Origin: Paraglaciecola polaris LMG 21857
Lineage (GTDB): Bacteria > Pseudomonadota > Gammaproteobacteria > Enterobacterales > Alteromonadaceae
Direction: 5' to 3'
Assembly: GCF_000315055.1 (NCBI RefSeq)
Contig: NZ_BAER01000127.1
Location: forward strand, 1-64,000
DNA length: 64,000 bases
Positions 1-64,000 of this stretch are shown piece after piece. Made by a program: the position numbers and the translations under genes. Below the pieces are notes generated by a model. It saw only the letters and a program-made list of their open reading frames with translations, was not told the origin of the DNA and did no database searches. Numbering within the stretch: the first letter of the stretch is position 1; every line of letters starts with the position of its first letter.

Positions 1-24
1 AATCTAGCCAACGAAGACAGAAGA

Positions 25-591
25 TTGACAGAGTATTCAAATGTCGTTGCCGCCAAGGACAAGTTTGCCACTGATGAAGAGCGGCAGCTACTACTCGCGG
101 TAAAAAACGGAAACCGACAGGCATATCATCAACTGTATCACCAGTATATTGGGCAGGTATATGCCCTGTGTTATCGCCTAACGGGTGATAAATCCTTGGC
201 TGAAGATGCGTCACAAGAAGTGTTTATTCAGCTGTGGCGCAAAATTGGGGATTATTCAGAGCAGAGTAAGTTTTCCACTTGGCTGCATACAGTCACGTCG
301 AACATTACGATTTCGTATATTCGCAAGCAGCGTGGGTGGGTACAGCGCATGTTTAATCTTGAGGACTCAAGCGCGGCGAATGACATCGCAGAGCCCTCAA
401 CTGGCGAGGTAGATATTGAAAAATACGTTACACGTTTGCCCGAACGGGCAAGAATAGTATTTGTGTTGCACGCTATTGAAGGGTATCGCCACGAAGAGAT
501 TGCTCAAATGACGAATATGGCAGTGGGATCCAGTAAGGCTCAATTCCATCGAGCGAAAAAGCTGTTAGAGGAGTGGATGGGATATGCGTAA
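25..591 (+). CDS. ECF-type RNA polymerase sigma factor (5' end uncertain)
   Basis: Sigma-70 family factor of the extracytoplasmic-function group; it would direct RNA polymerase to a small stress or envelope regulon. Region 2 lies at about residues 30-100 (YHQYIGQVYALCYRLTGD, then SLAEDASQEVFIQLWRKI) and region 4 at about 130-185 (LPERARIVFVLHAIEGYRHEEIAQM, split here as LPERARIVFVLH and EGYRHEEIAQM). Regions 1.1 and 3 are absent, as expected. The start shown is a TTG at 25 behind a GAAG-like sequence, but the frame stays open to base 1, so the true start may lie before the window. It overlaps the next gene by 8 bp, which suggests translational coupling with a candidate anti-sigma factor. Family is clear; the signal it answers is unknown. 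Confidence 0.88.
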   Translation: MTEYSNVVAAKDKFATDEERQLLLAVKNGNRQAYHQLYHQYIGQVYALCYRLTGDKSLAEDASQEVFIQLWRKIGDYSEQSKFSTWLHTVTSNITISYIRKQRGWVQRMFNLEDSSAANDIAEPSTGEVDIEKYVTRLPERARIVFVLHAIEGYRHEEIAQMTNMAVGSSKAQFHRAKKLLEEWMGYA

Positions 592-1135
592 ACAAGATTT
601 TGAACAGACACTGCAAGATAAGTTGGCAGAGCTAGATGCGCAAAAGCAACCGGAGCGAGATTTATGGCCCGGGATTGAACTTGCGTTAGTTAAACAACAA
701 GATGATGAGAATAACGTGCGCATTCTTAATGGGCGTGATGGTCATATCAAGCAGAGTGATGGTCATATCAAGCAGAGTGATGGTATCGGCCGATGGGCTC
801 TACTTGCCGCTGGCATAGTCATGGTTGCGTTGCTGAGCTGGAAAGGCTTGATGCCCAGTGAGCCAATGATCACAGGAAACGATTTGGTTGCCGCGCTAAG
901 TGCCCAACATGCAGAGCAAAAAAGCGCTTTGTTAGTGCAATATGAAGGGCAAACAGCATTAACTAAAAATTGGCAACAACAATTAGTCGAGTTAGATAGT
1001 GCGGCGCAAGCGATTAAAAAAGCACTTGAGAACGAACCAAACAATATGGCTTTGTTGAAAATGCTGCAAAGCGTACATCAGCAACAAATAAATTTAATTG
1101 AGCGAGTGCATTCACCTAAATGGTCGCAGATCTAG
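584..1135 (+). CDS. Membrane protein, candidate anti-sigma partner
   Basis: I do not recognise a named family. The 183-residue protein has a charged N-terminal cytoplasmic part (KDLWP-like stretch ERDLWPGIELALV at about 24-36), one transmembrane segment at about 70-87 (WALLAAGIVMVALLSW) and a C-terminal helical, Gln/Glu-rich part. That layout, plus the 8 bp overlap with an ECF sigma gene, is typical of anti-sigma factors. No HxxxCxxC zinc motif is present, so it would not be a ZAS-type anti-sigma. A 21 bp tandem repeat just before the membrane segment duplicates the peptide DGHIKQS. Function is inferred from context and topology only. Confidence 0.6.
   Translation: MRKQDFEQTLQDKLAELDAQKQPERDLWPGIELALVKQQDDENNVRILNGRDGHIKQSDGHIKQSDGIGRWALLAAGIVMVALLSWKGLMPSEPMITGNDLVAALSAQHAEQKSALLVQYEGQTALTKNWQQQLVELDSAAQAIKKALENEPNNMALLKMLQSVHQQQINLIERVHSPKWSQI
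737..778 (+). repeat. In-frame 21 bp tandem duplication
   Basis: Two identical 21 bp units (737-757 and 758-778) followed by a partial third unit (GATGGTATC). Each encodes DGHIKQS. Because the unit is a multiple of three, gain or loss would change linker length just before the membrane segment without a frameshift. Confidence 0.9.
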
Positions 1136-1158
1136 CTGAAATGTATGGGAGTACGAAG

Positions 1159-2124
1159 ATGAGAAAATTATTATTGGCTGCGTTATTCACTGGGGCGAGT
1201 ATGTTTGCTGGCGTCGGTATGAGTGCTTTTGCGGGAGAGCAGGTCGACCAAACGGTGGCGGCTAATGCCAAAGGTTACGTGGAAATTGAGCACGTAAATG
1301 GCCGGGCTGAAATAATTGGCTGGGATAAGCCCCAGGTACAGGTAAAAGGCACTTTGGGCGAGCGTACAGAACGCTTTATTTTCGAGCGTCGTGGCAATGA
1401 AGTCATTATTAAAATCAAAGTGAAAAATGGTCAGCGAGGCGGTTGGGGCCATAAAGATGAGGATGAGCTGGTGATTTATGTGCCGAATCAAAGTCGGTTG
1501 AGTTACACCGCCGTCAATGCGGATGTTTCCCTAAGTAATATCACCGGCGGCGTCAGTGTCGAAACAGTCAATGGCGATATAAAAGCAAAGCAACTTGCTG
1601 GGCGCTTGCGCTTAGAGTCGGTCAATGGCGATATAAATGCGGATGACTTACAAGGTGATGTGACTATTGAAACTGTTAATGGTGATATCCGGTCGCGCAG
1701 CAGCAAGGGACGCGAGGATAAATATGAAACGGTTAACGGTGATGTAAATGTTGAGTCTAGCAGCCAAGAAGTAAAAGCAGCCACAGTCAATGGTGACGTT
1801 AAACTCATCATGCAGACGGTGGAGTACGCTAAATTGGAAACGGTGAATGGCGAACTGAATGTTGATCTAACCTTAGCCAAAGGAGGGGAGGTAACGGCAA
1901 CAACCGTTGGTGGTGAAATAGCGTTACGTTTTACGCAAGAGGTATCAGCGCTATTTGATATTCGTGCTCACGCAGGCGGCAAAATAGTCAACCGACTGAC
2001 CAATGATAAAGTGCAAAAAGATAAATATGGTCCAAGCAGTTGGTTATCAACCAGCACAGGTCAGGGGCAAGGAAAGGTCTCTGTCTCTACCGTAAATGGC
2101 CGAGTGAGTATTTCGAAGGAGTAG
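1159..2124 (+). CDS. Secreted DUF4097-type beta-repeat protein
   Basis: 321-residue exported protein with a DUF4097-like beta-strand repeat. After a signal peptide (MRKLLLAALFTGASMFAG... to about residue 25) it carries a periodic motif of the form TVNGDI/SVNGDI/TVNGDV roughly every 20 residues, at least seven times, as in right-handed beta-helix or beta-roll folds. I prefer ATG 1159 over an upstream in-frame ATG at 1120: 1159 puts the signal peptide at the N-terminus and has GGGAG about 7 nt upstream, whereas 1120 overlaps the previous gene. It probably shares the sigma/anti-sigma transcription unit and may be an effector or a self-regulated envelope component. Biochemical function is unknown for the family. 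Confidence 0.8.
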   Translation: MRKLLLAALFTGASMFAGVGMSAFAGEQVDQTVAANAKGYVEIEHVNGRAEIIGWDKPQVQVKGTLGERTERFIFERRGNEVIIKIKVKNGQRGGWGHKDEDELVIYVPNQSRLSYTAVNADVSLSNITGGVSVETVNGDIKAKQLAGRLRLESVNGDINADDLQGDVTIETVNGDIRSRSSKGREDKYETVNGDVNVESSSQEVKAATVNGDVKLIMQTVEYAKLETVNGELNVDLTLAKGGEVTATTVGGEIALRFTQEVSALFDIRAHAGGKIVNRLTNDKVQKDKYGPSSWLSTSTGQGQGKVSVSTVNGRVSISKE

Positions 2125-2131
2125 GCCGTAC

Positions 2132-2176
2132 TAGCAGCAACCATGCGCGCAAGAAAGTACAGGTGGATTGCTGCTA
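2132..2176. repeat. Inverted repeat between convergent genes
   Basis: Arms TAGCAGCAA (2132-2140) and TTGCTGCTA (2168-2176) form a perfect 9 bp stem with a 27 nt loop, in the 63 bp gap between the convergent DUF4097 gene and ispB. There is no run of T on either side, so it is not a standard intrinsic terminator, though it may still limit read-through. Confidence 0.45.
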
Positions 2177-2187
2177 AGAAAATATGG

Positions 2188-3159
2188 TTAAGCGACACGC
2201 TCCACAGACAAATGCGCAAGGCCAATTAATGCTTGTTTGTAGGTTGAATCGGCAATCGGTGTTAATGCCTCAATGGCTTGTTGGCAGGCATTAAGTGCCT
2301 GCTGTTTGGTATAGGTCAAGGCGCCGGTCTCTTCAATCGCACTGAGTATCGCGCTTAGATTGTCCATACCATTTCCCTCTTCAATAGCTTCCCTAATTAA
2401 AGCCGATTGTTGTGGGGTGCCATGCCACATGGCATATAAAAGTGGTAGGGTCGGTTTGCCTTCAGCTAAATCATCCCCCATGTTTTTGCCCATATCTTCA
2501 CTGTCGGAGGCATAGTCCATTATGTCATCTACCAGCTGAAAGGCTGTACCTAAGTACTTACCATAATCTTGCATGGCGTTTTCGATATCAGTGCTTTGCT
2601 TGGTCAGTACTGCGGATAATAACGTCGCGGCTTCAAACAAACGCGCAGTTTTACTGTAAATGACCTGCATGTAACTTTCTTCACTGGTATCAGGGTCGTT
2701 GCAATTCATCAACTGCAGTACTTCGCCTTCCGCAATGACATTCGTGGCATCGGATAATATTTGCATGACGCGCATGCTGTCCAATGTGACCATCATTTGA
2801 AATGAACGGGTATAAAGGAAGTCACCAACCAATACGCTGGCCTGATTACCAAATACTTCGTTTGCGGTTTCGCGACCTCGGCGCATGGTCGATTCATCTA
2901 CTACATCGTCGTGTAATAGCGTGGCGGTGTGGATGAACTCGACGATCGCTGCAAGTGTATGGTGCTGCTCGCCTTGAATGTCTAAGGCGCGTGCTGCCAA
3001 AACAGTTAACAGCGGACGTAAGCGTTTACCGCCGCTGTTGACAATATAAAAACCTAATTGATTGATCAGCGAGACATCTGAATTCACCTGCTTTTGGATC
3101 AATTGATTGACCGCGAGCATATCTGGCTCAGCGAGGGAAAGGATGTTGTCTAAATCCAT
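2188..3159 (-). CDS. ispB: Octaprenyl diphosphate synthase
   Basis: Trans-prenyltransferase that extends farnesyl diphosphate with isopentenyl diphosphate to make the side chain of ubiquinone/menaquinone. The 323 residues match IspB length. The first Asp-rich motif LLHDDVVDES covers residues 81-90, with the two aspartate pairs at 84-88; the second is FQLVDDIMDYASD near residue 208. GGKRLRP (about 43-49) is the conserved isopentenyl diphosphate-binding start. It is divergent from rplU-rpmA, the usual gammaproteobacterial arrangement. Octaprenyl rather than another chain length is inferred from family and context. Confidence 0.95.
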   Translation of the reverse strand: MDLDNILSLAEPDMLAVNQLIQKQVNSDVSLINQLGFYIVNSGGKRLRPLLTVLAARALDIQGEQHHTLAAIVEFIHTATLLHDDVVDESTMRRGRETANEVFGNQASVLVGDFLYTRSFQMMVTLDSMRVMQILSDATNVIAEGEVLQLMNCNDPDTSEESYMQVIYSKTARLFEAATLLSAVLTKQSTDIENAMQDYGKYLGTAFQLVDDIMDYASDSEDMGKNMGDDLAEGKPTLPLLYAMWHGTPQQSALIREAIEEGNGMDNLSAILSAIEETGALTYTKQQALNACQQAIEALTPIADSTYKQALIGLAHLSVERVA

Positions 3160-3312
3160 ACTTAAATTTCAGCTCTTACGTAAGGTATTAATTAGCGTGC
3201 GATTTTACAGAAATTGCACAGGGTATCCAGTAGACATTATGTAACAATTGCCCGCAAAGACACGTAGAATATGTGTTGCTGCATATTTGAGCAAATAAAT
3301 TGAATTTGGTAC

Positions 3313-3350
3313 TTGCGACCACTGGATGCTTCACGTACAATTCGCGCCCT
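3313..3350 (+). promoter_or_regulatory. rplU promoter with GC-rich discriminator
   Basis: TTGCGA (3313-3318), a 17 bp spacer and TACAAT (3336-3341) form a good sigma-70 promoter. It is followed directly by TCGCGCCCTG, a GC-rich discriminator of the kind linked to ppGpp/DksA repression of r-protein promoters. The same AATTCGCGCCCTG block follows the -10 of rplM at 53850. Confidence 0.65.
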
Positions 3351-3398
3351 GTTTTTGAATATATAGCGCTACGATATAAGCGCAGAGCGGAGTTAATT

Positions 3399-3710
3399 AT
3401 GTACGCGGTTTTCCAAAGTGGTGGCAAACAACACCGTGTGGCTGAAGGCCAAACCGTTCGTCTTGAGAAGATCGAAGTGGCTCTAGGTGAGTCAATAGAA
3501 TTCGCTGAAATCTTGATGGTGAGCAATGGTGAAGACGTTAAGATCGGTACGCCTTTTGTTAGTGGCGGAAAAGTTACAGCTGAAGTAGTAACGCATGGTC
3601 GTGGCGACAAAGTTAAGATTGTTAAGTTTCGTCGACGCAAGCATTCACGTACCCAAATGGGTCACCGTCAGTGGTTCACGGAAGTGAAAATCACTGGTAT
3701 AAGCGCTTAA
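3399..3710 (+). CDS. rplU: 50S ribosomal protein L21
   Basis: 103-residue L21 ([18 protein letters not shown] at the N-terminus; [19 protein letters not shown] near the C-terminus, the rRNA-binding basic stretch). An in-frame ATG at 3300 would add 33 residues foreign to L21, so I use 3399, which has GCGGAG upstream and gives the usual length. It is first in rplU-rpmA; rpmA begins 15 bp later. Confidence 0.98.
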
Positions 3711-3725
3711 TAGGAGTTTCAACTA

Positions 3726-3983
3726 ATGGCACATAAAAAGGCTGGTGGTAGTACTAATAACGGTCGTGACTCAGAAAGTAAACGCTTAGGTGTTAAGCGC
3801 TACGGTGGTGAGTCAGTTTTAGCAGGTAACATTATTGTTCGTCAACGTGGTACTCGTTTCCACGCAGGTAACAATATGGGTATCGGCAAAGACCATACTT
3901 TGTTTGCTTTATCAGACGGTAAAGTTCAATTCGAAGTGAAAGGTCCTAAAAACCGTAAATTTGTAAGTATCGTTGCTGAATAA
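3726..3983 (+). CDS. rpmA: 50S ribosomal protein L27
   Basis: 85-residue L27. The N-terminus [20 protein letters not shown] is the conserved flexible tail that reaches the peptidyl transferase centre; there is no N-terminal extension needing cleavage of the Firmicutes type. AGGAG precedes the start. It is the second gene of the rplU operon and is followed by a strong terminator. Confidence 0.98.
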
Positions 3984-4010
3984 TTAGCAGCTATACATAA
4001 GTTTAAAAGA

Positions 4011-4032
4011 CCCCGCTTGTGCGGGGTTTTTT
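4011..4032 (+). terminator. Intrinsic terminator after rpmA
   Basis: CCCCGC (4011-4016), loop TTGT, GCGGGG (4021-4026), then TTTTTTG. A perfect GC-rich stem with a T run, placed 27 bp after the rpmA stop. Confidence 0.92.
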
Positions 4033-4119
4033 GTTTGAGAAGCCTACCTTCATATGTATGAAAGGACGGGCAAACGCGCTGAGTTGTGGTGTGATGCCGC
4101 AAATAGCGAAGTAGTATAA

Positions 4120-5322
<1,203 letters not shown>

Positions 5323-5424
5323 ATATATATTAATCGGTTAGTTAGGCATGGCTTAGCTAACCGAAGTAATTGCGTGCCTTTGGTAGTAATAGCGGTATCA
5401 ATGTATGTGTAAGGGAGTAGGTAA

Positions 5425-5940
5425 ATGGCAAAAATTGCCTTGATTGCTGCAATGGCAAACAAACGAGTAATTGGTTTAAACAACCAGATGCCGTGGCATA
5501 TGCCCGCTGATTTACAACACTTTAAACGAGTGACTCTGGGTAAGCCGATTATTATGGGTCGCAAAACATACGAGTCTATCGGCAGAGCACTGCCTGGTCG
5601 CCTGAATATCGTTATTACTCACGACCAGGCTTATCAACTTGCCGATGCAACCGTTGTGAACAGTTGTGATAACGCAATTGCAACGGCTACGTCACACTTA
5701 AGCCAGCAAGGATTAAGTGACGAAGAGCAAGAGATAATGGTGATTGGCGGTGGGACTGTGTATCAACATTTTTTACCTTACAGTCATTGCCTTTACTTAA
5801 CTTTAATAGCCCTTGATACCCCTGGGGATACCTATTTCCCTGATTACTCTGACGATGGGTGGCGTGAAGTCAATGTTGAGTCGCATGAGCCTGATCATAA
5901 AAACCCTCACTTTTATCAATTTGTTACCCTTGAGCGGTAG
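5425..5940 (+). CDS. folA: Dihydrofolate reductase
   Basis: NADPH-dependent reduction of dihydrofolate to tetrahydrofolate; the trimethoprim target. 171 residues, chromosomal type. Visible motifs: IAAMANKRVIGLNNQMPWHMPADL (shown here as VIGLNNQMPWHMP) at the substrate site with the conserved acidic residue in PADL, IIMGRKTYESIGR for NADPH binding, and IGGGTVYQHFLP. AAGGGAG upstream supports the ATG at 5425. It is convergent with the following membrane protein; their stops are only a few bases apart and no terminator separates them. Confidence 0.97.
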   Translation: MAKIALIAAMANKRVIGLNNQMPWHMPADLQHFKRVTLGKPIIMGRKTYESIGRALPGRLNIVITHDQAYQLADATVVNSCDNAIATATSHLSQQGLSDEEQEIMVIGGGTVYQHFLPYSHCLYLTLIALDTPGDTYFPDYSDDGWREVNVESHEPDHKNPHFYQFVTLER

Positions 5941-5943
5941 TGA

Positions 5944-6477
5944 CTAAGTCGACGGTGTAATCTGGCTTCGCTCTTTCAAAAGGGTAAATGTATACAGGTA
6001 ACCATATATCGCGCTAAATATGATGCTTGGCAATATAGTCAGTAGTAAATTCGGTGTTTGATTTAGTAAATTCACGCCCAAGGCTAAGCCTCCTTGTATC
6101 GTGATAGGAACAAGCGGCGCAAGCAATGTGCCGGGTATTGCCCTTGAACTAAGTTTTGTTGCTGCGTTATCTAGCGCATGATTAAACGTTTTGAATATCG
6201 CGATATTTTGTCTTGTTTTGGCGTGAATTGAGCACAAGATAGGCACAACGAAGATCAATGATAGGTTGCGATTACCGAAGTGACTAACCGATTTTCCCAA
6301 CGCGAAGGTAAATAATATTGTGACGCTAGCACTGAGCGTTCCTTGCACCAACGCCGAGCGCAGAATATCCCCACTGTTGTCAGTTACTAAGCTATTGGCC
6401 CAAAAGGTCCAGGTGAAATAAAACCCAAAGGCGACTAAAGCTGAAATGACTAATCTGATTGTGGATGACATATTCAT
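5944..6477 (-). CDS. Unknown four-helix membrane protein
   Basis: I do not recognise this 177-residue protein. It has four hydrophobic stretches, at about 7-28, 41-62, 117-138 and 145-168, with a central soluble loop of about 45 residues (KTRQNIAIFKTFNHALDNAA), so it is probably an inner-membrane protein with both ends on one side. Start may be ATG 6477 or ATG 6471. It is a single gene, convergent with folA and divergent from tpx. No function is proposed. Confidence 0.6.
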   Translation of the reverse strand: MNMSSTIRLVISALVAFGFYFTWTFWANSLVTDNSGDILRSALVQGTLSASVTILFTFALGKSVSHFGNRNLSLIFVVPILCSIHAKTRQNIAIFKTFNHALDNAATKLSSRAIPGTLLAPLVPITIQGGLALGVNLLNQTPNLLLTILPSIIFSAIYGYLYTFTLLKERSQITPST

Positions 6478-6581
6478 TACCTTGTTTAAAGTAATTATAA
6501 GACCTCGCTATTGTTTTCTATCTTTCGTCCCCCATTTTGTTATCTTAAGAATTCGCATTATTTAACGAGATTGGAGAACAT

Positions 6582-7076
6582 ATGAGTACAGTAACTTTAC
6601 AGGGCAACCCTTTTAATACCGTAGGCGTGTTACCGAGTGTTGGTGAAAGTGCAGCAGATTTCCGTTTGGTTAAAACTGATCTATCTGAAACCACATTGGC
6701 TGATTATAAAGGGGCACGCTTAGTACTCAATATTTTTCCGTCGGTGGATACAGGCACATGTGCCATGTCAGTGCGCAAATTTAATGAGCAAGCCAGCAGC
6801 TTAGTAAATACTAAAGTGTTGTGTGTATCAGCTGATTTGCCTTTTGCTGCCGCACGTTTTTGTGGAGCAGAAGGAATAGAAAATGTGGCTACAGGTTCTA
6901 GCTTCAGAAGTTCGTTTGGTACCGAATACGGTGTTGAGTTCGTGGATGGTCCGTTAACTGGATTGTTGTCGCGTTGTGTGGTTGTTTTGGATGAAAACGG
7001 TAAGGTTTTATACACAGAGCAAGTATCTGAAACGGCTGATGAGCCTGACTATGCTGCTGCTATCGCGGTACTCTAG
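6582..7076 (+). CDS. tpx: Thiol peroxidase
   Basis: Periplasmic or cytoplasmic atypical two-cysteine peroxiredoxin that reduces lipid and alkyl hydroperoxides. 164 residues. The peroxidatic cysteine is C60 in DTGTCAMSVRKF and the resolving cysteine is C94 in ARFCGAEG, matching C61 and C95 of the E. coli enzyme. TTGGAGAAC lies 5-11 bp upstream of the ATG. It stands alone, with a hairpin shared with the convergent cold-shock gene. Confidence 0.97.
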   Translation: MSTVTLQGNPFNTVGVLPSVGESAADFRLVKTDLSETTLADYKGARLVLNIFPSVDTGTCAMSVRKFNEQASSLVNTKVLCVSADLPFAAARFCGAEGIENVATGSSFRSSFGTEYGVEFVDGPLTGLLSRCVVVLDENGKVLYTEQVSETADEPDYAAAIAVL

Positions 7077-7119
7077 TTATTAATATGACCGTATAAATTT
7101 TATTAGTAGCGTAAAAGCA

Positions 7120-7144
7120 ACGAGCCGCAATGCGGCTCGTTTTA
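7120..7144. terminator. Hairpin terminator between tpx and csp
   Basis: ACGAGCCG (7120-7127), loop CAATG, CGGCTCGT (7133-7140), then TTTTA. It serves tpx on the plus strand; on the minus strand the stem is followed by TGCTTTTAC, so it may also stop csp transcription. Confidence 0.75.
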
Positions 7145-7169
7145 GGCGATTACTCACGTAAATCTGTAA

Positions 7170-7376
7170 TTAAACAGGTACTACGTTGTTCGCACATGGG
7201 CCTTTAGGGCTCTGTCCAACTTCAAACTCAACCGCTTGGCCGTCATTCAAAGTTGCGTATCCACCACCGCTTTTAATTTCTGAGTGATGAACAAATAAAT
7301 CTTTTCCGCCGTCTTCTGGAGTAATGAAACCGAAACCTTTGTCTGCATTAAACCACTTAACTGTACCTTTACTCAT
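7170..7376 (-). CDS. Cold-shock domain protein, CspA family
   Basis: 68-residue single cold-shock domain. RNP1 is KGFGFITP and RNP2 is DLFVHHSEI, the nucleic-acid-binding surface of CspA proteins. It acts as an RNA chaperone; whether it is cold-induced or constitutive cannot be told from the protein. The 238 bp upstream of the start (7377-7614) holds no other gene and could include a long 5' leader as in E. coli cspA. I did not find a convincing cold-box. Confidence 0.95.
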
Positions 7377-7614
7377 AGTCTACTCTACTTTGTTTGAAAT
7401 ATTGTTTGCAGAAACCTGCGATAGGCATTGTATAGGTTATTTTTCCGTAAATCCGCTCAATTCCGCGTTTACTTAAATTTTTTGTTGATTATTATAGATT
7501 TTTTTCTTCTTAATGCGTCAGGTATATTTTTATTACTCGTCAGTTTTAACGATGCTCCGCCGTTTACTGAGAGGTAAATTCCTGTTTTGGTGGCATAGGT
7601 TCCAAGGACAGGCG

Positions 7615-8325
7615 TTAGACAAAATCGATGAAGATATTGGCGGTTAGACGACCTGATGCAGGGTCTTCATTAATGTCTTTATCAGAGGCGATCAATCCGG
7701 AGTGTAATAAATTACCTGGGTAAATAAGCAAACGATTTGGTCTATAGTCGATTTGAGAATGTAAGGTAAATTGTTCCGTGGAAGCCGTAATATACCCAGC
7801 AGGGGGTTGGGCCACGTTATTAATAAAGTGGGCAGCCGAACTTAAATATTGACGTTCACGCACTGGCGTAATGCGTTCGAAGCCCGTATTGTTGTCCCTG
7901 AAAAAACCTGTTCCACCATGATGTCCAGGGTTTACGTAATGCAATAGTGCAAAATAAAAGGGGCTGACAGCGTCAAAGTGAGGGATGCGTTGCAAGGTCG
8001 AGAGCGCATGACTAGGTGTGCTAATCAAAGAGTAGTAGCCCGCTTGATGCTTGAGCTGCAGATGTTGAGGTATGTGATGAATTTGGGCGACCTGTTTATA
8101 GATCGACTGCAGTACCTCGATAGTATAATCCCTCGGGAGGTCAGCACGTGCTCCCGGATAAAAACCGCTGTTTTGCCGACTAAAACATTGATTTTGACAG
8201 GCATCTGCTGCTAATTCACGGGGAGCTAACAACACATCATCAATGACGATAATAGGCGTCTGCTCCCGCCCAACCTTAATCACCTTAACCGTTTTATTTG
8301 CATTGACAGTGAAAGGTAATGTCAT
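7615..8325 (-). CDS. DUF6445 protein, predicted Fe(II)/2-oxoglutarate oxygenase
   Basis: 236 residues, of the DUF6445 type often found beside tryptophan-halogenase-like genes. The fold assignment is my inference from a spaced metal triad: HFD at 116-118 (HxD), H208 in YPGNLLHSG, and R226 about 18 residues later in GRLTANIFIDF, as expected for a 2-oxoglutarate-binding Arg. This resembles prolyl-4-hydroxylase-like dioxygenases. It overlaps the halogenase stop by 4 bp (8322-8325), so the two are likely translationally coupled. No signal peptide, so it is probably cytoplasmic. Substrate unknown. Confidence 0.75.
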   Translation of the reverse strand: MTLPFTVNANKTVKVIKVGREQTPIIVIDDVLLAPRELAADACQNQCFSRQNSGFYPGARADLPRDYTIEVLQSIYKQVAQIHHIPQHLQLKHQAGYYSLISTPSHALSTLQRIPHFDAVSPFYFALLHYVNPGHHGGTGFFRDNNTGFERITPVRERQYLSSAAHFINNVAQPPAGYITASTEQFTLHSQIDYRPNRLLIYPGNLLHSGLIASDKDINEDPASGRLTANIFIDFV

Positions 8326-9818
8326 AAAGTGGGAATGTTTGTTTGGCAGTAGTGTCGTATAAAGTCATTCACATTTGGCCAATTAGCGACTTTACGTTTT
8401 ACGTTCGATTTGATGTTATCTAAAAACTGCTTGAGTTCCTCATCACTCATAATATCAACGATAGGGTGATATTGTTGAGGTGTAATACCTTGACCTAGCA
8501 TCACTTGGATCCAAGAGGTTTCGCCAAACAACTCTTCAGCTTTTTTAAAGACCTTACCTGTACTTTCGAACAAATCCATTCGGTGACGTAGTGTATCTGG
8601 GATAGGCATGTTCTTACAATAACGCCAAAATGGCGTATCAGTTCGCTGGGTTTGGTGATAGTGCAAAATAATGAAGTCTTTGATGTCATCAACATCGGCG
8701 CGGCTTTGGGCGTTAAATTCGTTTACATCCGCTTGTGCAATTCCATTCGATGGGAACATCAGCATCAAGCGCACAATGGCTCTTTGAAAAAGGTGAATGC
8801 CAGTTGATTCTAATGGTTCTATAAACCCAGAAGAGAGGCCAACTGCAATACAGTTTTTGTTCCAATGTTTACGCCGTGTGCCGGTTTTATATTTTATCAC
8901 TCGAGGTTCGTTGAGGAGCTCTCCCTCAATGTTCGCTAACAAGGCTGCTTTTGCTTGGTCATCACTCATGTATTTGCTACAAAATACTAAGCCATTACCC
9001 GTTCTATTTTGCAAAGGAATGCGCCATTGCCAACCTGCGTCACGAGCGATTGAACGAGTATATGGCACTGGATTAGGTTTGGCAGTGGTTTGCACTGCTA
9101 CCGCGGAGTCGCAGGGTAGCCAATGGCTCCAATCTTCAAACCCAGTGTGCAAAGCCTGTTCAATTAATAATGCTCGAAAGCCAGTACAATCAATAAATAA
9201 ATCGCCCTCTATCACCTCACAAGAGGCGAGGGTAAGTGCGCATATATCCCCTGAGTTGTCATCTAAGGTTACGGTTTCTATTTTGCCTTCAATACGTTTA
9301 CAGCCATGTTGCTCGGCGATTTTTCGTAGGTACTGGGCATATAAGCCGGCGTCTAAATGATACGCGTGGTTTTGTTCTTGATTAGCCAGTACGGCAAATC
9401 GGCTCTCACGACAGGCTAAATGCTCGGGTATATAATCACCTATTTGTGTCACCATGCCTTTTTGTTGGCCTTTCAACCAAAAATGCTGGAAACCTGCCGC
9501 CCAACAACCTTGGCCTAAAAAGCCAAACGAATGAATGTAGTCTTGATTTTGGACCTTCCAGTTCTCGAACTGTATGCCAAGTTTAAATGTTGCATTCGTG
9601 GCCGCCATAAACTCTTGCTCGTTGATACCCAGCAAACGATGAAAAATATGCAAGGTAGGTATGGTCGCTTCGCCAACCCCTACCGTAGGAATATCGTCAG
9701 ACTCAATCAGTGCAACAGATAAATTTTTACCTAATAGTTTAGAAAGAGCAGCTGCGGCCATCCAGCCTGCGGTGCCACCACCTGCAATAACGACACGTTT
9801 AATGGGTTTTTTATTCAT
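8322..9818 (-). CDS. FAD-dependent tryptophan-halogenase-like protein
   Basis: 498 residues, PrnA/RebH-like flavin-dependent halogenase family. Visible: FAD-binding GGGTAGWMAA (about 13-22); the catalytic lysine K79 in TFKLGIQF, at the same position as K79 of PrnA; the halogenase signature WxWxIP as W263-Q-W265-R-I-P268; and E337 in EPLESTGI, equivalent to the catalytic Glu 346 of PrnA. All the residues needed for HOCl/HOBr capture are thus present. No flavin reductase or biosynthetic gene is nearby. The neighbours are DUF6445, a cupin, SapC and a TonB-dependent receptor, a combination known from sugar-uptake loci of Alteromonadales, Caulobacterales and Xanthomonadales. Free tryptophan is not a safe substrate assignment. 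Confidence 0.9.
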   Translation of the reverse strand: MNKKPIKRVVIAGGGTAGWMAAAALSKLLGKNLSVALIESDDIPTVGVGEATIPTLHIFHRLLGINEQEFMAATNATFKLGIQFENWKVQNQDYIHSFGFLGQGCWAAGFQHFWLKGQQKGMVTQIGDYIPEHLACRESRFAVLANQEQNHAYHLDAGLYAQYLRKIAEQHGCKRIEGKIETVTLDDNSGDICALTLASCEVIEGDLFIDCTGFRALLIEQALHTGFEDWSHWLPCDSAVAVQTTAKPNPVPYTRSIARDAGWQWRIPLQNRTGNGLVFCSKYMSDDQAKAALLANIEGELLNEPRVIKYKTGTRRKHWNKNCIAVGLSSGFIEPLESTGIHLFQRAIVRLMLMFPSNGIAQADVNEFNAQSRADVDDIKDFIILHYHQTQRTDTPFWRYCKNMPIPDTLRHRMDLFESTGKVFKKAEELFGETSWIQVMLGQGITPQQYHPIVDIMSDEELKQFLDNIKSNVKRKVANWPNVNDFIRHYCQTNIPTL

Positions 9819-9857
9819 CTGTGATTTTGTCCTATAAATGATACGGGCAAGGTGAGC

Positions 9858-10874
9858 TTACACTTTCAATTTGTTCAGCAGTTCCGCTCTGAGTTTTTTA
9901 GCTGAAAGTAAATCTAGGGGTTGCGATAACATGCCTTTGACTGCATCTGGGATGTGATCCAAGTCCCCAGATTGATGCGCAAAGATGTAATGATCAAATA
10001 TGGCTTTCCAGGCATCACGTTGGGCGGGAGGCAGATTGCGCAAACTTAATATAGCGAGCTTCAATGCATTTTCAGGCCTTCCAAAATAGGCTGGGCTATC
10101 TCGCCACCAATGGGTCACTAATACGTTGAAATCGGTCAAACCTTCCACATGGTGCCACCACATACTAGGCAAAAATAACGCGTCCCCAGGTTCTAAGTCA
10201 GCGACTTGAGCCGCTTGCAGCGCCTGTTTAAATTTCGGGAACTTCACATAATCCGGAGCAGAAAAATCAACCAAACTAATATCCTGGCCCCCTGGTGATA
10301 GTTCCATCGGCCCCACATATAGATTTGCTATTTGCTCAGGTGGAAAAACCGTATAACGTCTTTTGCCAACGACGCAGCAGGCTAAATTGTTAGGCACATC
10401 ATAATGAGCAGCAATTCTACTATGGTTACCAATCCAGATATTGGTTAATGGATTAAACTCATCCATCCCGGCATTATTGGTTTGATTAAAACCCGGTAAC
10501 CAGTTATTTACGTCAGCAGAAGCCACATAAATAGTAGGGGGAGTAGGGTCGCCACGATGCGCTAATAGCTTATCTAGCACTAGGTTAAGATCGGCTTTTA
10601 CGCCCTGACAATTAAAGCCCGTCATGTCGTCGTTATAGAAAACTCGGCCTTGAGTATCCGGTTCGCCGTAAGCACTAAATACAGGTTTGCCATTGTATAG
10701 ACTGCGTAAATAGTTGGCGGCTTGCTCAGGCGAATCAAGCCCTGCCTCGACAATGGGCCAAGCGTTAGCAAACCCCTTCAACACAAGGGGTTCCGAGGAC
10801 GATAAAACAAACTGTGGAATATCGCCAGGGCGACAATTGGTAATATGCTTAACGCTTTTTTCAACTAACGACAT
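9858..10874 (-). CDS. JmjC-like cupin protein (Cupin_8), predicted Fe(II) hydroxylase
   Basis: 338 residues with a Cupin_8/JmjC domain related to the asparaginyl hydroxylase FIH. The iron ligands are visible as H157-Y-D159 in RIAAHYDVPNN and H241 in LPSMWWHHVEGL; the latter stretch closely resembles the WWHHI of FIH. GKRRYTVFPPEQ (about 170-181) is the conserved strand that normally carries the 2-oxoglutarate-binding Lys/Arg. It lies between sapC and the halogenase, 36-39 bp from each, on the same strand. The family contains protein and peptide hydroxylases; the target here is unknown. Confidence 0.85.
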   Translation of the reverse strand: MSLVEKSVKHITNCRPGDIPQFVLSSSEPLVLKGFANAWPIVEAGLDSPEQAANYLRSLYNGKPVFSAYGEPDTQGRVFYNDDMTGFNCQGVKADLNLVLDKLLAHRGDPTPPTIYVASADVNNWLPGFNQTNNAGMDEFNPLTNIWIGNHSRIAAHYDVPNNLACCVVGKRRYTVFPPEQIANLYVGPMELSPGGQDISLVDFSAPDYVKFPKFKQALQAAQVADLEPGDALFLPSMWWHHVEGLTDFNVLVTHWWRDSPAYFGRPENALKLAILSLRNLPPAQRDAWKAIFDHYIFAHQSGDLDHIPDAVKGMLSQPLDLLSAKKLRAELLNKLKV

Positions 10875-10910
10875 GGTATTTTGCTCAGTTAGGTTAGGCG
10901 CAACAGGCTG

Positions 10911-11639
10911 TTATAACCCTAATAATTCGTTTTTCTTATTCATTAAGGTTCTGATATTCGCTTGTGAAGCGATAGCCATATAAATGGCCTGCAAATAGCC
11001 TTTTTCATGTAGCTTACTCAATACTGCACCGTCGAGTTCGCTGAGCTTGTCTTCATTGATGGTGTAAAACCCAATCATTTGATACTTACTTTCATCATTG
11101 AGTGTGACGTCTAAGGTAAATGTCTCTAACAATTGATAGTCGACTAAACAGTCAATAAATGCAGCGCTATCTACAAAACCGTGATGTATCGCTTCCAGTA
11201 TATCGGCTGCGCGGTCTACGTAGGGACTGTTACCACCATGCGTTAAAAATAAGGGTTCCCCATACTCTTGGTTCACTCGTGGGTTATCAAGATCGATGTG
11301 TAATACCCTTTGCTCCTTCTCAATTCCGTCTTCTCTAACCTTTTGTATGCCTATCAGGAAGGGCTGTCTGGCGACGGTCAAGGGAATATAGCCCGCTTGC
11401 CATTTATTGTCTTGCAAGAACAAGTTCTCTTGGTCCTGAAATCCAAATAGGGCAATGGCAAAGAATTTTCCGTTGCTGGGATCTTTGTTAAAGAAGATGG
11501 GGTAATAAGCCTGAACACTTCTGAATTCATTTGGGAAGGTAGGGGAATACCACACATTGTCACCATAGGCTGATGAGTGTTCGGTAATCACTTTTACATT
11601 TTGGTGATCGATGCTGTTAAGTAATACGTTATTTGCCAT
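10911..11639 (-). CDS. SapC family protein
   Basis: 242-residue SapC-like protein (PF07277). The conserved core is recognisable in AYYPIFFNKDPSNGKFFAIA and GYIPLTVARQPFLIG. There is no signal peptide. An ATG four codons upstream (11651) is possible, but GGGA sits 6 nt before the ATG at 11639, so I prefer that start. It is first in the group sapC-cupin-halogenase-DUF6445. SapC genes repeatedly accompany TonB-dependent receptors and halogenase-like genes, but their molecular function is not established. The name comes from a Campylobacter S-layer locus and should not be read as export function here. Confidence 0.85.
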   Translation of the reverse strand: MANNVLLNSIDHQNVKVITEHSSAYGDNVWYSPTFPNEFRSVQAYYPIFFNKDPSNGKFFAIALFGFQDQENLFLQDNKWQAGYIPLTVARQPFLIGIQKVREDGIEKEQRVLHIDLDNPRVNQEYGEPLFLTHGGNSPYVDRAADILEAIHHGFVDSAAFIDCLVDYQLLETFTLDVTLNDESKYQMIGFYTINEDKLSELDGAVLSKLHEKGYLQAIYMAIASQANIRTLMNKKNELLGL

Positions 11640-11774
11640 TTTGGATCCCATTACATTAATTACATAAGGCTGTGCAGGTATAGCTGCGTAAGTACTTAGT
11701 GCTATATTTCGGCTACGCCAGATTGATTAACCTAAGTTAACCGTTCCTTATATAAATGTGTACCGTAGAGGTAA

Positions 11775-11809
11775 GAAGAAAAAGGCCGCATGAATTAATT
11801 CAGCGGCCT
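11775..11809 (-). terminator. Terminator of the TonB-dependent receptor gene
   Basis: On the minus strand: AGGCCGC, then a mostly self-complementary TGAATTAATTCA segment, GCGGCCT and a T-rich tail (TTTTCTTCTT). The outer arms are 11783-11789 and 11803-11809. It separates the receptor from sapC, so the sapC group needs read-through or its own promoter in 11652-11780. Confidence 0.75.
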
Positions 11810-11841
11810 GATGCAACATTTTAGAAATCGCTCAAGCTCGT

Positions 11842-14841
11842 CTAGAACGTGTAGCGCGCACCTAAGTTGTAGCGAGCTCCTTGTTGAGTCACGTTCAGTA
11901 CTTGGTATTCAGAACGACCATGCTTGCGAATGTATTCGTCAGTCAAATTGATGGCATTAAAGAAAATATTTAAGCCTTCGACCTGAGGGACATCATAGCT
12001 AATGGTCATATCTAATTGGCTATAAGCTTCGACATATACAGGTGAAACGCCTACATCGCCTTGGTACTGAGACTCAAGGAATTCGTCACGCCAGTTGTAA
12101 GCCAAACGCACAGACCAGCCATAGTCTTCATAGAAGGCTACCAAGTTTGCTGTATCACTGATGCCTAATTCAACGTCTTGGGTGCTAGCGCCAATATCAA
12201 AGTTGTCGAATTCAGCGCCAGTGTCCACTTTAGTGTAATTGATAATGCCACCAAAACCACTTTCGCCAAATAGGTGCTGGACAGCAAATTCAATCCCATC
12301 AAATGTTGACTCACCAGATTCGTTAACCGGCGTTTCAATATCGAAAATCATCAAACTATCGGTGGCTGGATTGCCTTGAATTTCTATATTTCCATTCACT
12401 AAATTTACCAGAGGATCCGTTGCTCCATAGGTATCGTATATATATTGGCGTTGCAAAGCGCCATCCGCACCCACAGCGGCTAACGCTTCTTGCTGGTATG
12501 GACCGTTCGCAGGATTCGCAATACCCGTTGTGACTGGGATATTGTCAATGACAACGTTATTGGTGGTTGTTTTTCTGAAATACCCTAACGATACATAGCT
12601 TCCTGGGGCGTAATACCATTCTGCAGAAAGGTCAATATTGTCTGACTCAAGCGGTAACAATGCAGCGCTACCAGAGGTTCCGCTTCCCCCATCAAATCGA
12701 GCGCCTTCGTTGAGTGAAGTACCACCAATCATTTGGCTATAATTAGGACGACCTATGGTTTCACTGTAAGCTGCTCGCAACATGACATCTTCAACCACTT
12801 CAATATTGAAATTGAAATTTGGTAAAGTATGGTTGTAGCTGCCTTCTTGCGTTTGGAATTCCTGCTCGCCTGAGGAAAGCAAGAAGACTTCAGTTGTGCC
12901 ATTCCATACTGCTCCATTATAACCTGGGACAGCAGAAGTCGAGGTAACATCGGTTTCTTCATAACGCAAACCAACATGCACGTCATACAGCATGTCGCCT
13001 ATTTCGCCGTCATAATTATATTGGGCATAAACAGCGGTCATTTCTTCTTTGTTATATCTGTCAGTATCCGATGCGTAATCGGTTGAAGGGCAAAAAGAAT
13101 TACCGCAATCGCCAACTGCTTGCACACTTAACAATTGGGCAGCTTGGTCTCTTACACCATGAAAATCAAAGGCAAAATAGGTATCCATAATTTCGTAATC
13201 TTCGCCATAAAGACCATTAAAGTCTGCGAAGTTGCCGCCACTCACATCGGTAAATTGGTTTTGAATCGATTTGCGAGGGAATAAATCTGCATCATAGGCA
13301 CCCGCTGAACCTTCTCCTCCCCAGTTATTACGCTGAACGTTTTTGGTTTGGCCGCGGTTTTCCGATGTGGTCAATGATAGGCCAAAATCGATACTGCCAG
13401 CATCTTCAAGCAAATATTTACCACGAAACTGTGTCTGCTCAGTATCGGCACGATTTTTATTATTGGTAAAAACGCTTCCTGTTACGAGCATATCCGATGG
13501 CTGAATCGCGTTCCCACCGCGAATCGCAAGGATAGGGAGGTCGCCAGTAAAATCTGTTGCTGATGATGCCCTAATAAAACCAGCCATAGCGAGATTATTG
13601 CTCGAACCAAACTCATTATTAGGTGAATTTTCAGCAGAAGAATTATGATAATCCAGCTCTAAGTTCAGGTTGTCATTCACTTGCCATTCTAAGTTCAAAC
13701 CTAGTGACTTGGTTTCATCGCGTGTGCCGTAATCTCCGCCACCCATAGCGATATCTTGTAAACCAACACCGTTTTCTTCGTAGTCTTCAGAATACAGTAA
13801 AGGAGACGAGATAGGACCGTCTGTCCACACGTTTTTTGAAGGTGAAAAGCCATACCATGCTGAGACATCATTAAATTGTGTATCAGTATCTTTTTTTACA
13901 TAGGTGTAGTCTAAGGTCGCGGTGAGGTTTTCAACAGGACTATATTGCAAGACTAACTGAGCATTGGTTCTTTTACGCTGCTGCTCTTCAAATTTATAAG
14001 CTGTGGTTTGCGGTACCGAATAGATATCACCATCGCTAGGGCGATTGGTTTGAAATTCATCTTTAGGTACGCCGCCCCATTGTGGGTTTGCCCCTGGTGC
14101 ACCACTCCAATCTTGGTCAGCTGTACCATCAAATGAGCGCCAGCCTGTGCTTACATTTGCTTGTTGATTACCACTTTCACGCTCTGAATAACTGCCTGAA
14201 ATAGAGATACCAAATTTACCGTCATCAGATGTATTGGAGTAAATACCTGAAAACTCAGGCGTCACACCACCTTCATTGGTCGATGTGTCGTTAAGAGCTT
14301 GAGCACTTATGGTGGAATGCATGCCAGGGTTGTTTAATGGTTTATTGGTCAGGATATTAATTGTGGCACCAATACCCCCAGTCGGCACGGTTGCATTAGA
14401 CGTCTTATAAACCTCAACGCCACTCACCCCTTCTGCAGCAATATTGGCAAAATCGAACGAACGATCACCCGTAGTCGTGGGAAGTTGACGGCCATTAAGC
14501 GTTACTAGGTTACGCTCGGGACCAAAACCGCGGACGGTTACTTTACTGCCTTCACCATTGTTTCTGTCAATGGATACACCGGTAATACGCTGTAATGATT
14601 CCGCTAAGTTTGTATCTGGGAACTTACCGATGTCTTCAGCATTAATCGCATCGACGATACCTGCCGAAGAGCGCTTTACGTCCATCGATTTAATCATGCT
14701 GCCGCGAATACCTTTAACTTGAATGACTTCTACGTCGCTCTCGTTAAGTTCTTGAGCTAGGGCTGGCGTCAGCATAGAGGCGCCTAGCAGTAATGAGATA
14801 CTGGTCGCAAGGTGTGTCTTATAAAATGTTTTAGCTTTCAT
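11842..14841 (-). CDS. TonB-dependent receptor, TIGR01782-like
   Basis: 999-residue outer-membrane receptor for energised uptake, probably of a beta-glucan or oligosaccharide. After the signal peptide (MKAKTFYKTHLATSISLLLG through PALAQ, about 34 residues) comes a plug domain (IRGSMIKSMDVKRSSAGIVD, about residues 49-68; VTVRGFGPERNLVTLNGRQL, about 105-124), then a 22-strand-type barrel ending in the C-terminal aromatic residue F (GARYNLGARYTF). I use ATG 14841, which has GGGAA about 6 nt upstream. A longer reading frame from 14961 would translate the operator DNA and yields a repeated NESAY peptide, a sign it is not coding. Sugar specificity is inferred from neighbours and shared operators. 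The Caulobacter/Xanthomonas-type class is the one usually seen with SapC and halogenase genes. Confidence 0.93.
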   Translation of the reverse strand: MKAKTFYKTHLATSISLLLGASMLTPALAQELNESDVEVIQVKGIRGSMIKSMDVKRSSAGIVDAINAEDIGKFPDTNLAESLQRITGVSIDRNNGEGSKVTVRGFGPERNLVTLNGRQLPTTTGDRSFDFANIAAEGVSGVEVYKTSNATVPTGGIGATINILTNKPLNNPGMHSTISAQALNDTSTNEGGVTPEFSGIYSNTSDDGKFGISISGSYSERESGNQQANVSTGWRSFDGTADQDWSGAPGANPQWGGVPKDEFQTNRPSDGDIYSVPQTTAYKFEEQQRKRTNAQLVLQYSPVENLTATLDYTYVKKDTDTQFNDVSAWYGFSPSKNVWTDGPISSPLLYSEDYEENGVGLQDIAMGGGDYGTRDETKSLGLNLEWQVNDNLNLELDYHNSSAENSPNNEFGSSNNLAMAGFIRASSATDFTGDLPILAIRGGNAIQPSDMLVTGSVFTNNKNRADTEQTQFRGKYLLEDAGSIDFGLSLTTSENRGQTKNVQRNNWGGEGSAGAYDADLFPRKSIQNQFTDVSGGNFADFNGLYGEDYEIMDTYFAFDFHGVRDQAAQLLSVQAVGDCGNSFCPSTDYASDTDRYNKEEMTAVYAQYNYDGEIGDMLYDVHVGLRYEETDVTSTSAVPGYNGAVWNGTTEVFLLSSGEQEFQTQEGSYNHTLPNFNFNIEVVEDVMLRAAYSETIGRPNYSQMIGGTSLNEGARFDGGSGTSGSAALLPLESDNIDLSAEWYYAPGSYVSLGYFRKTTTNNVVIDNIPVTTGIANPANGPYQQEALAAVGADGALQRQYIYDTYGATDPLVNLVNGNIEIQGNPATDSLMIFDIETPVNESGESTFDGIEFAVQHLFGESGFGGIINYTKVDTGAEFDNFDIGASTQDVELGISDTANLVAFYEDYGWSVRLAYNWRDEFLESQYQGDVGVSPVYVEAYSQLDMTISYDVPQVEGLNIFFNAINLTDEYIRKHGRSEYQVLNVTQQGARYNLGARYTF

Positions 14842-14873
14842 GTGTGTTCCCGGTTGGCGATGAACGAGTTGAT

Positions 14874-14890
14874 TGTAAGCGCTTTCATTT
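14874..14890 (-). promoter_or_regulatory. LacI-type operator, receptor proximal
   Basis: TGTAAGCGCTTTCATTT, centred on AGCGCT with near-palindromic arms, typical of LacI-family operators. It lies 33 bp upstream of the receptor start and is identical to the copies at 14913 and 19106. Confidence 0.82.
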
Positions 14891-14912
14891 CTTAATTTAA
14901 AAAATGCACTTA

Positions 14913-14929
14913 TGTAAGCGCTTTCATTT
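14913..14929 (-). promoter_or_regulatory. LacI-type operator, receptor distal
   Basis: Second identical copy of TGTAAGCGCTTTCATTT, 39 bp from the proximal one (start to start), close to four helical turns, so two repressor dimers could sit on nearly the same face of the helix. Confidence 0.82.
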
Positions 14930-15110
14930 AGGTTATGATATTTGTTAATCAAGATCAACAAATAATTAACATCAAAGACAGATTCTCATTAAATCTTTGT
15001 TATGACATACAATATTAATAAAAAATATTGTCCACGAAAACACCTAATATTTTGATTCTAAAGGATTAGTTTGGGATCAAGTATGAAATGGAGAATAACA
15101 AGAATGTAAC

Positions 15111-15140
15111 GAGTAACACAGGCCAAAACCTATGTTACTC
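15111..15140 (-). repeat. Hairpin after the GH3 gene
   Basis: Arms 15111-15122 and 15129-15140 pair over 12 bp with one mismatch and a 6 nt loop (CCAAAA). It lies just past the GH3 stop on the minus strand. No T run follows, so it may be a stabilising hairpin or a weak terminator. Confidence 0.5.
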
Positions 15141-15152
15141 ACGTCAAATAGG

Positions 15153-17738
15153 CTAAGGGGTAGCGCAACGAATAACGGCATCAGATGCGGTATTAGGCAC
15201 GATGCGAATATCAGATATTGATAAGCTCAACGGCTCTTTTGAACGTAAAGCGAACGGAATACCCACTTTTGAAAAGTCAGTAGAATTTTGCTTAAAGCAC
15301 GCTAAGTCAACCGACATCGTTTGCCAAGGTTGTGCCTGTTCGAACTGCATATGTTGCGTTAAGGCTACGTCGCTTTCACATGATTGCGCGCAATTCATCT
15401 GTAGGAATAATGCATCTTGAAGTGCTGAATTAAGTTGGTAGTCAAACTGCAGCGTACTGTTGCTTTCTGTATAACTGCGCAGGTCTTGAAGAAAATCATG
15501 ATAAATACGTACTTGCCCAGCATCAGCTTTTAACCACTCAACTTTGAATGCATCTTCTTGCACACGTCTGTCTATAGTTCTGAATTTAAGCGCGCCATTT
15601 TCTAGCATACTACTGGCTACCGTCGCACTTTTTTGTGCTGTTACGAGCGCCATTTTCCAAGGGGCTTGAACGTTTCTGTCGTATATGGCTAGCACGGGTA
15701 ATGCTTGTTCATTATCACTGCCCGTTTCCTCAGAAAGTGTGTTATCTACGGTGCTTCTCTCGCCATATTTTAAGCCAAACCCGTAGGGTAATAAGCCAGA
15801 GTCGTTTGTATCAAAGCGATTAATGTTGGTTTGCGTAGGACTTTTGGGCCATGAAAACGACAGCTGACCTTTGAAATCATGCTGAATATCACCGTTCGCC
15901 GCTGTGAATAACACATCAGCCACGCCAGCGCCTTCAGTGCCGGGCAACCAAGCAACGACGAACGCATCAGAAGCATTCAATTCAGGGTTGACCCACAAGG
16001 GGCGACCCGTCAGAAATACCGATACTACCGGTATGCCTTGCGCTTTTAGCGATTTGAGTAAAGCTAAATCAGTTTTGTTACCCCGTTGGTATTCAAGGTT
16101 ATCCAGATCGCCGTTTCCTTCTGCATAAGGTTGCTCACCAAATACCACTATGGCGACGTCAGGCTTTTGGGTGAATTTGCCATCTACCGCCAGTTCTACA
16201 GTACCATTGGCTTGCGCGACTGCTTGCTGGATCCCTTGATAAATTGATGTGCCGCCAGGGAAATCCTGATTGGTGTTACCCGTTCCTTGCCAGGTAATAC
16301 TCCATCCCCCTGATTGCTGACCTATATTGTCAGCACCGCCACCTGCAACGAGTATATTCGCGTTCGCAGACAGAGGTAAAACTTGTTGATGGTTCTTCAA
16401 TAGTACCAGCGACTCACGCACCGCTTGACGTGCTACGGCTCTGTGTTCGGGCGACCCAATAATATCTTTATTACCAGATAAAATGCGTTCAGCTGGCGCT
16501 GGTTTATCGAATAATCCAGCGCGAAGCTTTACTCGTAAAATGCGAGTAACTGCATCATCAAGACGAGTAGTACTTATCTCACCTGACTCCACCTGAGCGA
16601 TGGTATTTTCAAGTAAGGGTTTCCAAGCGCCAGTCGGCACCATGTAAATATCAAGTCCGGCATTCATTGCTTGCGGACAACTTTCATTACTACAGCCCTG
16701 TATTTGCCCATGGCCGTTCCAGTCGCCAACAACAAAGCCGTCAAAACCCATACGCTCTTTCAATACTGAGGTTAATAAGTAGCGATTGCCATGTACCTTA
16801 TCGCCGTTCCAGCTATTAAACGACGCCATGACACTTTGTGCACCAGCGGTTAAACCGCCAACGTATCCTTGTGCATGTATATCAAACAGGGTCTGTTCAT
16901 CAGCAATATTGTCACCTTGATCATCACCACCAACGGTGCCTCCATCTCCAATAAAGTGCTTAACGGTTGAAATAACCTGGCGGTCGCCTAAGAAATTGCT
17001 GTCTGCACTGCCTTGTAAGCCTTTTACGATGGACGCTGAATAGTCTCTAACGATTTCAGGATCTTCTGAATATCCTTCGTACGTTCTGCCCCAACGATCG
17101 TCGCGTACGGTGGCAACCGTGGGCGCGAAAATCCAGTCGATACCTGTCGCTAATACTTCTTCAGCGGTAGCTTTGGCTATTTCTTCAATCAATGCTGGGT
17201 TATGAGCCGCCCCTAATCCAATGTTGTGGGGGAATAGCGTGGCACCAATCACGTTGTTGTGGCCGTGAACTGCGTCTGTGCCCCACATAGTAGGAATAGT
17301 TGAACCATCAATGCTGTCGTCAATCGATGCCTGGTACATCTTTTCCGCTAATGCTACCCAATCACTAGGCGAAGCGTGTTTGTCGCCATTGGGAAATGCG
17401 CCGCCGCCGTTTAAGTAAGAGCCAAAACCATAGGTGCGCATGTCATCTAAGGTGATATCACGAATTTCGGGCTGAATAGTCTGGGCAACTTTTTGCGCGA
17501 GTGTCATACCACTGAGAATGTCAGTGATACGTTGTTCAATTTTGGCATCGGGCTTTACCGCGATATTTAATTTAGGCCAAATCTCGATTGAGTTCGCAGT
17601 GGCAGCGTCTTTGCTCTTTGCAACGCCCTGTTTCGTTGAAATCACAACGTTGTCTGTTGTGGATTGACTGCAGCCGACAAGTAGCGAGGTTAGAGAGACC
17701 GCACCTAACATCAGAGCGTGATTAAATTTTTGTTTCAT
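15153..17738 (-). CDS. GH3 lipoprotein, exo-1,3/1,4-beta-glucan glucosidase (ExoP-like)
   Basis: 861-residue glycoside hydrolase family 3 enzyme that would release glucose from the non-reducing end of beta-glucans or oligosaccharides. A lipobox LLVGC puts the lipidated cysteine at C23, so it is probably anchored in the outer membrane or periplasm. The GH3 barrel contains KHFIGDGGT (K260, H261) and the nucleophile D339 in GFVVGDWNGHGQ, the VGDWNGHGQI form typical of exo-1,3/1,4-beta-glucosidases such as ExoP of marine Pseudoalteromonas. The second GH3 domain lies at about 430-660, followed by a C-terminal beta-sandwich of about 190 residues. It lies 21 bp after the FucP-type importer gene and is likely co-transcribed with it. 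Confidence 0.92.
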   Translation of the reverse strand: MKQKFNHALMLGAVSLTSLLVGCSQSTTDNVVISTKQGVAKSKDAATANSIEIWPKLNIAVKPDAKIEQRITDILSGMTLAQKVAQTIQPEIRDITLDDMRTYGFGSYLNGGGAFPNGDKHASPSDWVALAEKMYQASIDDSIDGSTIPTMWGTDAVHGHNNVIGATLFPHNIGLGAAHNPALIEEIAKATAEEVLATGIDWIFAPTVATVRDDRWGRTYEGYSEDPEIVRDYSASIVKGLQGSADSNFLGDRQVISTVKHFIGDGGTVGGDDQGDNIADEQTLFDIHAQGYVGGLTAGAQSVMASFNSWNGDKVHGNRYLLTSVLKERMGFDGFVVGDWNGHGQIQGCSNESCPQAMNAGLDIYMVPTGAWKPLLENTIAQVESGEISTTRLDDAVTRILRVKLRAGLFDKPAPAERILSGNKDIIGSPEHRAVARQAVRESLVLLKNHQQVLPLSANANILVAGGGADNIGQQSGGWSITWQGTGNTNQDFPGGTSIYQGIQQAVAQANGTVELAVDGKFTQKPDVAIVVFGEQPYAEGNGDLDNLEYQRGNKTDLALLKSLKAQGIPVVSVFLTGRPLWVNPELNASDAFVVAWLPGTEGAGVADVLFTAANGDIQHDFKGQLSFSWPKSPTQTNINRFDTNDSGLLPYGFGLKYGERSTVDNTLSEETGSDNEQALPVLAIYDRNVQAPWKMALVTAQKSATVASSMLENGALKFRTIDRRVQEDAFKVEWLKADAGQVRIYHDFLQDLRSYTESNSTLQFDYQLNSALQDALFLQMNCAQSCESDVALTQHMQFEQAQPWQTMSVDLACFKQNSTDFSKVGIPFALRSKEPLSLSISDIRIVPNTASDAVIRCATP

Positions 17739-17759
17739 AATGGAAATCTCGGGTAAAAG

Positions 17760-19022
17760 TTAGACGGATGTTGATGAAGTCGGTTTGGAGCCTTGCAGGC
17801 CATAAAAGGCGATATACAAGTAACAAACCAGAGGCAATACGAAAGACAGTTGCAAACCAATGCTGTCAGCTAAAACACCTTGTAAAACAGGAACAATAGC
17901 ACCGCCTACAATGGCTAAACATAAAACGCCTGAGCCACGACTGGTCAAACTGCCTAAGCCTGCTAAGGCCAAACTGAAAATAGTTGGAAACATGATGGAA
18001 TTGAATAAACCCACCATTAATATCGCCCACATGGCAAACGCACCGCTTGATGATATGGCCAAGGCAATGAGGCCCATAGCGCACACACTGTTGAAGGCGA
18101 GCAGTTTACCAGCAGGTATTTTTTGCATTACCGCAGCGCCAATAAAGCGGCCAATCATTGCACCGCCCCAGTAATAACTTAGATAAGTGGCGGCGCTTGC
18201 TTCTGCTAAGCCTGCAATGTGCTGTTCGCCCAAAAAGTTAACGATGAAACTGCCAATGGATACTTCAGCGCCGACATAAATAAAGATGCACACTGCGCCT
18301 AGCGTGAGGTGGCGATGTTGTAGAGGGCTGCCCTTTGTTGTGTTTAAAGTATCAGGTGTATTGGCTATTTCAGCTGGGCTGGTATCTGGCAGTGATATTT
18401 TTAGAAACACCATAGCAAGCAAAAACAGTACTGATGCCAAAATAATGTACGGCAGAATAACACTATTCGCTGTCATATCGCTTTCGTCTATGACTGAGAA
18501 AATCAATATTCCGCCAATGATAGGCGCAAGCGTGGTTCCCAGAGAATTAAAGGCTTGAGTTAAGGTTAATCGGCTCGGTGCGGTTTCAGGTTTGCCAAGC
18601 AGCGTTACTATCGGGTTTGCAGCGACCTGTAAAATAGTGATGCCTGATGCCAACACAAATAACGCCGTCAGGAATATCCAATAGGTATGACTCGTCGCTG
18701 CGGGAACAAATAACAAACAGCCGATACAAGCGACGAGCAAACCAACGCTGATCCCGCGCTGAAATCCAATGCGCTTAACCAACCAACCTGCGGGTACCGA
18801 TACTAAAAAATAAGCACCAAAGAAACAGAATTGAATCAACATAGCTTGGGTGTAACTAAGTGCAAAGACGGCCTTTAAATGAGGAATGAGCACATCATTC
18901 ATTGCTGTGATAAAACCCCACATAAAAAACAATGACGTTAGCGAGGTCAAAGCAAAGCGATAACTTTGCGACTTAGCGCTTTGAGTCGACTCCGGTGGAA
19001 TGGCGGTAGTTGGGTTTATCAT
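17760..19022 (-). CDS. FucP/GluP-type sugar importer (MFS)
   Basis: 420-residue major-facilitator protein of the fucose/glucose/galactose:H+ symporter group, with about 12 membrane helices. Typical features: the N-terminal [20 protein letters not shown], near-invariant in this group (N and D in the first helix), [20 protein letters not shown], and [10 protein letters not shown]. It is the first gene of a two-gene unit with the GH3 lipoprotein, so glucose is the most likely substrate. It is divergent from the GH1 gene; a LacI-type operator sits between them at 19106-19122. Confidence 0.9.
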
Positions 19023-19105
19023 GGTGTTTTACCTGTCAGGTTAAGATCAATTTAGCAAGTCGAGCTTGTTTTGTTGACCTAAGCGTAACAAAGTAATAAC
19101 ATCAA

Positions 19106-19122
19106 TGTAAGCGCTTTCATTT
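19106..19122. promoter_or_regulatory. LacI-type operator between divergent sugar operons
   Basis: TGTAAGCGCTTTCATTT, third identical copy. It lies 84 bp upstream of the FucP-type importer start and 107 bp upstream of the GH1 start, so one repressor site could control both units. Confidence 0.82.
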
Positions 19123-19228
19123 GGTTTTTTATCTTTGCGGTAAACCAAATAGAAATTTTGGCATCATCAGCCGTGCAGTCTGAATTCTTCGATGTTTATA
19201 TTTACCCTAGGCCACGAATAAGTTAATT

Positions 19229-20575
19229 ATGAAAATATCCCTCGCAAAATCTTCTCCACTTAGCCAAACAAATTTCACCTATGGTGTGGCCACTGCCGCC
19301 TTCCAAATTGAAGGTGCAGCAGAGTCACGTAGACCATGTATTTGGGACAAATTTTGTGCTACGCCTGACAAAATAAAAGACAGCTCCAATGGGCTAGAAG
19401 CATGTGACCATTTTAATCGTTGGGAGCAAGATTTAGCGTTGATAGAGTCTCTTGAAGTAGATGCCTACCGGTTTTCAGTGTCTTGGCCTAGGGTTATCAC
19501 CCACAGCGGGGAGTTAGACCCTAAAGGTGTAGCGTTTTACGTTGAACTACTCGATGCGTTAAATCAGAAAAACATCAAACCTTATGTCACCCTGTATCAT
19601 TGGGATTTACCGCAGCATCTGGAAGACAAAGGTGGCTGGTTGAATCGTGAAACAGCGTATCATTTTCGTGATTATGTTGACTTGATCACGCAAGCGTTTG
19701 GGGACCGAGTGTACTCATATTCAACCTTGAACGAACCATTCTGCAGTGCGTATTTAGGCTATGAGCTAGGCATTCATGCTCCAGGTTTGAAGAGCAAAGC
19801 GTTCGGTAAGCAAGCTGCCCATCATTTGTTACTTGCTCACGGGTTAGGTATGCAAGTACTCGCTAAAAACAGTCCTGAAACACTCAATGGCATCGTGTTA
19901 AATGTTAGCCCGTGCTACCCGAAAACCGACAGTGAGAAAGATAAAAAGGCAGCATGGGCCGCAGATCAGAATCTTAATCATTGGTATGCGATGCCAGTGC
20001 TTGAAGGACGCTACCCCGAATCTATCAATACCTTACCAGAGGAAGAATTGCCGCCGATTCAACAAGGCGACATGGCGATTATCTGTCAGCCGCTAGACTA
20101 CCTTGGGCTGAACTATTACACCCGCGAGGTATACGAAGGTGTGGGTCATAACGACAGACAAAAATGGGTTGATGAATCATTGCCTTTTACTGAGATGGGC
20201 TGGGAGGTATACCCTCTAGGTTTAACTGATATTTTGCTGCAACTGAATAACAAATACACACTTCCGCCCGTATACATCACTGAAAACGGTGCTGCCATGG
20301 CAGATAGTTATGCCGAGGGGCAAGTACAAGACACGGATAGAATCGAATATTTTCAAGGGCATTTGCAAGCGGTGAGTGATGCGGCTGAGCAAGGCGTAGA
20401 TATTCGCGGCTATTTCGCGTGGAGTTTAATGGATAACTTCGAATGGGCAGAAGGGTACGAAAAACGCTTTGGCATAGTATACGTAGATTACGACACACAA
20501 CAGCGCACCATAAAGGCCAGCGGGTTGGCATATCGAGATTTTATTAGTAGTCGCCAATTAGCCAAGAGCGCATAG
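19229..20575 (+). CDS. GH1 beta-glucosidase
   Basis: 448-residue family 1 beta-glucosidase, no signal peptide, so cytoplasmic: it would hydrolyse imported cellobiose, laminaribiose or similar disaccharides. The general acid/base is E169 in TLNEPF and the nucleophile is E352 in YITENGAA. FQIEGA (26-31), YHWDLPQ and SWPRV, all seen here, shape the glucose-binding subsite. It is the first gene of GH1-GPH importer-lacI, 16 bp before the importer. 6-Phospho-glucosidase activity is less likely because no PTS gene is nearby. Confidence 0.95.
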   Translation: MKISLAKSSPLSQTNFTYGVATAAFQIEGAAESRRPCIWDKFCATPDKIKDSSNGLEACDHFNRWEQDLALIESLEVDAYRFSVSWPRVITHSGELDPKGVAFYVELLDALNQKNIKPYVTLYHWDLPQHLEDKGGWLNRETAYHFRDYVDLITQAFGDRVYSYSTLNEPFCSAYLGYELGIHAPGLKSKAFGKQAAHHLLLAHGLGMQVLAKNSPETLNGIVLNVSPCYPKTDSEKDKKAAWAADQNLNHWYAMPVLEGRYPESINTLPEEELPPIQQGDMAIICQPLDYLGLNYYTREVYEGVGHNDRQKWVDESLPFTEMGWEVYPLGLTDILLQLNNKYTLPPVYITENGAAMADSYAEGQVQDTDRIEYFQGHLQAVSDAAEQGVDIRGYFAWSLMDNFEWAEGYEKRFGIVYVDYDTQQRTIKASGLAYRDFISSRQLAKSA

Positions 20576-20591
20576 TCGCACAGGAGTCAGC

Positions 20592-21917
20592 ATGGTTAGC
20601 GTTAAAGAAAAAATAGCCTATGGGTTAGGAGACACGGCAAGTAACATCGTTTTTCAATCGGTGATGTTGTTTTTGTCCTTTTTCTATACCGATATATTTG
20701 GTATCTCACCTGCAATAGTCGGTACGCTATTTTTAGTAGTGCGTATCTTTGATGCAGTAACTGACCCTTTGATGGGAGCGATGACAGATCGCACCCAAAC
20801 GAAATACGGTAAATTTCGGCCTTATTTGCTGTGGTTAGCGCTTCCCTTTGGCGTGATAAGCGTGCTGGCGTTTACTACACCTGATTTCAGTGAGCAGGGC
20901 AAGGTGATATATGCCTTTGTCACTTATGCCTTGTTGATGATTGCCTACACTGCGATCAATATTCCATACTCGGCGCTGGGTGGGGTAATTACTGGCGATC
21001 CTAAAGAGCGGGTATCGGTACAGTCTTACCGATTTGTATTCGGTATGCTTGGTGGGTTGATTGTGACGGCTTGTACGCTTCCATTGGTCGACTGGTTTGG
21101 TGCTGGTGATAAAGCCAAAGGATATCAGTTAACGATTGCCGCTATGAGTGCGGTGGGCGTACTGATGTTTTTAGTGTGCTTCGCTGGCACCAAAGAGCGC
21201 GTGATTGCACCGAAGCAAGACTCCACCTTTAAGCAAGATATGGCGTCATTATGGCAGAATGACCAATGGCGAATTTTATCTGGCGTGGCCTTTTTTGTGC
21301 TCATTGGTATGGTGATGCGTAATACCTTAGCGATTTATTACGTGAAGTACTTTTTGCTCAGAGAAGACTTGATCACGGCATTTATCACCTTAGGGATGAT
21401 TGGCAATATTATTGGCTGTGCGGTTGCGCCTAGTGTGGTCAAACGGTTTTGCAAAATTAAAGTGTATATAGGCGTACTGTTCATTGCCGCGCTGATATGC
21501 GTAGCAAGTTATTGGGTCCAACCAGAGCAATTGGTTTTAGCGTTTGTCGTTTATTTTATAGGTAATGTGTTTTTGCAAATGGGCACCCCGTTACTGTGGG
21601 CAAAAATCGCGGATACTGTAGATTATGGTCAGTTTAAAACGGGTATTCGCATAACGGGTATGACGTACTCGTCAGTGGTGTTTTTCATCAAACTTGGCTT
21701 AGCACTAGGCGGGGCGATAGTGGGTTGGTTGTTGGCATATTACGGTTATCAAGCTGATACAACCCAAAGCCCTGATGCGGTGCACGGCATATTATTGTCT
21801 TTTACTATTTTCCCTGCGGTGGCGTTTATCATTGTATCTTGGGTCATGAGTCGTTATACACTTAACGACAATAAGGTGACGGAAATTCAACAAGCCATTG
21901 TAAAAGAGGCCGTTTGA
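20592..21917 (+). CDS. GPH-family glycoside:cation symporter
   Basis: 441-residue inner-membrane transporter of the glycoside-pentoside-hexuronide family (MelB/XynB-like), about 12 helices. Diagnostic stretches: EKIAYGLGDTASNIVFQ at the N-terminus, the DAVTDPLMGAMTDRTQTKYG loop after helix 2, and the LWAKIADTVDYGQFKTG segment near helix 10. AGGAGT precedes the ATG. Being between GH1 and lacI, it probably imports the beta-glucoside that GH1 cleaves. Confidence 0.93.
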   Translation: MVSVKEKIAYGLGDTASNIVFQSVMLFLSFFYTDIFGISPAIVGTLFLVVRIFDAVTDPLMGAMTDRTQTKYGKFRPYLLWLALPFGVISVLAFTTPDFSEQGKVIYAFVTYALLMIAYTAINIPYSALGGVITGDPKERVSVQSYRFVFGMLGGLIVTACTLPLVDWFGAGDKAKGYQLTIAAMSAVGVLMFLVCFAGTKERVIAPKQDSTFKQDMASLWQNDQWRILSGVAFFVLIGMVMRNTLAIYYVKYFLLREDLITAFITLGMIGNIIGCAVAPSVVKRFCKIKVYIGVLFIAALICVASYWVQPEQLVLAFVVYFIGNVFLQMGTPLLWAKIADTVDYGQFKTGIRITGMTYSSVVFFIKLGLALGGAIVGWLLAYYGYQADTTQSPDAVHGILLSFTIFPAVAFIIVSWVMSRYTLNDNKVTEIQQAIVKEAV

Positions 21918-21959
21918 GATTGCCCGCACAAGATATATTTAAGGTGAAGTACAAACGTT

Positions 21960-22958
21960 ATGGCAACAATTTATCAAGTGTCTGAGCTCGCTGGGGTTTC
22001 TCTAGCGACGGTATCGAGGGTGATGAACGGTGGCACACGCGTTAGCGAAAAGACCCGGGAAAAAGTGACCAAAGCGATGGAAACCCTTAATTACCGTCCA
22101 AGTTCAATTGCTCGTTCTTTAGCGTCAAATTGTTCTAATAGTGTGGGGATTTTAGTTTCAGAATTACACGGGCCAATCTATGGCGAAATGATGAGCGGTA
22201 TAGAAAAGCAACTTCGTACCGCGGGTAAACACGTCATTATCGCTGCTGGGCACAGTGATGCTGCCAGTGAAAAAGACGGTATTGAGTTTTTAATCGACCG
22301 TAATTGTGACGCACTTATTCTGCACGTAGAAGCCGTCAGCGACGAATACCTCATTGAGTTAGCAACAACTAAATATGCCTTTATCCTGATCAACCGATAT
22401 ATCCCACAAATAGCAGATAACTGCATCAGTTTAAACAATCGCCGTGGTGGCTACCTGGCCACAAAAGCCTTATTAGAAAACGGCCACCGTGACATCGCCT
22501 ATATTTCAGGCCCGTTATGGAAAATGGATGCCAATGATCGTTATCTTGGCCATCAAGAGGCGTTGTCTGAATTCGGTATCGCCTGCAATGAAGCATTGCT
22601 CAGTGAAGGTAACTTCCAAGAAGAAGGCGGTAATGAATGCATGCTAGCCTTATTGGATACAAAAATAGCGTTTAGCGCCGTGGTCTGTGCCAACGATGAG
22701 ATGGCCGCTGGAGCCATGCAAGCCGCTCGTGATAGGGGCTTAGCGGTACCTAACGACATCTCAGTCATGGGGTTTGATAATGTTCTATTAGCCCGGTACA
22801 TGTATCCTAAATTATCTACAGTGAACTACCCAGTACAAGATATGGGTAAAATGGCAGCAAGCTGGATTTTGAAGAATATTTATCAAGCGAATCAGCCTGA
22901 CATAAGCCACGTATTTGAGCCTGAGCTGGTGTGGCGCGACTCGGTTATTTCACTTTAG
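21960..22958 (+). CDS. LacI-family regulator of the beta-glucoside genes
   Basis: 332 residues. The N-terminal helix-turn-helix and hinge are ATIYQVSELAGVSLATVSRV and RPSSIARSLAS (residues 2-57); the rest is a periplasmic-binding-protein-like effector domain ending in VWRDSVISL. It is the third gene of the GH1 operon. The three AGCGCT-centred operators in the locus are the expected targets, including one at its own operon, so autoregulation is likely. The inducer (glucose, cellobiose or laminaribiose) cannot be told from sequence. Confidence 0.92.
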   Translation: MATIYQVSELAGVSLATVSRVMNGGTRVSEKTREKVTKAMETLNYRPSSIARSLASNCSNSVGILVSELHGPIYGEMMSGIEKQLRTAGKHVIIAAGHSDAASEKDGIEFLIDRNCDALILHVEAVSDEYLIELATTKYAFILINRYIPQIADNCISLNNRRGGYLATKALLENGHRDIAYISGPLWKMDANDRYLGHQEALSEFGIACNEALLSEGNFQEEGGNECMLALLDTKIAFSAVVCANDEMAAGAMQAARDRGLAVPNDISVMGFDNVLLARYMYPKLSTVNYPVQDMGKMAASWILKNIYQANQPDISHVFEPELVWRDSVISL

Positions 22959-23000
22959 CTAAAGTATTGAGAGTTATCGACTCGATCTACAAAGCACAAA

Positions 23001-23022
23001 CGGCCTGAATAGGCCGCTTTTT
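23001..23022 (+). terminator. Terminator after lacI
   Basis: CGGCCT (23001-23006), loop GAAT, AGGCCG (23011-23016), C, TTTTT. It lies between lacI and the convergent GH3 gene. Confidence 0.85.
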
Positions 23023-23049
23023 ATGTGATGTTGTACTTTTAAGGTAAGG

Positions 23050-25467
23050 CTATTGCACACTTACTTGAGTTAAATAAGCTTTTTGCTTTTGCGTAATTTC
23101 GCTGACTTCACCGTTAATTTCAAACGATTCTTCTAAACGAATATCATCTGATGCACTGCCTATCATGATGTTTATTTCCCCCGGTTCCACCACAAAACGC
23201 ATGTCTGCATCGTAAAATGCCAGTAAATTCACTGGTAATTCAAACGTTACTTTTTTGCTTTGACCTGCTTTTAGCGCAACACGTTTAAAACCTTTTAGCT
23301 CTTTAACTGGGCGGGTAACGCTGGAAAATACATCGTGAATGTATAGCTGAGCCACTTCTTCGCCATCTACTTCGCCGCTGTTGGTTAGCGTAAAGCTTGC
23401 CGATACAGTGCCGTTGGCTTTGGCATTAGTAGCATCAATGGATAAATCACCATAAGCGAAGGTGGTGTAGCTTAACCCATGACCGAAAGCAAAGGCTGGT
23501 GCGGTATCGCCAAAAATATAGCCGCGTTTTGCTGACGGTTTGTGATTATAGAATACCGGTAGTTGACCAATGGTTTTGGGTAAGGTTAAAGGCAATTTTC
23601 CGCTTGGGTTCACATCACCAAACAGCACATTTGCGACTGCCGTACCAGTTTCTTGACCTAAGTACCAAGCTTCGATAATAGCGGGAGCATCTTTATACAA
23701 GTTACCTAGGGTCAAAGGTCGGCCATTGGATAAAATAACCACGGTTGGTTTGCCCGTGGCTAATACTGCCTCGACCAACGCATGCTGGCCACCAAGTAAG
23801 CCTAATGAGTCTCTATCCCCTAGGTGATTTTCGGCCCAAGCTTCGCGAGATGTGCCCTCGTTTGAGCCCACTACGACCACAGCAATGTCGCTGCGCTTAG
23901 CCACAGCAACCGCATCATCTATGAGTTGTTGAGCGTTACTTTGATCCGCTAGTTTCATATTTTCTTTGTTCCAGCGCGCTTTTGAGTAGCTTTGTGCTAT
24001 AACCGCGGCAGGAGACGGCTCTAATATGTCCTCAGTGATAATAGCGCCACGAGAGAACTCAACCTTGACTGATTGTCCTAGTTTATTTCGAATTCCATCA
24101 AGTATCGTCACCGTTTGTCGAGGAATGTCACTGTAGCCACCAAGCAACGTTTCATCAGCGTGAGCGCCAATGACCGCCACGTGTTTAATCATAGCTCGGT
24201 TAAAGGGTAAAATACCGTCGTTCTTTAACAGTACCATGGCTTTTTCGGCCGTCGTTTGGGCTAAATCACGATGGGCCTGACTGCCTACAATCGCATCAAC
24301 TTTATCTTCATCTGTGTAAGGATTTTCAAACAAACCTAGCTTGAACTTTTCTCGGAGAATACGCGTTACTGCAGTATCGATTTTCTGCATAGAAACTTTT
24401 TTATCATTGACTAGTTTGGTCAACAGCGGGAAAACATCACGGTCCGGCATTTCAACATCAACGCCAGCATTGAGAGCCATGATGGCGGCGTTTTCATCGC
24501 TACCTGCTAATCCATGTCGAGTAATGAGCTCCTTTATCGCGTAGTAATCACTTACTAAAAGGCCGTCAAACCCCCATTCATCGCGCAAAATATCAGTTAG
24601 TAGCATTTTGTTTGCATGAGACGGAATACCGTCAATTTCGTTATATGACGCCATGACACTGCCCACATGAGCGAGTGTTACTGCTGCTTCAAATGGAAAA
24701 AGGAAGACTTCTCGTAGTGCCCGTTCACCAATGGGGGCGGGGGCTATATTCAGTCCGCCCGTTGGTTGACCATGGCCCGCTAAATGCTTGAGCGTTGCCA
24801 TAACACGATTGCCGGGGATCTGTTGCTTGTCACCTTGGAAACCCTTTACCGCGGACACGCCTAGCTCTGCGATAAGGTAGGGGTCTTCTCCCATGGTTTC
24901 TTCTATACGGCCCCAACGCGGATCGCGGGCGACGTCTAAAATAGGAGTAAGTGCTTGGTTGCCACCTCTTGCTCTGACTTCTTCGGCACTTGCTTGGTAA
25001 ACATCATGAATTAAGGATGGATCCCAAGTACTGGCCATGGCAATCGCTTGGGGGAAGCTGGTGGCTTCACTGGCAGCGTGACCGTGTAAGGCTTCTTCAT
25101 GAAAAATGGCAGGGATCCCCAAACGTGTATTCTCGACTAACCATTTTTGAATAGCATTGGTATATTTAACGCTATCGACAGGCGATAGGTCTTCACTGGG
25201 GCGTGCTACGTGGCCGATGCCCAGAGGTAATATTTTCTCGGCCATATCTGTTTTTAGTGCACCGTGAGGGCCCTTTAATTCACGCCCTTGATGCCAAACG
25301 GTTTCTAACTGGGCGACTTTTTCTTGGAGTGTCATTTGACCCAGTAGGTCACTGACTCGCTGCTCGGTCGGTAAACTTGGGTTTTGGTAATCATTGGCTG
25401 CGAGGCTATTAAATGCTAAAGAAACAAAGCCCAAAGCGAAAACTTTCGTAAAGGAAAACATTCTCAT
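23050..25467 (-). CDS. Secreted GH3 beta-glucosidase/beta-xylosidase
   Basis: 805-residue GH3 enzyme with a signal peptide (MRMFSFTKVFALGFVSLAFN, cleavage near ...LAAND), so periplasmic. The nucleophile is D307 in LLVSDYYAIKEL; KHLAGHG (227-233) is the conserved substrate loop. The C-terminal fibronectin-III-like domain (about 690-780) is present. SDYY rather than SDW, and its place between the beta-glucoside and xylose genes, make beta-xylosidase as plausible as beta-glucosidase. It is convergent with lacI and divergent from the Nudix regulator, and has no copy of the LacI operator upstream. Compared with the lipoprotein GH3 at 15153 it belongs to a different subgroup. Confidence 0.9.
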   Translation of the reverse strand: MRMFSFTKVFALGFVSLAFNSLAANDYQNPSLPTEQRVSDLLGQMTLQEKVAQLETVWHQGRELKGPHGALKTDMAEKILPLGIGHVARPSEDLSPVDSVKYTNAIQKWLVENTRLGIPAIFHEEALHGHAASEATSFPQAIAMASTWDPSLIHDVYQASAEEVRARGGNQALTPILDVARDPRWGRIEETMGEDPYLIAELGVSAVKGFQGDKQQIPGNRVMATLKHLAGHGQPTGGLNIAPAPIGERALREVFLFPFEAAVTLAHVGSVMASYNEIDGIPSHANKMLLTDILRDEWGFDGLLVSDYYAIKELITRHGLAGSDENAAIMALNAGVDVEMPDRDVFPLLTKLVNDKKVSMQKIDTAVTRILREKFKLGLFENPYTDEDKVDAIVGSQAHRDLAQTTAEKAMVLLKNDGILPFNRAMIKHVAVIGAHADETLLGGYSDIPRQTVTILDGIRNKLGQSVKVEFSRGAIITEDILEPSPAAVIAQSYSKARWNKENMKLADQSNAQQLIDDAVAVAKRSDIAVVVVGSNEGTSREAWAENHLGDRDSLGLLGGQHALVEAVLATGKPTVVILSNGRPLTLGNLYKDAPAIIEAWYLGQETGTAVANVLFGDVNPSGKLPLTLPKTIGQLPVFYNHKPSAKRGYIFGDTAPAFAFGHGLSYTTFAYGDLSIDATNAKANGTVSASFTLTNSGEVDGEEVAQLYIHDVFSSVTRPVKELKGFKRVALKAGQSKKVTFELPVNLLAFYDADMRFVVEPGEINIMIGSASDDIRLEESFEINGEVSEITQKQKAYLTQVSVQ

Positions 25468-25727
25468 CTTAAATCCCTATCAGGTGCTAAAAGGAGTGGA
25501 AAAGCCAGACTGTGGTTATTCATTCTGCAAGATCCCACACTATTGACTAGTGTACCTAGATGGAATCATAATGGTCATTGTGACAATTTGTAAATCAATT
25601 ATTATATTTCAGTTAATTCCCGGTCATTGATAAGTGCTTACATATTGGCTGTGACTTTTTCCAGATTGTTAATAAGGGAATTTTGTTTATGATGCACAAG
25701 GACTTATCACTGGGATCATGAGAAAAC

Positions 25728-26435
25728 GTGTTGGATAACAATAGTAACCAAGCTGCTAAACCGCGCATGATAGAAGCGTTATCAATTGATAACGTGGTGT
25801 TGGGCATAGAAAGCGGACGCCTTATGGTGCTGACCGCTAAATATAATACCGGCTTAGCACAAGGTTTGTGGGGCTTGCTGGGTGGATGGGTCGCTTATGA
25901 TGAACCCATAGATAACGCCGCCAAGCGTATTTTGAAAATGATCACTGGGGTCGATGATCTGTACCTTGAGCAATTTCGAGCCTTTGGCGATGTTAAGCGA
26001 TATCCAGCTGAGCGTGTCGTGACAATTGCTTATTATGCATTGGTGCGCCCTGATTTATATAATGTTATCCCCGGAGGAACCGCATCTCACGTTGAGTGGC
26101 GAGATGTGCGTAACCTGCCTAGTTTAATATATGATCATGGCGAAATCGTCAAAGCGCTGTTACTTCATCTTAAAAGCAAAGTGCGTCATGAGCCTATTGG
26201 TTTTAACTTATTACCGGAAAAATTTACTTTGTTGCAACTGCAAGAAGTGTACGAAGCCATCTTAGATGTGAAGTTAGACAAGCCAAATTTCAGGCGGAAA
26301 ATTTTGAAGATGAACCTGCTTATCGACTGTAATGAAAAACAACAAGGTGTGATGCACCGGGCGGCTAGCTTGTATCGATTCGATATGGTGGTGTATCAAA
26401 AGCTCTGTGAACACGGGTTTAACTTTGAATTTTGA
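25728..26435 (+). CDS. Nudix-fold transcriptional regulator (NrtR/AraR-like)
   Basis: 235 residues: an N-terminal Nudix domain (about 18-140) and a C-terminal winged-helix domain (about 155-230, LLPEKFTLLQLQEVYEAILD and PNFRRKILKM). The Nudix box is degenerate: GWVAYDE keeps the Gly and first Glu, but the REUxEE part reads RILKMITG, losing all three of those glutamates. It therefore cannot be an ordinary hydrolase. Relatives such as AraR of Bacteroides bind a pentose. It starts at GTG 25728 (TTG 25731 also possible); an ATG at 25718 is out of frame. It is next to GH43 and pentose genes and divergent from the secreted GH3, so it probably controls pentose-polysaccharide genes. Confidence 0.85.
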   Translation: MLDNNSNQAAKPRMIEALSIDNVVLGIESGRLMVLTAKYNTGLAQGLWGLLGGWVAYDEPIDNAAKRILKMITGVDDLYLEQFRAFGDVKRYPAERVVTIAYYALVRPDLYNVIPGGTASHVEWRDVRNLPSLIYDHGEIVKALLLHLKSKVRHEPIGFNLLPEKFTLLQLQEVYEAILDVKLDKPNFRRKILKMNLLIDCNEKQQGVMHRAASLYRFDMVVYQKLCEHGFNFEF

Positions 26436-26569
26436 AGGACGCTGCGTTGTGCTTTTTAATTCTGGCTTTACTATTTTTGCGATAAGTAGGAATTTAAATG
26501 TGGTGTGCTAGACAGGGCTTGTTACATATGGTTAACATGACTATAACTAACTTATCTTAGGAAATTATA

Positions 26570-27730
26570 GTGCACACACGTTATTTATCTCTTTTACCTT
26601 TATTTGCTATTGGCGTCGTTATGCTGTCAGGTTGCTCAGAAAAAGCCAGTCACAGTGAAACGACAACCGATACTATTCAGGCTCCAGCAGCTACTGCATC
26701 TCAAGCACATGAACAACAAGACACGAAGAATGCTGAGCAAAAAGGCTTAGATGAATATGGCTCTAAGTCTTTACCGCTGGTAAGTAATATATATACCGCT
26801 GATCCTTCTGCTCATGTGTTCGACGGTAAACTTTATATCTACCCGTCACACGATTACGAAGCCGGTATACCGCAAAACGACAATGGCGATCATTTCGCTA
26901 TGCGTGATTATCATATTTTGTCGATGGATGAAGCGGGTGGTGATGTGACGGAGCACGGTGTGGCTTTGTCTGTTGATGACGTGCCTTGGGCGGGTCGCCA
27001 AATGTGGGCCCCTGATGCGGCCAGTAAAAATGGCCAGTATTACCTCTACTTTCCTCTGAAAGACCAACAAGATATTTTCCGTATCGGTGTAGCGAAAAGT
27101 GGTTCACCTGTTGGACCATTTATACCAGAGCCTGAGCCTATGGCTGGTAGTTTTAGCATGGACCCAGCGGTATTTGAGGACGACGACCAGCAACATTACT
27201 TGTTCTTTGGGGGCATTTGGGGCGGCCAATTACAACGTTGGACAAAAGACGAATATAGCCAACAGGACGACTACCCAGCGGATGACGCACCAGCATTGAT
27301 GCCTAAAGCGGTAAAGCTTGCAGATGACATGCTGTCTATGGATGGTAATCCGCAAGACATCATGATTTTAGATGAAAGTGGCGAGCCTATTAAGCAAGGG
27401 GACTTAGATCGTCGTTTCTTTGAGGCTGCTTGGGTACATAAATACCAAGGGAATTATTACCTGTCTTATTCTACGGGTGATACCCACAAAATCGTTTATG
27501 CCATGAGCGAAAATTTAATGGGGCCTTATACTTTTAAAGGTGTGGTGCTCGACCCTGTTATCGGCTGGACGAATCACCACTCGATCGCTGAGTTTCAAGG
27601 TAAATGGTACCTGTTTTATCACGATAGCACGCTATCTAAAGGGCAAACTCACTTACGCAGTGTGAAGATGGCAGAGCTGGAATATAACGATGATGGCACG
27701 ATTGTGCCTTATCAGGCTTATTACCCATAA
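26570..27730 (+). CDS. GH43 lipoprotein, beta-xylosidase/arabinofuranosidase-like
   Basis: 386-residue five-bladed propeller hydrolase. A signal peptide ends in the lipobox MLSGC (C22), so it is membrane-anchored. The GH43 triad is visible: general base in YTADPSAHVF, the modulating Asp in SMDPAVFEDD, and the general acid Glu in FFEAAWVHKY. The residues are conserved, so it should be active. The start is a GTG at 26570 (read as Met). It follows the Nudix regulator by 134 bp on the same strand. Enzyme specificity (xylose or arabinose ends) needs assay. Confidence 0.9.
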   Translation: MHTRYLSLLPLFAIGVVMLSGCSEKASHSETTTDTIQAPAATASQAHEQQDTKNAEQKGLDEYGSKSLPLVSNIYTADPSAHVFDGKLYIYPSHDYEAGIPQNDNGDHFAMRDYHILSMDEAGGDVTEHGVALSVDDVPWAGRQMWAPDAASKNGQYYLYFPLKDQQDIFRIGVAKSGSPVGPFIPEPEPMAGSFSMDPAVFEDDDQQHYLFFGGIWGGQLQRWTKDEYSQQDDYPADDAPALMPKAVKLADDMLSMDGNPQDIMILDESGEPIKQGDLDRRFFEAAWVHKYQGNYYLSYSTGDTHKIVYAMSENLMGPYTFKGVVLDPVIGWTNHHSIAEFQGKWYLFYHDSTLSKGQTHLRSVKMAELEYNDDGTIVPYQAYYP

Positions 27731-27740
27731 TGACCTTTTT

Positions 27741-27765
27741 GCCTGAAATTGTGTTCGGGCTTTTT
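27741..27765 (+). terminator. Terminator after the GH43 gene
   Basis: GCCTGAA (27741-27747), loop, TTCGGGC (27754-27760) with one G-T pair, then TTTTT. The sugar porter behind it should therefore have its own promoter. Confidence 0.75.
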
Positions 27766-27857
27766 ACTTAATAGCGCTAAATTTAAGCTTATCAATAACC
27801 AACAAATAGAGCTTTAATCAGGCGTTATCCACCAGGGATATAAAAGAGGAATAGGTT

Positions 27858-29258
27858 TTGTCTCAAAATAACGAAAATACACTGATGATCATTCTTGTCA
27901 GTTGCGTTGCAACCATAGGAGGGTTCCTATTTGGTTTCGATAGCGGCGTAATAAACGGCACCGTTGATGGACTACAAAGCGCATTTAGTTCGGACAATGC
28001 AGGCACGGGCTTTAATGTGTCGAGTATGTTGTTGGGCTGCGCTGTTGGGGTATTTAGTGCCGGACGCTTAGCGGATAGGTTTGGCCGCAGACCTTTGCTT
28101 ATCACCGCAGCTGTATTCTTTATCATCAGTGCTTGGGGCTCAGGGGTTTCAACGTCATCCATGGAATTTGTGGTTTATCGTATTCTTGGTGGCTTGGCCG
28201 TAGGTGCAGCGTCAGTAATGGCACCTGCTTATATTAGTGAGATCGCCCCCGCGCGCTTTCGTGGCACTTTGTCTTCAGTGCAACAAGTGGCCATCATTTT
28301 TGGCTTATTTTCGGCGTTTGTGAGTAACTACTTTTTGGCTGATTTCGCTGGCTCATCGACGGCTGAGTTTTGGATGGGATACCAAGCGTGGCGCTGGATG
28401 TTCTGGATTGAGCTGATCCCCGCGACACTTTTTCTGGTGGCCTTGATGTTTATTCCAGAAAGCCCGCGTTATCTGGTTATCAGTAGAAAGACCGAAAAAG
28501 CCAAGCGCGTGTTGAATGCCTTGTACGGTGATGACGAGGGGCAACACAAATTACAAGAAATAGAAGCGTCTCGTGAAACAAATGAATCGAAACCGAAATT
28601 GACTGATCTGATTGACAAAGTCAGCGGTAAAATACGTCCTATTATGTGGGTCGGTATTGGTTTGGCGGTTTTTCAGCAGTTAGTCGGTATCAATGTGGTG
28701 TTCTACTACGGCGCTATTTTATGGCAAGCCGCTGGGTTCTCCGAATCTGACGCCTTGATGATCAACGTGATAAGTGGTGCGGTGAGTATTGCCGCCGTAT
28801 TTGTGACCATGTATCTGATCGATAAAGTTGGGCGCAAACCGTTCCTGCTAATAGGCTCTGTTGGGATGACATTTGCTCTTGGCACTATGGTGTATACATT
28901 CGCTAACTCCGGCCTTGATGCAAACGGTAACTTGAGCTTGGGGGACCAAGGTGTGGTGGCACTGGTTGCAGCAAATGCTTATGTGTTTTTCTTTAATTTG
29001 TCTTGGGGGCCTGTTATGTGGGTCATGTTAGGCGAAATGTTTCCCAATCAAATACGTGGTTCGGGTTTAGCTGTTGCTGGTTTCGCCCAATGGGGAGCTA
29101 ACTTCATTGTCACCTTTACGTTCCCAATCTTCTTAGCCTCAATTGGTTTAGCGGGTGCGTACAGCATCTACGCACTGGGTGCGTTGATTTCGATAGTGTT
29201 TGTGTACAAATTAGTACAAGAAACCAAGGGTAAAGAATTAGAAGAAATGCAAGGTTAA
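27858..29258 (+). CDS. Sugar porter (MFS, XylE/GalP-like)
   Basis: 466-residue sugar:proton symporter with about 12 helices. Diagnostic motifs: GFDSGVINGT in helix 1, ADRFGRRPLL between helices 2 and 3, PESPRYLV after helix 6, and QQLVGINVVFYYG in helix 7. The start is TTG 27858 with AGAGGA 7 nt upstream. Position before the convergent xylAB genes makes xylose or arabinose the probable substrate, though glucose is possible because both sugars fit this family. Confidence 0.9.
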   Translation: MSQNNENTLMIILVSCVATIGGFLFGFDSGVINGTVDGLQSAFSSDNAGTGFNVSSMLLGCAVGVFSAGRLADRFGRRPLLITAAVFFIISAWGSGVSTSSMEFVVYRILGGLAVGAASVMAPAYISEIAPARFRGTLSSVQQVAIIFGLFSAFVSNYFLADFAGSSTAEFWMGYQAWRWMFWIELIPATLFLVALMFIPESPRYLVISRKTEKAKRVLNALYGDDEGQHKLQEIEASRETNESKPKLTDLIDKVSGKIRPIMWVGIGLAVFQQLVGINVVFYYGAILWQAAGFSESDALMINVISGAVSIAAVFVTMYLIDKVGRKPFLLIGSVGMTFALGTMVYTFANSGLDANGNLSLGDQGVVALVAANAYVFFFNLSWGPVMWVMLGEMFPNQIRGSGLAVAGFAQWGANFIVTFTFPIFLASIGLAGAYSIYALGALISIVFVYKLVQETKGKELEEMQG

Positions 29259-29280
29259 GCCCTACATCGAGCATAGTAAA

Positions 29281-29303
29281 AGCCGCTATCTAGCGGCTTT
29301 TTT
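29281..29303 (+). terminator. Terminator after the sugar porter
   Basis: AGCCGC (29281-29286), loop TATCTA, GCGGCT (29293-29298), then TTTTT. Confidence 0.88.
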
Positions 29304-29720
29304 ATGCCTGCATTCTCTCGGCCAATCAAAGATATCGGTTATTAACCCTCAGATGTATATTTACAAAAGTCTCAGCTTGATGAGTGGGTCGCTCAATGAT
29401 CCGCAGACAGAATTCAGCGTTATTCTAACGGGTATAAACACAGCTTTCATCCATATAAGGCTTAGCAAAAAATCGACTGACTTCCCTTGTCGTCGCACAA
29501 ATTTTAATTCTGATGGAAGAGTCGTTCGATCGCCAAAAGAGCGTCTTTAGCTTTGCTTGCTTGTAGGTGAATTAGCCTTTTCAACTAGCGCTACAACACT
29601 TAATTTAAAGGCTAAAGTGTAATCTCGTCGTGAGCGTCTCGCGCTTTTATTGCTTGATGTTTCCATAAAGAAGTCCTCTTTATATCAACGTATTTCAGGA
29701 TGGGACACAGTGCAAAAAAA
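29304..29720. other. Intergenic stretch of about 400 bp without a convincing gene
   Basis: Lies between the sugar porter terminator and the xylA terminator. A 65-codon open frame at 29353-29550 has no ribosome-binding site and no recognisable family. An inverted repeat TTAGCCTTT (29572-29580) / AAAGGCTAA (29607-29615) with a 26 nt loop is the only clear structure. A small RNA cannot be excluded. Confidence 0.5.
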
Positions 29721-29744
29721 AGCCTAACATATGTTAGGCCTTTT
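29717..29744 (-). terminator. Terminator after xylA (may act both ways)
   Basis: GCCTAA (29722-29727), loop CATATG, TTAGGC (29734-29739). On the minus strand the stem is followed by a run of eight T (from A at 29714-29721), a strong signal; on the plus strand it is followed by CTTTT. Confidence 0.88.
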
Positions 29745-29797
29745 ATTCACGAACCACTGGACACAGCTCGAGGGGATACGGTTAATAAGCGTGCTTA

Positions 29798-31117
29798 TTA
29801 ACCGTATAGAACGTTGTTTACTTTGTTTTCAAGTAGCTCTTGCTGACCACTTACGTGCTTAGGTTGCAGGTTCTTATCAATACATAGTTTAGACAATGAC
29901 TCTAACGTGAAATCGCCCCCTTGAATGCCTTTTCCTAAATCACCATTCCAACCCGCGTAACGTTTACTCACAGCTTGGCCAAGGAAGTCGCTTTCAATCA
30001 TTTTCGCCGCTTTTTTCAAGCCCATTGCGAGGTGATCCATACCGCCAATGTGAGCAATAAACATGTCTTGAGGATCAGAACTTTGACGGCGTAACTTGGT
30101 ATCAAAGTTGAACCCACCGGATGTAAAGCCGCCAGCTTTGAGGATTTCGTATATTACCAAGGTCAACTCTTCAACGCTGTTAGGGAACTGATCCGTGTCC
30201 CATCCTAGCTGAGCGTCACCGCGGTTAGCATCTATGCTACCAAACAGACCAAGAGAAATAGCGGTAGCCACTTCATGTTGGAACGAATGTCCGGCCAGTG
30301 TAGCGTGGTTCGCTTCAATGTTTACTTTAAATTCGTTTTCCAAACCGTACTGCTTCAAGAAACCATAAACCGTGGCCGTATCATAATCATACTGATGTTT
30401 AGTTGGCTCTTGAGGTTTTGGTTCGATTAACAACAGGCCTTTAAAGCCGATTTTGTGCTTATGCTCCACGACCATGTTCATGAAACGACCCAACTGCTCA
30501 CGTTCTTGGCGCAAATCGGTATTGAGTAGGGTTTCGTAACCTTCACGCCCCCCCCATAATACGTAGTTTTCACCACCCAAGCGTTTTGTTGCATTCATCG
30601 CATGCATAACTTGTGTTGAACCGTAAGCAAACACCTCAGGGTTAGGGCTAGAAGCTGCACCACTAGCATAACGAGGATTACTGAATAAATTTGCCGTGCC
30701 CCAAAGCAATTTAAGACCTGTTTCTTCTTGTTTTGCTTCAAGTACATCCGTCATTTGTGCGAAGTTGTTGATGTACTCTTTAATTGAGTTTCCTTCCGGA
30801 GATACATCAACGTCGTGGAAGCAGTAATACGGAATATTCAATTTTGAGAAAAACTCAAATGCCACATCGGCTTTTTCTTTGGCGCGTTGCATGGCGTCGC
30901 CAGGCTTTAACCAAGGACGATCAAATGTGCCTGCGCCAAAAACGTCCGCCCCGTCCCAGCAGAAGTTGTGCCAGTAGCATGCAGCAAGACGCAAGTGGTC
31001 CTTCATACTTTTACCTAATACAATTTCTTCTGGGTTGTAATGGCGAAAGGCAAGGGGGTTTTGTGAACTTGTACCTTCAAATTTTACTTTTGGAATGTCT
31101 TTAAAATATTCAGCCAT
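29798..31117 (-). CDS. xylA: Xylose isomerase
   Basis: Converts D-xylose to D-xylulose. The 439 residues fit the longer (class II) isomerases. Active-site stretches: [13 protein letters not shown] with the catalytic His, [16 protein letters not shown] with the metal-binding Glu, [17 protein letters not shown], and [17 protein letters not shown] with metal-binding aspartates. AGGAGAGCC (reading minus) precedes the ATG. It follows xylB by 158 bp, a gap large enough for its own promoter. Confidence 0.97.
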
Positions 31118-31275
31118 GGGGCTCTCCTAATGTATTTTGTTAACGACTCATCATCGATTACGTTCATCATCACAACAGACGAAGATCGTAACAATTATGT
31201 TTTTTAGGTTAACTTTTGTGTTTTGTTGGTTTTTCAATAAAGTCATTGTGTATAAGATACATAGATACAAAATGG

Positions 31276-32757
31276 CTAAAAAATGTCACGACATACTTTG
31301 TACAAGGCTGCAAATTTCACTCGGCGCTTAGCGTAAATATTTGCGCGATTTGGATTGGGTTGATACACAGAATCCAATTGCGGTTGTGGGCAAATGTGCT
31401 CAAGTTTGCTGTCAGGTTCAATGGCCAGTTGAGCTAATCGCGCGGCACCTAAACCTGGGCCAACATCACCGCCTTGGCGGTAAGTTACAGGCCGCTGTAA
31501 AACATCTGCTATCAGTTGGCGCCAATAGGGACTCTTTGCTCCGCCCCCAATCAAGGTTATCTCGTCTACGTTGACCCCTGATGCGTGTAATGCATCGACC
31601 CCATCGGCGAGACCAAAAGTCACGCCCTCTAAAACACTGTGAGTCAAAGTGACTTGGTCGCTAGAGTGGGTTAAACCAAAAAACGCGCCGCTGGCATTGG
31701 GATTGTTATGTGGGGTGCGCTCACCGCTTAGGTAGGGCAAAAACACGGGGCAATGTTGATGTTCTATGCTGTTTTCAAGCTGTGCTTGCTCAAGATCCGC
31801 GAGCAAATCCGAGACACCACGTTTCGCTATTTTTTCACCGTACCATTGCAAGCAACTGGCGGCACTTAGCATCACAGACATTAAGTGCCAAGTATTTGGT
31901 AGGGCGTGACAGAAACTATGTACTGCGGACTCTGGATTGCTACGGAAGCCTTCACTGACAGCGAAATATACCCCTGATGTACCAAGTGAAAGCATGGCTT
32001 GACCAGGTTTAACAATACCGACACCAATGGCACCTGCGGCATTGTCGCCAGCACCAGCGACCATAGGTACACGGTTCATATTCCAGCGTTTGGCAAGCTC
32101 GGTTGATAACACGCCAGTGATTTGACTGCCTTCATAAAGGGTTGGCATATTAGACTCGTTTAAACCGCAGGCCTCGAGCATGTCTGTATGCCAGCAACGT
32201 CTGTCTACGTCTAGCCACATAGTACCGGCTGCGTCTGACATATCAGTGGCAAAATCACCACTTAGTAACAAACGTAAGTAATCTTTAGGCAGTAAGACTT
32301 TATCTATTCGCGCGAATAGCTCTGGTTCGTTCTGCTTGACCCAAAGCAATTTAGGCGCGGTAAAACCGGGCATTATAATGTTACCGGTGATCTCTCTGGC
32401 AGCCGGTACGAGTTCTTCTATTTGAACGCACTGTGCTTCGCAGCGTCCGTCGTTCCACAGAATTGCTGGGCGAATGACTTTTTGATCTTTATCTAACAGT
32501 GTGGCGCCATGCATCTGACCAGCAAACCCAATCGCCTTGACTTGCGTTAAGTCATATTGCGCGTTTAATCTGTCCATGGCTGTGCACAGTCCATCCCACC
32601 AATCCTGTGGGTTTTGCTCGGACCATAAGGGTTTCGGCCTTGAGACCTCAAACGCACTTGACGCGCTGTCTACGATTGCACCGCTGTTGTCAGTTAACAC
32701 TAACTTGATACCAGAGGTTCCTAAATCAATACCTAAAAACATGGGAATACCTGCCAA
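31276..32757 (-). CDS. xylB: Xylulokinase
   Basis: ATP-dependent phosphorylation of xylulose to xylulose 5-phosphate. 493 residues of the FGGY kinase family: N-terminal ATP/phosphate motif MFLGIDLGTSGIKLVLTD, the substrate segment FAGQMHGATLLD with the catalytic Asp in LWNDGRCEAQC, and GAGDNAAGAIGVG plus ITLIGGGAKSPYWRQ in the C-terminal lobe. It is divergent from xylR and upstream of xylA. Confidence 0.96.
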   Translation of the reverse strand: MAGIPMFLGIDLGTSGIKLVLTDNSGAIVDSASSAFEVSRPKPLWSEQNPQDWWDGLCTAMDRLNAQYDLTQVKAIGFAGQMHGATLLDKDQKVIRPAILWNDGRCEAQCVQIEELVPAAREITGNIIMPGFTAPKLLWVKQNEPELFARIDKVLLPKDYLRLLLSGDFATDMSDAAGTMWLDVDRRCWHTDMLEACGLNESNMPTLYEGSQITGVLSTELAKRWNMNRVPMVAGAGDNAAGAIGVGIVKPGQAMLSLGTSGVYFAVSEGFRSNPESAVHSFCHALPNTWHLMSVMLSAASCLQWYGEKIAKRGVSDLLADLEQAQLENSIEHQHCPVFLPYLSGERTPHNNPNASGAFFGLTHSSDQVTLTHSVLEGVTFGLADGVDALHASGVNVDEITLIGGGAKSPYWRQLIADVLQRPVTYRQGGDVGPGLGAARLAQLAIEPDSKLEHICPQPQLDSVYQPNPNRANIYAKRRVKFAALYKVCRDIF

Positions 32758-32812
32758 ATAATGAGTTTGGCAAATACTAGCAGAACGGTTAAATTAAACT
32801 GCAATGCAGGTA

Positions 32813-32840
32813 ATAACGAAATTTGATAACGAAATTTCGT
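32813..32840. promoter_or_regulatory. Candidate XylR site between xylB and xylR
   Basis: A 12 bp unit ATAACGAAATTT is repeated at 32813-32824 and 32826-32837 (13 bp period); the second copy continues into the perfect palindrome ACGAAATTTCGT (32829-32840). It lies in the 167 bp divergent region where XylR should act. Direct repeats suit an AraC-type activator. XylR binding is inferred. Confidence 0.55.
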
Positions 32841-32924
32841 AACGCGCTTAACGAGTAATGTAGTAGTGCCGTGATACTGGCTAATGCACTATATACTTGG
32901 AAACGTTTTATGCTTAGGTGATGT

Positions 32925-34094
32925 ATGTTTCAAGCGAAACACAGTATTAGTTTGTTATTTAACGCCAATAAAGTTTATGACCGTCAGGTTATAGAGGGGA
33001 TTGGTCATTATTTACAGTCGTCTAAAGTGGACTGGGACGTCTACTTAGAAGAAGATTTTCTAACCCGTTTAGCTCAGCTAGATGAGTGGGGCGGCGACGG
33101 TATTATTGCCGACTTTGATGATCCCTCGATTCAGAAAATGCTGCTCAACAGTGCTATACCTGTGGTGGGAGTCGGTGGTTCATACTCTAAAGAAGAAGAT
33201 TACCCTGATGTGCCTTATGTGGCCACTGACAACTTTGCGGTTGTCCAAGCAGCGTATGAACATCTCAAGAAAAAAGGTTTAGAACGTTTCGCATTTTATG
33301 GACTACCTAGCGATAAAGATCATCGTTGGGCGGTGGAGCGCGAAAAGGCAATTATTAAGCTGTGTCAAGCCGATGGTTACGAGTGCTCAATCTATCGAGG
33401 GCATCCTACCCGGCCAGAAACATGGCAGTATACTATGAATCGATTAACCGATTGGATACAAGGTTTGCCAAATCCGGTGGGCATTATCAGTGTGACTGAC
33501 GCGCGGGCGCGCCACCTGCTGCAAGCATGTGAACATATAGGTAAGCTGGTGCCTGACAACATATCCATTGTTGGGATAGACGATGATGATATTGCCCGTT
33601 ATTTAAGTCGTATCAGTTTAAGCTCGGTCACCCAGGGTTGTTTTGAAATGGGTTATCAGGCGGCAAAATTATTGCACCGTCGACTGGAAAACAGCAGTCT
33701 TAAAAACAAACGTGTACTTGTTCCACCAGCAGGGGTGTCTGAGCGACAATCAACGGATTTTAAAGCATTAAAAGACCCCTACGTGATTCAGGCAATGCAT
33801 TTTATTCGTCAAAATGCGTCTAGAGGCATAAAAGTGGAGCAGGTTTTAGATTATGTAGGCATATCGCGTTCAAACTTGGAGCAGCGTTTCAAAGATGAGC
33901 GGGGACATAGTATTCACACCGAAATCCACAATGAAAAATTAGAAAAGGCCTGCACTATGCTCACTAATGGAAATATGTCGACCACAGAAGTCGCTAACGT
34001 ATGTGGTTATCCGTCTTTACAATATATGTACGCCGTATTTAAAAAACACTTCGCCAAAACACCACGAGAATATCGTGAACAGAGTAGTCAGTAG
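32925..34094 (+). CDS. xylR: Xylose operon activator, AraC family
   Basis: 389 residues, XylR type: an N-terminal LacI-like periplasmic-binding domain (about 5-275) fused to an AraC-type double helix-turn-helix (about 285-385, with GIKVEQVLDYVGISRSNLEQ and the second helix-turn-helix TTEVANVCGYPSLQYMYAVF, then KTPREYRE). It lacks the LacI-type HTH. XylR binds D-xylose and activates xyl genes. It is divergent from xylB. Confidence 0.95.
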   Translation: MFQAKHSISLLFNANKVYDRQVIEGIGHYLQSSKVDWDVYLEEDFLTRLAQLDEWGGDGIIADFDDPSIQKMLLNSAIPVVGVGGSYSKEEDYPDVPYVATDNFAVVQAAYEHLKKKGLERFAFYGLPSDKDHRWAVEREKAIIKLCQADGYECSIYRGHPTRPETWQYTMNRLTDWIQGLPNPVGIISVTDARARHLLQACEHIGKLVPDNISIVGIDDDDIARYLSRISLSSVTQGCFEMGYQAAKLLHRRLENSSLKNKRVLVPPAGVSERQSTDFKALKDPYVIQAMHFIRQNASRGIKVEQVLDYVGISRSNLEQRFKDERGHSIHTEIHNEKLEKACTMLTNGNMSTTEVANVCGYPSLQYMYAVFKKHFAKTPREYREQSSQ

Positions 34095-34157
34095 TCAGTT
34101 AGCTGCCTGTTCTTACTACGGGTTTCAGGCAGGCTAAATTTTTTTGTAAAGTGCAGG

Positions 34158-36854
34158 CTACTGTTTATTAGCGACTTTAGCCGGTAAGTATTTACTTAAC
34201 ATTTCTTCGAGCGAAATTAACTTCAACGGCTTAGTTAAATACTCGTTCATGCCCACTTCTTTTGCTTGTACGAAGTCTTCTTTCATGGCGTTGGCAGACA
34301 GACCGCAAATCACTAAGTCTAACAGCCCCAGATGACGTATTTCTTTGGTGGCTTCGTAGCCGTCCATAACCGGCATTTGTATGTCCATTAAAACCACATC
34401 ATAGTGAGCGGAGTTGATAACTTTAGTCACAGCTTGTTGGCCATCTTCGGCGATGTCGAAAGTAATGCCCAGTACTCTTAGCATTTCACCGGTAACCACT
34501 TGATTGATGCTGTTATCTTCAACGAGCAGCACATGGCCGTCATACTCTAATTGCTCAGTAAACTCGGGACTGGGTATATCAGAGATGTATTTCTCTTCAT
34601 TTAGCAATGAATGGATAAATGAGGTTAACTGCCCTGGGGTGAACGGGTGGGTTAAACAGGCGTAGCTCCAACTATTAATCAGTTTTTGCGGTAAATTACT
34701 GGGCTGTGTGTCAGTGATAAAACCTACGTTTCTATCGTTATCTTTTAGTTTTTGCAAAGATGGGGCAATCGCCTGATGTTCACTTTGATCCGCTATGTCG
34801 ATAATGACGATATCGCGCTCAGATATCTCGTCGAGCAACTTTTCAAGCTGCATATGCGGAAAGTGATGGAATTCTAACTTAATGTTGGCGAAGTATTGTT
34901 GCTTAATCAAGCCTTTAGGGGTTTTACTAAAATAATATAACTGACGTTTTAATTGAGGTGGTATGGCAAAAATATGCTGTTCCTTTGATTGAGAAATCAG
35001 GGTAAAGGAGACATTAAAAATACTGCCAACGTTCACCTCTGATTCTGCTGTCACCTCACCACCCATTAAATTAACCAGTTGCTTGACTATGGTTAATCCT
35101 AAACCTGTGCCACCAAAATCCCGACTGGTGGTGCCATCGGCTTGAGTAAATGACTCAAATACTTTATCAAGCTGTTCTTCAGACATGCCGATCCCTGTGT
35201 CTTGCACGCGAGCGCGCAGCCGTAATTTGTTACTGTTAGGCAGCACGTCGTAGGTGATGGATATAGTCACCGAGCCATTGCGGGTAAATTTGACTGCGTT
35301 ACTGGACAAATTCAACAGCACTTGACTAATGCGCAGTGGATCACCGATTAATGTCGGCGGAATATCGGGGTCACAGATAAAGCGGACATTGAGGTTTTTT
35401 TCTTGGGCTTTGACTGAAATGTTGGTTAGCAAATTGGCGAATACCGAATTGAGCGAAAATTCCACCTGTTCGATGTCAAGTTTACCGGCCTCGACTTTCG
35501 AAAAATCTAGAATGTCATTAATCAAGCTCATTAAAATCTGGCTTGAGTAGACTACTTTATTTAAGTGTTGGCGCTGAGTTGACGTCAGGTTGCTTTTCAT
35601 CACTACATCAAGTAAACCGATTATGCCATTCATAGGCGTACGGATTTCGTGGCTCATATTCGCCAAAAACATGCTCTTAGACTGGGTCGCTTGCTCCGCC
35701 TTGTATTTTGATTCGACTAATTCGGCATTCAAAATTTCTTGCTTGGCATTTAGCCGCTGAGCTTGGGCAAGTAGGGCGGTTGTTTGCTTGTTTTTTTCAT
35801 GGAACACGTCCGCGGCATCTGCCAACTGACCAATTTCATTATGCTGCGTGATCCCAGGTATGACGTCAACGTCCTCCCCTTTGGCAAGTTTTTTAAAGAC
35901 TTCAGTGATGGTATTGATCGGTAACATAATTCGTGATGCCAAGAAATAGGCGGTGCTGCAAGCAAGCAAAATACCGATAATGGAAAACAAGTCGCTGCTA
36001 AGTTGGTTTTTCTCAATATTTTTTTTGACTTGCTCGTTAGTCTCTCCCAGCTTGGAGGTCACTAGCAGGTTGAGTTCACGAGCCATAAATAAGAATTCAT
36101 TGGCTGAGCCAGCCATCACCACGTTAACTAAAAATAGATAGCCGCTGGTGACATTGGTCAGTTGCAAAAACTCACCGTCAATTTCATCAAGCTTCGTTAT
36201 AACAGAGGAAAACGCTTGGGATGAGGCAGAAGTTTGAGAAAGTTGCGTTTTTGCCTGATTGAGTTCGTTACGAAAACGTTCTACCAATTGATAATCGGGT
36301 TTGAGCAAATACTGATAGGTGACGTTTTCAGCCCGAGTTATATGGTATTTCGCATTAGAGATATTAAGTGTTGATGACGAACTGCTTTTCGATAAGGTAT
36401 CTAATATAGCATTGATATCTGCGGCTAATCGCTCGTTAAACAGAGTGTCACGTTTACTGCGGCCAGCAATAACATTGGAAAAATTATCTTGGTATTCTGC
36501 TATATGGCTACGCATTCTAGAGATAAAACCATGATAAACATCTATTTGCTCTTCACTACTGGTTAGTGTTTCAAGAGTGATTAGGTTATCCATCGAACTT
36601 TGGATCAAGGAGTTAAATCGTGCAATGGCTGACTTGCTAGCAGAGTCTTTATAAATCAGCACATTACGCTGTAAATCTAATACATCTCGCTCTAGCTCGC
36701 GCACCAAACTTACCTTAATAACGGCCTGTTGAGTCAGATCTAAACTATTCACGAACGAACTCTGATTACCGCGAGTCACAAACACTTGCGAGACGAGCAA
36801 CAGGATCAAAATAACGGAAACAAGCAGTATCTGGAACTTAAGGGTTTTAAACAC
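34158..36854 (-). CDS. Hybrid sensor histidine kinase
   Basis: 898 residues. Membrane segments at about 8-27 and 290-308 flank a sensor region of about 260 residues that is helical and outside the cytoplasm. Then a HAMP linker (about 310-360), coiled coil, HisKA with the phosphorylated H402 in [13 protein letters not shown], HATPase_c (SSNAVKF, DTGIGM, GGTGLGL) and a receiver domain with phospho-acceptor D824 in [12 protein letters not shown]. Between the kinase and receiver lies a second, receiver-like segment (about 635-750) with [10 protein letters not shown] and HPF instead of the invariant KPF, so probably a degenerate receiver. There is no HPt domain. It starts 20 bp after the solute-binding protein gene and is very likely co-transcribed. 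Confidence 0.92.
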
Positions 36855-36874
36855 GTATAATCATCTCGCCATTA

Positions 36875-38182
36875 TCAAGAACTTATAAATTCATACCATT
36901 TCTGTAAGGTATAATCGTAGGTCGGCATGGCGGTATTCCACACCGCCACATTGCTAAAGCGGTCTGAATAACTGCCGCCAGAACGCACTTGCCCACGACG
37001 AACTGATATATTGCCATCGGGGCCTTTCAACGGTTGACTGGCAGGCTTACCATTATACCAATAGTCCCATTCGCTTTGCTCTAGATAATTAGCCGATCGC
37101 CCTGGGTTCGAAATATAATAACCTTGCCTAGCGATAAATGCGCCCGGCCAACCAGATAACCACCAATTCATATATTCATAGGCGATATCTTTGGTTCGCC
37201 CCGCAGCGCGAGATGATAAGCACATCACCCCATGCCAGCCGCGATAACCCTCTTTTGGCGCTGCAAAAGTGACCGGCACGTTTTGTCCATTTAAGGTGGA
37301 AACCGCAGGTGAGAACATACTTTCAATATGCACCCGTCCTGAGCGCATAAAATCTATCGAATCAGGCACTGAATTCCAAAAACCGGCAAAGTGGTTTTGG
37401 TGCTTTAAATCAATCAATATACTGAACAAACTATCTAATTCGGCTACCGAGATATTACCTATATCAGCGAACTTCATCATTCCACTAGCATCAGCGGCCA
37501 GCGCTAGGTCGAACAAACCTATGGTCGGATCGTTGATAATACCCACTTTGCCTCGATGTTTATTTGCCAATAACCATCCCCAGCTTTCTGTTTTGTAAGC
37601 AATTCCTTGTTCGATTTCATTGGTGTTGTATCCAAATGAATCAACGTTATGTACATAGGGTAAGAAACTGATTTTCCCTGTTTGCTCGGCGCCTAGGGTG
37701 CCGTCTGCCTGGACGTTAACGATTTTATATGGGGCATCACCAGCACCGAATTTTGCCTTTGGGGAGACTTTTCCGGTTTTGCATAAGGAGTTGATTTCAT
37801 CCCAGTGAGTAAGCCGTTTGATGTCGATTTCTTGGATGGAATGATTGCGCCACAATGGACGAATGCTATTTGACCACTGTTCATAAATATCAAAGCTCTC
37901 AGGTGAGATTAAACCGCGCTGTAAAACACTTGGACTACCTTTAGCTTCAAATTGAATTTTTATACCAAGATCACTCATAGCACGCTGCCTGAGGGGCTCT
38001 TGTAATGTGACGTGCGTGCCTAACACACGCAAAGTGTGGGTGTTTTTAGCAAAAACATAGGGTGCGTTTACGATAGAGGCGCCGAGAATAGTGCCTTTGC
38101 CAATGGTTTTTAACGTTGCTCGTTTTGTATTATCCACTGGTGAAGCGCTTACTAGTGAATCCTTTTTACACTGCTTATTCAT
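36875..38182 (-). CDS. ABC-type solute-binding protein, probable kinase partner
   Basis: 435-residue extracellular solute-binding protein of the PotD/PotF-like group (spermidine/putrescine or related). The N-terminus has KRATLKTIGKGTILGASIV, a Tat-like pattern with Lys-Arg in place of Arg-Arg, so export by Tat is uncertain. GGAGG lies 6 nt upstream of ATG 38182, which I prefer to an ATG nine codons earlier (38209). No ABC permease or ATPase gene is nearby. Instead it precedes a hybrid kinase by 20 bp, an arrangement like TorT-TorS or LuxP-LuxQ, so it may present a ligand to the kinase. Ligand unknown. Confidence 0.8.
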   Translation of the reverse strand: MNKQCKKDSLVSASPVDNTKRATLKTIGKGTILGASIVNAPYVFAKNTHTLRVLGTHVTLQEPLRQRAMSDLGIKIQFEAKGSPSVLQRGLISPESFDIYEQWSNSIRPLWRNHSIQEIDIKRLTHWDEINSLCKTGKVSPKAKFGAGDAPYKIVNVQADGTLGAEQTGKISFLPYVHNVDSFGYNTNEIEQGIAYKTESWGWLLANKHRGKVGIINDPTIGLFDLALAADASGMMKFADIGNISVAELDSLFSILIDLKHQNHFAGFWNSVPDSIDFMRSGRVHIESMFSPAVSTLNGQNVPVTFAAPKEGYRGWHGVMCLSSRAAGRTKDIAYEYMNWWLSGWPGAFIARQGYYISNPGRSANYLEQSEWDYWYNGKPASQPLKGPDGNISVRRGQVRSGGSYSDRFSNVAVWNTAMPTYDYTLQKWYEFISS

Positions 38183-38268
38183 ACTGGCCTCCAATTGGAG
38201 ACTAAACATTAAGTTAGAACTGACAAGGACGCAATGTTATCTGGTCATAACTTTGGTCTATATGCGTC

Positions 38269-38712
38269 CTATTCAGCGTAAAATTTATGTTGAAAGTTAA
38301 GGACTTGCTTATTCGCGCCATCGTTTATATCAACTGCAATGCGAAACGTTTCTTGGTCACTAAAGGGTAATACCGCGAGGTAATATATTGCATCACCTTC
38401 ACTAATTTCTTTAAAGGTCAGTTTTTTGCTCACCCCAAGTAAATTGCGCGCGGTGCCTGTTAACACAGCTGACTGTGCTTCTTGCGTCTGCTTATCCAAG
38501 ATTGAGATATTAATTACCCCGTTATATTTACTGCGCACGATGGCGTAATGCTTAGCAATATCGGGCGTAATAAAAGTACTGTTAAACGCAATATAATGTA
38601 CGTCCCAATCGCCTAGGGTTTCTTTTTGCTCAGCACGAGCCGTCATAGACAGAGCCAAACTGGCGAGTAGCATAAAGCCAATCGCCAGTTTTGTTTGGTT
38701 AGAAGAAGCCAA
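38269..38712 (-). CDS. DUF4426 exported protein
   Basis: 147 residues with a signal peptide (hydrophobic stretch IGFMLLASLALSMTARA, cleavage after TARA). DUF4426 is a gammaproteobacterial family of unknown function, commonly encoded beside yggT and proC as here. It overlaps yggT by 14 bp, so translation is likely coupled. No catalytic residues are recognised. Confidence 0.8.
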   Translation of the reverse strand: MASSNQTKLAIGFMLLASLALSMTARAEQKETLGDWDVHYIAFNSTFITPDIAKHYAIVRSKYNGVINISILDKQTQEAQSAVLTGTARNLLGVSKKLTFKEISEGDAIYYLAVLPFSDQETFRIAVDINDGANKQVLNFQHKFYAE

Positions 38713-39241
38713 ATAAGTCCCCTAATAATTTTTGCATAAATATAATGAGCAAAATCACTACCATGACGGACAAATCTAATCCCCCCATGCTCGGTAAGCG
38801 ACGCCTAATGGGGGCAAGCAAAGGTTCAGTTAATTGACCCAGCACCATATCCATTGGGTTGTAGCCTTGGCTGACCCAACTCATGATGGCGCGAATGATC
38901 AGCACCCACATCATTAAAGAAAGGGCTTCTTTTAACACTAAATAGAAGGAGCCAATGAACACACCAATAGGATTTATATTAGCATTGCCGACGAGTAAAT
39001 TGAGCGCCACAATTTTTAGTGCAGCCACGAGTAGCGCGAGTACTAAGGTCGCTGTGTCTATCCTGCCAATGGACGGCAATATTCTGCGCAGCGGGCCAAC
39101 AATTGGATGGGTCGCTTTCACCACAAACTGGCTAAAAGGGTTGTAAAAATCGGCTCTGGCTAATTGTAACCAAAAGCGCAGCAGCACTACCATTAAGTAC
39201 AACTCAAACAGGGTACTGATTAAAAACTGCATCGCGCTCAT
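38699..39241 (-). CDS. yggT: YggT family membrane protein
   Basis: 180 residues with two YGGT repeats, each a pair of membrane helices around a conserved FYNPFSQFVVKATHPIVGPLR or YNPMDMVLGQLTEPLLAPIR stretch (20-residue pieces given). Two copies (about 5-80 and 100-178) are the usual Gram-negative arrangement. The family has been linked to osmotic tolerance and cell division in other organisms; the role here is open. It follows proC in the yggS-proC-yggT cluster. Confidence 0.9.
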   Translation of the reverse strand: MSAMQFLISTLFELYLMVVLLRFWLQLARADFYNPFSQFVVKATHPIVGPLRRILPSIGRIDTATLVLALLVAALKIVALNLLVGNANINPIGVFIGSFYLVLKEALSLMMWVLIIRAIMSWVSQGYNPMDMVLGQLTEPLLAPIRRRLPSMGGLDLSVMVVILLIIFMQKLLGDLFGFF

Positions 39242-39266
39242 AGAGATTCGTCTTCCTAAAAACTAA

Positions 39267-40088
39267 TTAAAACAATTTGGCCATTTCTTCAGCTCGAGTA
39301 ACCGCAGCACGCATTGCGCCAGATACTAATTTGTCGATGCCATTTTCTTGAAAATGTTCCACTGCTTTGGCTGTGGTGCCACCTTTAGACGTAACTTGGG
39401 CACGCAGCTCGCTAATTTCAAGTTGCGGATTGTGACAAACCATTTCAGCTGCGCCTAGCATGGCTTGTTGTACAAGCAAGCGCGCGGTCTGTTGATCGAA
39501 CCCCTGATTTTGCGTTTCTTTTTGCATGGCTTCTAAAAATGCATAAAAATAAGCGGGGCTGCTACCAGCTGCAGCAATCACACCGTTGATCATCGACTCT
39601 TTTTCAACCCAAGCAATTTCACCCACTTGAGACATTAAATCCCCAGCGTATTCTCTATCTTGTTGGCTAACGCTTGAGGGGGCATATAAACCGGTCATGC
39701 CTTTGCCTAACGAACTTGGCGTATTTGGCATGGTGCGAATGATGTTGTTTTGACCGCCAAGCATTTCACTTAACCGTGCTGTGTCTATGCCTGCTGCAAT
39801 TGAGATAAATAACTTGCCGTCAAGTGCAACGCTGTCTTTTAAAGCCGCGCACATGGTTTCCATTAACTGAGGTTTGACGGCTAATACGACCACTTGCGCC
39901 TGCTCCACTGCCTGTTGGTTTTGTTGCGTTATCTGAATAGAAAAATCACTTTTGAGGGCATCTAGCTTAGGCATTGAAGGATTGCTGGCAATGATGTTAA
40001 TGGCGGGGTAACCGCTATTACACATACCACTGATGATGCTTCTGCTCATGTTTCCTGCGCCGATAAAGGCGATATGTCTATGTTGCAT
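39267..40088 (-). CDS. proC: Pyrroline-5-carboxylate reductase
   Basis: Last step of proline synthesis: NAD(P)H-dependent reduction of pyrroline-5-carboxylate. 273 residues. The dinucleotide-binding IAFIGAGNMSRSIISG is at residues 6-21; IRTMPNTPSSLGKGMTGLY and GSSPAYFYAFLEAMQ are the conserved substrate and dimer motifs. It lies between yggS and yggT. Confidence 0.96.
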   Translation of the reverse strand: MQHRHIAFIGAGNMSRSIISGMCNSGYPAINIIASNPSMPKLDALKSDFSIQITQQNQQAVEQAQVVVLAVKPQLMETMCAALKDSVALDGKLFISIAAGIDTARLSEMLGGQNNIIRTMPNTPSSLGKGMTGLYAPSSVSQQDREYAGDLMSQVGEIAWVEKESMINGVIAAAGSSPAYFYAFLEAMQKETQNQGFDQQTARLLVQQAMLGAAEMVCHNPQLEISELRAQVTSKGGTTAKAVEHFQENGIDKLVSGAMRAAVTRAEEMAKLF

Positions 40089-40142
40089 AATTATCCTATG
40101 TTGTGAGTTTACCAGAATGAAATTCGGAGTAATAAACTGACG

Positions 40143-40826
40143 CTATTGACGAGCACCGAAAATAGCGCTGCCGACCCGAACCATAGTCGAGCCGCATTCG
40201 ATAGCGAGTGGCATATCGCTGGACATTCCCATGCTAAGCGTATCAATTTGCGGATATTTTGTCTGTAGCTGTGCAAAACACTTGCTCATAGCGAGTAAAC
40301 TTTGACGTTGTAAATTCAGGTCCTCTTGTACTTTTGGTATGGTCATGAGTCCGCGCAGCGTTAAATTCGGCAACTTGCTAATGTGCGCGGCTAAGCTTTC
40401 GACCTCGCTTAACGAGGCGCCCGCTTTACTGGCTTCGTTGTCTATGTTGACTTGAATACAGATATTCAGCCGTTTATGGGCACTGCGCTGATCATTCAAT
40501 CGCTGGGCTATTTTAAGGCGATCAATACTGTGCACCCAGTCAAAGTTTTCTGCTACTGGGCGGGTTTTATTGGACTGTAAAGGGCCAATAAAATGCCATT
40601 CAATATCATTTAACGCTTTGAGCTGCTGAATCTTATCAACACCTTCCTGAACATAATTTTCACCGAACAATCGGTGTCCCGCTTCATACGCTTGCACGAT
40701 ATCTGATACGGGTTTGGTTTTAGTTACTGCTAGTAATTTGACTGAATTTGCTGGACGATTAGCCTCACAAGCACTCTGCTCGATTGTTTTCAGTGCGATT
40801 TTAAGTCGTTCTGCTATTGTTCCCAT
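40143..40826 (-). CDS. yggS: PLP homeostasis protein YggS (PLPBP)
   Basis: 227-residue single-domain PLP-binding protein, no known catalysis; keeps free PLP low and affects amino-acid metabolism. The PLP lysine sits in LLAVTKTKPVSDI (about 30-42), and the phosphate-binding SMGMSSDMPLAIECGSTMVR is at about 196-215. Divergent from pilT with only about 30 bp between starts. Confidence 0.95.
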   Translation of the reverse strand: MGTIAERLKIALKTIEQSACEANRPANSVKLLAVTKTKPVSDIVQAYEAGHRLFGENYVQEGVDKIQQLKALNDIEWHFIGPLQSNKTRPVAENFDWVHSIDRLKIAQRLNDQRSAHKRLNICIQVNIDNEASKAGASLSEVESLAAHISKLPNLTLRGLMTIPKVQEDLNLQRQSLLAMSKCFAQLQTKYPQIDTLSMGMSSDMPLAIECGSTMVRVGSAIFGARQ

Positions 40827-40854
40827 ATTGCAACTTGTTTACGGAGAATCGGCA

Positions 40855-41898
40855 TTGGATATTACCGAACTTTTAGCCTTTAGTGTCAAAAATAACGCAT
40901 CAGATTTACACCTGTCTGCCGGTTTACCGCCGATTATTCGCGTTGACGGAGAAATGCGCCGGTTGAATGTTCCTGCCTTGGATCATAAACAAGTTCACGC
41001 GTTAATTTACGAAATCATGAATGATAATCAACGCAAAGAATACGAAGAAAATTTGGAGACTGATTTTTCGTTCGAGGTTAAGGATCTCTCTCGATTTAGG
41101 GTCAATGCCTTTGTGCAAAATCGTGGCGCAGCAGCGGTATTAAGAACCATACCGAGCAAAATTTTGAGCCTAGACGATTTAGGCGCACCACAGATTTTCA
41201 AAGATATTATTAATCAACCTACGGGTATTGTTTTGGTCACCGGGGCCACAGGCTCAGGTAAAAGCACCACGCTAGCGGCGATGGTCGACCATATAAATCG
41301 CCATAAACGTGAACATATATTAACCATCGAAGATCCCATCGAATTTGTCCACGAGAACAAACTGTGTGTTGTCAATCAGCGCGAGGTACATCGTGATACG
41401 CACAGTTTTAGTAACGCGTTGCGCTCTGCCTTACGTGAAGATCCCGATGTGATTTTAGTCGGCGAATTGCGTGACCTAGAAACCATCAGGCTCGCCATAT
41501 CCGCAGCTGAAACAGGGTATCTCGTATTTGGTACCTTACATACCAACTCTGCGCCTAAAACCATTGACCGTTTAATTGACGTTTTTCCCGCAGAGGAAAA
41601 GTCTATGGTGCGATCTATGTTGTCTGAGTCATTACGTGCGGTGATTTCCCAAACCTTACTTAAAAAGGTCGGCGGAGGACGTGTGGCAGCCCATGAGATT
41701 ATGTTAGGTATTCCGGCTATTCGAAATCTTATTCGAGAGGATAAAGTGCCGCAAATGTATTCTGTTATGCAAACCAGTCAGGCCCACGGCATGCAAACAA
41801 TGGATCAATGCTTGAAGAAGTTGGTGGCTCAAGGTGTGATCACCAATGAGGATGCGGCAGCTTTGTCTATCGATAAAAAGCCGAGCATTAATTACTAG
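40855..41898 (+). CDS. pilT: Type IV pilus retraction ATPase PilT
   Basis: 347-residue secretion ATPase that powers pilus retraction and twitching. Start TTG 40855 (GGAG 8 nt upstream) matches PilT length; a longer ATG frame from 40714 lies inside yggS on the other strand and adds 47 residues unlike PilT. Walker A GATGSGKSTT, Walker B-region LREDPDVILVGELRDLETI, and the AIRNLIRE motif near the C-terminus are present. Followed 17 bp later by pilU. Confidence 0.96.
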   Translation: MDITELLAFSVKNNASDLHLSAGLPPIIRVDGEMRRLNVPALDHKQVHALIYEIMNDNQRKEYEENLETDFSFEVKDLSRFRVNAFVQNRGAAAVLRTIPSKILSLDDLGAPQIFKDIINQPTGIVLVTGATGSGKSTTLAAMVDHINRHKREHILTIEDPIEFVHENKLCVVNQREVHRDTHSFSNALRSALREDPDVILVGELRDLETIRLAISAAETGYLVFGTLHTNSAPKTIDRLIDVFPAEEKSMVRSMLSESLRAVISQTLLKKVGGGRVAAHEIMLGIPAIRNLIREDKVPQMYSVMQTSQAHGMQTMDQCLKKLVAQGVITNEDAAALSIDKKPSINY

Positions 41899-41915
41899 CC
41901 TTTAAATAAGTTGAG

Positions 41916-43034
41916 ATGTTTATGGACTTAACCCCGTACTTGCAAGAGATGACCGACGTTGACGCATCCGATTTATTCATCACAGTTGGGATGCCGATTA
42001 GTGCCAAAATCAATGGTCAACTTACGCCAATAGGTGGCAGTAAATTGGATGAAGATGGGGCTTGGGGTCTAGTTCAGGATGCTATGACCGATGTGCAAAA
42101 AGAACAATTCATTCAAAGCAAAGAATGCAACTTTGCCATTGTTCGTGAGGGGATTGGGCGTTTTCGTTGCAGTGCGTTTTGGCAACGTGATATGCCGGGT
42201 ATGGTAATACGCCGTATCGTGACTGAAATCCCCCAAGCAGATGATCTTGGTCTTCCTGATGTGCTTAAAGATATCATTATGAGCAAGCGGGGCTTAGTGT
42301 TGTTTGTAGGGGCGACGGGTACAGGTAAGTCTACCTCATTGGCGGCGCTTATCGGACATAGAAATAAACACTCCAAAGGGCATATTTTAACCATCGAAGA
42401 TCCCATTGAGTTTGTGCATGAACATCAAAACTGTGTGGTGACGCAAAGGGAAGTGGGCATTGATACACAATCTTTCGATGACGCACTAAAGAGCTCGTTG
42501 CGCCAAGCGCCTGATGTCATATTAATTGGTGAAATTCGCTCAATGGAAACCATGGAATATGCGATGTCTTTTGCTGATACCGGACACTTATGCGTTGCAA
42601 CCTTGCATGCCAATAATGCGAATCAAGCGATAGAACGAATAATGCATTTAGCGCCGGCTGCGCAACACGAAAAACTACGCTTTGATCTGAGCCTTAACAT
42701 GCGAGCTGTGATCGCCCAGCAATTGGTACCCACTATTGATGGTAAGGGAAGAGTTGCAGCGATCGAGATATTACTCAATTCTCCTTTGGTTACCGACTTG
42801 ATCCAGCGCAATGAAATTGGCGGTTTAAAGGATGCAATGCGCAAGGGGAAAGAATTGGGTATGCAAAGCTTTGATATGGCGTTATATAGCTTATATCAGC
42901 AGCAAAAAATCAGTTTGGATCAAGCGATTCATCATGCTGATTCTCCCAATGATTTACGTTTAATGATTAAGCTCGACTCAGATGATGGTAATACACTGGG
43001 CTCGTTATCTAACGTATCTATCGATATGGATTAA
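41916..43034 (+). CDS. pilU: PilT-dependent retraction ATPase PilU
   Basis: 372-residue paralogue of PilT. Walker A GATGTGKSTS, VILIGEIRSMETMEYAM, and HVCVATLHANNANQAIERI-type stretch (read here as LCVATLHANNANQAIERI) confirm the secretion-ATPase fold. The C-terminal tail after about residue 340 differs from PilT, as expected of PilU. The start may be 41916 or ATG 41922. Co-transcribed with pilT. Confidence 0.94.
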   Translation: MFMDLTPYLQEMTDVDASDLFITVGMPISAKINGQLTPIGGSKLDEDGAWGLVQDAMTDVQKEQFIQSKECNFAIVREGIGRFRCSAFWQRDMPGMVIRRIVTEIPQADDLGLPDVLKDIIMSKRGLVLFVGATGTGKSTSLAALIGHRNKHSKGHILTIEDPIEFVHEHQNCVVTQREVGIDTQSFDDALKSSLRQAPDVILIGEIRSMETMEYAMSFADTGHLCVATLHANNANQAIERIMHLAPAAQHEKLRFDLSLNMRAVIAQQLVPTIDGKGRVAAIEILLNSPLVTDLIQRNEIGGLKDAMRKGKELGMQSFDMALYSLYQQQKISLDQAIHHADSPNDLRLMIKLDSDDGNTLGSLSNVSIDMD

Positions 43035-43064
43035 GGCACAGTGTCTGTGCTGTTTTGAGATAAA

Positions 43065-43376
43065 ATGAAACTATATAGCAACAACGACCGTTTTATGGTG
43101 TGGCAAGTAAAGCAATTGCTGGATGAGCATAACATTCCATGTTTTATTAAAAACGAGTTTGCCAGCGGGGCCATGGGGGAGCTGTCACCTTTAGATTGTC
43201 AGCCCGAAGTGTGGATAAACGATGCAAGTTGGCAACCCCGAGCGGAAAAGTTAATCGCCCAGATGAATACAGCAACCACAGCAGAATGGACTTGTCCTAA
43301 CTGCGCTGAAAGCAATGGTGGCAATTTTGAAGTCTGCTGGCAATGCGGGCAGGAAGGGCAAGTTGACGACAGGTAA
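43065..43376 (+). CDS. DUF2007 protein with C-terminal zinc ribbon
   Basis: 103 residues. An N-terminal DUF2007 domain (MKLYSNNDRFMVWQVKQLLD; NEFASGAMGELSP) is followed by a Cys4 ribbon, WTCPNCAESN and FEVCWQCGQEG. DUF2007 proteins are described as putative signal transducers, without a known function. It overlaps xerD by 14 bp if xerD begins at TTG 43363. Confidence 0.8.
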   Translation: MKLYSNNDRFMVWQVKQLLDEHNIPCFIKNEFASGAMGELSPLDCQPEVWINDASWQPRAEKLIAQMNTATTAEWTCPNCAESNGGNFEVCWQCGQEGQVDDR

Positions 43377-44280
43377 AACAAACGAGGGACGTAATGCTCA
43401 GGTCATAGAGCAGTTCCTCGATACCATTTGGCTTGAAAAAGGACTCAGTGAAAATACCCTCGACGCATATCGTAGTGATTTGACTAAATTGAGTGATTTT
43501 TTGTGCGCTCAAATTCCCCCGCTTAATCTGCTTGATATCCAGACCGAGAATATTAATCATTATATGGCGCAGCGTTATGACAGTGGTTTGTCTGAGCGCA
43601 GCAGTGCCCGTTGTTTGAGTAGCTTACGGCGATTTTCTGGTTATATGTTAGCTCATGGTATGCGTGAGGATGATCCCGTCAGCCGAATGCAAAACCCGAA
43701 ACTTAGCCAACCCTTGCCTAAAACCCTGTCAGAACAACAAGTAGATGATTTGCTTAATGCTCCGCAAACCGACGATCCTATACATCTTCGTGACAAAGCG
43801 ATGCTTGAAGTGCTTTATGCCACGGGATTACGGGTGACTGAACTCGTCACGCTGCGGATAGGGCAATTGAGTATCTCGCAAGGCGTCGTAAGAGTGACCG
43901 GAAAAGGCAATAAGGAACGCCTAGTGCCCTTAGGCGAAGAGGCGTTAGATTGGCTAGCCACGTATATGAAAGAAGCGCGAGGTTTGTTGCTGCGCAGTGA
44001 AAGCGATGTGTTATTTCCCAGTAATCGCGGCACCATCATGACTCGGCAGACCTTTTGGCATAGGATTAAGCTTCATGCCGCACAAGCAAATATTAACAGT
44101 GACCTTTCGCCTCACACATTACGCCATGCGTTTGCTACCCATCTATTAAATCATGGTGCGGATTTACGCGTAGTGCAAATGCTCTTGGGGCACAGTGATT
44201 TGTCCACCACGCAAATATACACCCATGTCGCCACCGCACGGCTACAGGAATTAGTAGCAACACATCATCCAAGGGGTTAG
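43363..44280 (+). CDS. xerD: Site-specific tyrosine recombinase XerD
   Basis: Resolves chromosome dimers at dif together with XerC. 305 residues from TTG 43363, with AGGAAGGG just upstream; this matches XerD length, whereas the ATG at 43315 adds residues read out of frame from the preceding gene. Start is moderately certain. Catalytic residues: Arg in YATGLRVTELVTL, His-x-x-Arg in HTLRHAFATHLL, His in LLGHSDLSTT and Tyr in QIYTHV. N-terminal SAM-like domain EKGLSENTLDAYRSDL. Followed by dsbC and recJ, as in E. coli. Confidence 0.94.
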   Translation: MTTGKTNEGRNAQVIEQFLDTIWLEKGLSENTLDAYRSDLTKLSDFLCAQIPPLNLLDIQTENINHYMAQRYDSGLSERSSARCLSSLRRFSGYMLAHGMREDDPVSRMQNPKLSQPLPKTLSEQQVDDLLNAPQTDDPIHLRDKAMLEVLYATGLRVTELVTLRIGQLSISQGVVRVTGKGNKERLVPLGEEALDWLATYMKEARGLLLRSESDVLFPSNRGTIMTRQTFWHRIKLHAAQANINSDLSPHTLRHAFATHLLNHGADLRVVQMLLGHSDLSTTQIYTHVATARLQELVATHHPRG

Positions 44281-44435
44281 TGTCATTAATGTTGGGCGAG
44301 GGGGGTTAATAGTGTGAGTATTTGTTTCACCTGCTTGGTATCACTAAGATAAGCGGTTAACATGCTTGTCTATATAGAATGAAATTATTTTGTACCTTTA
44401 GGGTCTAATCTTCATCAGTTCAAAGTGGAATTTAT

Positions 44436-45170
44436 ATGAAATATCGTACGTTATTTTTGGCTATTTTTGCCTTTATCTCTGTTAGCTCTGGCGCACTTGC
44501 TGCGGATGCGCTGAAAAGCAGTCAAAATCTTGATAGTGTAAAACAGAAAATCCAGGTTTCTCTTGGTATGCAGGTTTCTGCGATAGGTGACTCGCCGGTA
44601 CCTGGGCTGTTACAAGTGCAAACTGATAAAGGGTTGTTTTACACCAGTGAAGACGGTAAATATTTACTTCAGGCACGGATCTTTAATCTAGACGAAGGCA
44701 TGCGGAATGAAACCGAAAATGCGCTCACTCAAATGCGTTTAGACGGAGTAGACAAATTTAAAGACTCGGCTATCGAATATAAAGCAGATAAAGAAAAGTA
44801 CGTGGTTAATATTTTCACCGATATTACCTGCGGATATTGCCGTAAACTGCACAATCAAATGGATGAATATAATGATCTGGGGATTACGGTGCGCTATTTG
44901 GCCTTTCCCCGGGCTGGATTAAATAGTAAACCCTATCAAGATATGGTGTCGGTTTGGTGCGCGGATAATCCACAAAAAGCCTTAGACGAAGCAAAAGGTG
45001 GTGAAAACGTGGCGAAGCTGAGTTGTTCAAATCAGGTTGCAGAGCAATATAATTTTGGCCAGAGTGTTGGGGTCAATGGCACTCCAAATATTATTTTACC
45101 CAATGGCAGTGTTGTGCCGGGTTATCAACCCCCTCTTCAATTACTTCAAGCCATTCAAGACGCATCATAA
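44436..45170 (+). CDS. dsbC: Thiol:disulfide interchange protein DsbC
   Basis: Periplasmic disulfide isomerase. Signal peptide of about 22 residues (cut after LAA/DA); N-terminal dimerisation domain (about 25-85) and thioredoxin fold with the active-site C132-G-Y-C135 in TDITCGYCRKLH. A second cysteine pair (WCADN... KLSCSN) matches the structural disulfide of E. coli DsbC. Located between xerD and recJ, the usual order. Confidence 0.95.
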   Translation: MKYRTLFLAIFAFISVSSGALAADALKSSQNLDSVKQKIQVSLGMQVSAIGDSPVPGLLQVQTDKGLFYTSEDGKYLLQARIFNLDEGMRNETENALTQMRLDGVDKFKDSAIEYKADKEKYVVNIFTDITCGYCRKLHNQMDEYNDLGITVRYLAFPRAGLNSKPYQDMVSVWCADNPQKALDEAKGGENVAKLSCSNQVAEQYNFGQSVGVNGTPNIILPNGSVVPGYQPPLQLLQAIQDAS

Positions 45171-45244
45171 TAGTTAATGCAGGAGTCTATACTCCTGTAT
45201 TTCCCATATCGTTATTTTTACTGTCTTTAACCTAGAGTATATCT

Positions 45245-46963
45245 GTGCAAATACGCCGTCGTTCCCCCGTTTCTGATGATCATCTTCCTGGGTCAATTGA
45301 CCCAACTTTAAGGCAAATTTACGCTGCTCGAGGTATTACCACTGAGCAACAATTAGAGCGCAGTGCTAAAGCGCTTTTGCATTACAAAGATATGTCAGGG
45401 ATTGATAAGGCGGTGTCGATTTTGGCTGATGCATTAGCTCAAGGTCGGCGAATTATTATTGTTGGCGATTTTGATGCCGATGGCGCAACCAGCACGGCAT
45501 TAAGCATGTTGGCTTTGGGTATGATGGGCAGTAAAAACCATGATTACTTGGTGCCCAATCGTTTTGACTTTGGCTACGGCTTAAGTCCGCAAATTGTTGA
45601 TGTGGCCCATGATCGCGGTGCACAAGTGATCATGACAGTGGATAATGGCATCGCTTGTTTCGCCGGCGTACAGCGAGCCAAAGAGCTAGGGATCACTGTG
45701 GTTATTACCGATCACCACTTAGCCGCAACTAGCTTACCTATTGCTGATGCCATCGTCAACCCCAATCAGCCTCATTGTGCCTTTATGTCGAAAAACTTGG
45801 CTGGGGTGGGGGTTGCCTTTTATTTGATGCTGGCACTTAGAGCACATCTTCGCCAAATCGATTGGTTTAATGAAAAGAGTATCCCGGTACCGAATTTAGC
45901 TGATTTACTGGATATCGTCGCACTCGGGACGGTAGCAGACGTGGTGCCTTTGGACGAAAATAACCGTATTTTGGTTCATCAGGGACTGCTGCGTATTCGC
46001 AGCGATAAATGTCGCCCGGGTATTCAAGCCTTGGTGGATGTTGCCGGCCGCGATAAACGCAAAATGGTCGCCTCTGATCTAGGGTTTGTCATTGGACCTA
46101 GATTAAACGCCGCAGGTCGCTTAGATGATATGTCCATGGGCATTGAGTGTTTACTGACCGACTCGGATTACAAAGCGAAACAAATTGCCGTTGAACTTGA
46201 CAGCTTGAATCGTGAACGCCGGGAAATCGAACTATCAATGCAGCAAGAAGCGATAAAGACCTTAGAAAATTTGCAGTTGTGTGAAGATGATATGCCCCAT
46301 GGGTTAGTGTTGTATCAAGCTGATTTTCATCAAGGGGTCATCGGGATCCTAGCAGGACGCATTAAAGAAAAATATTTTAGACCGACGATCGCCTTTGCCC
46401 ATCAAGATGATGCCGTACTCAAAGGTTCTGCACGCTCGATTCCTGGGGTACATATTCGTGATCTGTTAGAAGAACTCAGCACACGATATCCAGGCATAAT
46501 TATTAAATTTGGCGGGCATGCTATGGCTGCTGGCCTGAGTCTTGAGTTAACAAAACTTCCCGAGTTTACTCAACGTTTTACCCAGCTCGCAAAAGAGCAT
46601 TTGGCAGGTAAACCCTTAGCAGGGGAGTTAATCTCTGACGGTGAAATTCCCCTTGCTTCACTGACGCTTGAATTCAGTCAATTGCTGAAAGACGCGGGGC
46701 CATGGGGGCAAGGTTTCCCTGAACCCTTGTTCGATGGTGAGTTCGAGCTGATGGAACAACGCATAGTGGGACAAAAACACCTCAAAATGATGCTTAGACT
46801 ACCCACGGGTAAGCTCATCGATGGGATTGCGTTTAATGTGGATACAAACATCTGGCCGAACGAACAGTGCAAACGGGTAGAATTAGCCTACAAACTCGAC
46901 ATCAATGAGTTTCGAGGACGCACAAGTTTACAGTTTTTGATAGAAGGGCTAAATCCTCTCTAA
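45245..46963 (+). CDS. recJ: Single-stranded-DNA exonuclease RecJ
   Basis: 5'-3' ssDNA exonuclease in recombination and mismatch repair. 572 residues. DHH-family motifs: RIIIVGDFDADGATSTAL (motif I), MTVDNGI (II), ITDHHLAA (III, the DHH), and the DHHA1 region GGHAMAAGLSLE (about 419-430). Start is GTG 45245; no strong ribosome-binding site. It is followed by an unknown small gene and recO. Confidence 0.96.
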   Translation: MQIRRRSPVSDDHLPGSIDPTLRQIYAARGITTEQQLERSAKALLHYKDMSGIDKAVSILADALAQGRRIIIVGDFDADGATSTALSMLALGMMGSKNHDYLVPNRFDFGYGLSPQIVDVAHDRGAQVIMTVDNGIACFAGVQRAKELGITVVITDHHLAATSLPIADAIVNPNQPHCAFMSKNLAGVGVAFYLMLALRAHLRQIDWFNEKSIPVPNLADLLDIVALGTVADVVPLDENNRILVHQGLLRIRSDKCRPGIQALVDVAGRDKRKMVASDLGFVIGPRLNAAGRLDDMSMGIECLLTDSDYKAKQIAVELDSLNRERREIELSMQQEAIKTLENLQLCEDDMPHGLVLYQADFHQGVIGILAGRIKEKYFRPTIAFAHQDDAVLKGSARSIPGVHIRDLLEELSTRYPGIIIKFGGHAMAAGLSLELTKLPEFTQRFTQLAKEHLAGKPLAGELISDGEIPLASLTLEFSQLLKDAGPWGQGFPEPLFDGEFELMEQRIVGQKHLKMMLRLPTGKLIDGIAFNVDTNIWPNEQCKRVELAYKLDINEFRGRTSLQFLIEGLNPL

Positions 46964-47061
46964 ATACATTCATAACAGGGCATAGCAACGTCAAGCAGGC
47001 TGGATATCGTTTTGTGTACGTTGTGGTGCTATTATGTTTATTCTCAGGTAAATAGGGCGCA

Positions 47062-47346
47062 ATGATGGCAAAAAAATCGGAAATCGATAAGTTGCTTAGT
47101 AAACATGAAGAATTGACTCATTCTGAAGATATGGACGTAGAGTCACATGTTCAACGAAAAGAAGATCAATGGTTTGTAAACACGCTGGTGATAAAAGGCT
47201 ATGACGTGCCGTTTCGCTTTCGTCGCAAAAAGCAGTATAAAAACCTTGAAGGTGCCCGGGTCAATCTGACCTACTACCCCATTACCGAAGAAGTGGCGGG
47301 ATTCCCGTTTGAAGCCATGAAAGTGGTTAGAATTAAAGTTTCTTAA
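47062..47346 (+). CDS. Small conserved-looking protein of unknown function
   Basis: 94 residues, predicted soluble, no signal peptide. N-terminal helical part (MAKKSEIDKLLSKHEELTH) and a basic beta-rich C-terminal part (VPFRFRRKKQYKNLEGARV, AMKVVRIKVS). The coding frame is clean, has AGGGCG upstream and sits between recJ and recO. I do not recognise a named family; function unknown. Confidence 0.65.
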   Translation: MMAKKSEIDKLLSKHEELTHSEDMDVESHVQRKEDQWFVNTLVIKGYDVPFRFRRKKQYKNLEGARVNLTYYPITEEVAGFPFEAMKVVRIKVS

Positions 47347-47385
47347 AGGCTTCTTCGTTTCCCCCCTGCATTTAACGAGCATACC

Positions 47386-48108
47386 GTGGTAGCAGAACAA
47401 TTAAATGGCTTTTTATTGCACAGACGTGCTTATCGTGAAACCAGTTTTCTACTGAATTTTTTTACGGTGGAAAACGGTAAAGTGTCGGCAATTGTTAAAG
47501 GGGCTCGTGGCAGCAAGAGCGATAAAAAAAGCTTATTGCAGCCTTTTCAGCCATTGTTGATTGGGGTGTCTGGACGCTACGAATTGAAAAACCTACAGCA
47601 AGTAGAATCAACAGGCGGTATGTTGCGATTGACTGGCCAAGCGTTGTACTGCGCGCTGTATTTAAACGAAGTGTTAAACCGAGTGTTAGCGGATGATATA
47701 CCCCATCCTGAAATATTTGTTTTGTATCAACAAAGTTTGCACGCCCTGGTAGTTGAAACGCAATTCGAGCCCATTTTACGTACATTTGAATTAGGGCTGC
47801 TCGACGCGCTGGGTTATGCCATTGATTTAGCTCATGACGCAGATACGGGAGAGACGCTAGTACGAGAAGGGTATTATCGTATCGTTCCGGAGCAAGGTTG
47901 TGTATACCTTGGTGCTATCCGCCAACCTGGTAGTTACTTAGGGCAAAGCTTATTAAAGGTGGCGAGTGAACATTGGGATAAAGACAGTTTATTGGTGGCT
48001 AAAATGATCACCAGAGCTGCACTAGCCGAATTACTCGGTAGTAAACCTTTGATGAGTAGAGAATTATTTAAACAAACCCATTTTGGATCTAAAGGGAGAG
48101 GACATTGA
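47386..48108 (+). CDS. recO: DNA repair protein RecO
   Basis: RecFOR pathway protein that loads RecA on SSB-coated DNA. 240 residues: an N-terminal OB fold ([20 protein letters not shown]) and a helical C-terminal domain. The zinc cysteines found in some RecO proteins are not in a CxxC pattern here, as in E. coli. Start GTG 47386. Its stop overlaps the pdxJ start by 3 bp (48106-48108). Confidence 0.94.
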
Positions 48109-48842
48109 AAGATATTCTGTTGGGGGTCAACATCGACCATATTGCTACGTTACGCAACGCCCGAGGTACTCGTTATCCTGATCCGGTTCATGCTGCTGAT
48201 ATCGCCGAACGAGCCGGTGCCGACGGTATCACAGTGCATTTACGCGAAGATAGACGACACATAAACGATCGTGATGTGGCGTTATTACGCCAGACCATCA
48301 ACACACGGCTTAATTTGGAAATGGCCGTTACCGAGGAAATGCTTGAGATTGCACTGCAAACTCAGCCCGAATTTTGTTGTTTAGTCCCTGAAAAGCGTGA
48401 AGAGCTAACCACTGAAGGCGGCCTGGATGTTGTAAGCAACAGACACAAAATTGCTGATGCATGTGAACGTCTTGCGGCAGCGGGTATTCAAGTTTCGTTA
48501 TTTATCGATGCCGATATAGCGCAAATTGATGCTGCAGTAGCTTGTAAGGCACCGTACATTGAAATTCATACTGGACAATACGCTGAGGCGAAAACCGAAG
48601 CGGAGCAAGAAGAAGAGTTGGATAAACTAAAGGTCGGTATTGAGTATGCTGATTCAAAGGGCTTGAAGGTAAATGCTGGGCATGGACTACATTATCATAA
48701 TGTAAAACCGATCGCGGCCATCGCACAGATTATTGAGTTAAACATTGGCCATGCCATTATCGCTCGCGCTGCGTTTGATGGCTTGGAAAAAGCAGTGATT
48801 GATATGCGTCGCCTAATGTTGGATGCACGTTTAGGACAATAA
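48105..48842 (+). CDS. pdxJ: Pyridoxine 5'-phosphate synthase
   Basis: Condenses 1-deoxyxylulose 5-phosphate and aminoacetone phosphate in vitamin B6 synthesis. 245 residues. [19 protein letters not shown] at the N-terminus, [15 protein letters not shown] (phosphate and active-site residues) and GHGLHYHNV near the C-terminus. Start TTG 48105, overlapping the recO stop, with AAGGGAGAGGA upstream. recO-pdxJ-acpS is the conserved order. Confidence 0.96.
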
Positions 48843-48856
48843 ACGGGAGAGTCGTC

Positions 48857-49237
48857 ATGGCAGTGATGGGGTTAGGCACAGACATAGTTGAAATTGCGCG
48901 CATCGAGAAGCAATTAGCACGTTCTAATCGATTGGCACAGCGGGTGTTAACCGCTACTGAACTGGCTATTTTTGATGAGCATACGTTTCCTGCACGGTAT
49001 TTGGCCAAGCGTTTTGCAGCCAAGGAGGCAGCGGTGAAAGCGCTGGGTATTGGCATTGGAAATGGCATTAGCTTTCAAGATGTCGAAGTGCATAATTTAC
49101 CTTCTGGGCAGCCATTTTTACGTTTTTACGCTAAATTTTCTCAGTTATGCGAACAGCGCAATATAACCTCGAGCCATATCTCTATTTCTGACGAGCAACA
49201 TTACGCGATTGCGACCGTAATTTTAGAGTCCCCTTAA
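48857..49237 (+). CDS. acpS: Holo-[acyl-carrier-protein] synthase
   Basis: Transfers 4'-phosphopantetheine from CoA to ACP. 126 residues: GLGTDIVEIARIEKQL (metal-binding Asp) and FAAKEAAVKALGIG are the two family signatures. GGGAGAG upstream. The ATG at 48866 would also give a complete protein. Confidence 0.95.
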   Translation: MAVMGLGTDIVEIARIEKQLARSNRLAQRVLTATELAIFDEHTFPARYLAKRFAAKEAAVKALGIGIGNGISFQDVEVHNLPSGQPFLRFYAKFSQLCEQRNITSSHISISDEQHYAIATVILESP

Positions 49238-49251
49238 AATATATTGCGAGC

Positions 49252-49285
49252 TTTTGGTGCGCTGCAATGGTTAGGCGCACCAAAA
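49252..49285. repeat. 11 bp inverted repeat after acpS
   Basis: TTTTGGTGCGC (49252-49262) and GCGCACCAAAA (49275-49285) form a perfect stem with a 12 nt loop. No T run follows on either strand, so it is terminator-like rather than a clear intrinsic terminator; it lies 15 bp after the acpS stop and before relA. Confidence 0.55.
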
Positions 49286-49511
49286 ATGCAGTATTTACAT
49301 CTATGGGGGGATATTTTTGTTAGTATAATCACTTATTATCGGTAAATTTAGACTGCGTTTGACCACTATTCCAGCGAATGTAACTCGTTAGTTATCAATA
49401 CCAAAAGACTTAGTCTTTTCGGAAAAGTTGGCGCATTTACTGTATATATTTACCATTTTTCTGCCTGGGCAAGCGCGTGGGTGTTAACGCTATTTAGTAC
49501 AGGGATACGTT

Positions 49512-51674
49512 ATGGTTGCTATCCGCAAAGTTCATGAATCCAAACGGCCTCCTTTCGATGAGTGGCTAGACTCTTTATCGCTCTCAGATGAATGTAAACA
49601 CAAGCTGCGAGTGGTGTCTGATACCCCCGAAATACTCTTGGTTGGTCAGGAGATGGTGGAGATCCTGCACGAATTACACATGGACGACGAAACCCTTCAA
49701 GCTTCGTTTGTGTATCCCTATTGTCAAACTCACGAATTAACCGAAGAACAAATCGAAGCGCAGTTTGGCGCGGGCATTCAAAAGCTTATTACTGGCGTTA
49801 GGCGCATGGATGCCATTAAGTCATTGCATACTAGAGCAAATAGCACACGTAAAAACGACGAAGAACAGATAGATAATGTACGACGTATGTTACTTGCAAT
49901 GGTGGAAGATGTGCGCGCTGTGGTCATTAAATTGGCTGAACGTATTTGTGCCTTGCAACAGGTTAAAAATCAAGACGAAGAGACCCGGGTTTTAGTCGCA
50001 CGGGAGTGTGCGAACATTTATGCACCTTTGGCCAACCGTCTAGGTATTGGCCAGTTAAAATGGGAATTAGAAGATCTCTCGTTTCGTTATTTACGCCCCG
50101 AAACATATATGCAAATTGCGAACTTGCTGGATGAACGACGCACTGACCGTCAGCAGTATATCGCTGATTTTGTTGAAGAACTGCAAGCCGCATTAGATGA
50201 ACAAAACATCAAGGCTAAGGTCTATGGGCGACCCAAGCATATCTATAGCATCTGGAAAAAGATGCAAAAGAAACACCTTAGTTTTGAGCAACTATTTGAT
50301 ATTCGAGCGGTGCGTATCATTGCTGACCGTTTACAGGATTGCTACGGCGCACTAGGGGTTGTGCATTCTAACTGGCAACATATTCCCCGGGAATTCGATG
50401 ATTACATTGCCACGCCAAAACCGAATGGCTATCAATCGATCCATACGGTGACATTAGGCAAAGAAGATAAAACCATTGAAATCCAAATTCGTACCGCGCA
50501 GATGCATCAAGATGCGGAACTGGGTGTAGCTGCCCATTGGCGCTACAAAGAGGGTACCAGTAGCAGTCGCTCTGGTTATGAAGAACGTATTAATTGGCTA
50601 CGAAAAATCCTTTTGTGGCAAGAAGAAGTGGCGGAGTCAGGTGACTTAGTCGAAGAGCTACGTAGTCAAGTATTTGATGATCGTGTTTATGTATTTACCC
50701 CAAAAGGCGATGTAGTTGACCTACCGTTGGGCTCTACTCCTCTGGATTTTGCCTATTACATTCACAGTAATGTGGGGCATCGTTGTATCGGAGCGAAAGT
50801 CGGTGGACGTATCGTGCCCTTCACTTATGAACTGCGTACCGGTGACCAGATTGATATTTTAACCGGCAAGCAACTTAACCCAAGTCGTGACTGGATGCAT
50901 CCCGGATTGGGCTATGTTCACTCGTCACGGGCGCGAGCGAAAATACACACCTACTTTAAGAAACAAGACAGAGATAAAAACCTCGCCGCAGGTAAGGAGA
51001 TTTTTGAACGAGAGTTGCAAAAAGCGGGTATCGAAAGCAGAGATATATCTGAAGCTTGCTCACGCTATAACATGAATACGGCAGATGATCTGTACGCAGC
51101 TATCGGCGCCGGTGATATTCGTCTTATGCAGGTCGTTAACTACTTGCAACAGCTGCATGCGCCGCCAGCTGAAATAGATCCAAGAATAAAGCCGAAAAAA
51201 CCGCAGTCGAACAAATTCAAAAAAGACACGGTTGTGGTTGAAGGCGTGGGAAATCTGATGACGCTGATTGCGGGTTGTTGCCAGCCTCTTCCTGGTGAAT
51301 CCATTCAAGGATACATCACCCAAGGACGCGGCGTGAGTGTGCATCGAGAGGACTGTGACCAACTAAGTCATTTATTAGAGTTACACCCTGAGCGTGAAAT
51401 TGACGTAGATTGGGCGAGTAATATTAGTGCATCATTTCAAACTTATGTGCAGGTTTTTTGCAGTGACAGGGATGGCTTGCTACGAGACATCACCACTGTT
51501 TTAGCGAACGAAAAGGTTGGTTTGTTGGGGGTTAATAGTGCCAGTGATGTTAAGTCAGGTTTAGCGCGCATATCGCTGCGCCTTGAGCTGAAAGATTTAT
51601 CAGGACTATCCCGGGTGATGAGCCGTATCGAAGGAATAAAAGGCGTTGCCATGATACAACGCACGGATAATTAA
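49512..51674 (+). CDS. relA: (p)ppGpp synthetase RelA
   Basis: Ribosome-associated stringent factor. 720 residues: an inactive hydrolase-like N-terminal domain (the HD metal motif is absent at FVYPYCQTHELTEE), a synthetase domain (about 235-375, GRPKHIYSIWKKM; FDIRAVRIIADRLQDCYGAL), TGS domain (about 400-465, DRVYVFTPKGDVVDLPLGST) and a C-terminal ACT domain (about 645-720). AGGG lies about 8 nt upstream of the ATG. mazG begins 2 bp after its stop, an arrangement also seen in E. coli. Confidence 0.97.
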   Translation: MVAIRKVHESKRPPFDEWLDSLSLSDECKHKLRVVSDTPEILLVGQEMVEILHELHMDDETLQASFVYPYCQTHELTEEQIEAQFGAGIQKLITGVRRMDAIKSLHTRANSTRKNDEEQIDNVRRMLLAMVEDVRAVVIKLAERICALQQVKNQDEETRVLVARECANIYAPLANRLGIGQLKWELEDLSFRYLRPETYMQIANLLDERRTDRQQYIADFVEELQAALDEQNIKAKVYGRPKHIYSIWKKMQKKHLSFEQLFDIRAVRIIADRLQDCYGALGVVHSNWQHIPREFDDYIATPKPNGYQSIHTVTLGKEDKTIEIQIRTAQMHQDAELGVAAHWRYKEGTSSSRSGYEERINWLRKILLWQEEVAESGDLVEELRSQVFDDRVYVFTPKGDVVDLPLGSTPLDFAYYIHSNVGHRCIGAKVGGRIVPFTYELRTGDQIDILTGKQLNPSRDWMHPGLGYVHSSRARAKIHTYFKKQDRDKNLAAGKEIFERELQKAGIESRDISEACSRYNMNTADDLYAAIGAGDIRLMQVVNYLQQLHAPPAEIDPRIKPKKPQSNKFKKDTVVVEGVGNLMTLIAGCCQPLPGESIQGYITQGRGVSVHREDCDQLSHLLELHPEREIDVDWASNISASFQTYVQVFCSDRDGLLRDITTVLANEKVGLLGVNSASDVKSGLARISLRLELKDLSGLSRVMSRIEGIKGVAMIQRTDN

Positions 51675-51676
51675 TT

Positions 51677-52525
51677 ATGTCTAAGTTATTGTCACAAGGT
51701 CATCGTCCTGAGAGCGTGACACAAGATAGTGAAAATGCAGGTGCGCTAAATGAATTACTCAGCATTATGCGCCAACTGCGAGATCCTGTAGCAGGATGTG
51801 AATGGGATAAGCAGCAGACGTTTGCCAGTATTTCGCCCTATACGATTGAGGAAGCCTATGAGGTGGCTGATGCCATTGATAAAGGTAATATGGATGAAAT
51901 CCGTGATGAATTAGGTGATTTACTCTTTCAAGTGGTGTTTTATGCCCAGATAGCACAGGAGCAGAGCGGGTTTGCATTCGCCGACGTAGCTAACAGTATG
52001 TCAGCTAAATTACGCCGCCGTCATCCGCACATATTCCCAGACAAAAATGGCAAAACTATTCTCCCCCAGAAAGGGCAGTGGGAACAGATTAAAGCGCAAG
52101 AACTGCTTAGCGCAGGTATCAACCGAGACGACAGCATTTTAGCCAATGTTCCCCTCGGTATGTCGCCGCTGCTTAGAGCACAAAAATTACAGCAAAAATG
52201 TGCCAAGGCGGGGTTTGATTGGGATGCACTTTCTCCTGTACTAGATAAGCTACAAGAAGAAATTGAAGAGGTCATGGCGGAGGTGAATGCGCCGGATCCG
52301 AGTCAAGCTGCTATTGAAGATGAAATCGGTGACGTATTATTTTCAGTGGTAAATTTAGCCCGCCACGTCAAGGTCGATGCCCAGAGTGCGTTGCGAAAAG
52401 CGTCGACTAAATTCGAACAGCGTTTTAGGCTAGTGGAGTCTCTTGTTCGCGCCCAAGGGCAAAGTGTAAAGGATTGCTCGTTAAGCGAACTCGAAGCGTT
52501 TTGGCAGCAAGCCAAAAAACAATAG
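51677..52525 (+). CDS. mazG: Nucleoside triphosphate pyrophosphohydrolase MazG
   Basis: Hydrolyses (d)NTPs to monophosphates plus pyrophosphate. 282 residues with two MazG domains; metal-binding Glu/Asp clusters occur in TIEEAYEVADAID and EIRDELGDLLFQVVFYAQIA, and again in EEIEEVMAEVN and EDEIGDVLFSVVNLARH. It lies directly after relA and is probably co-transcribed. Confidence 0.95.
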   Translation: MSKLLSQGHRPESVTQDSENAGALNELLSIMRQLRDPVAGCEWDKQQTFASISPYTIEEAYEVADAIDKGNMDEIRDELGDLLFQVVFYAQIAQEQSGFAFADVANSMSAKLRRRHPHIFPDKNGKTILPQKGQWEQIKAQELLSAGINRDDSILANVPLGMSPLLRAQKLQQKCAKAGFDWDALSPVLDKLQEEIEEVMAEVNAPDPSQAAIEDEIGDVLFSVVNLARHVKVDAQSALRKASTKFEQRFRLVESLVRAQGQSVKDCSLSELEAFWQQAKKQ

Positions 52526-52689
52526 AACTTTTTGCCTAATTCAAGGCCCTAACTTATGACGGCTTTTTGTTTGACGTTGCTTGTTACAAACTTTGATTTC
52601 ATTTTTTGTTGCTGACGTGTAAATTCAAGGTATAGATTTTTAGATTTGCGCTTGAAAGAGGTATTGCGTTTCTTATTTCGCATTAAGTT

Positions 52690-52992
52690 ATGAATAAACT
52701 ACTTGTACTGCTATTACCGTTATTGTTCTCGTTACTCAGTTTTGAGGGACGAGCGACGACTAATGGCAATGTCAATATCGAACGCAGTGCGCTGTTGTCC
52801 GATGCGTTTGATTCGCAGTCGTTACAGATAACTGAACAAGCCGAAGATCGTGATGAGCACTCCTATGTTGGCTTTATATTTCCAACCTTAGCAGTTGCGT
52901 TTTATCAAACGCACTACATCAGTGGTGTCCCCTCCTTTTTCCGCCAAACCTATGATTTAAGTAGCATTCGCGCTCCGCCTTCCATTAATTAA
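52690..52992 (+). CDS. Small exported protein of unknown function
   Basis: 100 residues with a clear signal peptide (NKLLVLLLPLLFSLLSFEG, likely cut near EGRA). The mature part is about 78 residues with a hydrophobic stretch YVGFIFPTLAVAFYQTHY, and no cysteines. I do not recognise a family. There is no strong ribosome-binding site, so reality of the gene is moderate. It stands alone between mazG and a CBS protein. Confidence 0.5.
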   Translation: MNKLLVLLLPLLFSLLSFEGRATTNGNVNIERSALLSDAFDSQSLQITEQAEDRDEHSYVGFIFPTLAVAFYQTHYISGVPSFFRQTYDLSSIRAPPSIN

Positions 52993-53106
52993 TTTAACAA
53001 TCAAACAGTTCACACATTGTGCTAAAGCAATGGTGCACAAATTAAATTAATTAAATAAAGATCTTTGCCTTGGCTACACCTTGCGCGAGGTTTTGGGAAG
53101 AAAATC

Positions 53107-53694
53107 ATGAAAAATATCGCCCTTTACGAACTAAATCAATTAGATGAGCTAGCTTGGCCAGAAACCTATCAAGGTATTACCTTAGATTCGCCAGCGATGT
53201 CTGTATTCACCGATTTCAAAAAATCTAAACCCATTGTTATTCAAGCTGATACACCGATTACGGAAGTAGAGCAACGAATGATCGAAGAAAAGGTGCGCCT
53301 TAAAATCGTCCTTGATAGTGCGCACAAATTTCTTGGCGTTATCAGTTTAGATGACTTAAATGACCAAGAGAAAATCAAACGTATAGCGTCTGGAATTGAG
53401 CGGGCAGACTTATGTGTACGTCATTTTATGCGCACTAAAGAAGACCTAAAAGTGATCTTATTCAGAGAGCTGAAGCGTTCAAGTATTGGCGACGTGGTTG
53501 AAATGCTTAAAGCCAATGGGTTGCAACATTGCTTAGTGGTTGACAGTCAAGAGCACCAAATTCGGGGGATTGTGTCAGCCAGTGATTTAGCCCGAGGCTT
53601 GGGTATCGCTATGAATTTAAGTGTCAGTCCTACCTTCTTCGATATCTTTAATGAGGTATATAGCGAGGCACCTCTTTTTAAAGCCTATGGGTAA
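53107..53694 (+). CDS. CBS-domain protein
   Basis: 195 residues with two CBS motifs, about 45-95 (FLGVISLDDLND) and about 125-180 (HCLVVDSQEHQIRGIVSASD). No catalytic or transport domain is attached, so it is a stand-alone adenine-nucleotide-sensing type. Start ATG 53107 has GGGAAG about 7 nt upstream; an in-frame ATG 14 codons earlier (53065) lacks support. Partner unknown. Confidence 0.85.
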   Translation: MKNIALYELNQLDELAWPETYQGITLDSPAMSVFTDFKKSKPIVIQADTPITEVEQRMIEEKVRLKIVLDSAHKFLGVISLDDLNDQEKIKRIASGIERADLCVRHFMRTKEDLKVILFRELKRSSIGDVVEMLKANGLQHCLVVDSQEHQIRGIVSASDLARGLGIAMNLSVSPTFFDIFNEVYSEAPLFKAYG

Positions 53695-54017
53695 GCGGGC
53701 TCTGATCCGTTGTCCGATTGTACGAGAGGGAGAATTATTTTCATTCAATCTCCCTCAACACCACCTATTATTGCTTGTCTGTGGTTATTTATCTTAAATA
53801 ATTACTAACGGATCGCACAATTTCTACTCGCGTTTAATAGAAACATCTGTATAATTCGCGCCCTGCCCAGTTACACCCACTTTGGGAAAGTGGAAGAATC
53901 ATACGACTCGAAGGGGTCAGTGTATTGATTTTAAGCAGTTTCTGCGGTTGCAAACTTAGGTTTGAAATAACAGAAACAACGTAACATTTTAGACACATAT
54001 TTTTTGGGTAATATTAG
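53695..54017 (+). promoter_or_regulatory. rplM upstream region, 323 bp without a gene
   Basis: Near the CBS stop is an inverted repeat GAGGGAGA (53726-53733) / TCTCCCTC (53749-53756) without a T run. TATAAT at 53850-53855 is followed by TCGCGCCCTG, the same block found after the rplU -10; the -35 is weak. The resulting leader of about 155 nt includes the hairpin CCACTTT (53877-53883) / AAAGTGG (53887-53893), possibly part of L13 autoregulation (inferred). Confidence 0.6.
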
Positions 54018-54446
54018 ATGAAAACTTTTGTTGCAAAGCCAGAAACGGTAAAACGTGAATGGTATGTGGTAGACGCCGCAGACAAAACACTTGGTCGTTT
54101 AGCGACTGAAATTGCTAGCCGTTTACGCGGAAAGCATAAGCCTGAGTACACACCTCACGTGGACACAGGGGATTACATTGTTGTGATCAACGCAGAGAAA
54201 GTAAAAGTTACCGGCAACAAAGCCAAAGGTAAAATGTACTACTCTCACTCAGGTTACCCAGGCGGTCTTAAAGAGACTAACTTCGAGAAGTTACAAGCCT
54301 TCAAACCAGAGATGATCATTGAAAAAGCGGTTAAAGGTATGTTGCCAAAAGGTCCTCTTGGGCGCGATATGTTCCGCAAAATGAAGGTCTTCGCCGGTCC
54401 TGAGCACAAGCACGCTGCTCAACAGCCCCAAGTCTTAGACATTTAA
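54018..54446 (+). CDS. rplM: 50S ribosomal protein L13
   Basis: 142 residues, full length. N-terminal [20 protein letters not shown], the [20 protein letters not shown] segment and the ending [10 protein letters not shown] are typical of L13. First gene of rplM-rpsI, followed 12 bp later by rpsI. Confidence 0.98.
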
Positions 54447-54458
54447 GGAACATAGAAA

Positions 54459-54851
54459 ATGGCAGATACTCAATACTACGGCACTGGTCGCCGCAAAAGC
54501 TCTACCGCTCGTGTTTTTCTTCGCGCTGGTAGCGGTAACATCGTTGTTAACAAACGTCCTCTAGATGAATTCTTTGGCCGTGAAACAGCACGAATGATTG
54601 TTCGTCAACCACTTGAATTGGTTGAGATGACTGAAAAATTCGATCTATACGTCACAGTTGCTGGCGGCGGAATTAGCGGCCAAGCTGGCGCAATCCGTCA
54701 CGGTATTACTCGTGCATTGATGGAATTTGATGAGACACTTCGTCCTGCTCTACGTAAAGCTGGTTTTGTAACCCGTGATGCACGTAAAGTTGAGCGTAAG
54801 AAAGTGGGTCTACATAAAGCGCGTAAGCGTCCACAATTCTCAAAACGTTAA
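54459..54851 (+). CDS. rpsI: 30S ribosomal protein S9
   Basis: 130 residues. The N-terminal [17 protein letters not shown] and basic tail ending in [17 protein letters not shown] are those of S9; its C-terminal tail reaches the P-site tRNA. Followed by a strong terminator. Confidence 0.98.
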
Positions 54852-54870
54852 TCGTTTATTACGAATTCGA

Positions 54871-54898
54871 AACCCGGCTATTTGCCGGGTTTTTTTTG
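54871..54898 (+). terminator. Terminator after rpsI
   Basis: AACCCGGC (54871-54878), loop TATTT, GCCGGGTT (54884-54891), then seven more T. Strong. Confidence 0.92.
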
Positions 54899-55107
54899 GC
54901 TGTTATTTGCTCAATATGCCGTCTTGTCTAAATTTCCCCCTTAAGTCTCAGTATTTCTTCGTTTTATTAACGAATTCCTTGTATTTATTGTGGGTTTTCT
55001 TTTATCATTTTCGGTTAATGACAAAACTATAACTTCTTCTAGTGCGTAAATTAAATATGCCTTTTTGTAAAGAAGTATGAGCAAATTCAACCCTCGGAGA
55101 TTATTGG

Positions 55108-55740
55108 ATGAGCAATGTATCATTAGATGCGAATGATTCGTCTGTTGCCGAAAGCCAACCGCAAGATAATAATCGGCGTCGATTTTTGACTGTCGCAACG
55201 TCTGTAGTAGGTGGTGTCGGTGTAGTAGGTGTCGCTATTCCTTTCATAGGTTCATGGAACCCAAGTGTGAAAGCGAGAGCCGCAGGTGCTGACGTAGAAG
55301 CAGATATTAGTAAGATTGAACCTGGACAACTTATTCGCGTTGTTTGGCGTAGCAAACCTGTCTGGATTGCCCGACGGACGCCTGAGTTAATTGAATCATT
55401 ATCAAAAATAGATGATTTATTAAAAGATCCTAACTCTGAAGAAGACCAACAACCTGAATTTGCGCGCAATCCTTATCGCTCACTCAAAGAAGAATATTTG
55501 GTACTCGTCGGTATATGTACTCACCTAGGTTGCTCTCCACAACATCTTAAAGATGGCGCATTCGAAGAATATGTTGAAGGTGTACCTGAAGGTTTCCATT
55601 GTCCTTGCCACGGTTCTAAGTTTGATATGGCTGGTCGTGTATTCAATAACGTACCTGCACCTCTTAACTTGGTTGTTCCGCCGTACATGTATGTGGACGA
55701 CAACACCATATTAATTGGTTCCGAAGAAGGAGCGGCATAA
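55108..55740 (+). CDS. petA: Cytochrome bc1 Rieske iron-sulfur subunit
   Basis: Electron transfer from ubiquinol to cytochrome c1. 210 residues. The N-terminus has a twin-arginine motif, NRRRFLTVAT, then a membrane anchor; Rieske [2Fe-2S] ligands are in CTHLGCSP and CPCHGSKFD. It is first in petABC, two bp before petB. Confidence 0.97.
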   Translation: MSNVSLDANDSSVAESQPQDNNRRRFLTVATSVVGGVGVVGVAIPFIGSWNPSVKARAAGADVEADISKIEPGQLIRVVWRSKPVWIARRTPELIESLSKIDDLLKDPNSEEDQQPEFARNPYRSLKEEYLVLVGICTHLGCSPQHLKDGAFEEYVEGVPEGFHCPCHGSKFDMAGRVFNNVPAPLNLVVPPYMYVDDNTILIGSEEGAA

Positions 55741-55741
55741 T

Positions 55742-57010
55742 ATGTTCAAAAACTTAATGGAATGGATTGAATACCGCTTGCCTATCATGCGTGTTGCTAA
55801 CATGCATGCTGTTCAATACCCTGCTCCCCGAAACATGAACTTCTGGTATGTGTTTGGTTTTTTAGCCACCATCGTTTTAGTTAACCAAATTGTCACTGGT
55901 ATCTGGTTGACTATGAGCTTTGAACCATCAGCTGAACGTGCGTTTGCATCGGTTGAGTTCATTATGCGTGATGTTGAATATGGCTGGATATTACGTTACA
56001 TGCACAGTACTGGCGCATCAGCGTTCTTTATTGTTGTCTACTTACATATGTTCCGCGGAATGATTTACGGCTCGTATCAGAAACCACGTGAATTATTGTG
56101 GTTATTCGGTATGTTCATCTATTTGGCTCTGATGGCCGAAGCCTTTATGGGTTACGTTTTACCTTGGGGACAAATGTCCTACTGGGGAGCGCAGGTTATT
56201 GTTTCCCTATTTAGCGCAATTCCCGTTATTGGTCCTGATTTAGTGGTATGGATCCAGGGTGACTACGTCATATCTGGGGCAACGTTGAATCGATTCTTTG
56301 CGTTACATGTTATCGCTTTACCACTTGTTATCGTTATTCTTGTGTTCCTACATATCGTTGCACTTCACGAAGTGGGTTCGAATAACCCAGACGGTACTGA
56401 CGTTAAGCGTAAGAAAGGCTCATTGAGCGAAGACGAAAAAACCAAGTTTAAAATACACGAATATTATACGAGTAAGTACGACATCATCGATGACATCGTG
56501 CCGTTCTTCCCGCACATAGTACTGAAAGATTTGGTTGCCTTTAGCCTCTTCTTGATCGCATTTTGTTATGTAATGTTCTTTAACCCAGGCATGGGTGGGT
56601 ACTTCCTAGAGCATCCAAACTTTGAAATTGCTAATGGTCTTAAAACACCTGAACATATCTTCCCTGTTTGGTACTTCACGCCTTTCTACGCAATTTTGAA
56701 AGCAGTACCACACAAATTGGGCGGTGTTATTTGTATGTTCGCTGCAATTGTTGCCCTTGCACTTCTGCCTTGGATCGACAGAGGACGAGTAAAATCATGG
56801 CGTTATCGTTGTGGTTTGCACACTTGGAATCTCATTATTTTTGCTGGTGTATTTATCTTCCTAGGTTATTTAGGCGGTACTCCACAAGAAGCGTGGAAAA
56901 TCATCGCTTCACAAATTTTAACCATAATGTATTTCGGCTTCTTTTTCTTATTGTGGATATACAGTAAGAATGAAAAGACTAAGCCAGTTCCAGCGAGGAT
57001 TACAGGATGA
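55742..57010 (+). CDS. petB: Cytochrome b of the bc1 complex
   Basis: 422-residue integral membrane subunit with bound haems bL and bH; quinol oxidation (Qo) and quinone reduction (Qi). I count about eight to nine hydrophobic helices. Conserved pieces: GLMGYVLPWGQMSYWGAQV-like (here FMGYVLPWGQMSYWGAQV) and PEHIFPVWYFTPFYAIL, the Qo region (PVWY for PEWY). ATG 55742 has GAAGGAG upstream; the longer frame from 55715 overlaps petA. Confidence 0.97.
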   Translation: MFKNLMEWIEYRLPIMRVANMHAVQYPAPRNMNFWYVFGFLATIVLVNQIVTGIWLTMSFEPSAERAFASVEFIMRDVEYGWILRYMHSTGASAFFIVVYLHMFRGMIYGSYQKPRELLWLFGMFIYLALMAEAFMGYVLPWGQMSYWGAQVIVSLFSAIPVIGPDLVVWIQGDYVISGATLNRFFALHVIALPLVIVILVFLHIVALHEVGSNNPDGTDVKRKKGSLSEDEKTKFKIHEYYTSKYDIIDDIVPFFPHIVLKDLVAFSLFLIAFCYVMFFNPGMGGYFLEHPNFEIANGLKTPEHIFPVWYFTPFYAILKAVPHKLGGVICMFAAIVALALLPWIDRGRVKSWRYRCGLHTWNLIIFAGVFIFLGYLGGTPQEAWKIIASQILTIMYFGFFFLLWIYSKNEKTKPVPARITG

Positions 57011-57741
57011 AGAAGTTAATACTCGTTTTAGCCTTTTTACTACCTAATGCAGTATTTGCTGCCGGTGGTGGTGCGCACTTAGACACAGCTAATTATGATT
57101 TAACTGATAAGGCCTCATTGCAAAGTGGCGCCATGTTATTTCAAAATTATTGTTTAGGCTGTCACCAAATGCAGTACCAACGTTATCAGCGGGCATTCGA
57201 AGATTTGGATGTACCTGTGGAGTTGGGTCAAGCGAACCTACAGTTCACCGGCGAAAAACCAGGTGAGTTTATTAAAAATGGTATGCCAGCAGATTCAGCG
57301 GCTAAATGGTTTGGTGCACCGCCACCGGATCTAACCTTGGTTGCCCGGGTTCGTGGTGCTGATTGGCTATATACCTATTTACGTACTTTTTACGTTGATG
57401 AATCTCGCCCATTTGGTGTGAACAACTTAGTTTTCCCTGAAGTCGGGATGCCTCATGTGCTTCAAGAGTTACAAGGTGTGCCGAGCAAAACGACCGAAGC
57501 CCATATGGTTGATGGTGAAATGGTTGAGCGCTATGTCGGTATCAAGTCAGATGGCTCAGGTGTGCTTAGCCCAGAAGAATACGATACTGCGGTATTGGAT
57601 TTAGTGAACTATTTAGTTTATACCGGCGAGCCTTCACGCTTAGAGTCTGAAAGTATTGGTCGTTGGGTCATAGTGTTCTTGTTAGTCTTCTTTGTGCTTA
57701 TTTATTTGCTCAAGAAAGAATATTGGAGAGATGTGCATTAA
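57007..57741 (+). CDS. petC: Cytochrome c1
   Basis: 244 residues. A signal peptide (MKKLILVLAFLLPNAVFA), a single c-type haem site, NYCLGCHQMQYQRY, and a C-terminal membrane anchor (about 216-236, IGRWVIVFLLVFFVLIYLL). It overlaps the petB stop by 4 bp (ATGA). Donates electrons to soluble cytochromes or cytochrome oxidase. Confidence 0.97.
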   Translation: MKKLILVLAFLLPNAVFAAGGGAHLDTANYDLTDKASLQSGAMLFQNYCLGCHQMQYQRYQRAFEDLDVPVELGQANLQFTGEKPGEFIKNGMPADSAAKWFGAPPPDLTLVARVRGADWLYTYLRTFYVDESRPFGVNNLVFPEVGMPHVLQELQGVPSKTTEAHMVDGEMVERYVGIKSDGSGVLSPEEYDTAVLDLVNYLVYTGEPSRLESESIGRWVIVFLLVFFVLIYLLKKEYWRDVH

Positions 57742-57776
57742 TTCAACAAAAGTTAATGTATAATCCGCAAAATTTT

Positions 57777-57797
57777 AAGGGGCCCAGCGCCCCTTTC
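57777..57797 (+). terminator. Terminator after petC
   Basis: AAGGGGC (57777-57783), loop CCAGC, GCCCCTT (57789-57795), then TC. The T run is short. A TATAAT lies just upstream at 57759, so part of the region may be a promoter for sspA. Confidence 0.7.
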
Positions 57798-57924
57798 TCA
57801 TCACTGGTAGATTAATTTACCGTTTTACTGTCAATGTTCTTCTTCGTAGGTAACAAAGACAGTGATAATTGAATTTTTGGCTAGCTTAGTCGCGGTTGGA
57901 AATTTGAATTTAGGAGGAAGCTTA

Positions 57925-58557
57925 ATGGCTGTAGCCACCAATAAACGTTCTATTATGACGTTGTTCTCAGACACCATCGATATTTATAGTCATCAGGTGC
58001 GCATAGTACTTGCTGAAAAAGGTGTTGGAGTAGAAATCAGCTATATCGAGAAAAACAACCTGTCAGAAGATTTAATCGATTTGAATCCTTATGGCACGGT
58101 CCCAACCTTGGTCGACAGAGAGTTAGTACTTTATAACTCACATATCATCATGGAATACTTGGACGAACGTTTTCCTCATCCTCCATTGATGCCGGTTTAT
58201 CCTGTGTCTCGTGGTCAGAGTCGTTTGACTATGCACCGTATTCAAAATGATTGGTATAAGCTTGCTGAGCAAGTACTAGCGGGTAAAGGCGATGTAGCCA
58301 CAGCACGTAATGAGTTGCGTGAAGCCTTATTGAGCTTGGCACCTTTGTTTGCTGAAACCCCGTTTTTTATGAGCGAAGAGTTTAGCTTGGTTGACTGTTA
58401 TCTTGCCCCGTTATTGTGGCGTTTACCATCATTGGGTATTGAGCTTTCCGGTAGTGGCGCTAAAGACGTGCGTGGTTATATGAATCGCATTTTTGAAAGA
58501 AGTTCGTTCAAAGCGTCATTGACCGACCAAGAACGTGAAATTCATAACCCTCTATAG
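57925..58557 (+). CDS. sspA: Stringent starvation protein A
   Basis: 210-residue glutathione-S-transferase-fold protein that binds RNA polymerase and promotes survival in stationary phase and acid. Start ATG 57925 has AGGAGG 7 nt upstream; an in-frame GTG 21 codons earlier (57862) adds unrelated residues. N-terminal MTLFSDTIDIYSHQVRIVLA is the thioredoxin-like domain (about 12-85); the C-terminal helical domain follows. petABC-sspA-sspB is the standard order. Confidence 0.96.
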   Translation: MAVATNKRSIMTLFSDTIDIYSHQVRIVLAEKGVGVEISYIEKNNLSEDLIDLNPYGTVPTLVDRELVLYNSHIIMEYLDERFPHPPLMPVYPVSRGQSRLTMHRIQNDWYKLAEQVLAGKGDVATARNELREALLSLAPLFAETPFFMSEEFSLVDCYLAPLLWRLPSLGIELSGSGAKDVRGYMNRIFERSSFKASLTDQEREIHNPL

Positions 58558-58571
58558 TGGGAAATGACGAT

Positions 58572-58997
58572 ATGACATCCAATCAACCGTATTTACTCCG
58601 TGCATTCTATGAATGGATTGTAGATAACAATCTAACGCCTTATATAGTGGTTGATGCACATGTGTCTGGTGCCTTGGTACCGCAAGAGCATGTACGTGAT
58701 GGTCAGATAGTGCTGAATGTTTCTCCTGCTTCTTGTGGCAAGTTATTACTCGGCAATAGTGAAATCACCTTTGATGCTCGCTTTGGTGGTGTGCCACGCA
58801 ATATAGTGGTGCCTTGCAAAGCGGTGTTAGCCATTTATGCTAAAGAAAATGGTGCAGGAACTGTGTTCACGGCCGAAGATGATTTTGAAGGCGATGGTAG
58901 CGATCTAACGCCATCACCAGTGCAATCATCCGGTAAATCTGACAGTACTTCAGCGCCAAGTAAAAAAGGTAAGCCAAATCTAACTATCGTTAAGTAA
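58572..58997 (+). CDS. sspB: ClpXP adaptor SspB
   Basis: 141 residues. It tethers SsrA-tagged peptides to ClpXP. The SspB core is RPYLLRAFYEWIVDNNLTPY-like here (PYLLRAFYEWIVDNNLTPY), with the ClpX-binding tail ending in KKGKPNLTIVK. ATG 58572 starts the family core; an in-frame GTG at 58557 overlaps the sspA stop. Confidence 0.95.
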   Translation: MTSNQPYLLRAFYEWIVDNNLTPYIVVDAHVSGALVPQEHVRDGQIVLNVSPASCGKLLLGNSEITFDARFGGVPRNIVVPCKAVLAIYAKENGAGTVFTAEDDFEGDGSDLTPSPVQSSGKSDSTSAPSKKGKPNLTIVK

Positions 58998-59015
58998 CGT
59001 ATTTTAGAATTTATA

Positions 59016-59041
59016 AAAGGTGCTTTCGAGCACCTTTTTTT
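59016..59041 (+). terminator. Terminator after sspB
   Basis: AAAGGTGCT (59016-59024), TTCG tetraloop, AGCACCTTT (59029-59037), then further T. Strong. Confidence 0.9.
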
Positions 59042-59217
59042 ATGTTTGAAATTTACTCAAGCGCAATGACATGAGCGGTTCGATGTTTACCATCTTTGCT
59101 AAGTGAAAGGGACTCTGGGCGGAAATTATCGTTTGGGAGTAACGTATGGCGATAAATGCCATAACACATTTCTGTAGACCGCCCGAGAGATCAGGCGGCT
59201 CTTTTCTAAAGTTAAAT

Positions 59218-59796
59218 CTATAAGTATTCGAATGCTTTAATGACTTGCTTAACACCGTCAATGTTACGTGCAACTGTTGCAGCGACTTCGGCTTCTTTAG
59301 TACTGACTAAGCCCATTAAAAATACCTCTGAGTTTTCTACGGCCACGTGAATATGAAAACCATCAATACGTCTATCTGAAATTAGATTTGCCTTAATTTT
59401 GGAGGCTAGCCAAACATCATGGGTCGTGGTGGTAGCAGAGACGGGTGGTCCCAAACGTACTTGATTATGTAATTTTTCAATGTTTTTGACTGATGTTGCC
59501 GCTTCCTGTGCTTGGCGGATCAAAGCTTCGTTTGGCGCTTGGCCTACCAATAATACCGAACCATTAAAAACGTGTACGTGAATATTGGCCTGTTTATCAA
59601 TAGCCGGGTTATCAGATAAGGCGATGGATATACGGCTAGAGACGGTCTTATCATCTAGTTGAGTGCCCAAGGAGCGGCGATCATGGGCGGCGGATGCTGC
59701 GCCTACCCCTGCACCTACTACTAATGCAGCGCAACCTTGTAATAGGGTTAGGGCTAATAGTGCGCCTACGAGTAATCTGGGTTGATAATTAAGCAC
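59218..59796 (-). CDS. dolP: Outer-membrane BON-domain lipoprotein (DolP/YraP-like)
   Basis: 192 residues from GTG 59796, which has AGGAG about 7 nt upstream and avoids overlap with diaA. A lipobox LLQGC near residue 21 marks a lipoprotein. Two BON domains follow (about 45-110 and 115-185), the phospholipid-binding type that supports outer-membrane integrity. diaA-dolP order matches the E. coli yraP locus. Longer starts up to 59835 are possible. Confidence 0.9.
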   Translation of the reverse strand: MLNYQPRLLVGALLALTLLQGCAALVVGAGVGAASAAHDRRSLGTQLDDKTVSSRISIALSDNPAIDKQANIHVHVFNGSVLLVGQAPNEALIRQAQEAATSVKNIEKLHNQVRLGPPVSATTTTHDVWLASKIKANLISDRRIDGFHIHVAVENSEVFLMGLVSTKEAEVAATVARNIDGVKQVIKAFEYL

Positions 59797-59800
59797 GTAA

Positions 59801-60394
<594 letters not shown>

Positions 60395-60421
60395 TCATGC
60401 TCCAATACTGGGTAGTTGTTG

Positions 60422-60796
60422 CTATACATACTTTAACCAGCTGATTTTATCATTGTTGTTACTTAATACATCTATGCCGACTATATCAATTCTGTGGGCG
60501 ATTAACGAAGGATTAAGCTGATGCTCTAGCATATAGTGCTGGATTGCGGACTCGAACTTACGTCGTTTATGCGGGTGAAAAAACTCTACTGCACTGCCAT
60601 ATTGCTGACTAGTACGGTATTTGACTTCGATAAATACCAGTTCTTGGCCATCTTGCATAATGATATCAATTTCACCACTTCGACATCGATAATTCTGGCT
60701 AATTAACTGTAAGCCTTGTTGTTGAAGATAAGCTAATGCTTGTGCTTCGCCTTGCTCACCCTTTTTCAAGGATCGCCAAGGGTTAGTCCATGACAA
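60422..60796 (-). CDS. yraN: YraN (UPF0102) family protein
   Basis: 124 residues, restriction-endonuclease-like fold ([41 protein letters not shown]: the D-ExK nuclease-type residues are present). Cellular function is not settled. Overlaps the lpoA stop by 14 bp and precedes diaA by 27 bp. Confidence 0.9.
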
Positions 60797-62774
60797 TGGG
60801 AGTTACTCTATCTTGTGCCACTTTAGCCCAAGGTAAAACGCGGTGTATTTCCCCGTCAGCACTGATACTCAGATCTCCGCTTAAGCCTTTCACCGAGGTT
60901 ATGGGTAAAAGTTTGAGATGACGTAACTTAGGCACTAGATTATAGGCGTCGTAGCCAAGTGCAAAAAGTCGGAGCAGACTATCCTGACTCTGGGGCCAGA
61001 GCGTTTGTGCATCTTTCGCTAGATCTTGCCAAGGATTATTTGGCATCATCCAGGGCATATCGATAAAGGTTAGATTACGTAAATCACGAATGCTGTTCTT
61101 GTTTAAATCTAATGTGTAACTTCTTGATGAAGCAAAAACCGAAATGTCTCTAGCGGCAAAAGGACTTAAACTGGATTCAATGATCGGGTTTAATAATTCG
61201 GTTTGCTCCGGATTCGCAAACAGTATGATGGCATCAACGTCGCGTCGATTACGTTCCACTGCATACACTTCACTGGTGGTGAGTAATTCTATTTGTTTTA
61301 CCCGTTGACGGCTTTGCTCGACATCGAGCAATTCAGAGACCAACTTACGCATGTTTTTACTGTCAGTGAAGGTACCGGTTGCCGGAGCAACATAATCCCT
61401 TTGCTGTTGATGAATCTGCCATTGCTCGACAAACGCTTCAGACATCCGCTGGGTAGTGTTGGTATCAGCGGCTAACACGATCGGATGACGCAATCCTGAT
61501 GCATAAATATGCTTGGCCAGTTGAATCGCCTCATCTTCAGGTGCCAGTGAAAAGTAATATATTTCAGCACTGTCTGAATGTTGTGTTTCTAAGGAATTCA
61601 TGTTGTTGGCGCCATCTAACGGTTGGGCTAACAAGGGAGATTCAGAAAGTTGTGGCCCTGATGTAGCTAAGGACTGTTCACGGGTTGTAGATAATTCGTT
61701 TGATACAATCGAGTCGATTCTGTTCAGCGCTAGCACGGACTTCCCCGCTGGCAGAAGCGTAATTAATTCGGCAATCTTTTCTTTTAATAGCGGCCCGATA
61801 ATAACGTCATAATCGTGTACTAATGCGTTAAGCTCCTGTGGTGTTTTGAGTGCTGAATCAAAAAAGCGCAATTCAATATTGGTGGCGGCAGGATTGCTAT
61901 TGGTGATAGATATATCGTTTAGTTGTGCTATGTAGGCAGCGATGACGCCATCTTTGATAGCGTTACCTTGACTGCCTAGTCGGCCGGTCAAAGGTAATAA
62001 GACCGCGATGCGCTTGGGTGAAATAGTCGCTTTTTGCATGGCTTTAAGCAATGATTCGGGTAATGTTTGGGAAAGAGGATGAGAGGCATGTGCAGTCTGC
62101 CACTGGCTCACTCTATCTTGCAATATTTCAGGACGTAAACCTTGCTGCAGCACTATGTTCTTTAGCTCAAGCCAAGACCTGAGTCTAGGTTCATCAATGA
62201 TGACTTGCTTGGCTTGTGAGCTGGTAAGTTGTCCCAGCGCTTCCCACAGCCTAAGACTGTTCTTTTCGTTCATATCACCAGCGGCGAGCAGATGCTTACT
62301 GGCGTCAAGCCATTGATGTTGGTGTTCATCAATTTGGGCTTGAACCGCGTCAATACGCGCGCGTCCTGAAGGATATGAGGTTAATTTCGTGAGTAATTTT
62401 TGCGCTTGTGGTACGGCAGGCGAAGGCAACTGCATATAACATTCAGCTAATAACAACTGAGCTTGGGACTGATATTCGGGATGAATAAGTTCAGGTGTCA
62501 GAATGTTGAGAAGTTTGATACTCGCATTGCAATGCTGTTCGTGTTGCAATGTTTCTGCAGCTAACAACAGTAAACCGTTGCGTTCAGTGGTGTCGCCGTT
62601 TGCCGCGAACTTACGTTGGGCTTGGTTTAGGTAATATTGACTGCTAAGCTCTCGGTCTGGTTGCACTACCTTGATATCTGGGCGTTTTAGCGTATTTTTT
62701 TTGTTCGGTGCATCTGCACATGAAGCCATAAAAACGACTAGGCTAACAACCACTACCGACCTGATTAATTTCAT
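60783..62774 (-). CDS. lpoA: Penicillin-binding protein activator LpoA
   Basis: 663-residue outer-membrane lipoprotein that activates PBP1a. Lipobox FMASC near residue 19 gives the acylated cysteine (ATG 62774 start). The N-terminal part (about 40-220) is a TPR-like helical region, and the C-terminal part (from about 250, [19 protein letters not shown]) resembles a periplasmic binding protein, as in E. coli LpoA. A GTG at 62789 is an alternative start. Upstream of yraN in one operon; divergent from rsmI. Confidence 0.93.
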
Positions 62775-62914
62775 TAAAGGTGCACTCACTTAACATCTTG
62801 ATAATTCGCCCGTTAGTTTATACCAACGCTGACAAATATCTACCTGCTGAGGGTGTACTGTAATGGGAAGTTACAAGGTAAAATAGCGATATAATTGTTA
62901 AAAGGCGTTACATA

Positions 62915-63766
62915 GTGGCAAATTTTGGAAAGCTGTTCATTGTTCCTACCCCAATTGGAAATCTAGAAGATATTACGCTGCGTGCAATAAGGGTATTGGG
63001 CGAGGTTGATTTAATTGCTGCCGAGGATACTCGACATAGCCAAAAATTGTTGCAACATATTGATATTTCGACGCGCCTTATCTCATTGCATGATCACAAT
63101 GAAACCCAGCGTGCTAAGCAACTAATTGAAAAATTGCACCAAGGATTGAATATCGCCCTAATCTCTGATGCAGGCACACCGTTGATTAGCGATCCAGGCT
63201 ATGGTCTGGTCAATCAATGTCGTGCTAATAATGTGGACGTTATTCCGTTACCAGGCCCTTGTGCAGCCATCACCGCTTTAAGTGGCGCAGGCTTGGCGAC
63301 CGACCGCTTTCGTTTTGATGGATTTCTGCCCGCTAAGCAACAGGCAAAAATACAAGCTCTCGAGTCTATCGAACGTGAAACGGCAACATGTGTCTTCTAT
63401 GAGTCGCCGCGCAGGATTGCAGATACTATGCAAGCGGTTGTTGATGTACTCGGTGGCGAACGAAAAGTGGTGGTTGCCAAAGAATTAAGTAAAACGTTTG
63501 AGACATTTTATTCGGGCACTGCAGATGAAGCCCTTGAATGGTTGCATGCTGATTCGAACCATCAGCGAGGTGAGTTCGTACTCATGGTGGCGGGATACAA
63601 AACCGACGCAAATGAAATACCGGAAGAGGCATTGAAGTTGCTTAAACTGCTAATGGGGGAACTCCCTCCTAAGAAAGCTGCTGGTATAGTGGCGCAGCAA
63701 TACGGTTTGAAAAAAAATACCTTATATCAAATGGGGCTGGCGTTTAGCGAAACAAAAGCTGATTAA
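62915..63766 (+). CDS. rsmI: 16S rRNA (cytidine-1402-2'-O)-methyltransferase
   Basis: 283 residues. Ribose 2'-O-methylation of C1402 of 16S rRNA. Family signature VPTPIGNLEDITLRAIRVL at the N-terminus, LISDAGTPLISDPGYGLV for SAM/substrate, and PGPCAAITALSGAGL. Start GTG 62915, with AAAGGCG upstream. It is divergent from lpoA with 140 bp between the starts. Confidence 0.96.
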   Translation: MANFGKLFIVPTPIGNLEDITLRAIRVLGEVDLIAAEDTRHSQKLLQHIDISTRLISLHDHNETQRAKQLIEKLHQGLNIALISDAGTPLISDPGYGLVNQCRANNVDVIPLPGPCAAITALSGAGLATDRFRFDGFLPAKQQAKIQALESIERETATCVFYESPRRIADTMQAVVDVLGGERKVVVAKELSKTFETFYSGTADEALEWLHADSNHQRGEFVLMVAGYKTDANEIPEEALKLLKLLMGELPPKKAAGIVAQQYGLKKNTLYQMGLAFSETKAD

Positions 63767-63818
63767 TTCCGCTCGCTGCGGTGAAGCGAATGCTAATTGA
63801 ACATGGAGCTGAATTTTA

Positions 63819-64000
63819 GTGCGTAGTAGCGTGATCTCCCCTATTATCCTCGACATTGAGGCCAGCGGTTTTGGCGCTGATAGCTACCCGATTGAAGTTG
63901 GCGTTGCCCTGAATAGCGATAGCCGCTTTTGTCGCCTTATTCGCCCAGCAAATGGCTGGTTACATTGGAGCGAAGAGGCCCAGTCTCTGCATGGAATTAG
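63819..64000 (+). CDS. DEDD-type 3'-5' exonuclease domain protein (truncated by the window)
   Basis: Starts at GTG 63819 (GTG 63831 possible) with GGAG about 10 nt upstream; frame runs off the window after about 60 codons. Visible residues include ILDIEASGFG, the Exo I motif with Asp and Glu that bind metal, followed by YPIEVGVAL. This matches DnaQ/exonuclease-domain proteins. Its identity cannot be fixed from the visible part. Confidence 0.7.
   Translation, partial: MRSSVISPIILDIEASGFGADSYPIEVGVALNSDSRFCRLIRPANGWLHWSEEAQSLHGI

Follow-up and report, generated by a model that had tools for sequence, protein, structure and literature searches.

BrvH and Xcc4156 are flavin-dependent halogenases with open active sites that do not halogenate free tryptophan. 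The authors who solved their structures suggest peptides as substrates and describe what BrvH and the Xanthomonas halogenases act on in nature as unknown (PMC5945002, PMC7336383). A second halogenase gene lies upstream of brvH (PMC5945002), comparable to the two-halogenase operons described below. Halogenation of Trp within peptides is carried out by MibH and ChlH, flavin-type enzymes of RiPP clusters (for ChlH, PMC12518702). TonB-dependent receptors are co-conserved with a cytoplasmic Fe(II)/2-oxoglutarate (2OG) oxygenase in the CciT-CciO, Fiu-YbiX and PiuA-PiuC pairs, which have one oxygenase each, Fur control and a role in iron uptake; the same source reports that the CciT receptor requires the cytoplasmic dioxygenase CciO and is made and placed normally without it (PMC11870441).

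The window analyzed here is a 64,000-nucleotide stretch of Paraglaciecola polaris LMG 21857 (contig NZ_BAER01000127.1, positions 1 to 64,000). As in the CciT-CciO partnership, an oxygenase gene is conserved beside a receptor gene, but the oxygenases are two and of other families, and the module adds one or two halogenases and SapC, with LacI-type operators before the receptor at this locus. Its halogenase resembles BrvH and Xcc4156 in the region of the catalytic Lys and Glu and in the WxWxIP motif, and is much closer to them than to MibH or ChlH; unlike in the RiPP clusters of the latter, no precursor peptide gene was recognized beside it. The text of the BrvH and Xcc4156 papers (PMC5945002, PMC7336383) never mentions TonB, a receptor, a cupin or SapC, whereas the window enzyme sits beside all of these.

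Five genes follow one another on the minus strand: a TonB-dependent receptor of the TIGR01782 type (11842-14841; 607 bits against a curated cut-off of 310), SapC (10911-11651; full-length Pfam match to PF07277, E 7.6e-71), a Cupin_8/FIH-like JmjC oxygenase (9858-10874; PF13621, E 1.2e-66), a class-A flavin-dependent halogenase of the BrvH/Xcc4156 type (8322-9818; Trp_halogenase, PF04820, E 3.3e-190) and DUF6445 (7615-8325; PF20043, E 1.9e-73). The initial annotation had placed five genes of these families at these positions on one strand, and profile searches matched every one of them. The halogenase and DUF6445 genes overlap by 4 nt, and the gaps are 39 nt between halogenase and cupin, 36 nt between cupin and SapC, and 190 nt between SapC and the receptor. 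A class-B halogenase gene, usual between receptor and SapC in the commonest operon, is absent from this locus.

The receptor N-terminus reads by eye as a signal peptide, MKAKTFYKTHLATSISLLLGASMLTPALAQ. Upstream of its gene are two LacI-type operators with no strand assigned, TGTAAGCGCTTTCA at 14874..14887 and a second at 14913..14926, and a third copy (19106..19119, likewise unstranded) lies between an MFS transporter gene and a GH1 gene. These three sites in the window compare with a mean of 0.14 in shuffled sequence, and a LacI-type site likewise precedes the receptor in five other loci (L042, L044, L045, L047, L048). The probable reader of the three operators is the LacI family regulator encoded at 21960..22958 on the plus strand. 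Between receptor and SapC, a near-perfect palindrome followed by a T-rich run on the minus strand was seen by eye at 11783..11809 and is a possible terminator or attenuator, although a hairpin scan with a loop limit of 8 did not return it. The nucleotide sequence of this gap found no match in L042. Frames in this gap and in the gap upstream of the receptor encode only 18-34 aa, none convincing as a precursor peptide; a RiPP cluster is not favored, although small peptides may be encoded.

Among the 177 halogenases aligned, the N-terminal FAD-binding GxGxxG (G13, G15, G18) is invariant, as are K79 and E337, which align with the catalytic Lys and Glu of PrnA (K79 and E346). The window protein has K79, E337 and a complete WxWxIP (W263, W265, I267, P268). 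In class-A proteins, the Pro of this motif is present in 111/111 and the Ile in 110; class-B proteins have Gly for this Pro in 60/66, and in all 66 the Ser of EPLEST is replaced by Ala. By its sequence, the window class-A enzyme retains the residues that are catalytic in active halogenases. Among the nearest solved enzymes in the PDB, Xcc4156 (6y1w, 633 bits) and BrvH (6frl, 471 bits) match it over nearly the whole protein, and MibH (5uao) is also matched (E 8e-55). As to whether its active site is open, lacking the loop that holds tryptophan, the alignments to PrnA and RebH end at window residues 417-420, short of the full RebH loop 442-467 (named in PMC7336383), while those to 6y1w and 6frl continue.

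The best PDB match of the cupin is FIH (E 2e-18), a protein hydroxylase, in an alignment that covers residues 146-263 only. Aligned with FIH, the iron triad HxD...H of the cupin (H157, D159, H241) is found in 62/62 aligned proteins, and so is R172, at the place of FIH Lys214, the residue that holds 2-oxoglutarate. Because this invariant Arg replaces the Lys, the cupin is classed as FIH-like and not as FIH, although the metal-binding residues are shared. In DUF6445, H116, D118, H208 and R226 are invariant in 11/11 proteins, R226 being the putative 2OG-binding Arg. Its predicted model (pLDDT 92.2) is a double-stranded beta-helix with 23 PDB matches at E<=0.001, and the matches named for a function are nearly all 2OG oxygenases; DUF6445 is thus predicted from the model to be an Fe(II)/2-oxoglutarate dioxygenase. 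Family matches, residue alignments and this model together bear out the earlier count of one flavin and two iron-type oxygenases.

SapC owes its name to a Campylobacter surface-layer gene. Its true start is probably ATG 11639, because Met5 of the called ORF is almost always conserved and the alignment with the nearest relative begins at this residue; no signal peptide was seen by eye. Its predicted model is confident (pLDDT 97.0) and found no PDB fold at E<=0.001 (best E 0.079), and the sequence search returned no convincing match (best E 0.28), so a role as flavin reductase or other known enzyme was dropped. SapC frequently occurs by itself, which counts against the receptor reading. Isolated SapC loci have a receptor-like frame nearby in 4/18, two of these being weak matches, and no such frame was found in any of 20 loci from halogenase-free genomes. 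The contexts of isolated SapC are mixed, some adjoining very large ORFs and some looking by eye like housekeeping regions, and no single role follows from them.

The module recurs. This genome carries the five genes again in identical order (G000:C133, locus L029), with identities to the window copy of 48% for the receptor, 52% for SapC, 53% for the cupin, 65.5% for the halogenase and 41% for DUF6445. The commonest operon in other species runs from receptor through class-B halogenase, SapC and cupin to class-A halogenase, sometimes with DUF6445 added, and this exact order of the first five genes was found in 29 operons among the loci compared. The module genes usually lie on the strand of the receptor, in one preferred order behind it, and this order spans Alpha-, Beta- and Gammaproteobacteria, judging from record titles and the operons compared. 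In two genome samples, of 148 and 249, SapC is strongly associated with halogenase (P = 2e-20 and 3e-18, values that overstate independence because the sampled genomes are related, the second resting on lists whose overlap was compared by eye). For class-A halogenases with neither SapC nor a class-B halogenase nearby, 20 stretches were compared, covering 22 of these 30 genes; in 18 of the stretches the halogenase still comes immediately 3' of a receptor. When the search was anchored on the receptor, a module gene came next in 8/8 receptors with downstream sequence (six outside this genome and two within it; the neighbor of L280 was placed from coordinates). The three genome searches scored no more than 10, 6 and 2 candidates per genome, the last figure belonging to the receptor-anchored one.

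The halogenase-anchored set comprises the best 80 of 585 confirmed matches, so module completeness in it is biased toward near relatives; the co-occurrence samples and the receptor-anchored search serve as controls for this bias. A receptor is absent in 12 of these best 80 loci, eight of which begin <5 kb before the match, and the other four (L058, L085, L093, L115) have ample upstream sequence and no receptor, L093 despite a full module. Further exceptions to the receptor link are L200 and L294. Gene order deviates in L120, L065, L028, L027, L302 and L306, and SapC is on the opposite strand in L308. In L246 the receptor is accompanied by SapC with an Asp/Arg-hydroxylase and sulfotransferases instead, a case that speaks for the editing reading given below. 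Halogenase and receptor subtypes agree in 269/334 best-match comparisons (33 class-A pairs; mean 135 and maximum 209 in 500 shuffles), which is also expected from co-inheritance of neighbors. Overall, co-occurrence, operon order and the receptor-anchored result substantiate the expectation in the initial annotation, which had proposed a co-occurrence search, that these genes recur with TIGR01782-type receptors beyond chance. In the open-licence papers searched, no description of a receptor-halogenase-oxygenase-SapC module was found, a weak absence; "tryptophan halogenase" and "TonB-dependent" both occur, unlinked, in the part of PMC11337851 examined, and none of six context words is present in PMC8269204.

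Our preferred reading, held tentatively and with somewhat less than even confidence, is that the receptor is paired with a dedicated cytoplasmic oxidation module, most likely one that edits a polypeptide, its client perhaps being the receptor precursor. FADH2, O2 and halide would yield an electrophilic halogen at Lys79 of the halogenase, with bromide possibly the preferred halide by analogy with BrvH and Xcc4156. The electrophile would attack an indole or another electron-rich ring of a polypeptide, not free tryptophan, while the cupin and DUF6445 would hydroxylate the same substrate or a neighboring one. SapC, which has no recognizable enzyme fold, may bind or present the substrate. The client would most likely be the not yet exported receptor precursor or else a small partner of the receptor, and the benefit may be that such receptors gain a chemical finish that serves ligand binding, stability, or evasion of phages and bacteriocins; both client and benefit are inferred. 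A more specific version, in which the cytoplasmic enzymes halogenate (probably brominate) and hydroxylate outer-membrane receptors before export while SapC serves as client adaptor, seems rather unlikely. The dependence of CciT on the cytoplasmic dioxygenase CciO is a precedent for the preferred reading; the normal production and placement of CciT without its dioxygenase counts against it.

A first comparison of 93 linked with 28 unlinked receptors gave strong column differences (residues numbered from ATG 14841). W507 and W646 are confined to one receptor clade, and Y749 has frequencies of 0.93 and 0.94 in two linked clades against 0.11 in unlinked receptors but occurs in only 2/7 other linked receptors; none of the three is among the 15 best columns with phylogenetic pairs, and no target residue is named here. 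When 114 linked receptors were compared with the 28 unlinked ones, which come from only four genomes, under tree control (11 linkage changes; five receptors of unclear status left out), no Trp, Tyr or His column stood out. Among 313 tree-controlled column tests, the best was an Asp column, with about 5/9 independent pairs, and the best aromatic column, Y991, had 4.7 for and 1.7 against. A single shared target residue is therefore unlikely, and we can only infer receptor modification, since no Trp, Tyr or His column is convergent between linked and unlinked receptors. Receptor Trp content differs little (1.43% against 1.24%; P = 0.007 without phylogeny control). The earlier suggestion that the enzymes modify a peptide, a protein or a small molecule is partly supported: an oxidation module linked to the receptor is borne out, and its target may be a protein or a small molecule.

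The surroundings bear on whether the enzymes instead act on an imported ligand. By family matches, the context upstream of the receptor consists of genes for a GH3 beta-glucosidase-like protein (15153..17738, minus strand), an MFS sugar transporter of the GluP/FucP type (17760..19022, minus), a GH1 beta-glucosidase (19229..20575, plus), a GPH family sugar symporter (20592..21917, plus) and the LacI family regulator. GH3-like genes are found in 39, LacI-like in 35, and GH1-like and GPH-like in 16 each of the 80 halogenase-anchored loci (best 80 of 585 matches). Oxidation of the aromatic part of a ligand, e.g., a phenolic glycoside or a feruloylated glycan, for breakdown would suit these genes, the LacI operators before the receptor, and the acceptance of indole by BrvH (PMC5945002), and the carbohydrate setting of many loci fits such a ligand-directed role equally well. 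Nevertheless, we place it on the unlikely side: no ring-cleaving or dehalogenating family was found among the ten window proteins scanned, two halogenases with an FIH-like enzyme and SapC make an odd catabolic set, and the window GH3, GH1, GPH, MFS and LacI proteins have no match within the 20 kb around the C133 paralog. The receptor and halogenase pair is kept across differing gene surroundings. The beta-glucan link of the initial annotation is accordingly plausible here, where GH3, GH1, GPH and LacI genes adjoin, but not general.

Synthesis of a cell-made or tethered small molecule, siderophore-like or a signal, for the receptor to bind or take back up is improbable; a model of this kind was considered for a receptor-dioxygenase pair by the CciT/CciO authors (PMC11870441), but regulation at this locus looks sugar-linked from its LacI-type operators, and the longest listed frame of the window, 1039 aa, is the receptor. 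No listed frame is thus of synthase or synthetase size, in agreement with the earlier remark that natural-product genes are missing. That the halogenase-like proteins no longer halogenate and instead work as flavin monooxygenases, or as redox sensors matched to receptor expression, is quite improbable: the class-B substitutions in WxWxIP and EPLEST would suit it, but the WxWxIP Pro of every class-A protein including that of the window, the invariant K79 and E337, and the in vitro activity of BrvH and Xcc4156 as brominases do not. Carbohydrate loci commonly undergo rearrangement and transfer, and unrelated genes could hitch-hike in a mobile one; chance assembly is nonetheless scarcely credible against one order in three proteobacterial classes, the co-occurrence P values even from non-independent genomes, and the 8/8 receptor-anchored result.

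The module gives a genomic context to the question of the native substrates of BrvH-type halogenases and narrows the hunt to a short list, namely the receptor precursor, the receptor's partner and the receptor's ligand. If the more specific version, editing of the receptor before its export, is true, BrvH-type halogenases would belong to nutrient uptake, as enzymes that modify proteins, and not to secondary metabolism. Were the receptor itself the target, halogenation of surface proteins would add a new type of protein modification in bacteria, and one that would occur in many proteobacteria with these receptors.

Gene calls and family matches bore out the one-strand order described in the initial annotation: on the minus strand, a TIGR01782 TonB-dependent receptor (11842-14841) is followed by SapC (10911-11651, likely start 11639), a Cupin_8 protein (9858-10874), a Trp_halogenase-family protein (8322-9818) and DUF6445 (7615-8325). 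GH3 and MFS sugar transporter genes lie upstream of the receptor on the same strand, and GH1, GPH symporter and LacI regulator genes lie beyond them on the opposite strand. Three perfect copies of TGTAAGCGCTTTCA are present in the window (mean of 0.14 in shuffles, with at most one mismatch allowed), two before the receptor and one between the MFS and GH1 genes. Judging from these sites, the receptor and the glucosidases look like one sugar regulon at this locus. When other loci were scanned, a site of the same pattern was found before the receptor in L042, L044, L045, L047 and L048 (among L042-L059), and none in the own-genome loci L024-L041, which hold the paralogues. A palindrome with a T-rich run at 11783-11809, noticed by eye between the receptor and SapC, could terminate or attenuate the receptor mRNA. 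Downstream of DUF6445, a 68-aa frame (7170-7376, minus strand) resembles a cold-shock protein by eye.

A PF04820 search of the genome holding the window (5,239,503 bases) returned 14 stretches, i.e., eight full-length halogenases, two halves of one broken gene and four short weak matches. A receptor is present in the locus of all eight full-length halogenases and of the broken one, 2.75 kb off in the C34 contig locus. The locus on contig C133 repeats the window's entire order from receptor to DUF6445 at 41-65.5% identity, and none of the window's GH3, GH1, GPH, MFS or LacI proteins has a match in its fetched 20 kb. Sixteen receptors in this genome exceed the TIGR01782 cut-off, seven linked to a halogenase and nine unlinked. 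In the same genome, a halogenase of the second type (class B, absent from the window locus) is split over two frames (L027, 9598-11119) and a SapC gene carries an in-frame stop (G000:C123:18254-18927); these are decaying copies or assembly errors.

Partners were scored with profiles built for this analysis, anywhere in the fetched stretch. Among the best 80 of 585 confirmed halogenase matches, a receptor was found in 68 loci, SapC in 56, the cupin in 54, DUF6445 in 11 and at least two halogenases in 64. In the halogenase search, the genome holding the window matched Paraglaciecola chathamensis S18K6 best, at 92% in the top segment. Across all loci compared, 111 halogenases belong to class A (HALA), the window's kind, and 66 to class B (HALB). 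Read from the receptor, the commonest operon is receptor-HALB-SapC-cupin-HALA (n = 29), followed by receptor-HALA alone (n = 22, some of which may have partners missed by the profiles); the window's form occurs four times (the window, its C133 paralogue L029, L042 and L118). A few operons depart from the preferred gene order. Median gaps are 15 nt (halogenase-SapC), -2.5 nt (SapC-cupin), 13 nt (cupin-halogenase) and 5 nt (halogenase-DUF6445), and from the receptor 112 nt to a halogenase and 144.5 nt to SapC. A halogenase-free version retaining SapC (L246, G003:C9, 1614-8416) has a receptor, then an Asp/Arg beta-hydroxylase, a TPR-sulfotransferase, a second sulfotransferase and SapC.

Among 148 genomes of the window's order, SapC was found in 35, a halogenase (E ≤ 1e-60) in 36 and both in 30 (P = 2e-20, Fisher's exact test), and among 249 genomes of the phylum in 92, 39 and 38, respectively (P = 3e-18), both P-values being weakened by the relatedness of the sampled genomes. 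The recurrent gene order does not rest on them. In the 148-genome sample, a halogenase was present no more than 3 kb from 51 of the 76 SapC matches, and SapC or a halogenase equally close to 11 of the 15 strong DUF6445 matches and to none of the 5 weak ones. Anchored on the receptor, a search of 321 genomes gave 10 matches, from 6 of them; a module gene adjoins eight (two in the window's genome) and the other two reach a contig end. For the L280 receptor, the neighboring SapC was placed from the coordinates of a separate SapC search. The receptor-module association, for which the initial annotation had proposed a co-occurrence check, recurs beyond chance. Thirty class-A genes have no SapC or class-B neighbor; in 18 of the 20 stretches fetched, holding 22 of these genes, a class-A gene is directly 3' of a receptor; of the remaining two, L206 has a receptor frame ~7 kb away, and the second is L200. 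Further halogenase stretches contained a receptor in 18 of 20 cases, L294 being without one and L295 stopping at the contig end. Exceptions to the receptor link are L294, L093 and L200 (G018:C1, 2843-11034), whose fetched stretch has a class-A halogenase beside GDE_C, GH31, an esterase and DUF6445 but lacks a receptor.

SapC on its own is more widespread and not confined to receptor loci, and any role of it within the module is a guess, because isolated SapC loci are mostly without a receptor: a receptor-like frame was present in 4 of 18 stretches from the order, two of them weak, and a receptor or halogenase match in none of 20 SapC loci taken from genomes of the phylum that lack a halogenase. 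One isolated SapC gene (L219, 6607-8884, G113:C1) lies opposite ExbD-like and TonB-like genes recognized by eye; its stretch also contains a weak receptor match. The predicted SapC model (pLDDT 97.0, built from 58 sequences) suggests a fold without a solved relative, since it had no PDB fold match at E ≤ 0.001 and the sequence search gave no convincing relative. Halogenase-less SapC genes in L263, L268, L269, L270 and L220 adjoin or are near very large ORFs (1745-2453 aa), which perhaps encode surface or secreted proteins; some in high-GC genomes may be spurious.

The nearest solved relatives of the window halogenase are Xcc4156 (6y1w, 633 bits), 9luq (552) and BrvH (6frl, 471), with PrnA at 302. 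All 177 proteins of both classes share K79 and E337. Every one of the 111 class-A proteins has the Pro of WxWxIP; 60 of the 66 class-B proteins have Gly instead, and class B also has EPLEA where class A has EPLES (EPLEAS vs. EPLEST). Class B, mostly WxWxIG with K79/E337 kept (e.g., L028, 8846-10420, nearest solved protein 2pyx), may use a different halide or catalyze a hydroxylation. The best solved match of the cupin is the protein hydroxylase FIH (E = 2e-18), and H157, D159 and H241 are found in 62/62 cupins, with Arg172 at the position of a Lys in FIH. In DUF6445, H116, D118, H208 and R226 are invariant (11 sequences); its predicted model (pLDDT 92.2) matches the uncharacterized 3bvc best, then 2OG oxygenases, e.g., AviO1, OGFOD1 and HygX, with a prolyl hydroxylase lower down.

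In Caulobacter, one report functionally ties the receptor CciT to the cytoplasmic Fe(II) oxygenase CciO, whose substrate is stated there as unknown; CciT is still delivered to the membrane when CciO is missing (PMC11870441). The parts of the module are known; for their receptor-bound, multi-oxygenase combination, no description was found in the literature searched (weak evidence, as most subscription papers fell outside it).

By eye, a signal peptide is present in the receptor and absent from all four module proteins. Where gene surroundings differ, the receptor is the partner that stays most constant. Asp/Arg hydroxylase and sulfotransferase domains, as in L246, are able to act on polypeptides. 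Neither BrvH nor Xcc4156 halogenates free tryptophan, both have open active sites, and the authors of the two studies raise a peptide substrate (PMC5945002, PMC7336383). Out of 334 comparisons, receptor and halogenase subtypes agree in 269, against at most 209 under the null, a pairing to be read with the caveat that neighboring genes are co-inherited anyway. No shared target residue emerged from 313 column tests on a 142-receptor tree with 11 linkage changes; the best column was an Asp (~5 of 9 independent pairs) and the best aromatic one Y991 (4.7 for, 1.7 against). Either different receptors have different targets, or the substrate is something other than the receptor. The clade of full-cluster receptors has conserved Trp motifs (SAW.., WTDGP and QR..WGG; window receptor residues ~329-340 and 507, from the ATG at 14841), which may hold sugar; with phylogeny taken into account, they do not rank with the columns that best track linkage. 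Taking the absence of a shared target residue together with the evidence in favor, we therefore hold it doubtful that the receptor itself is halogenated, and give somewhat less than an even chance to the broader reading, that the module edits a polypeptide.
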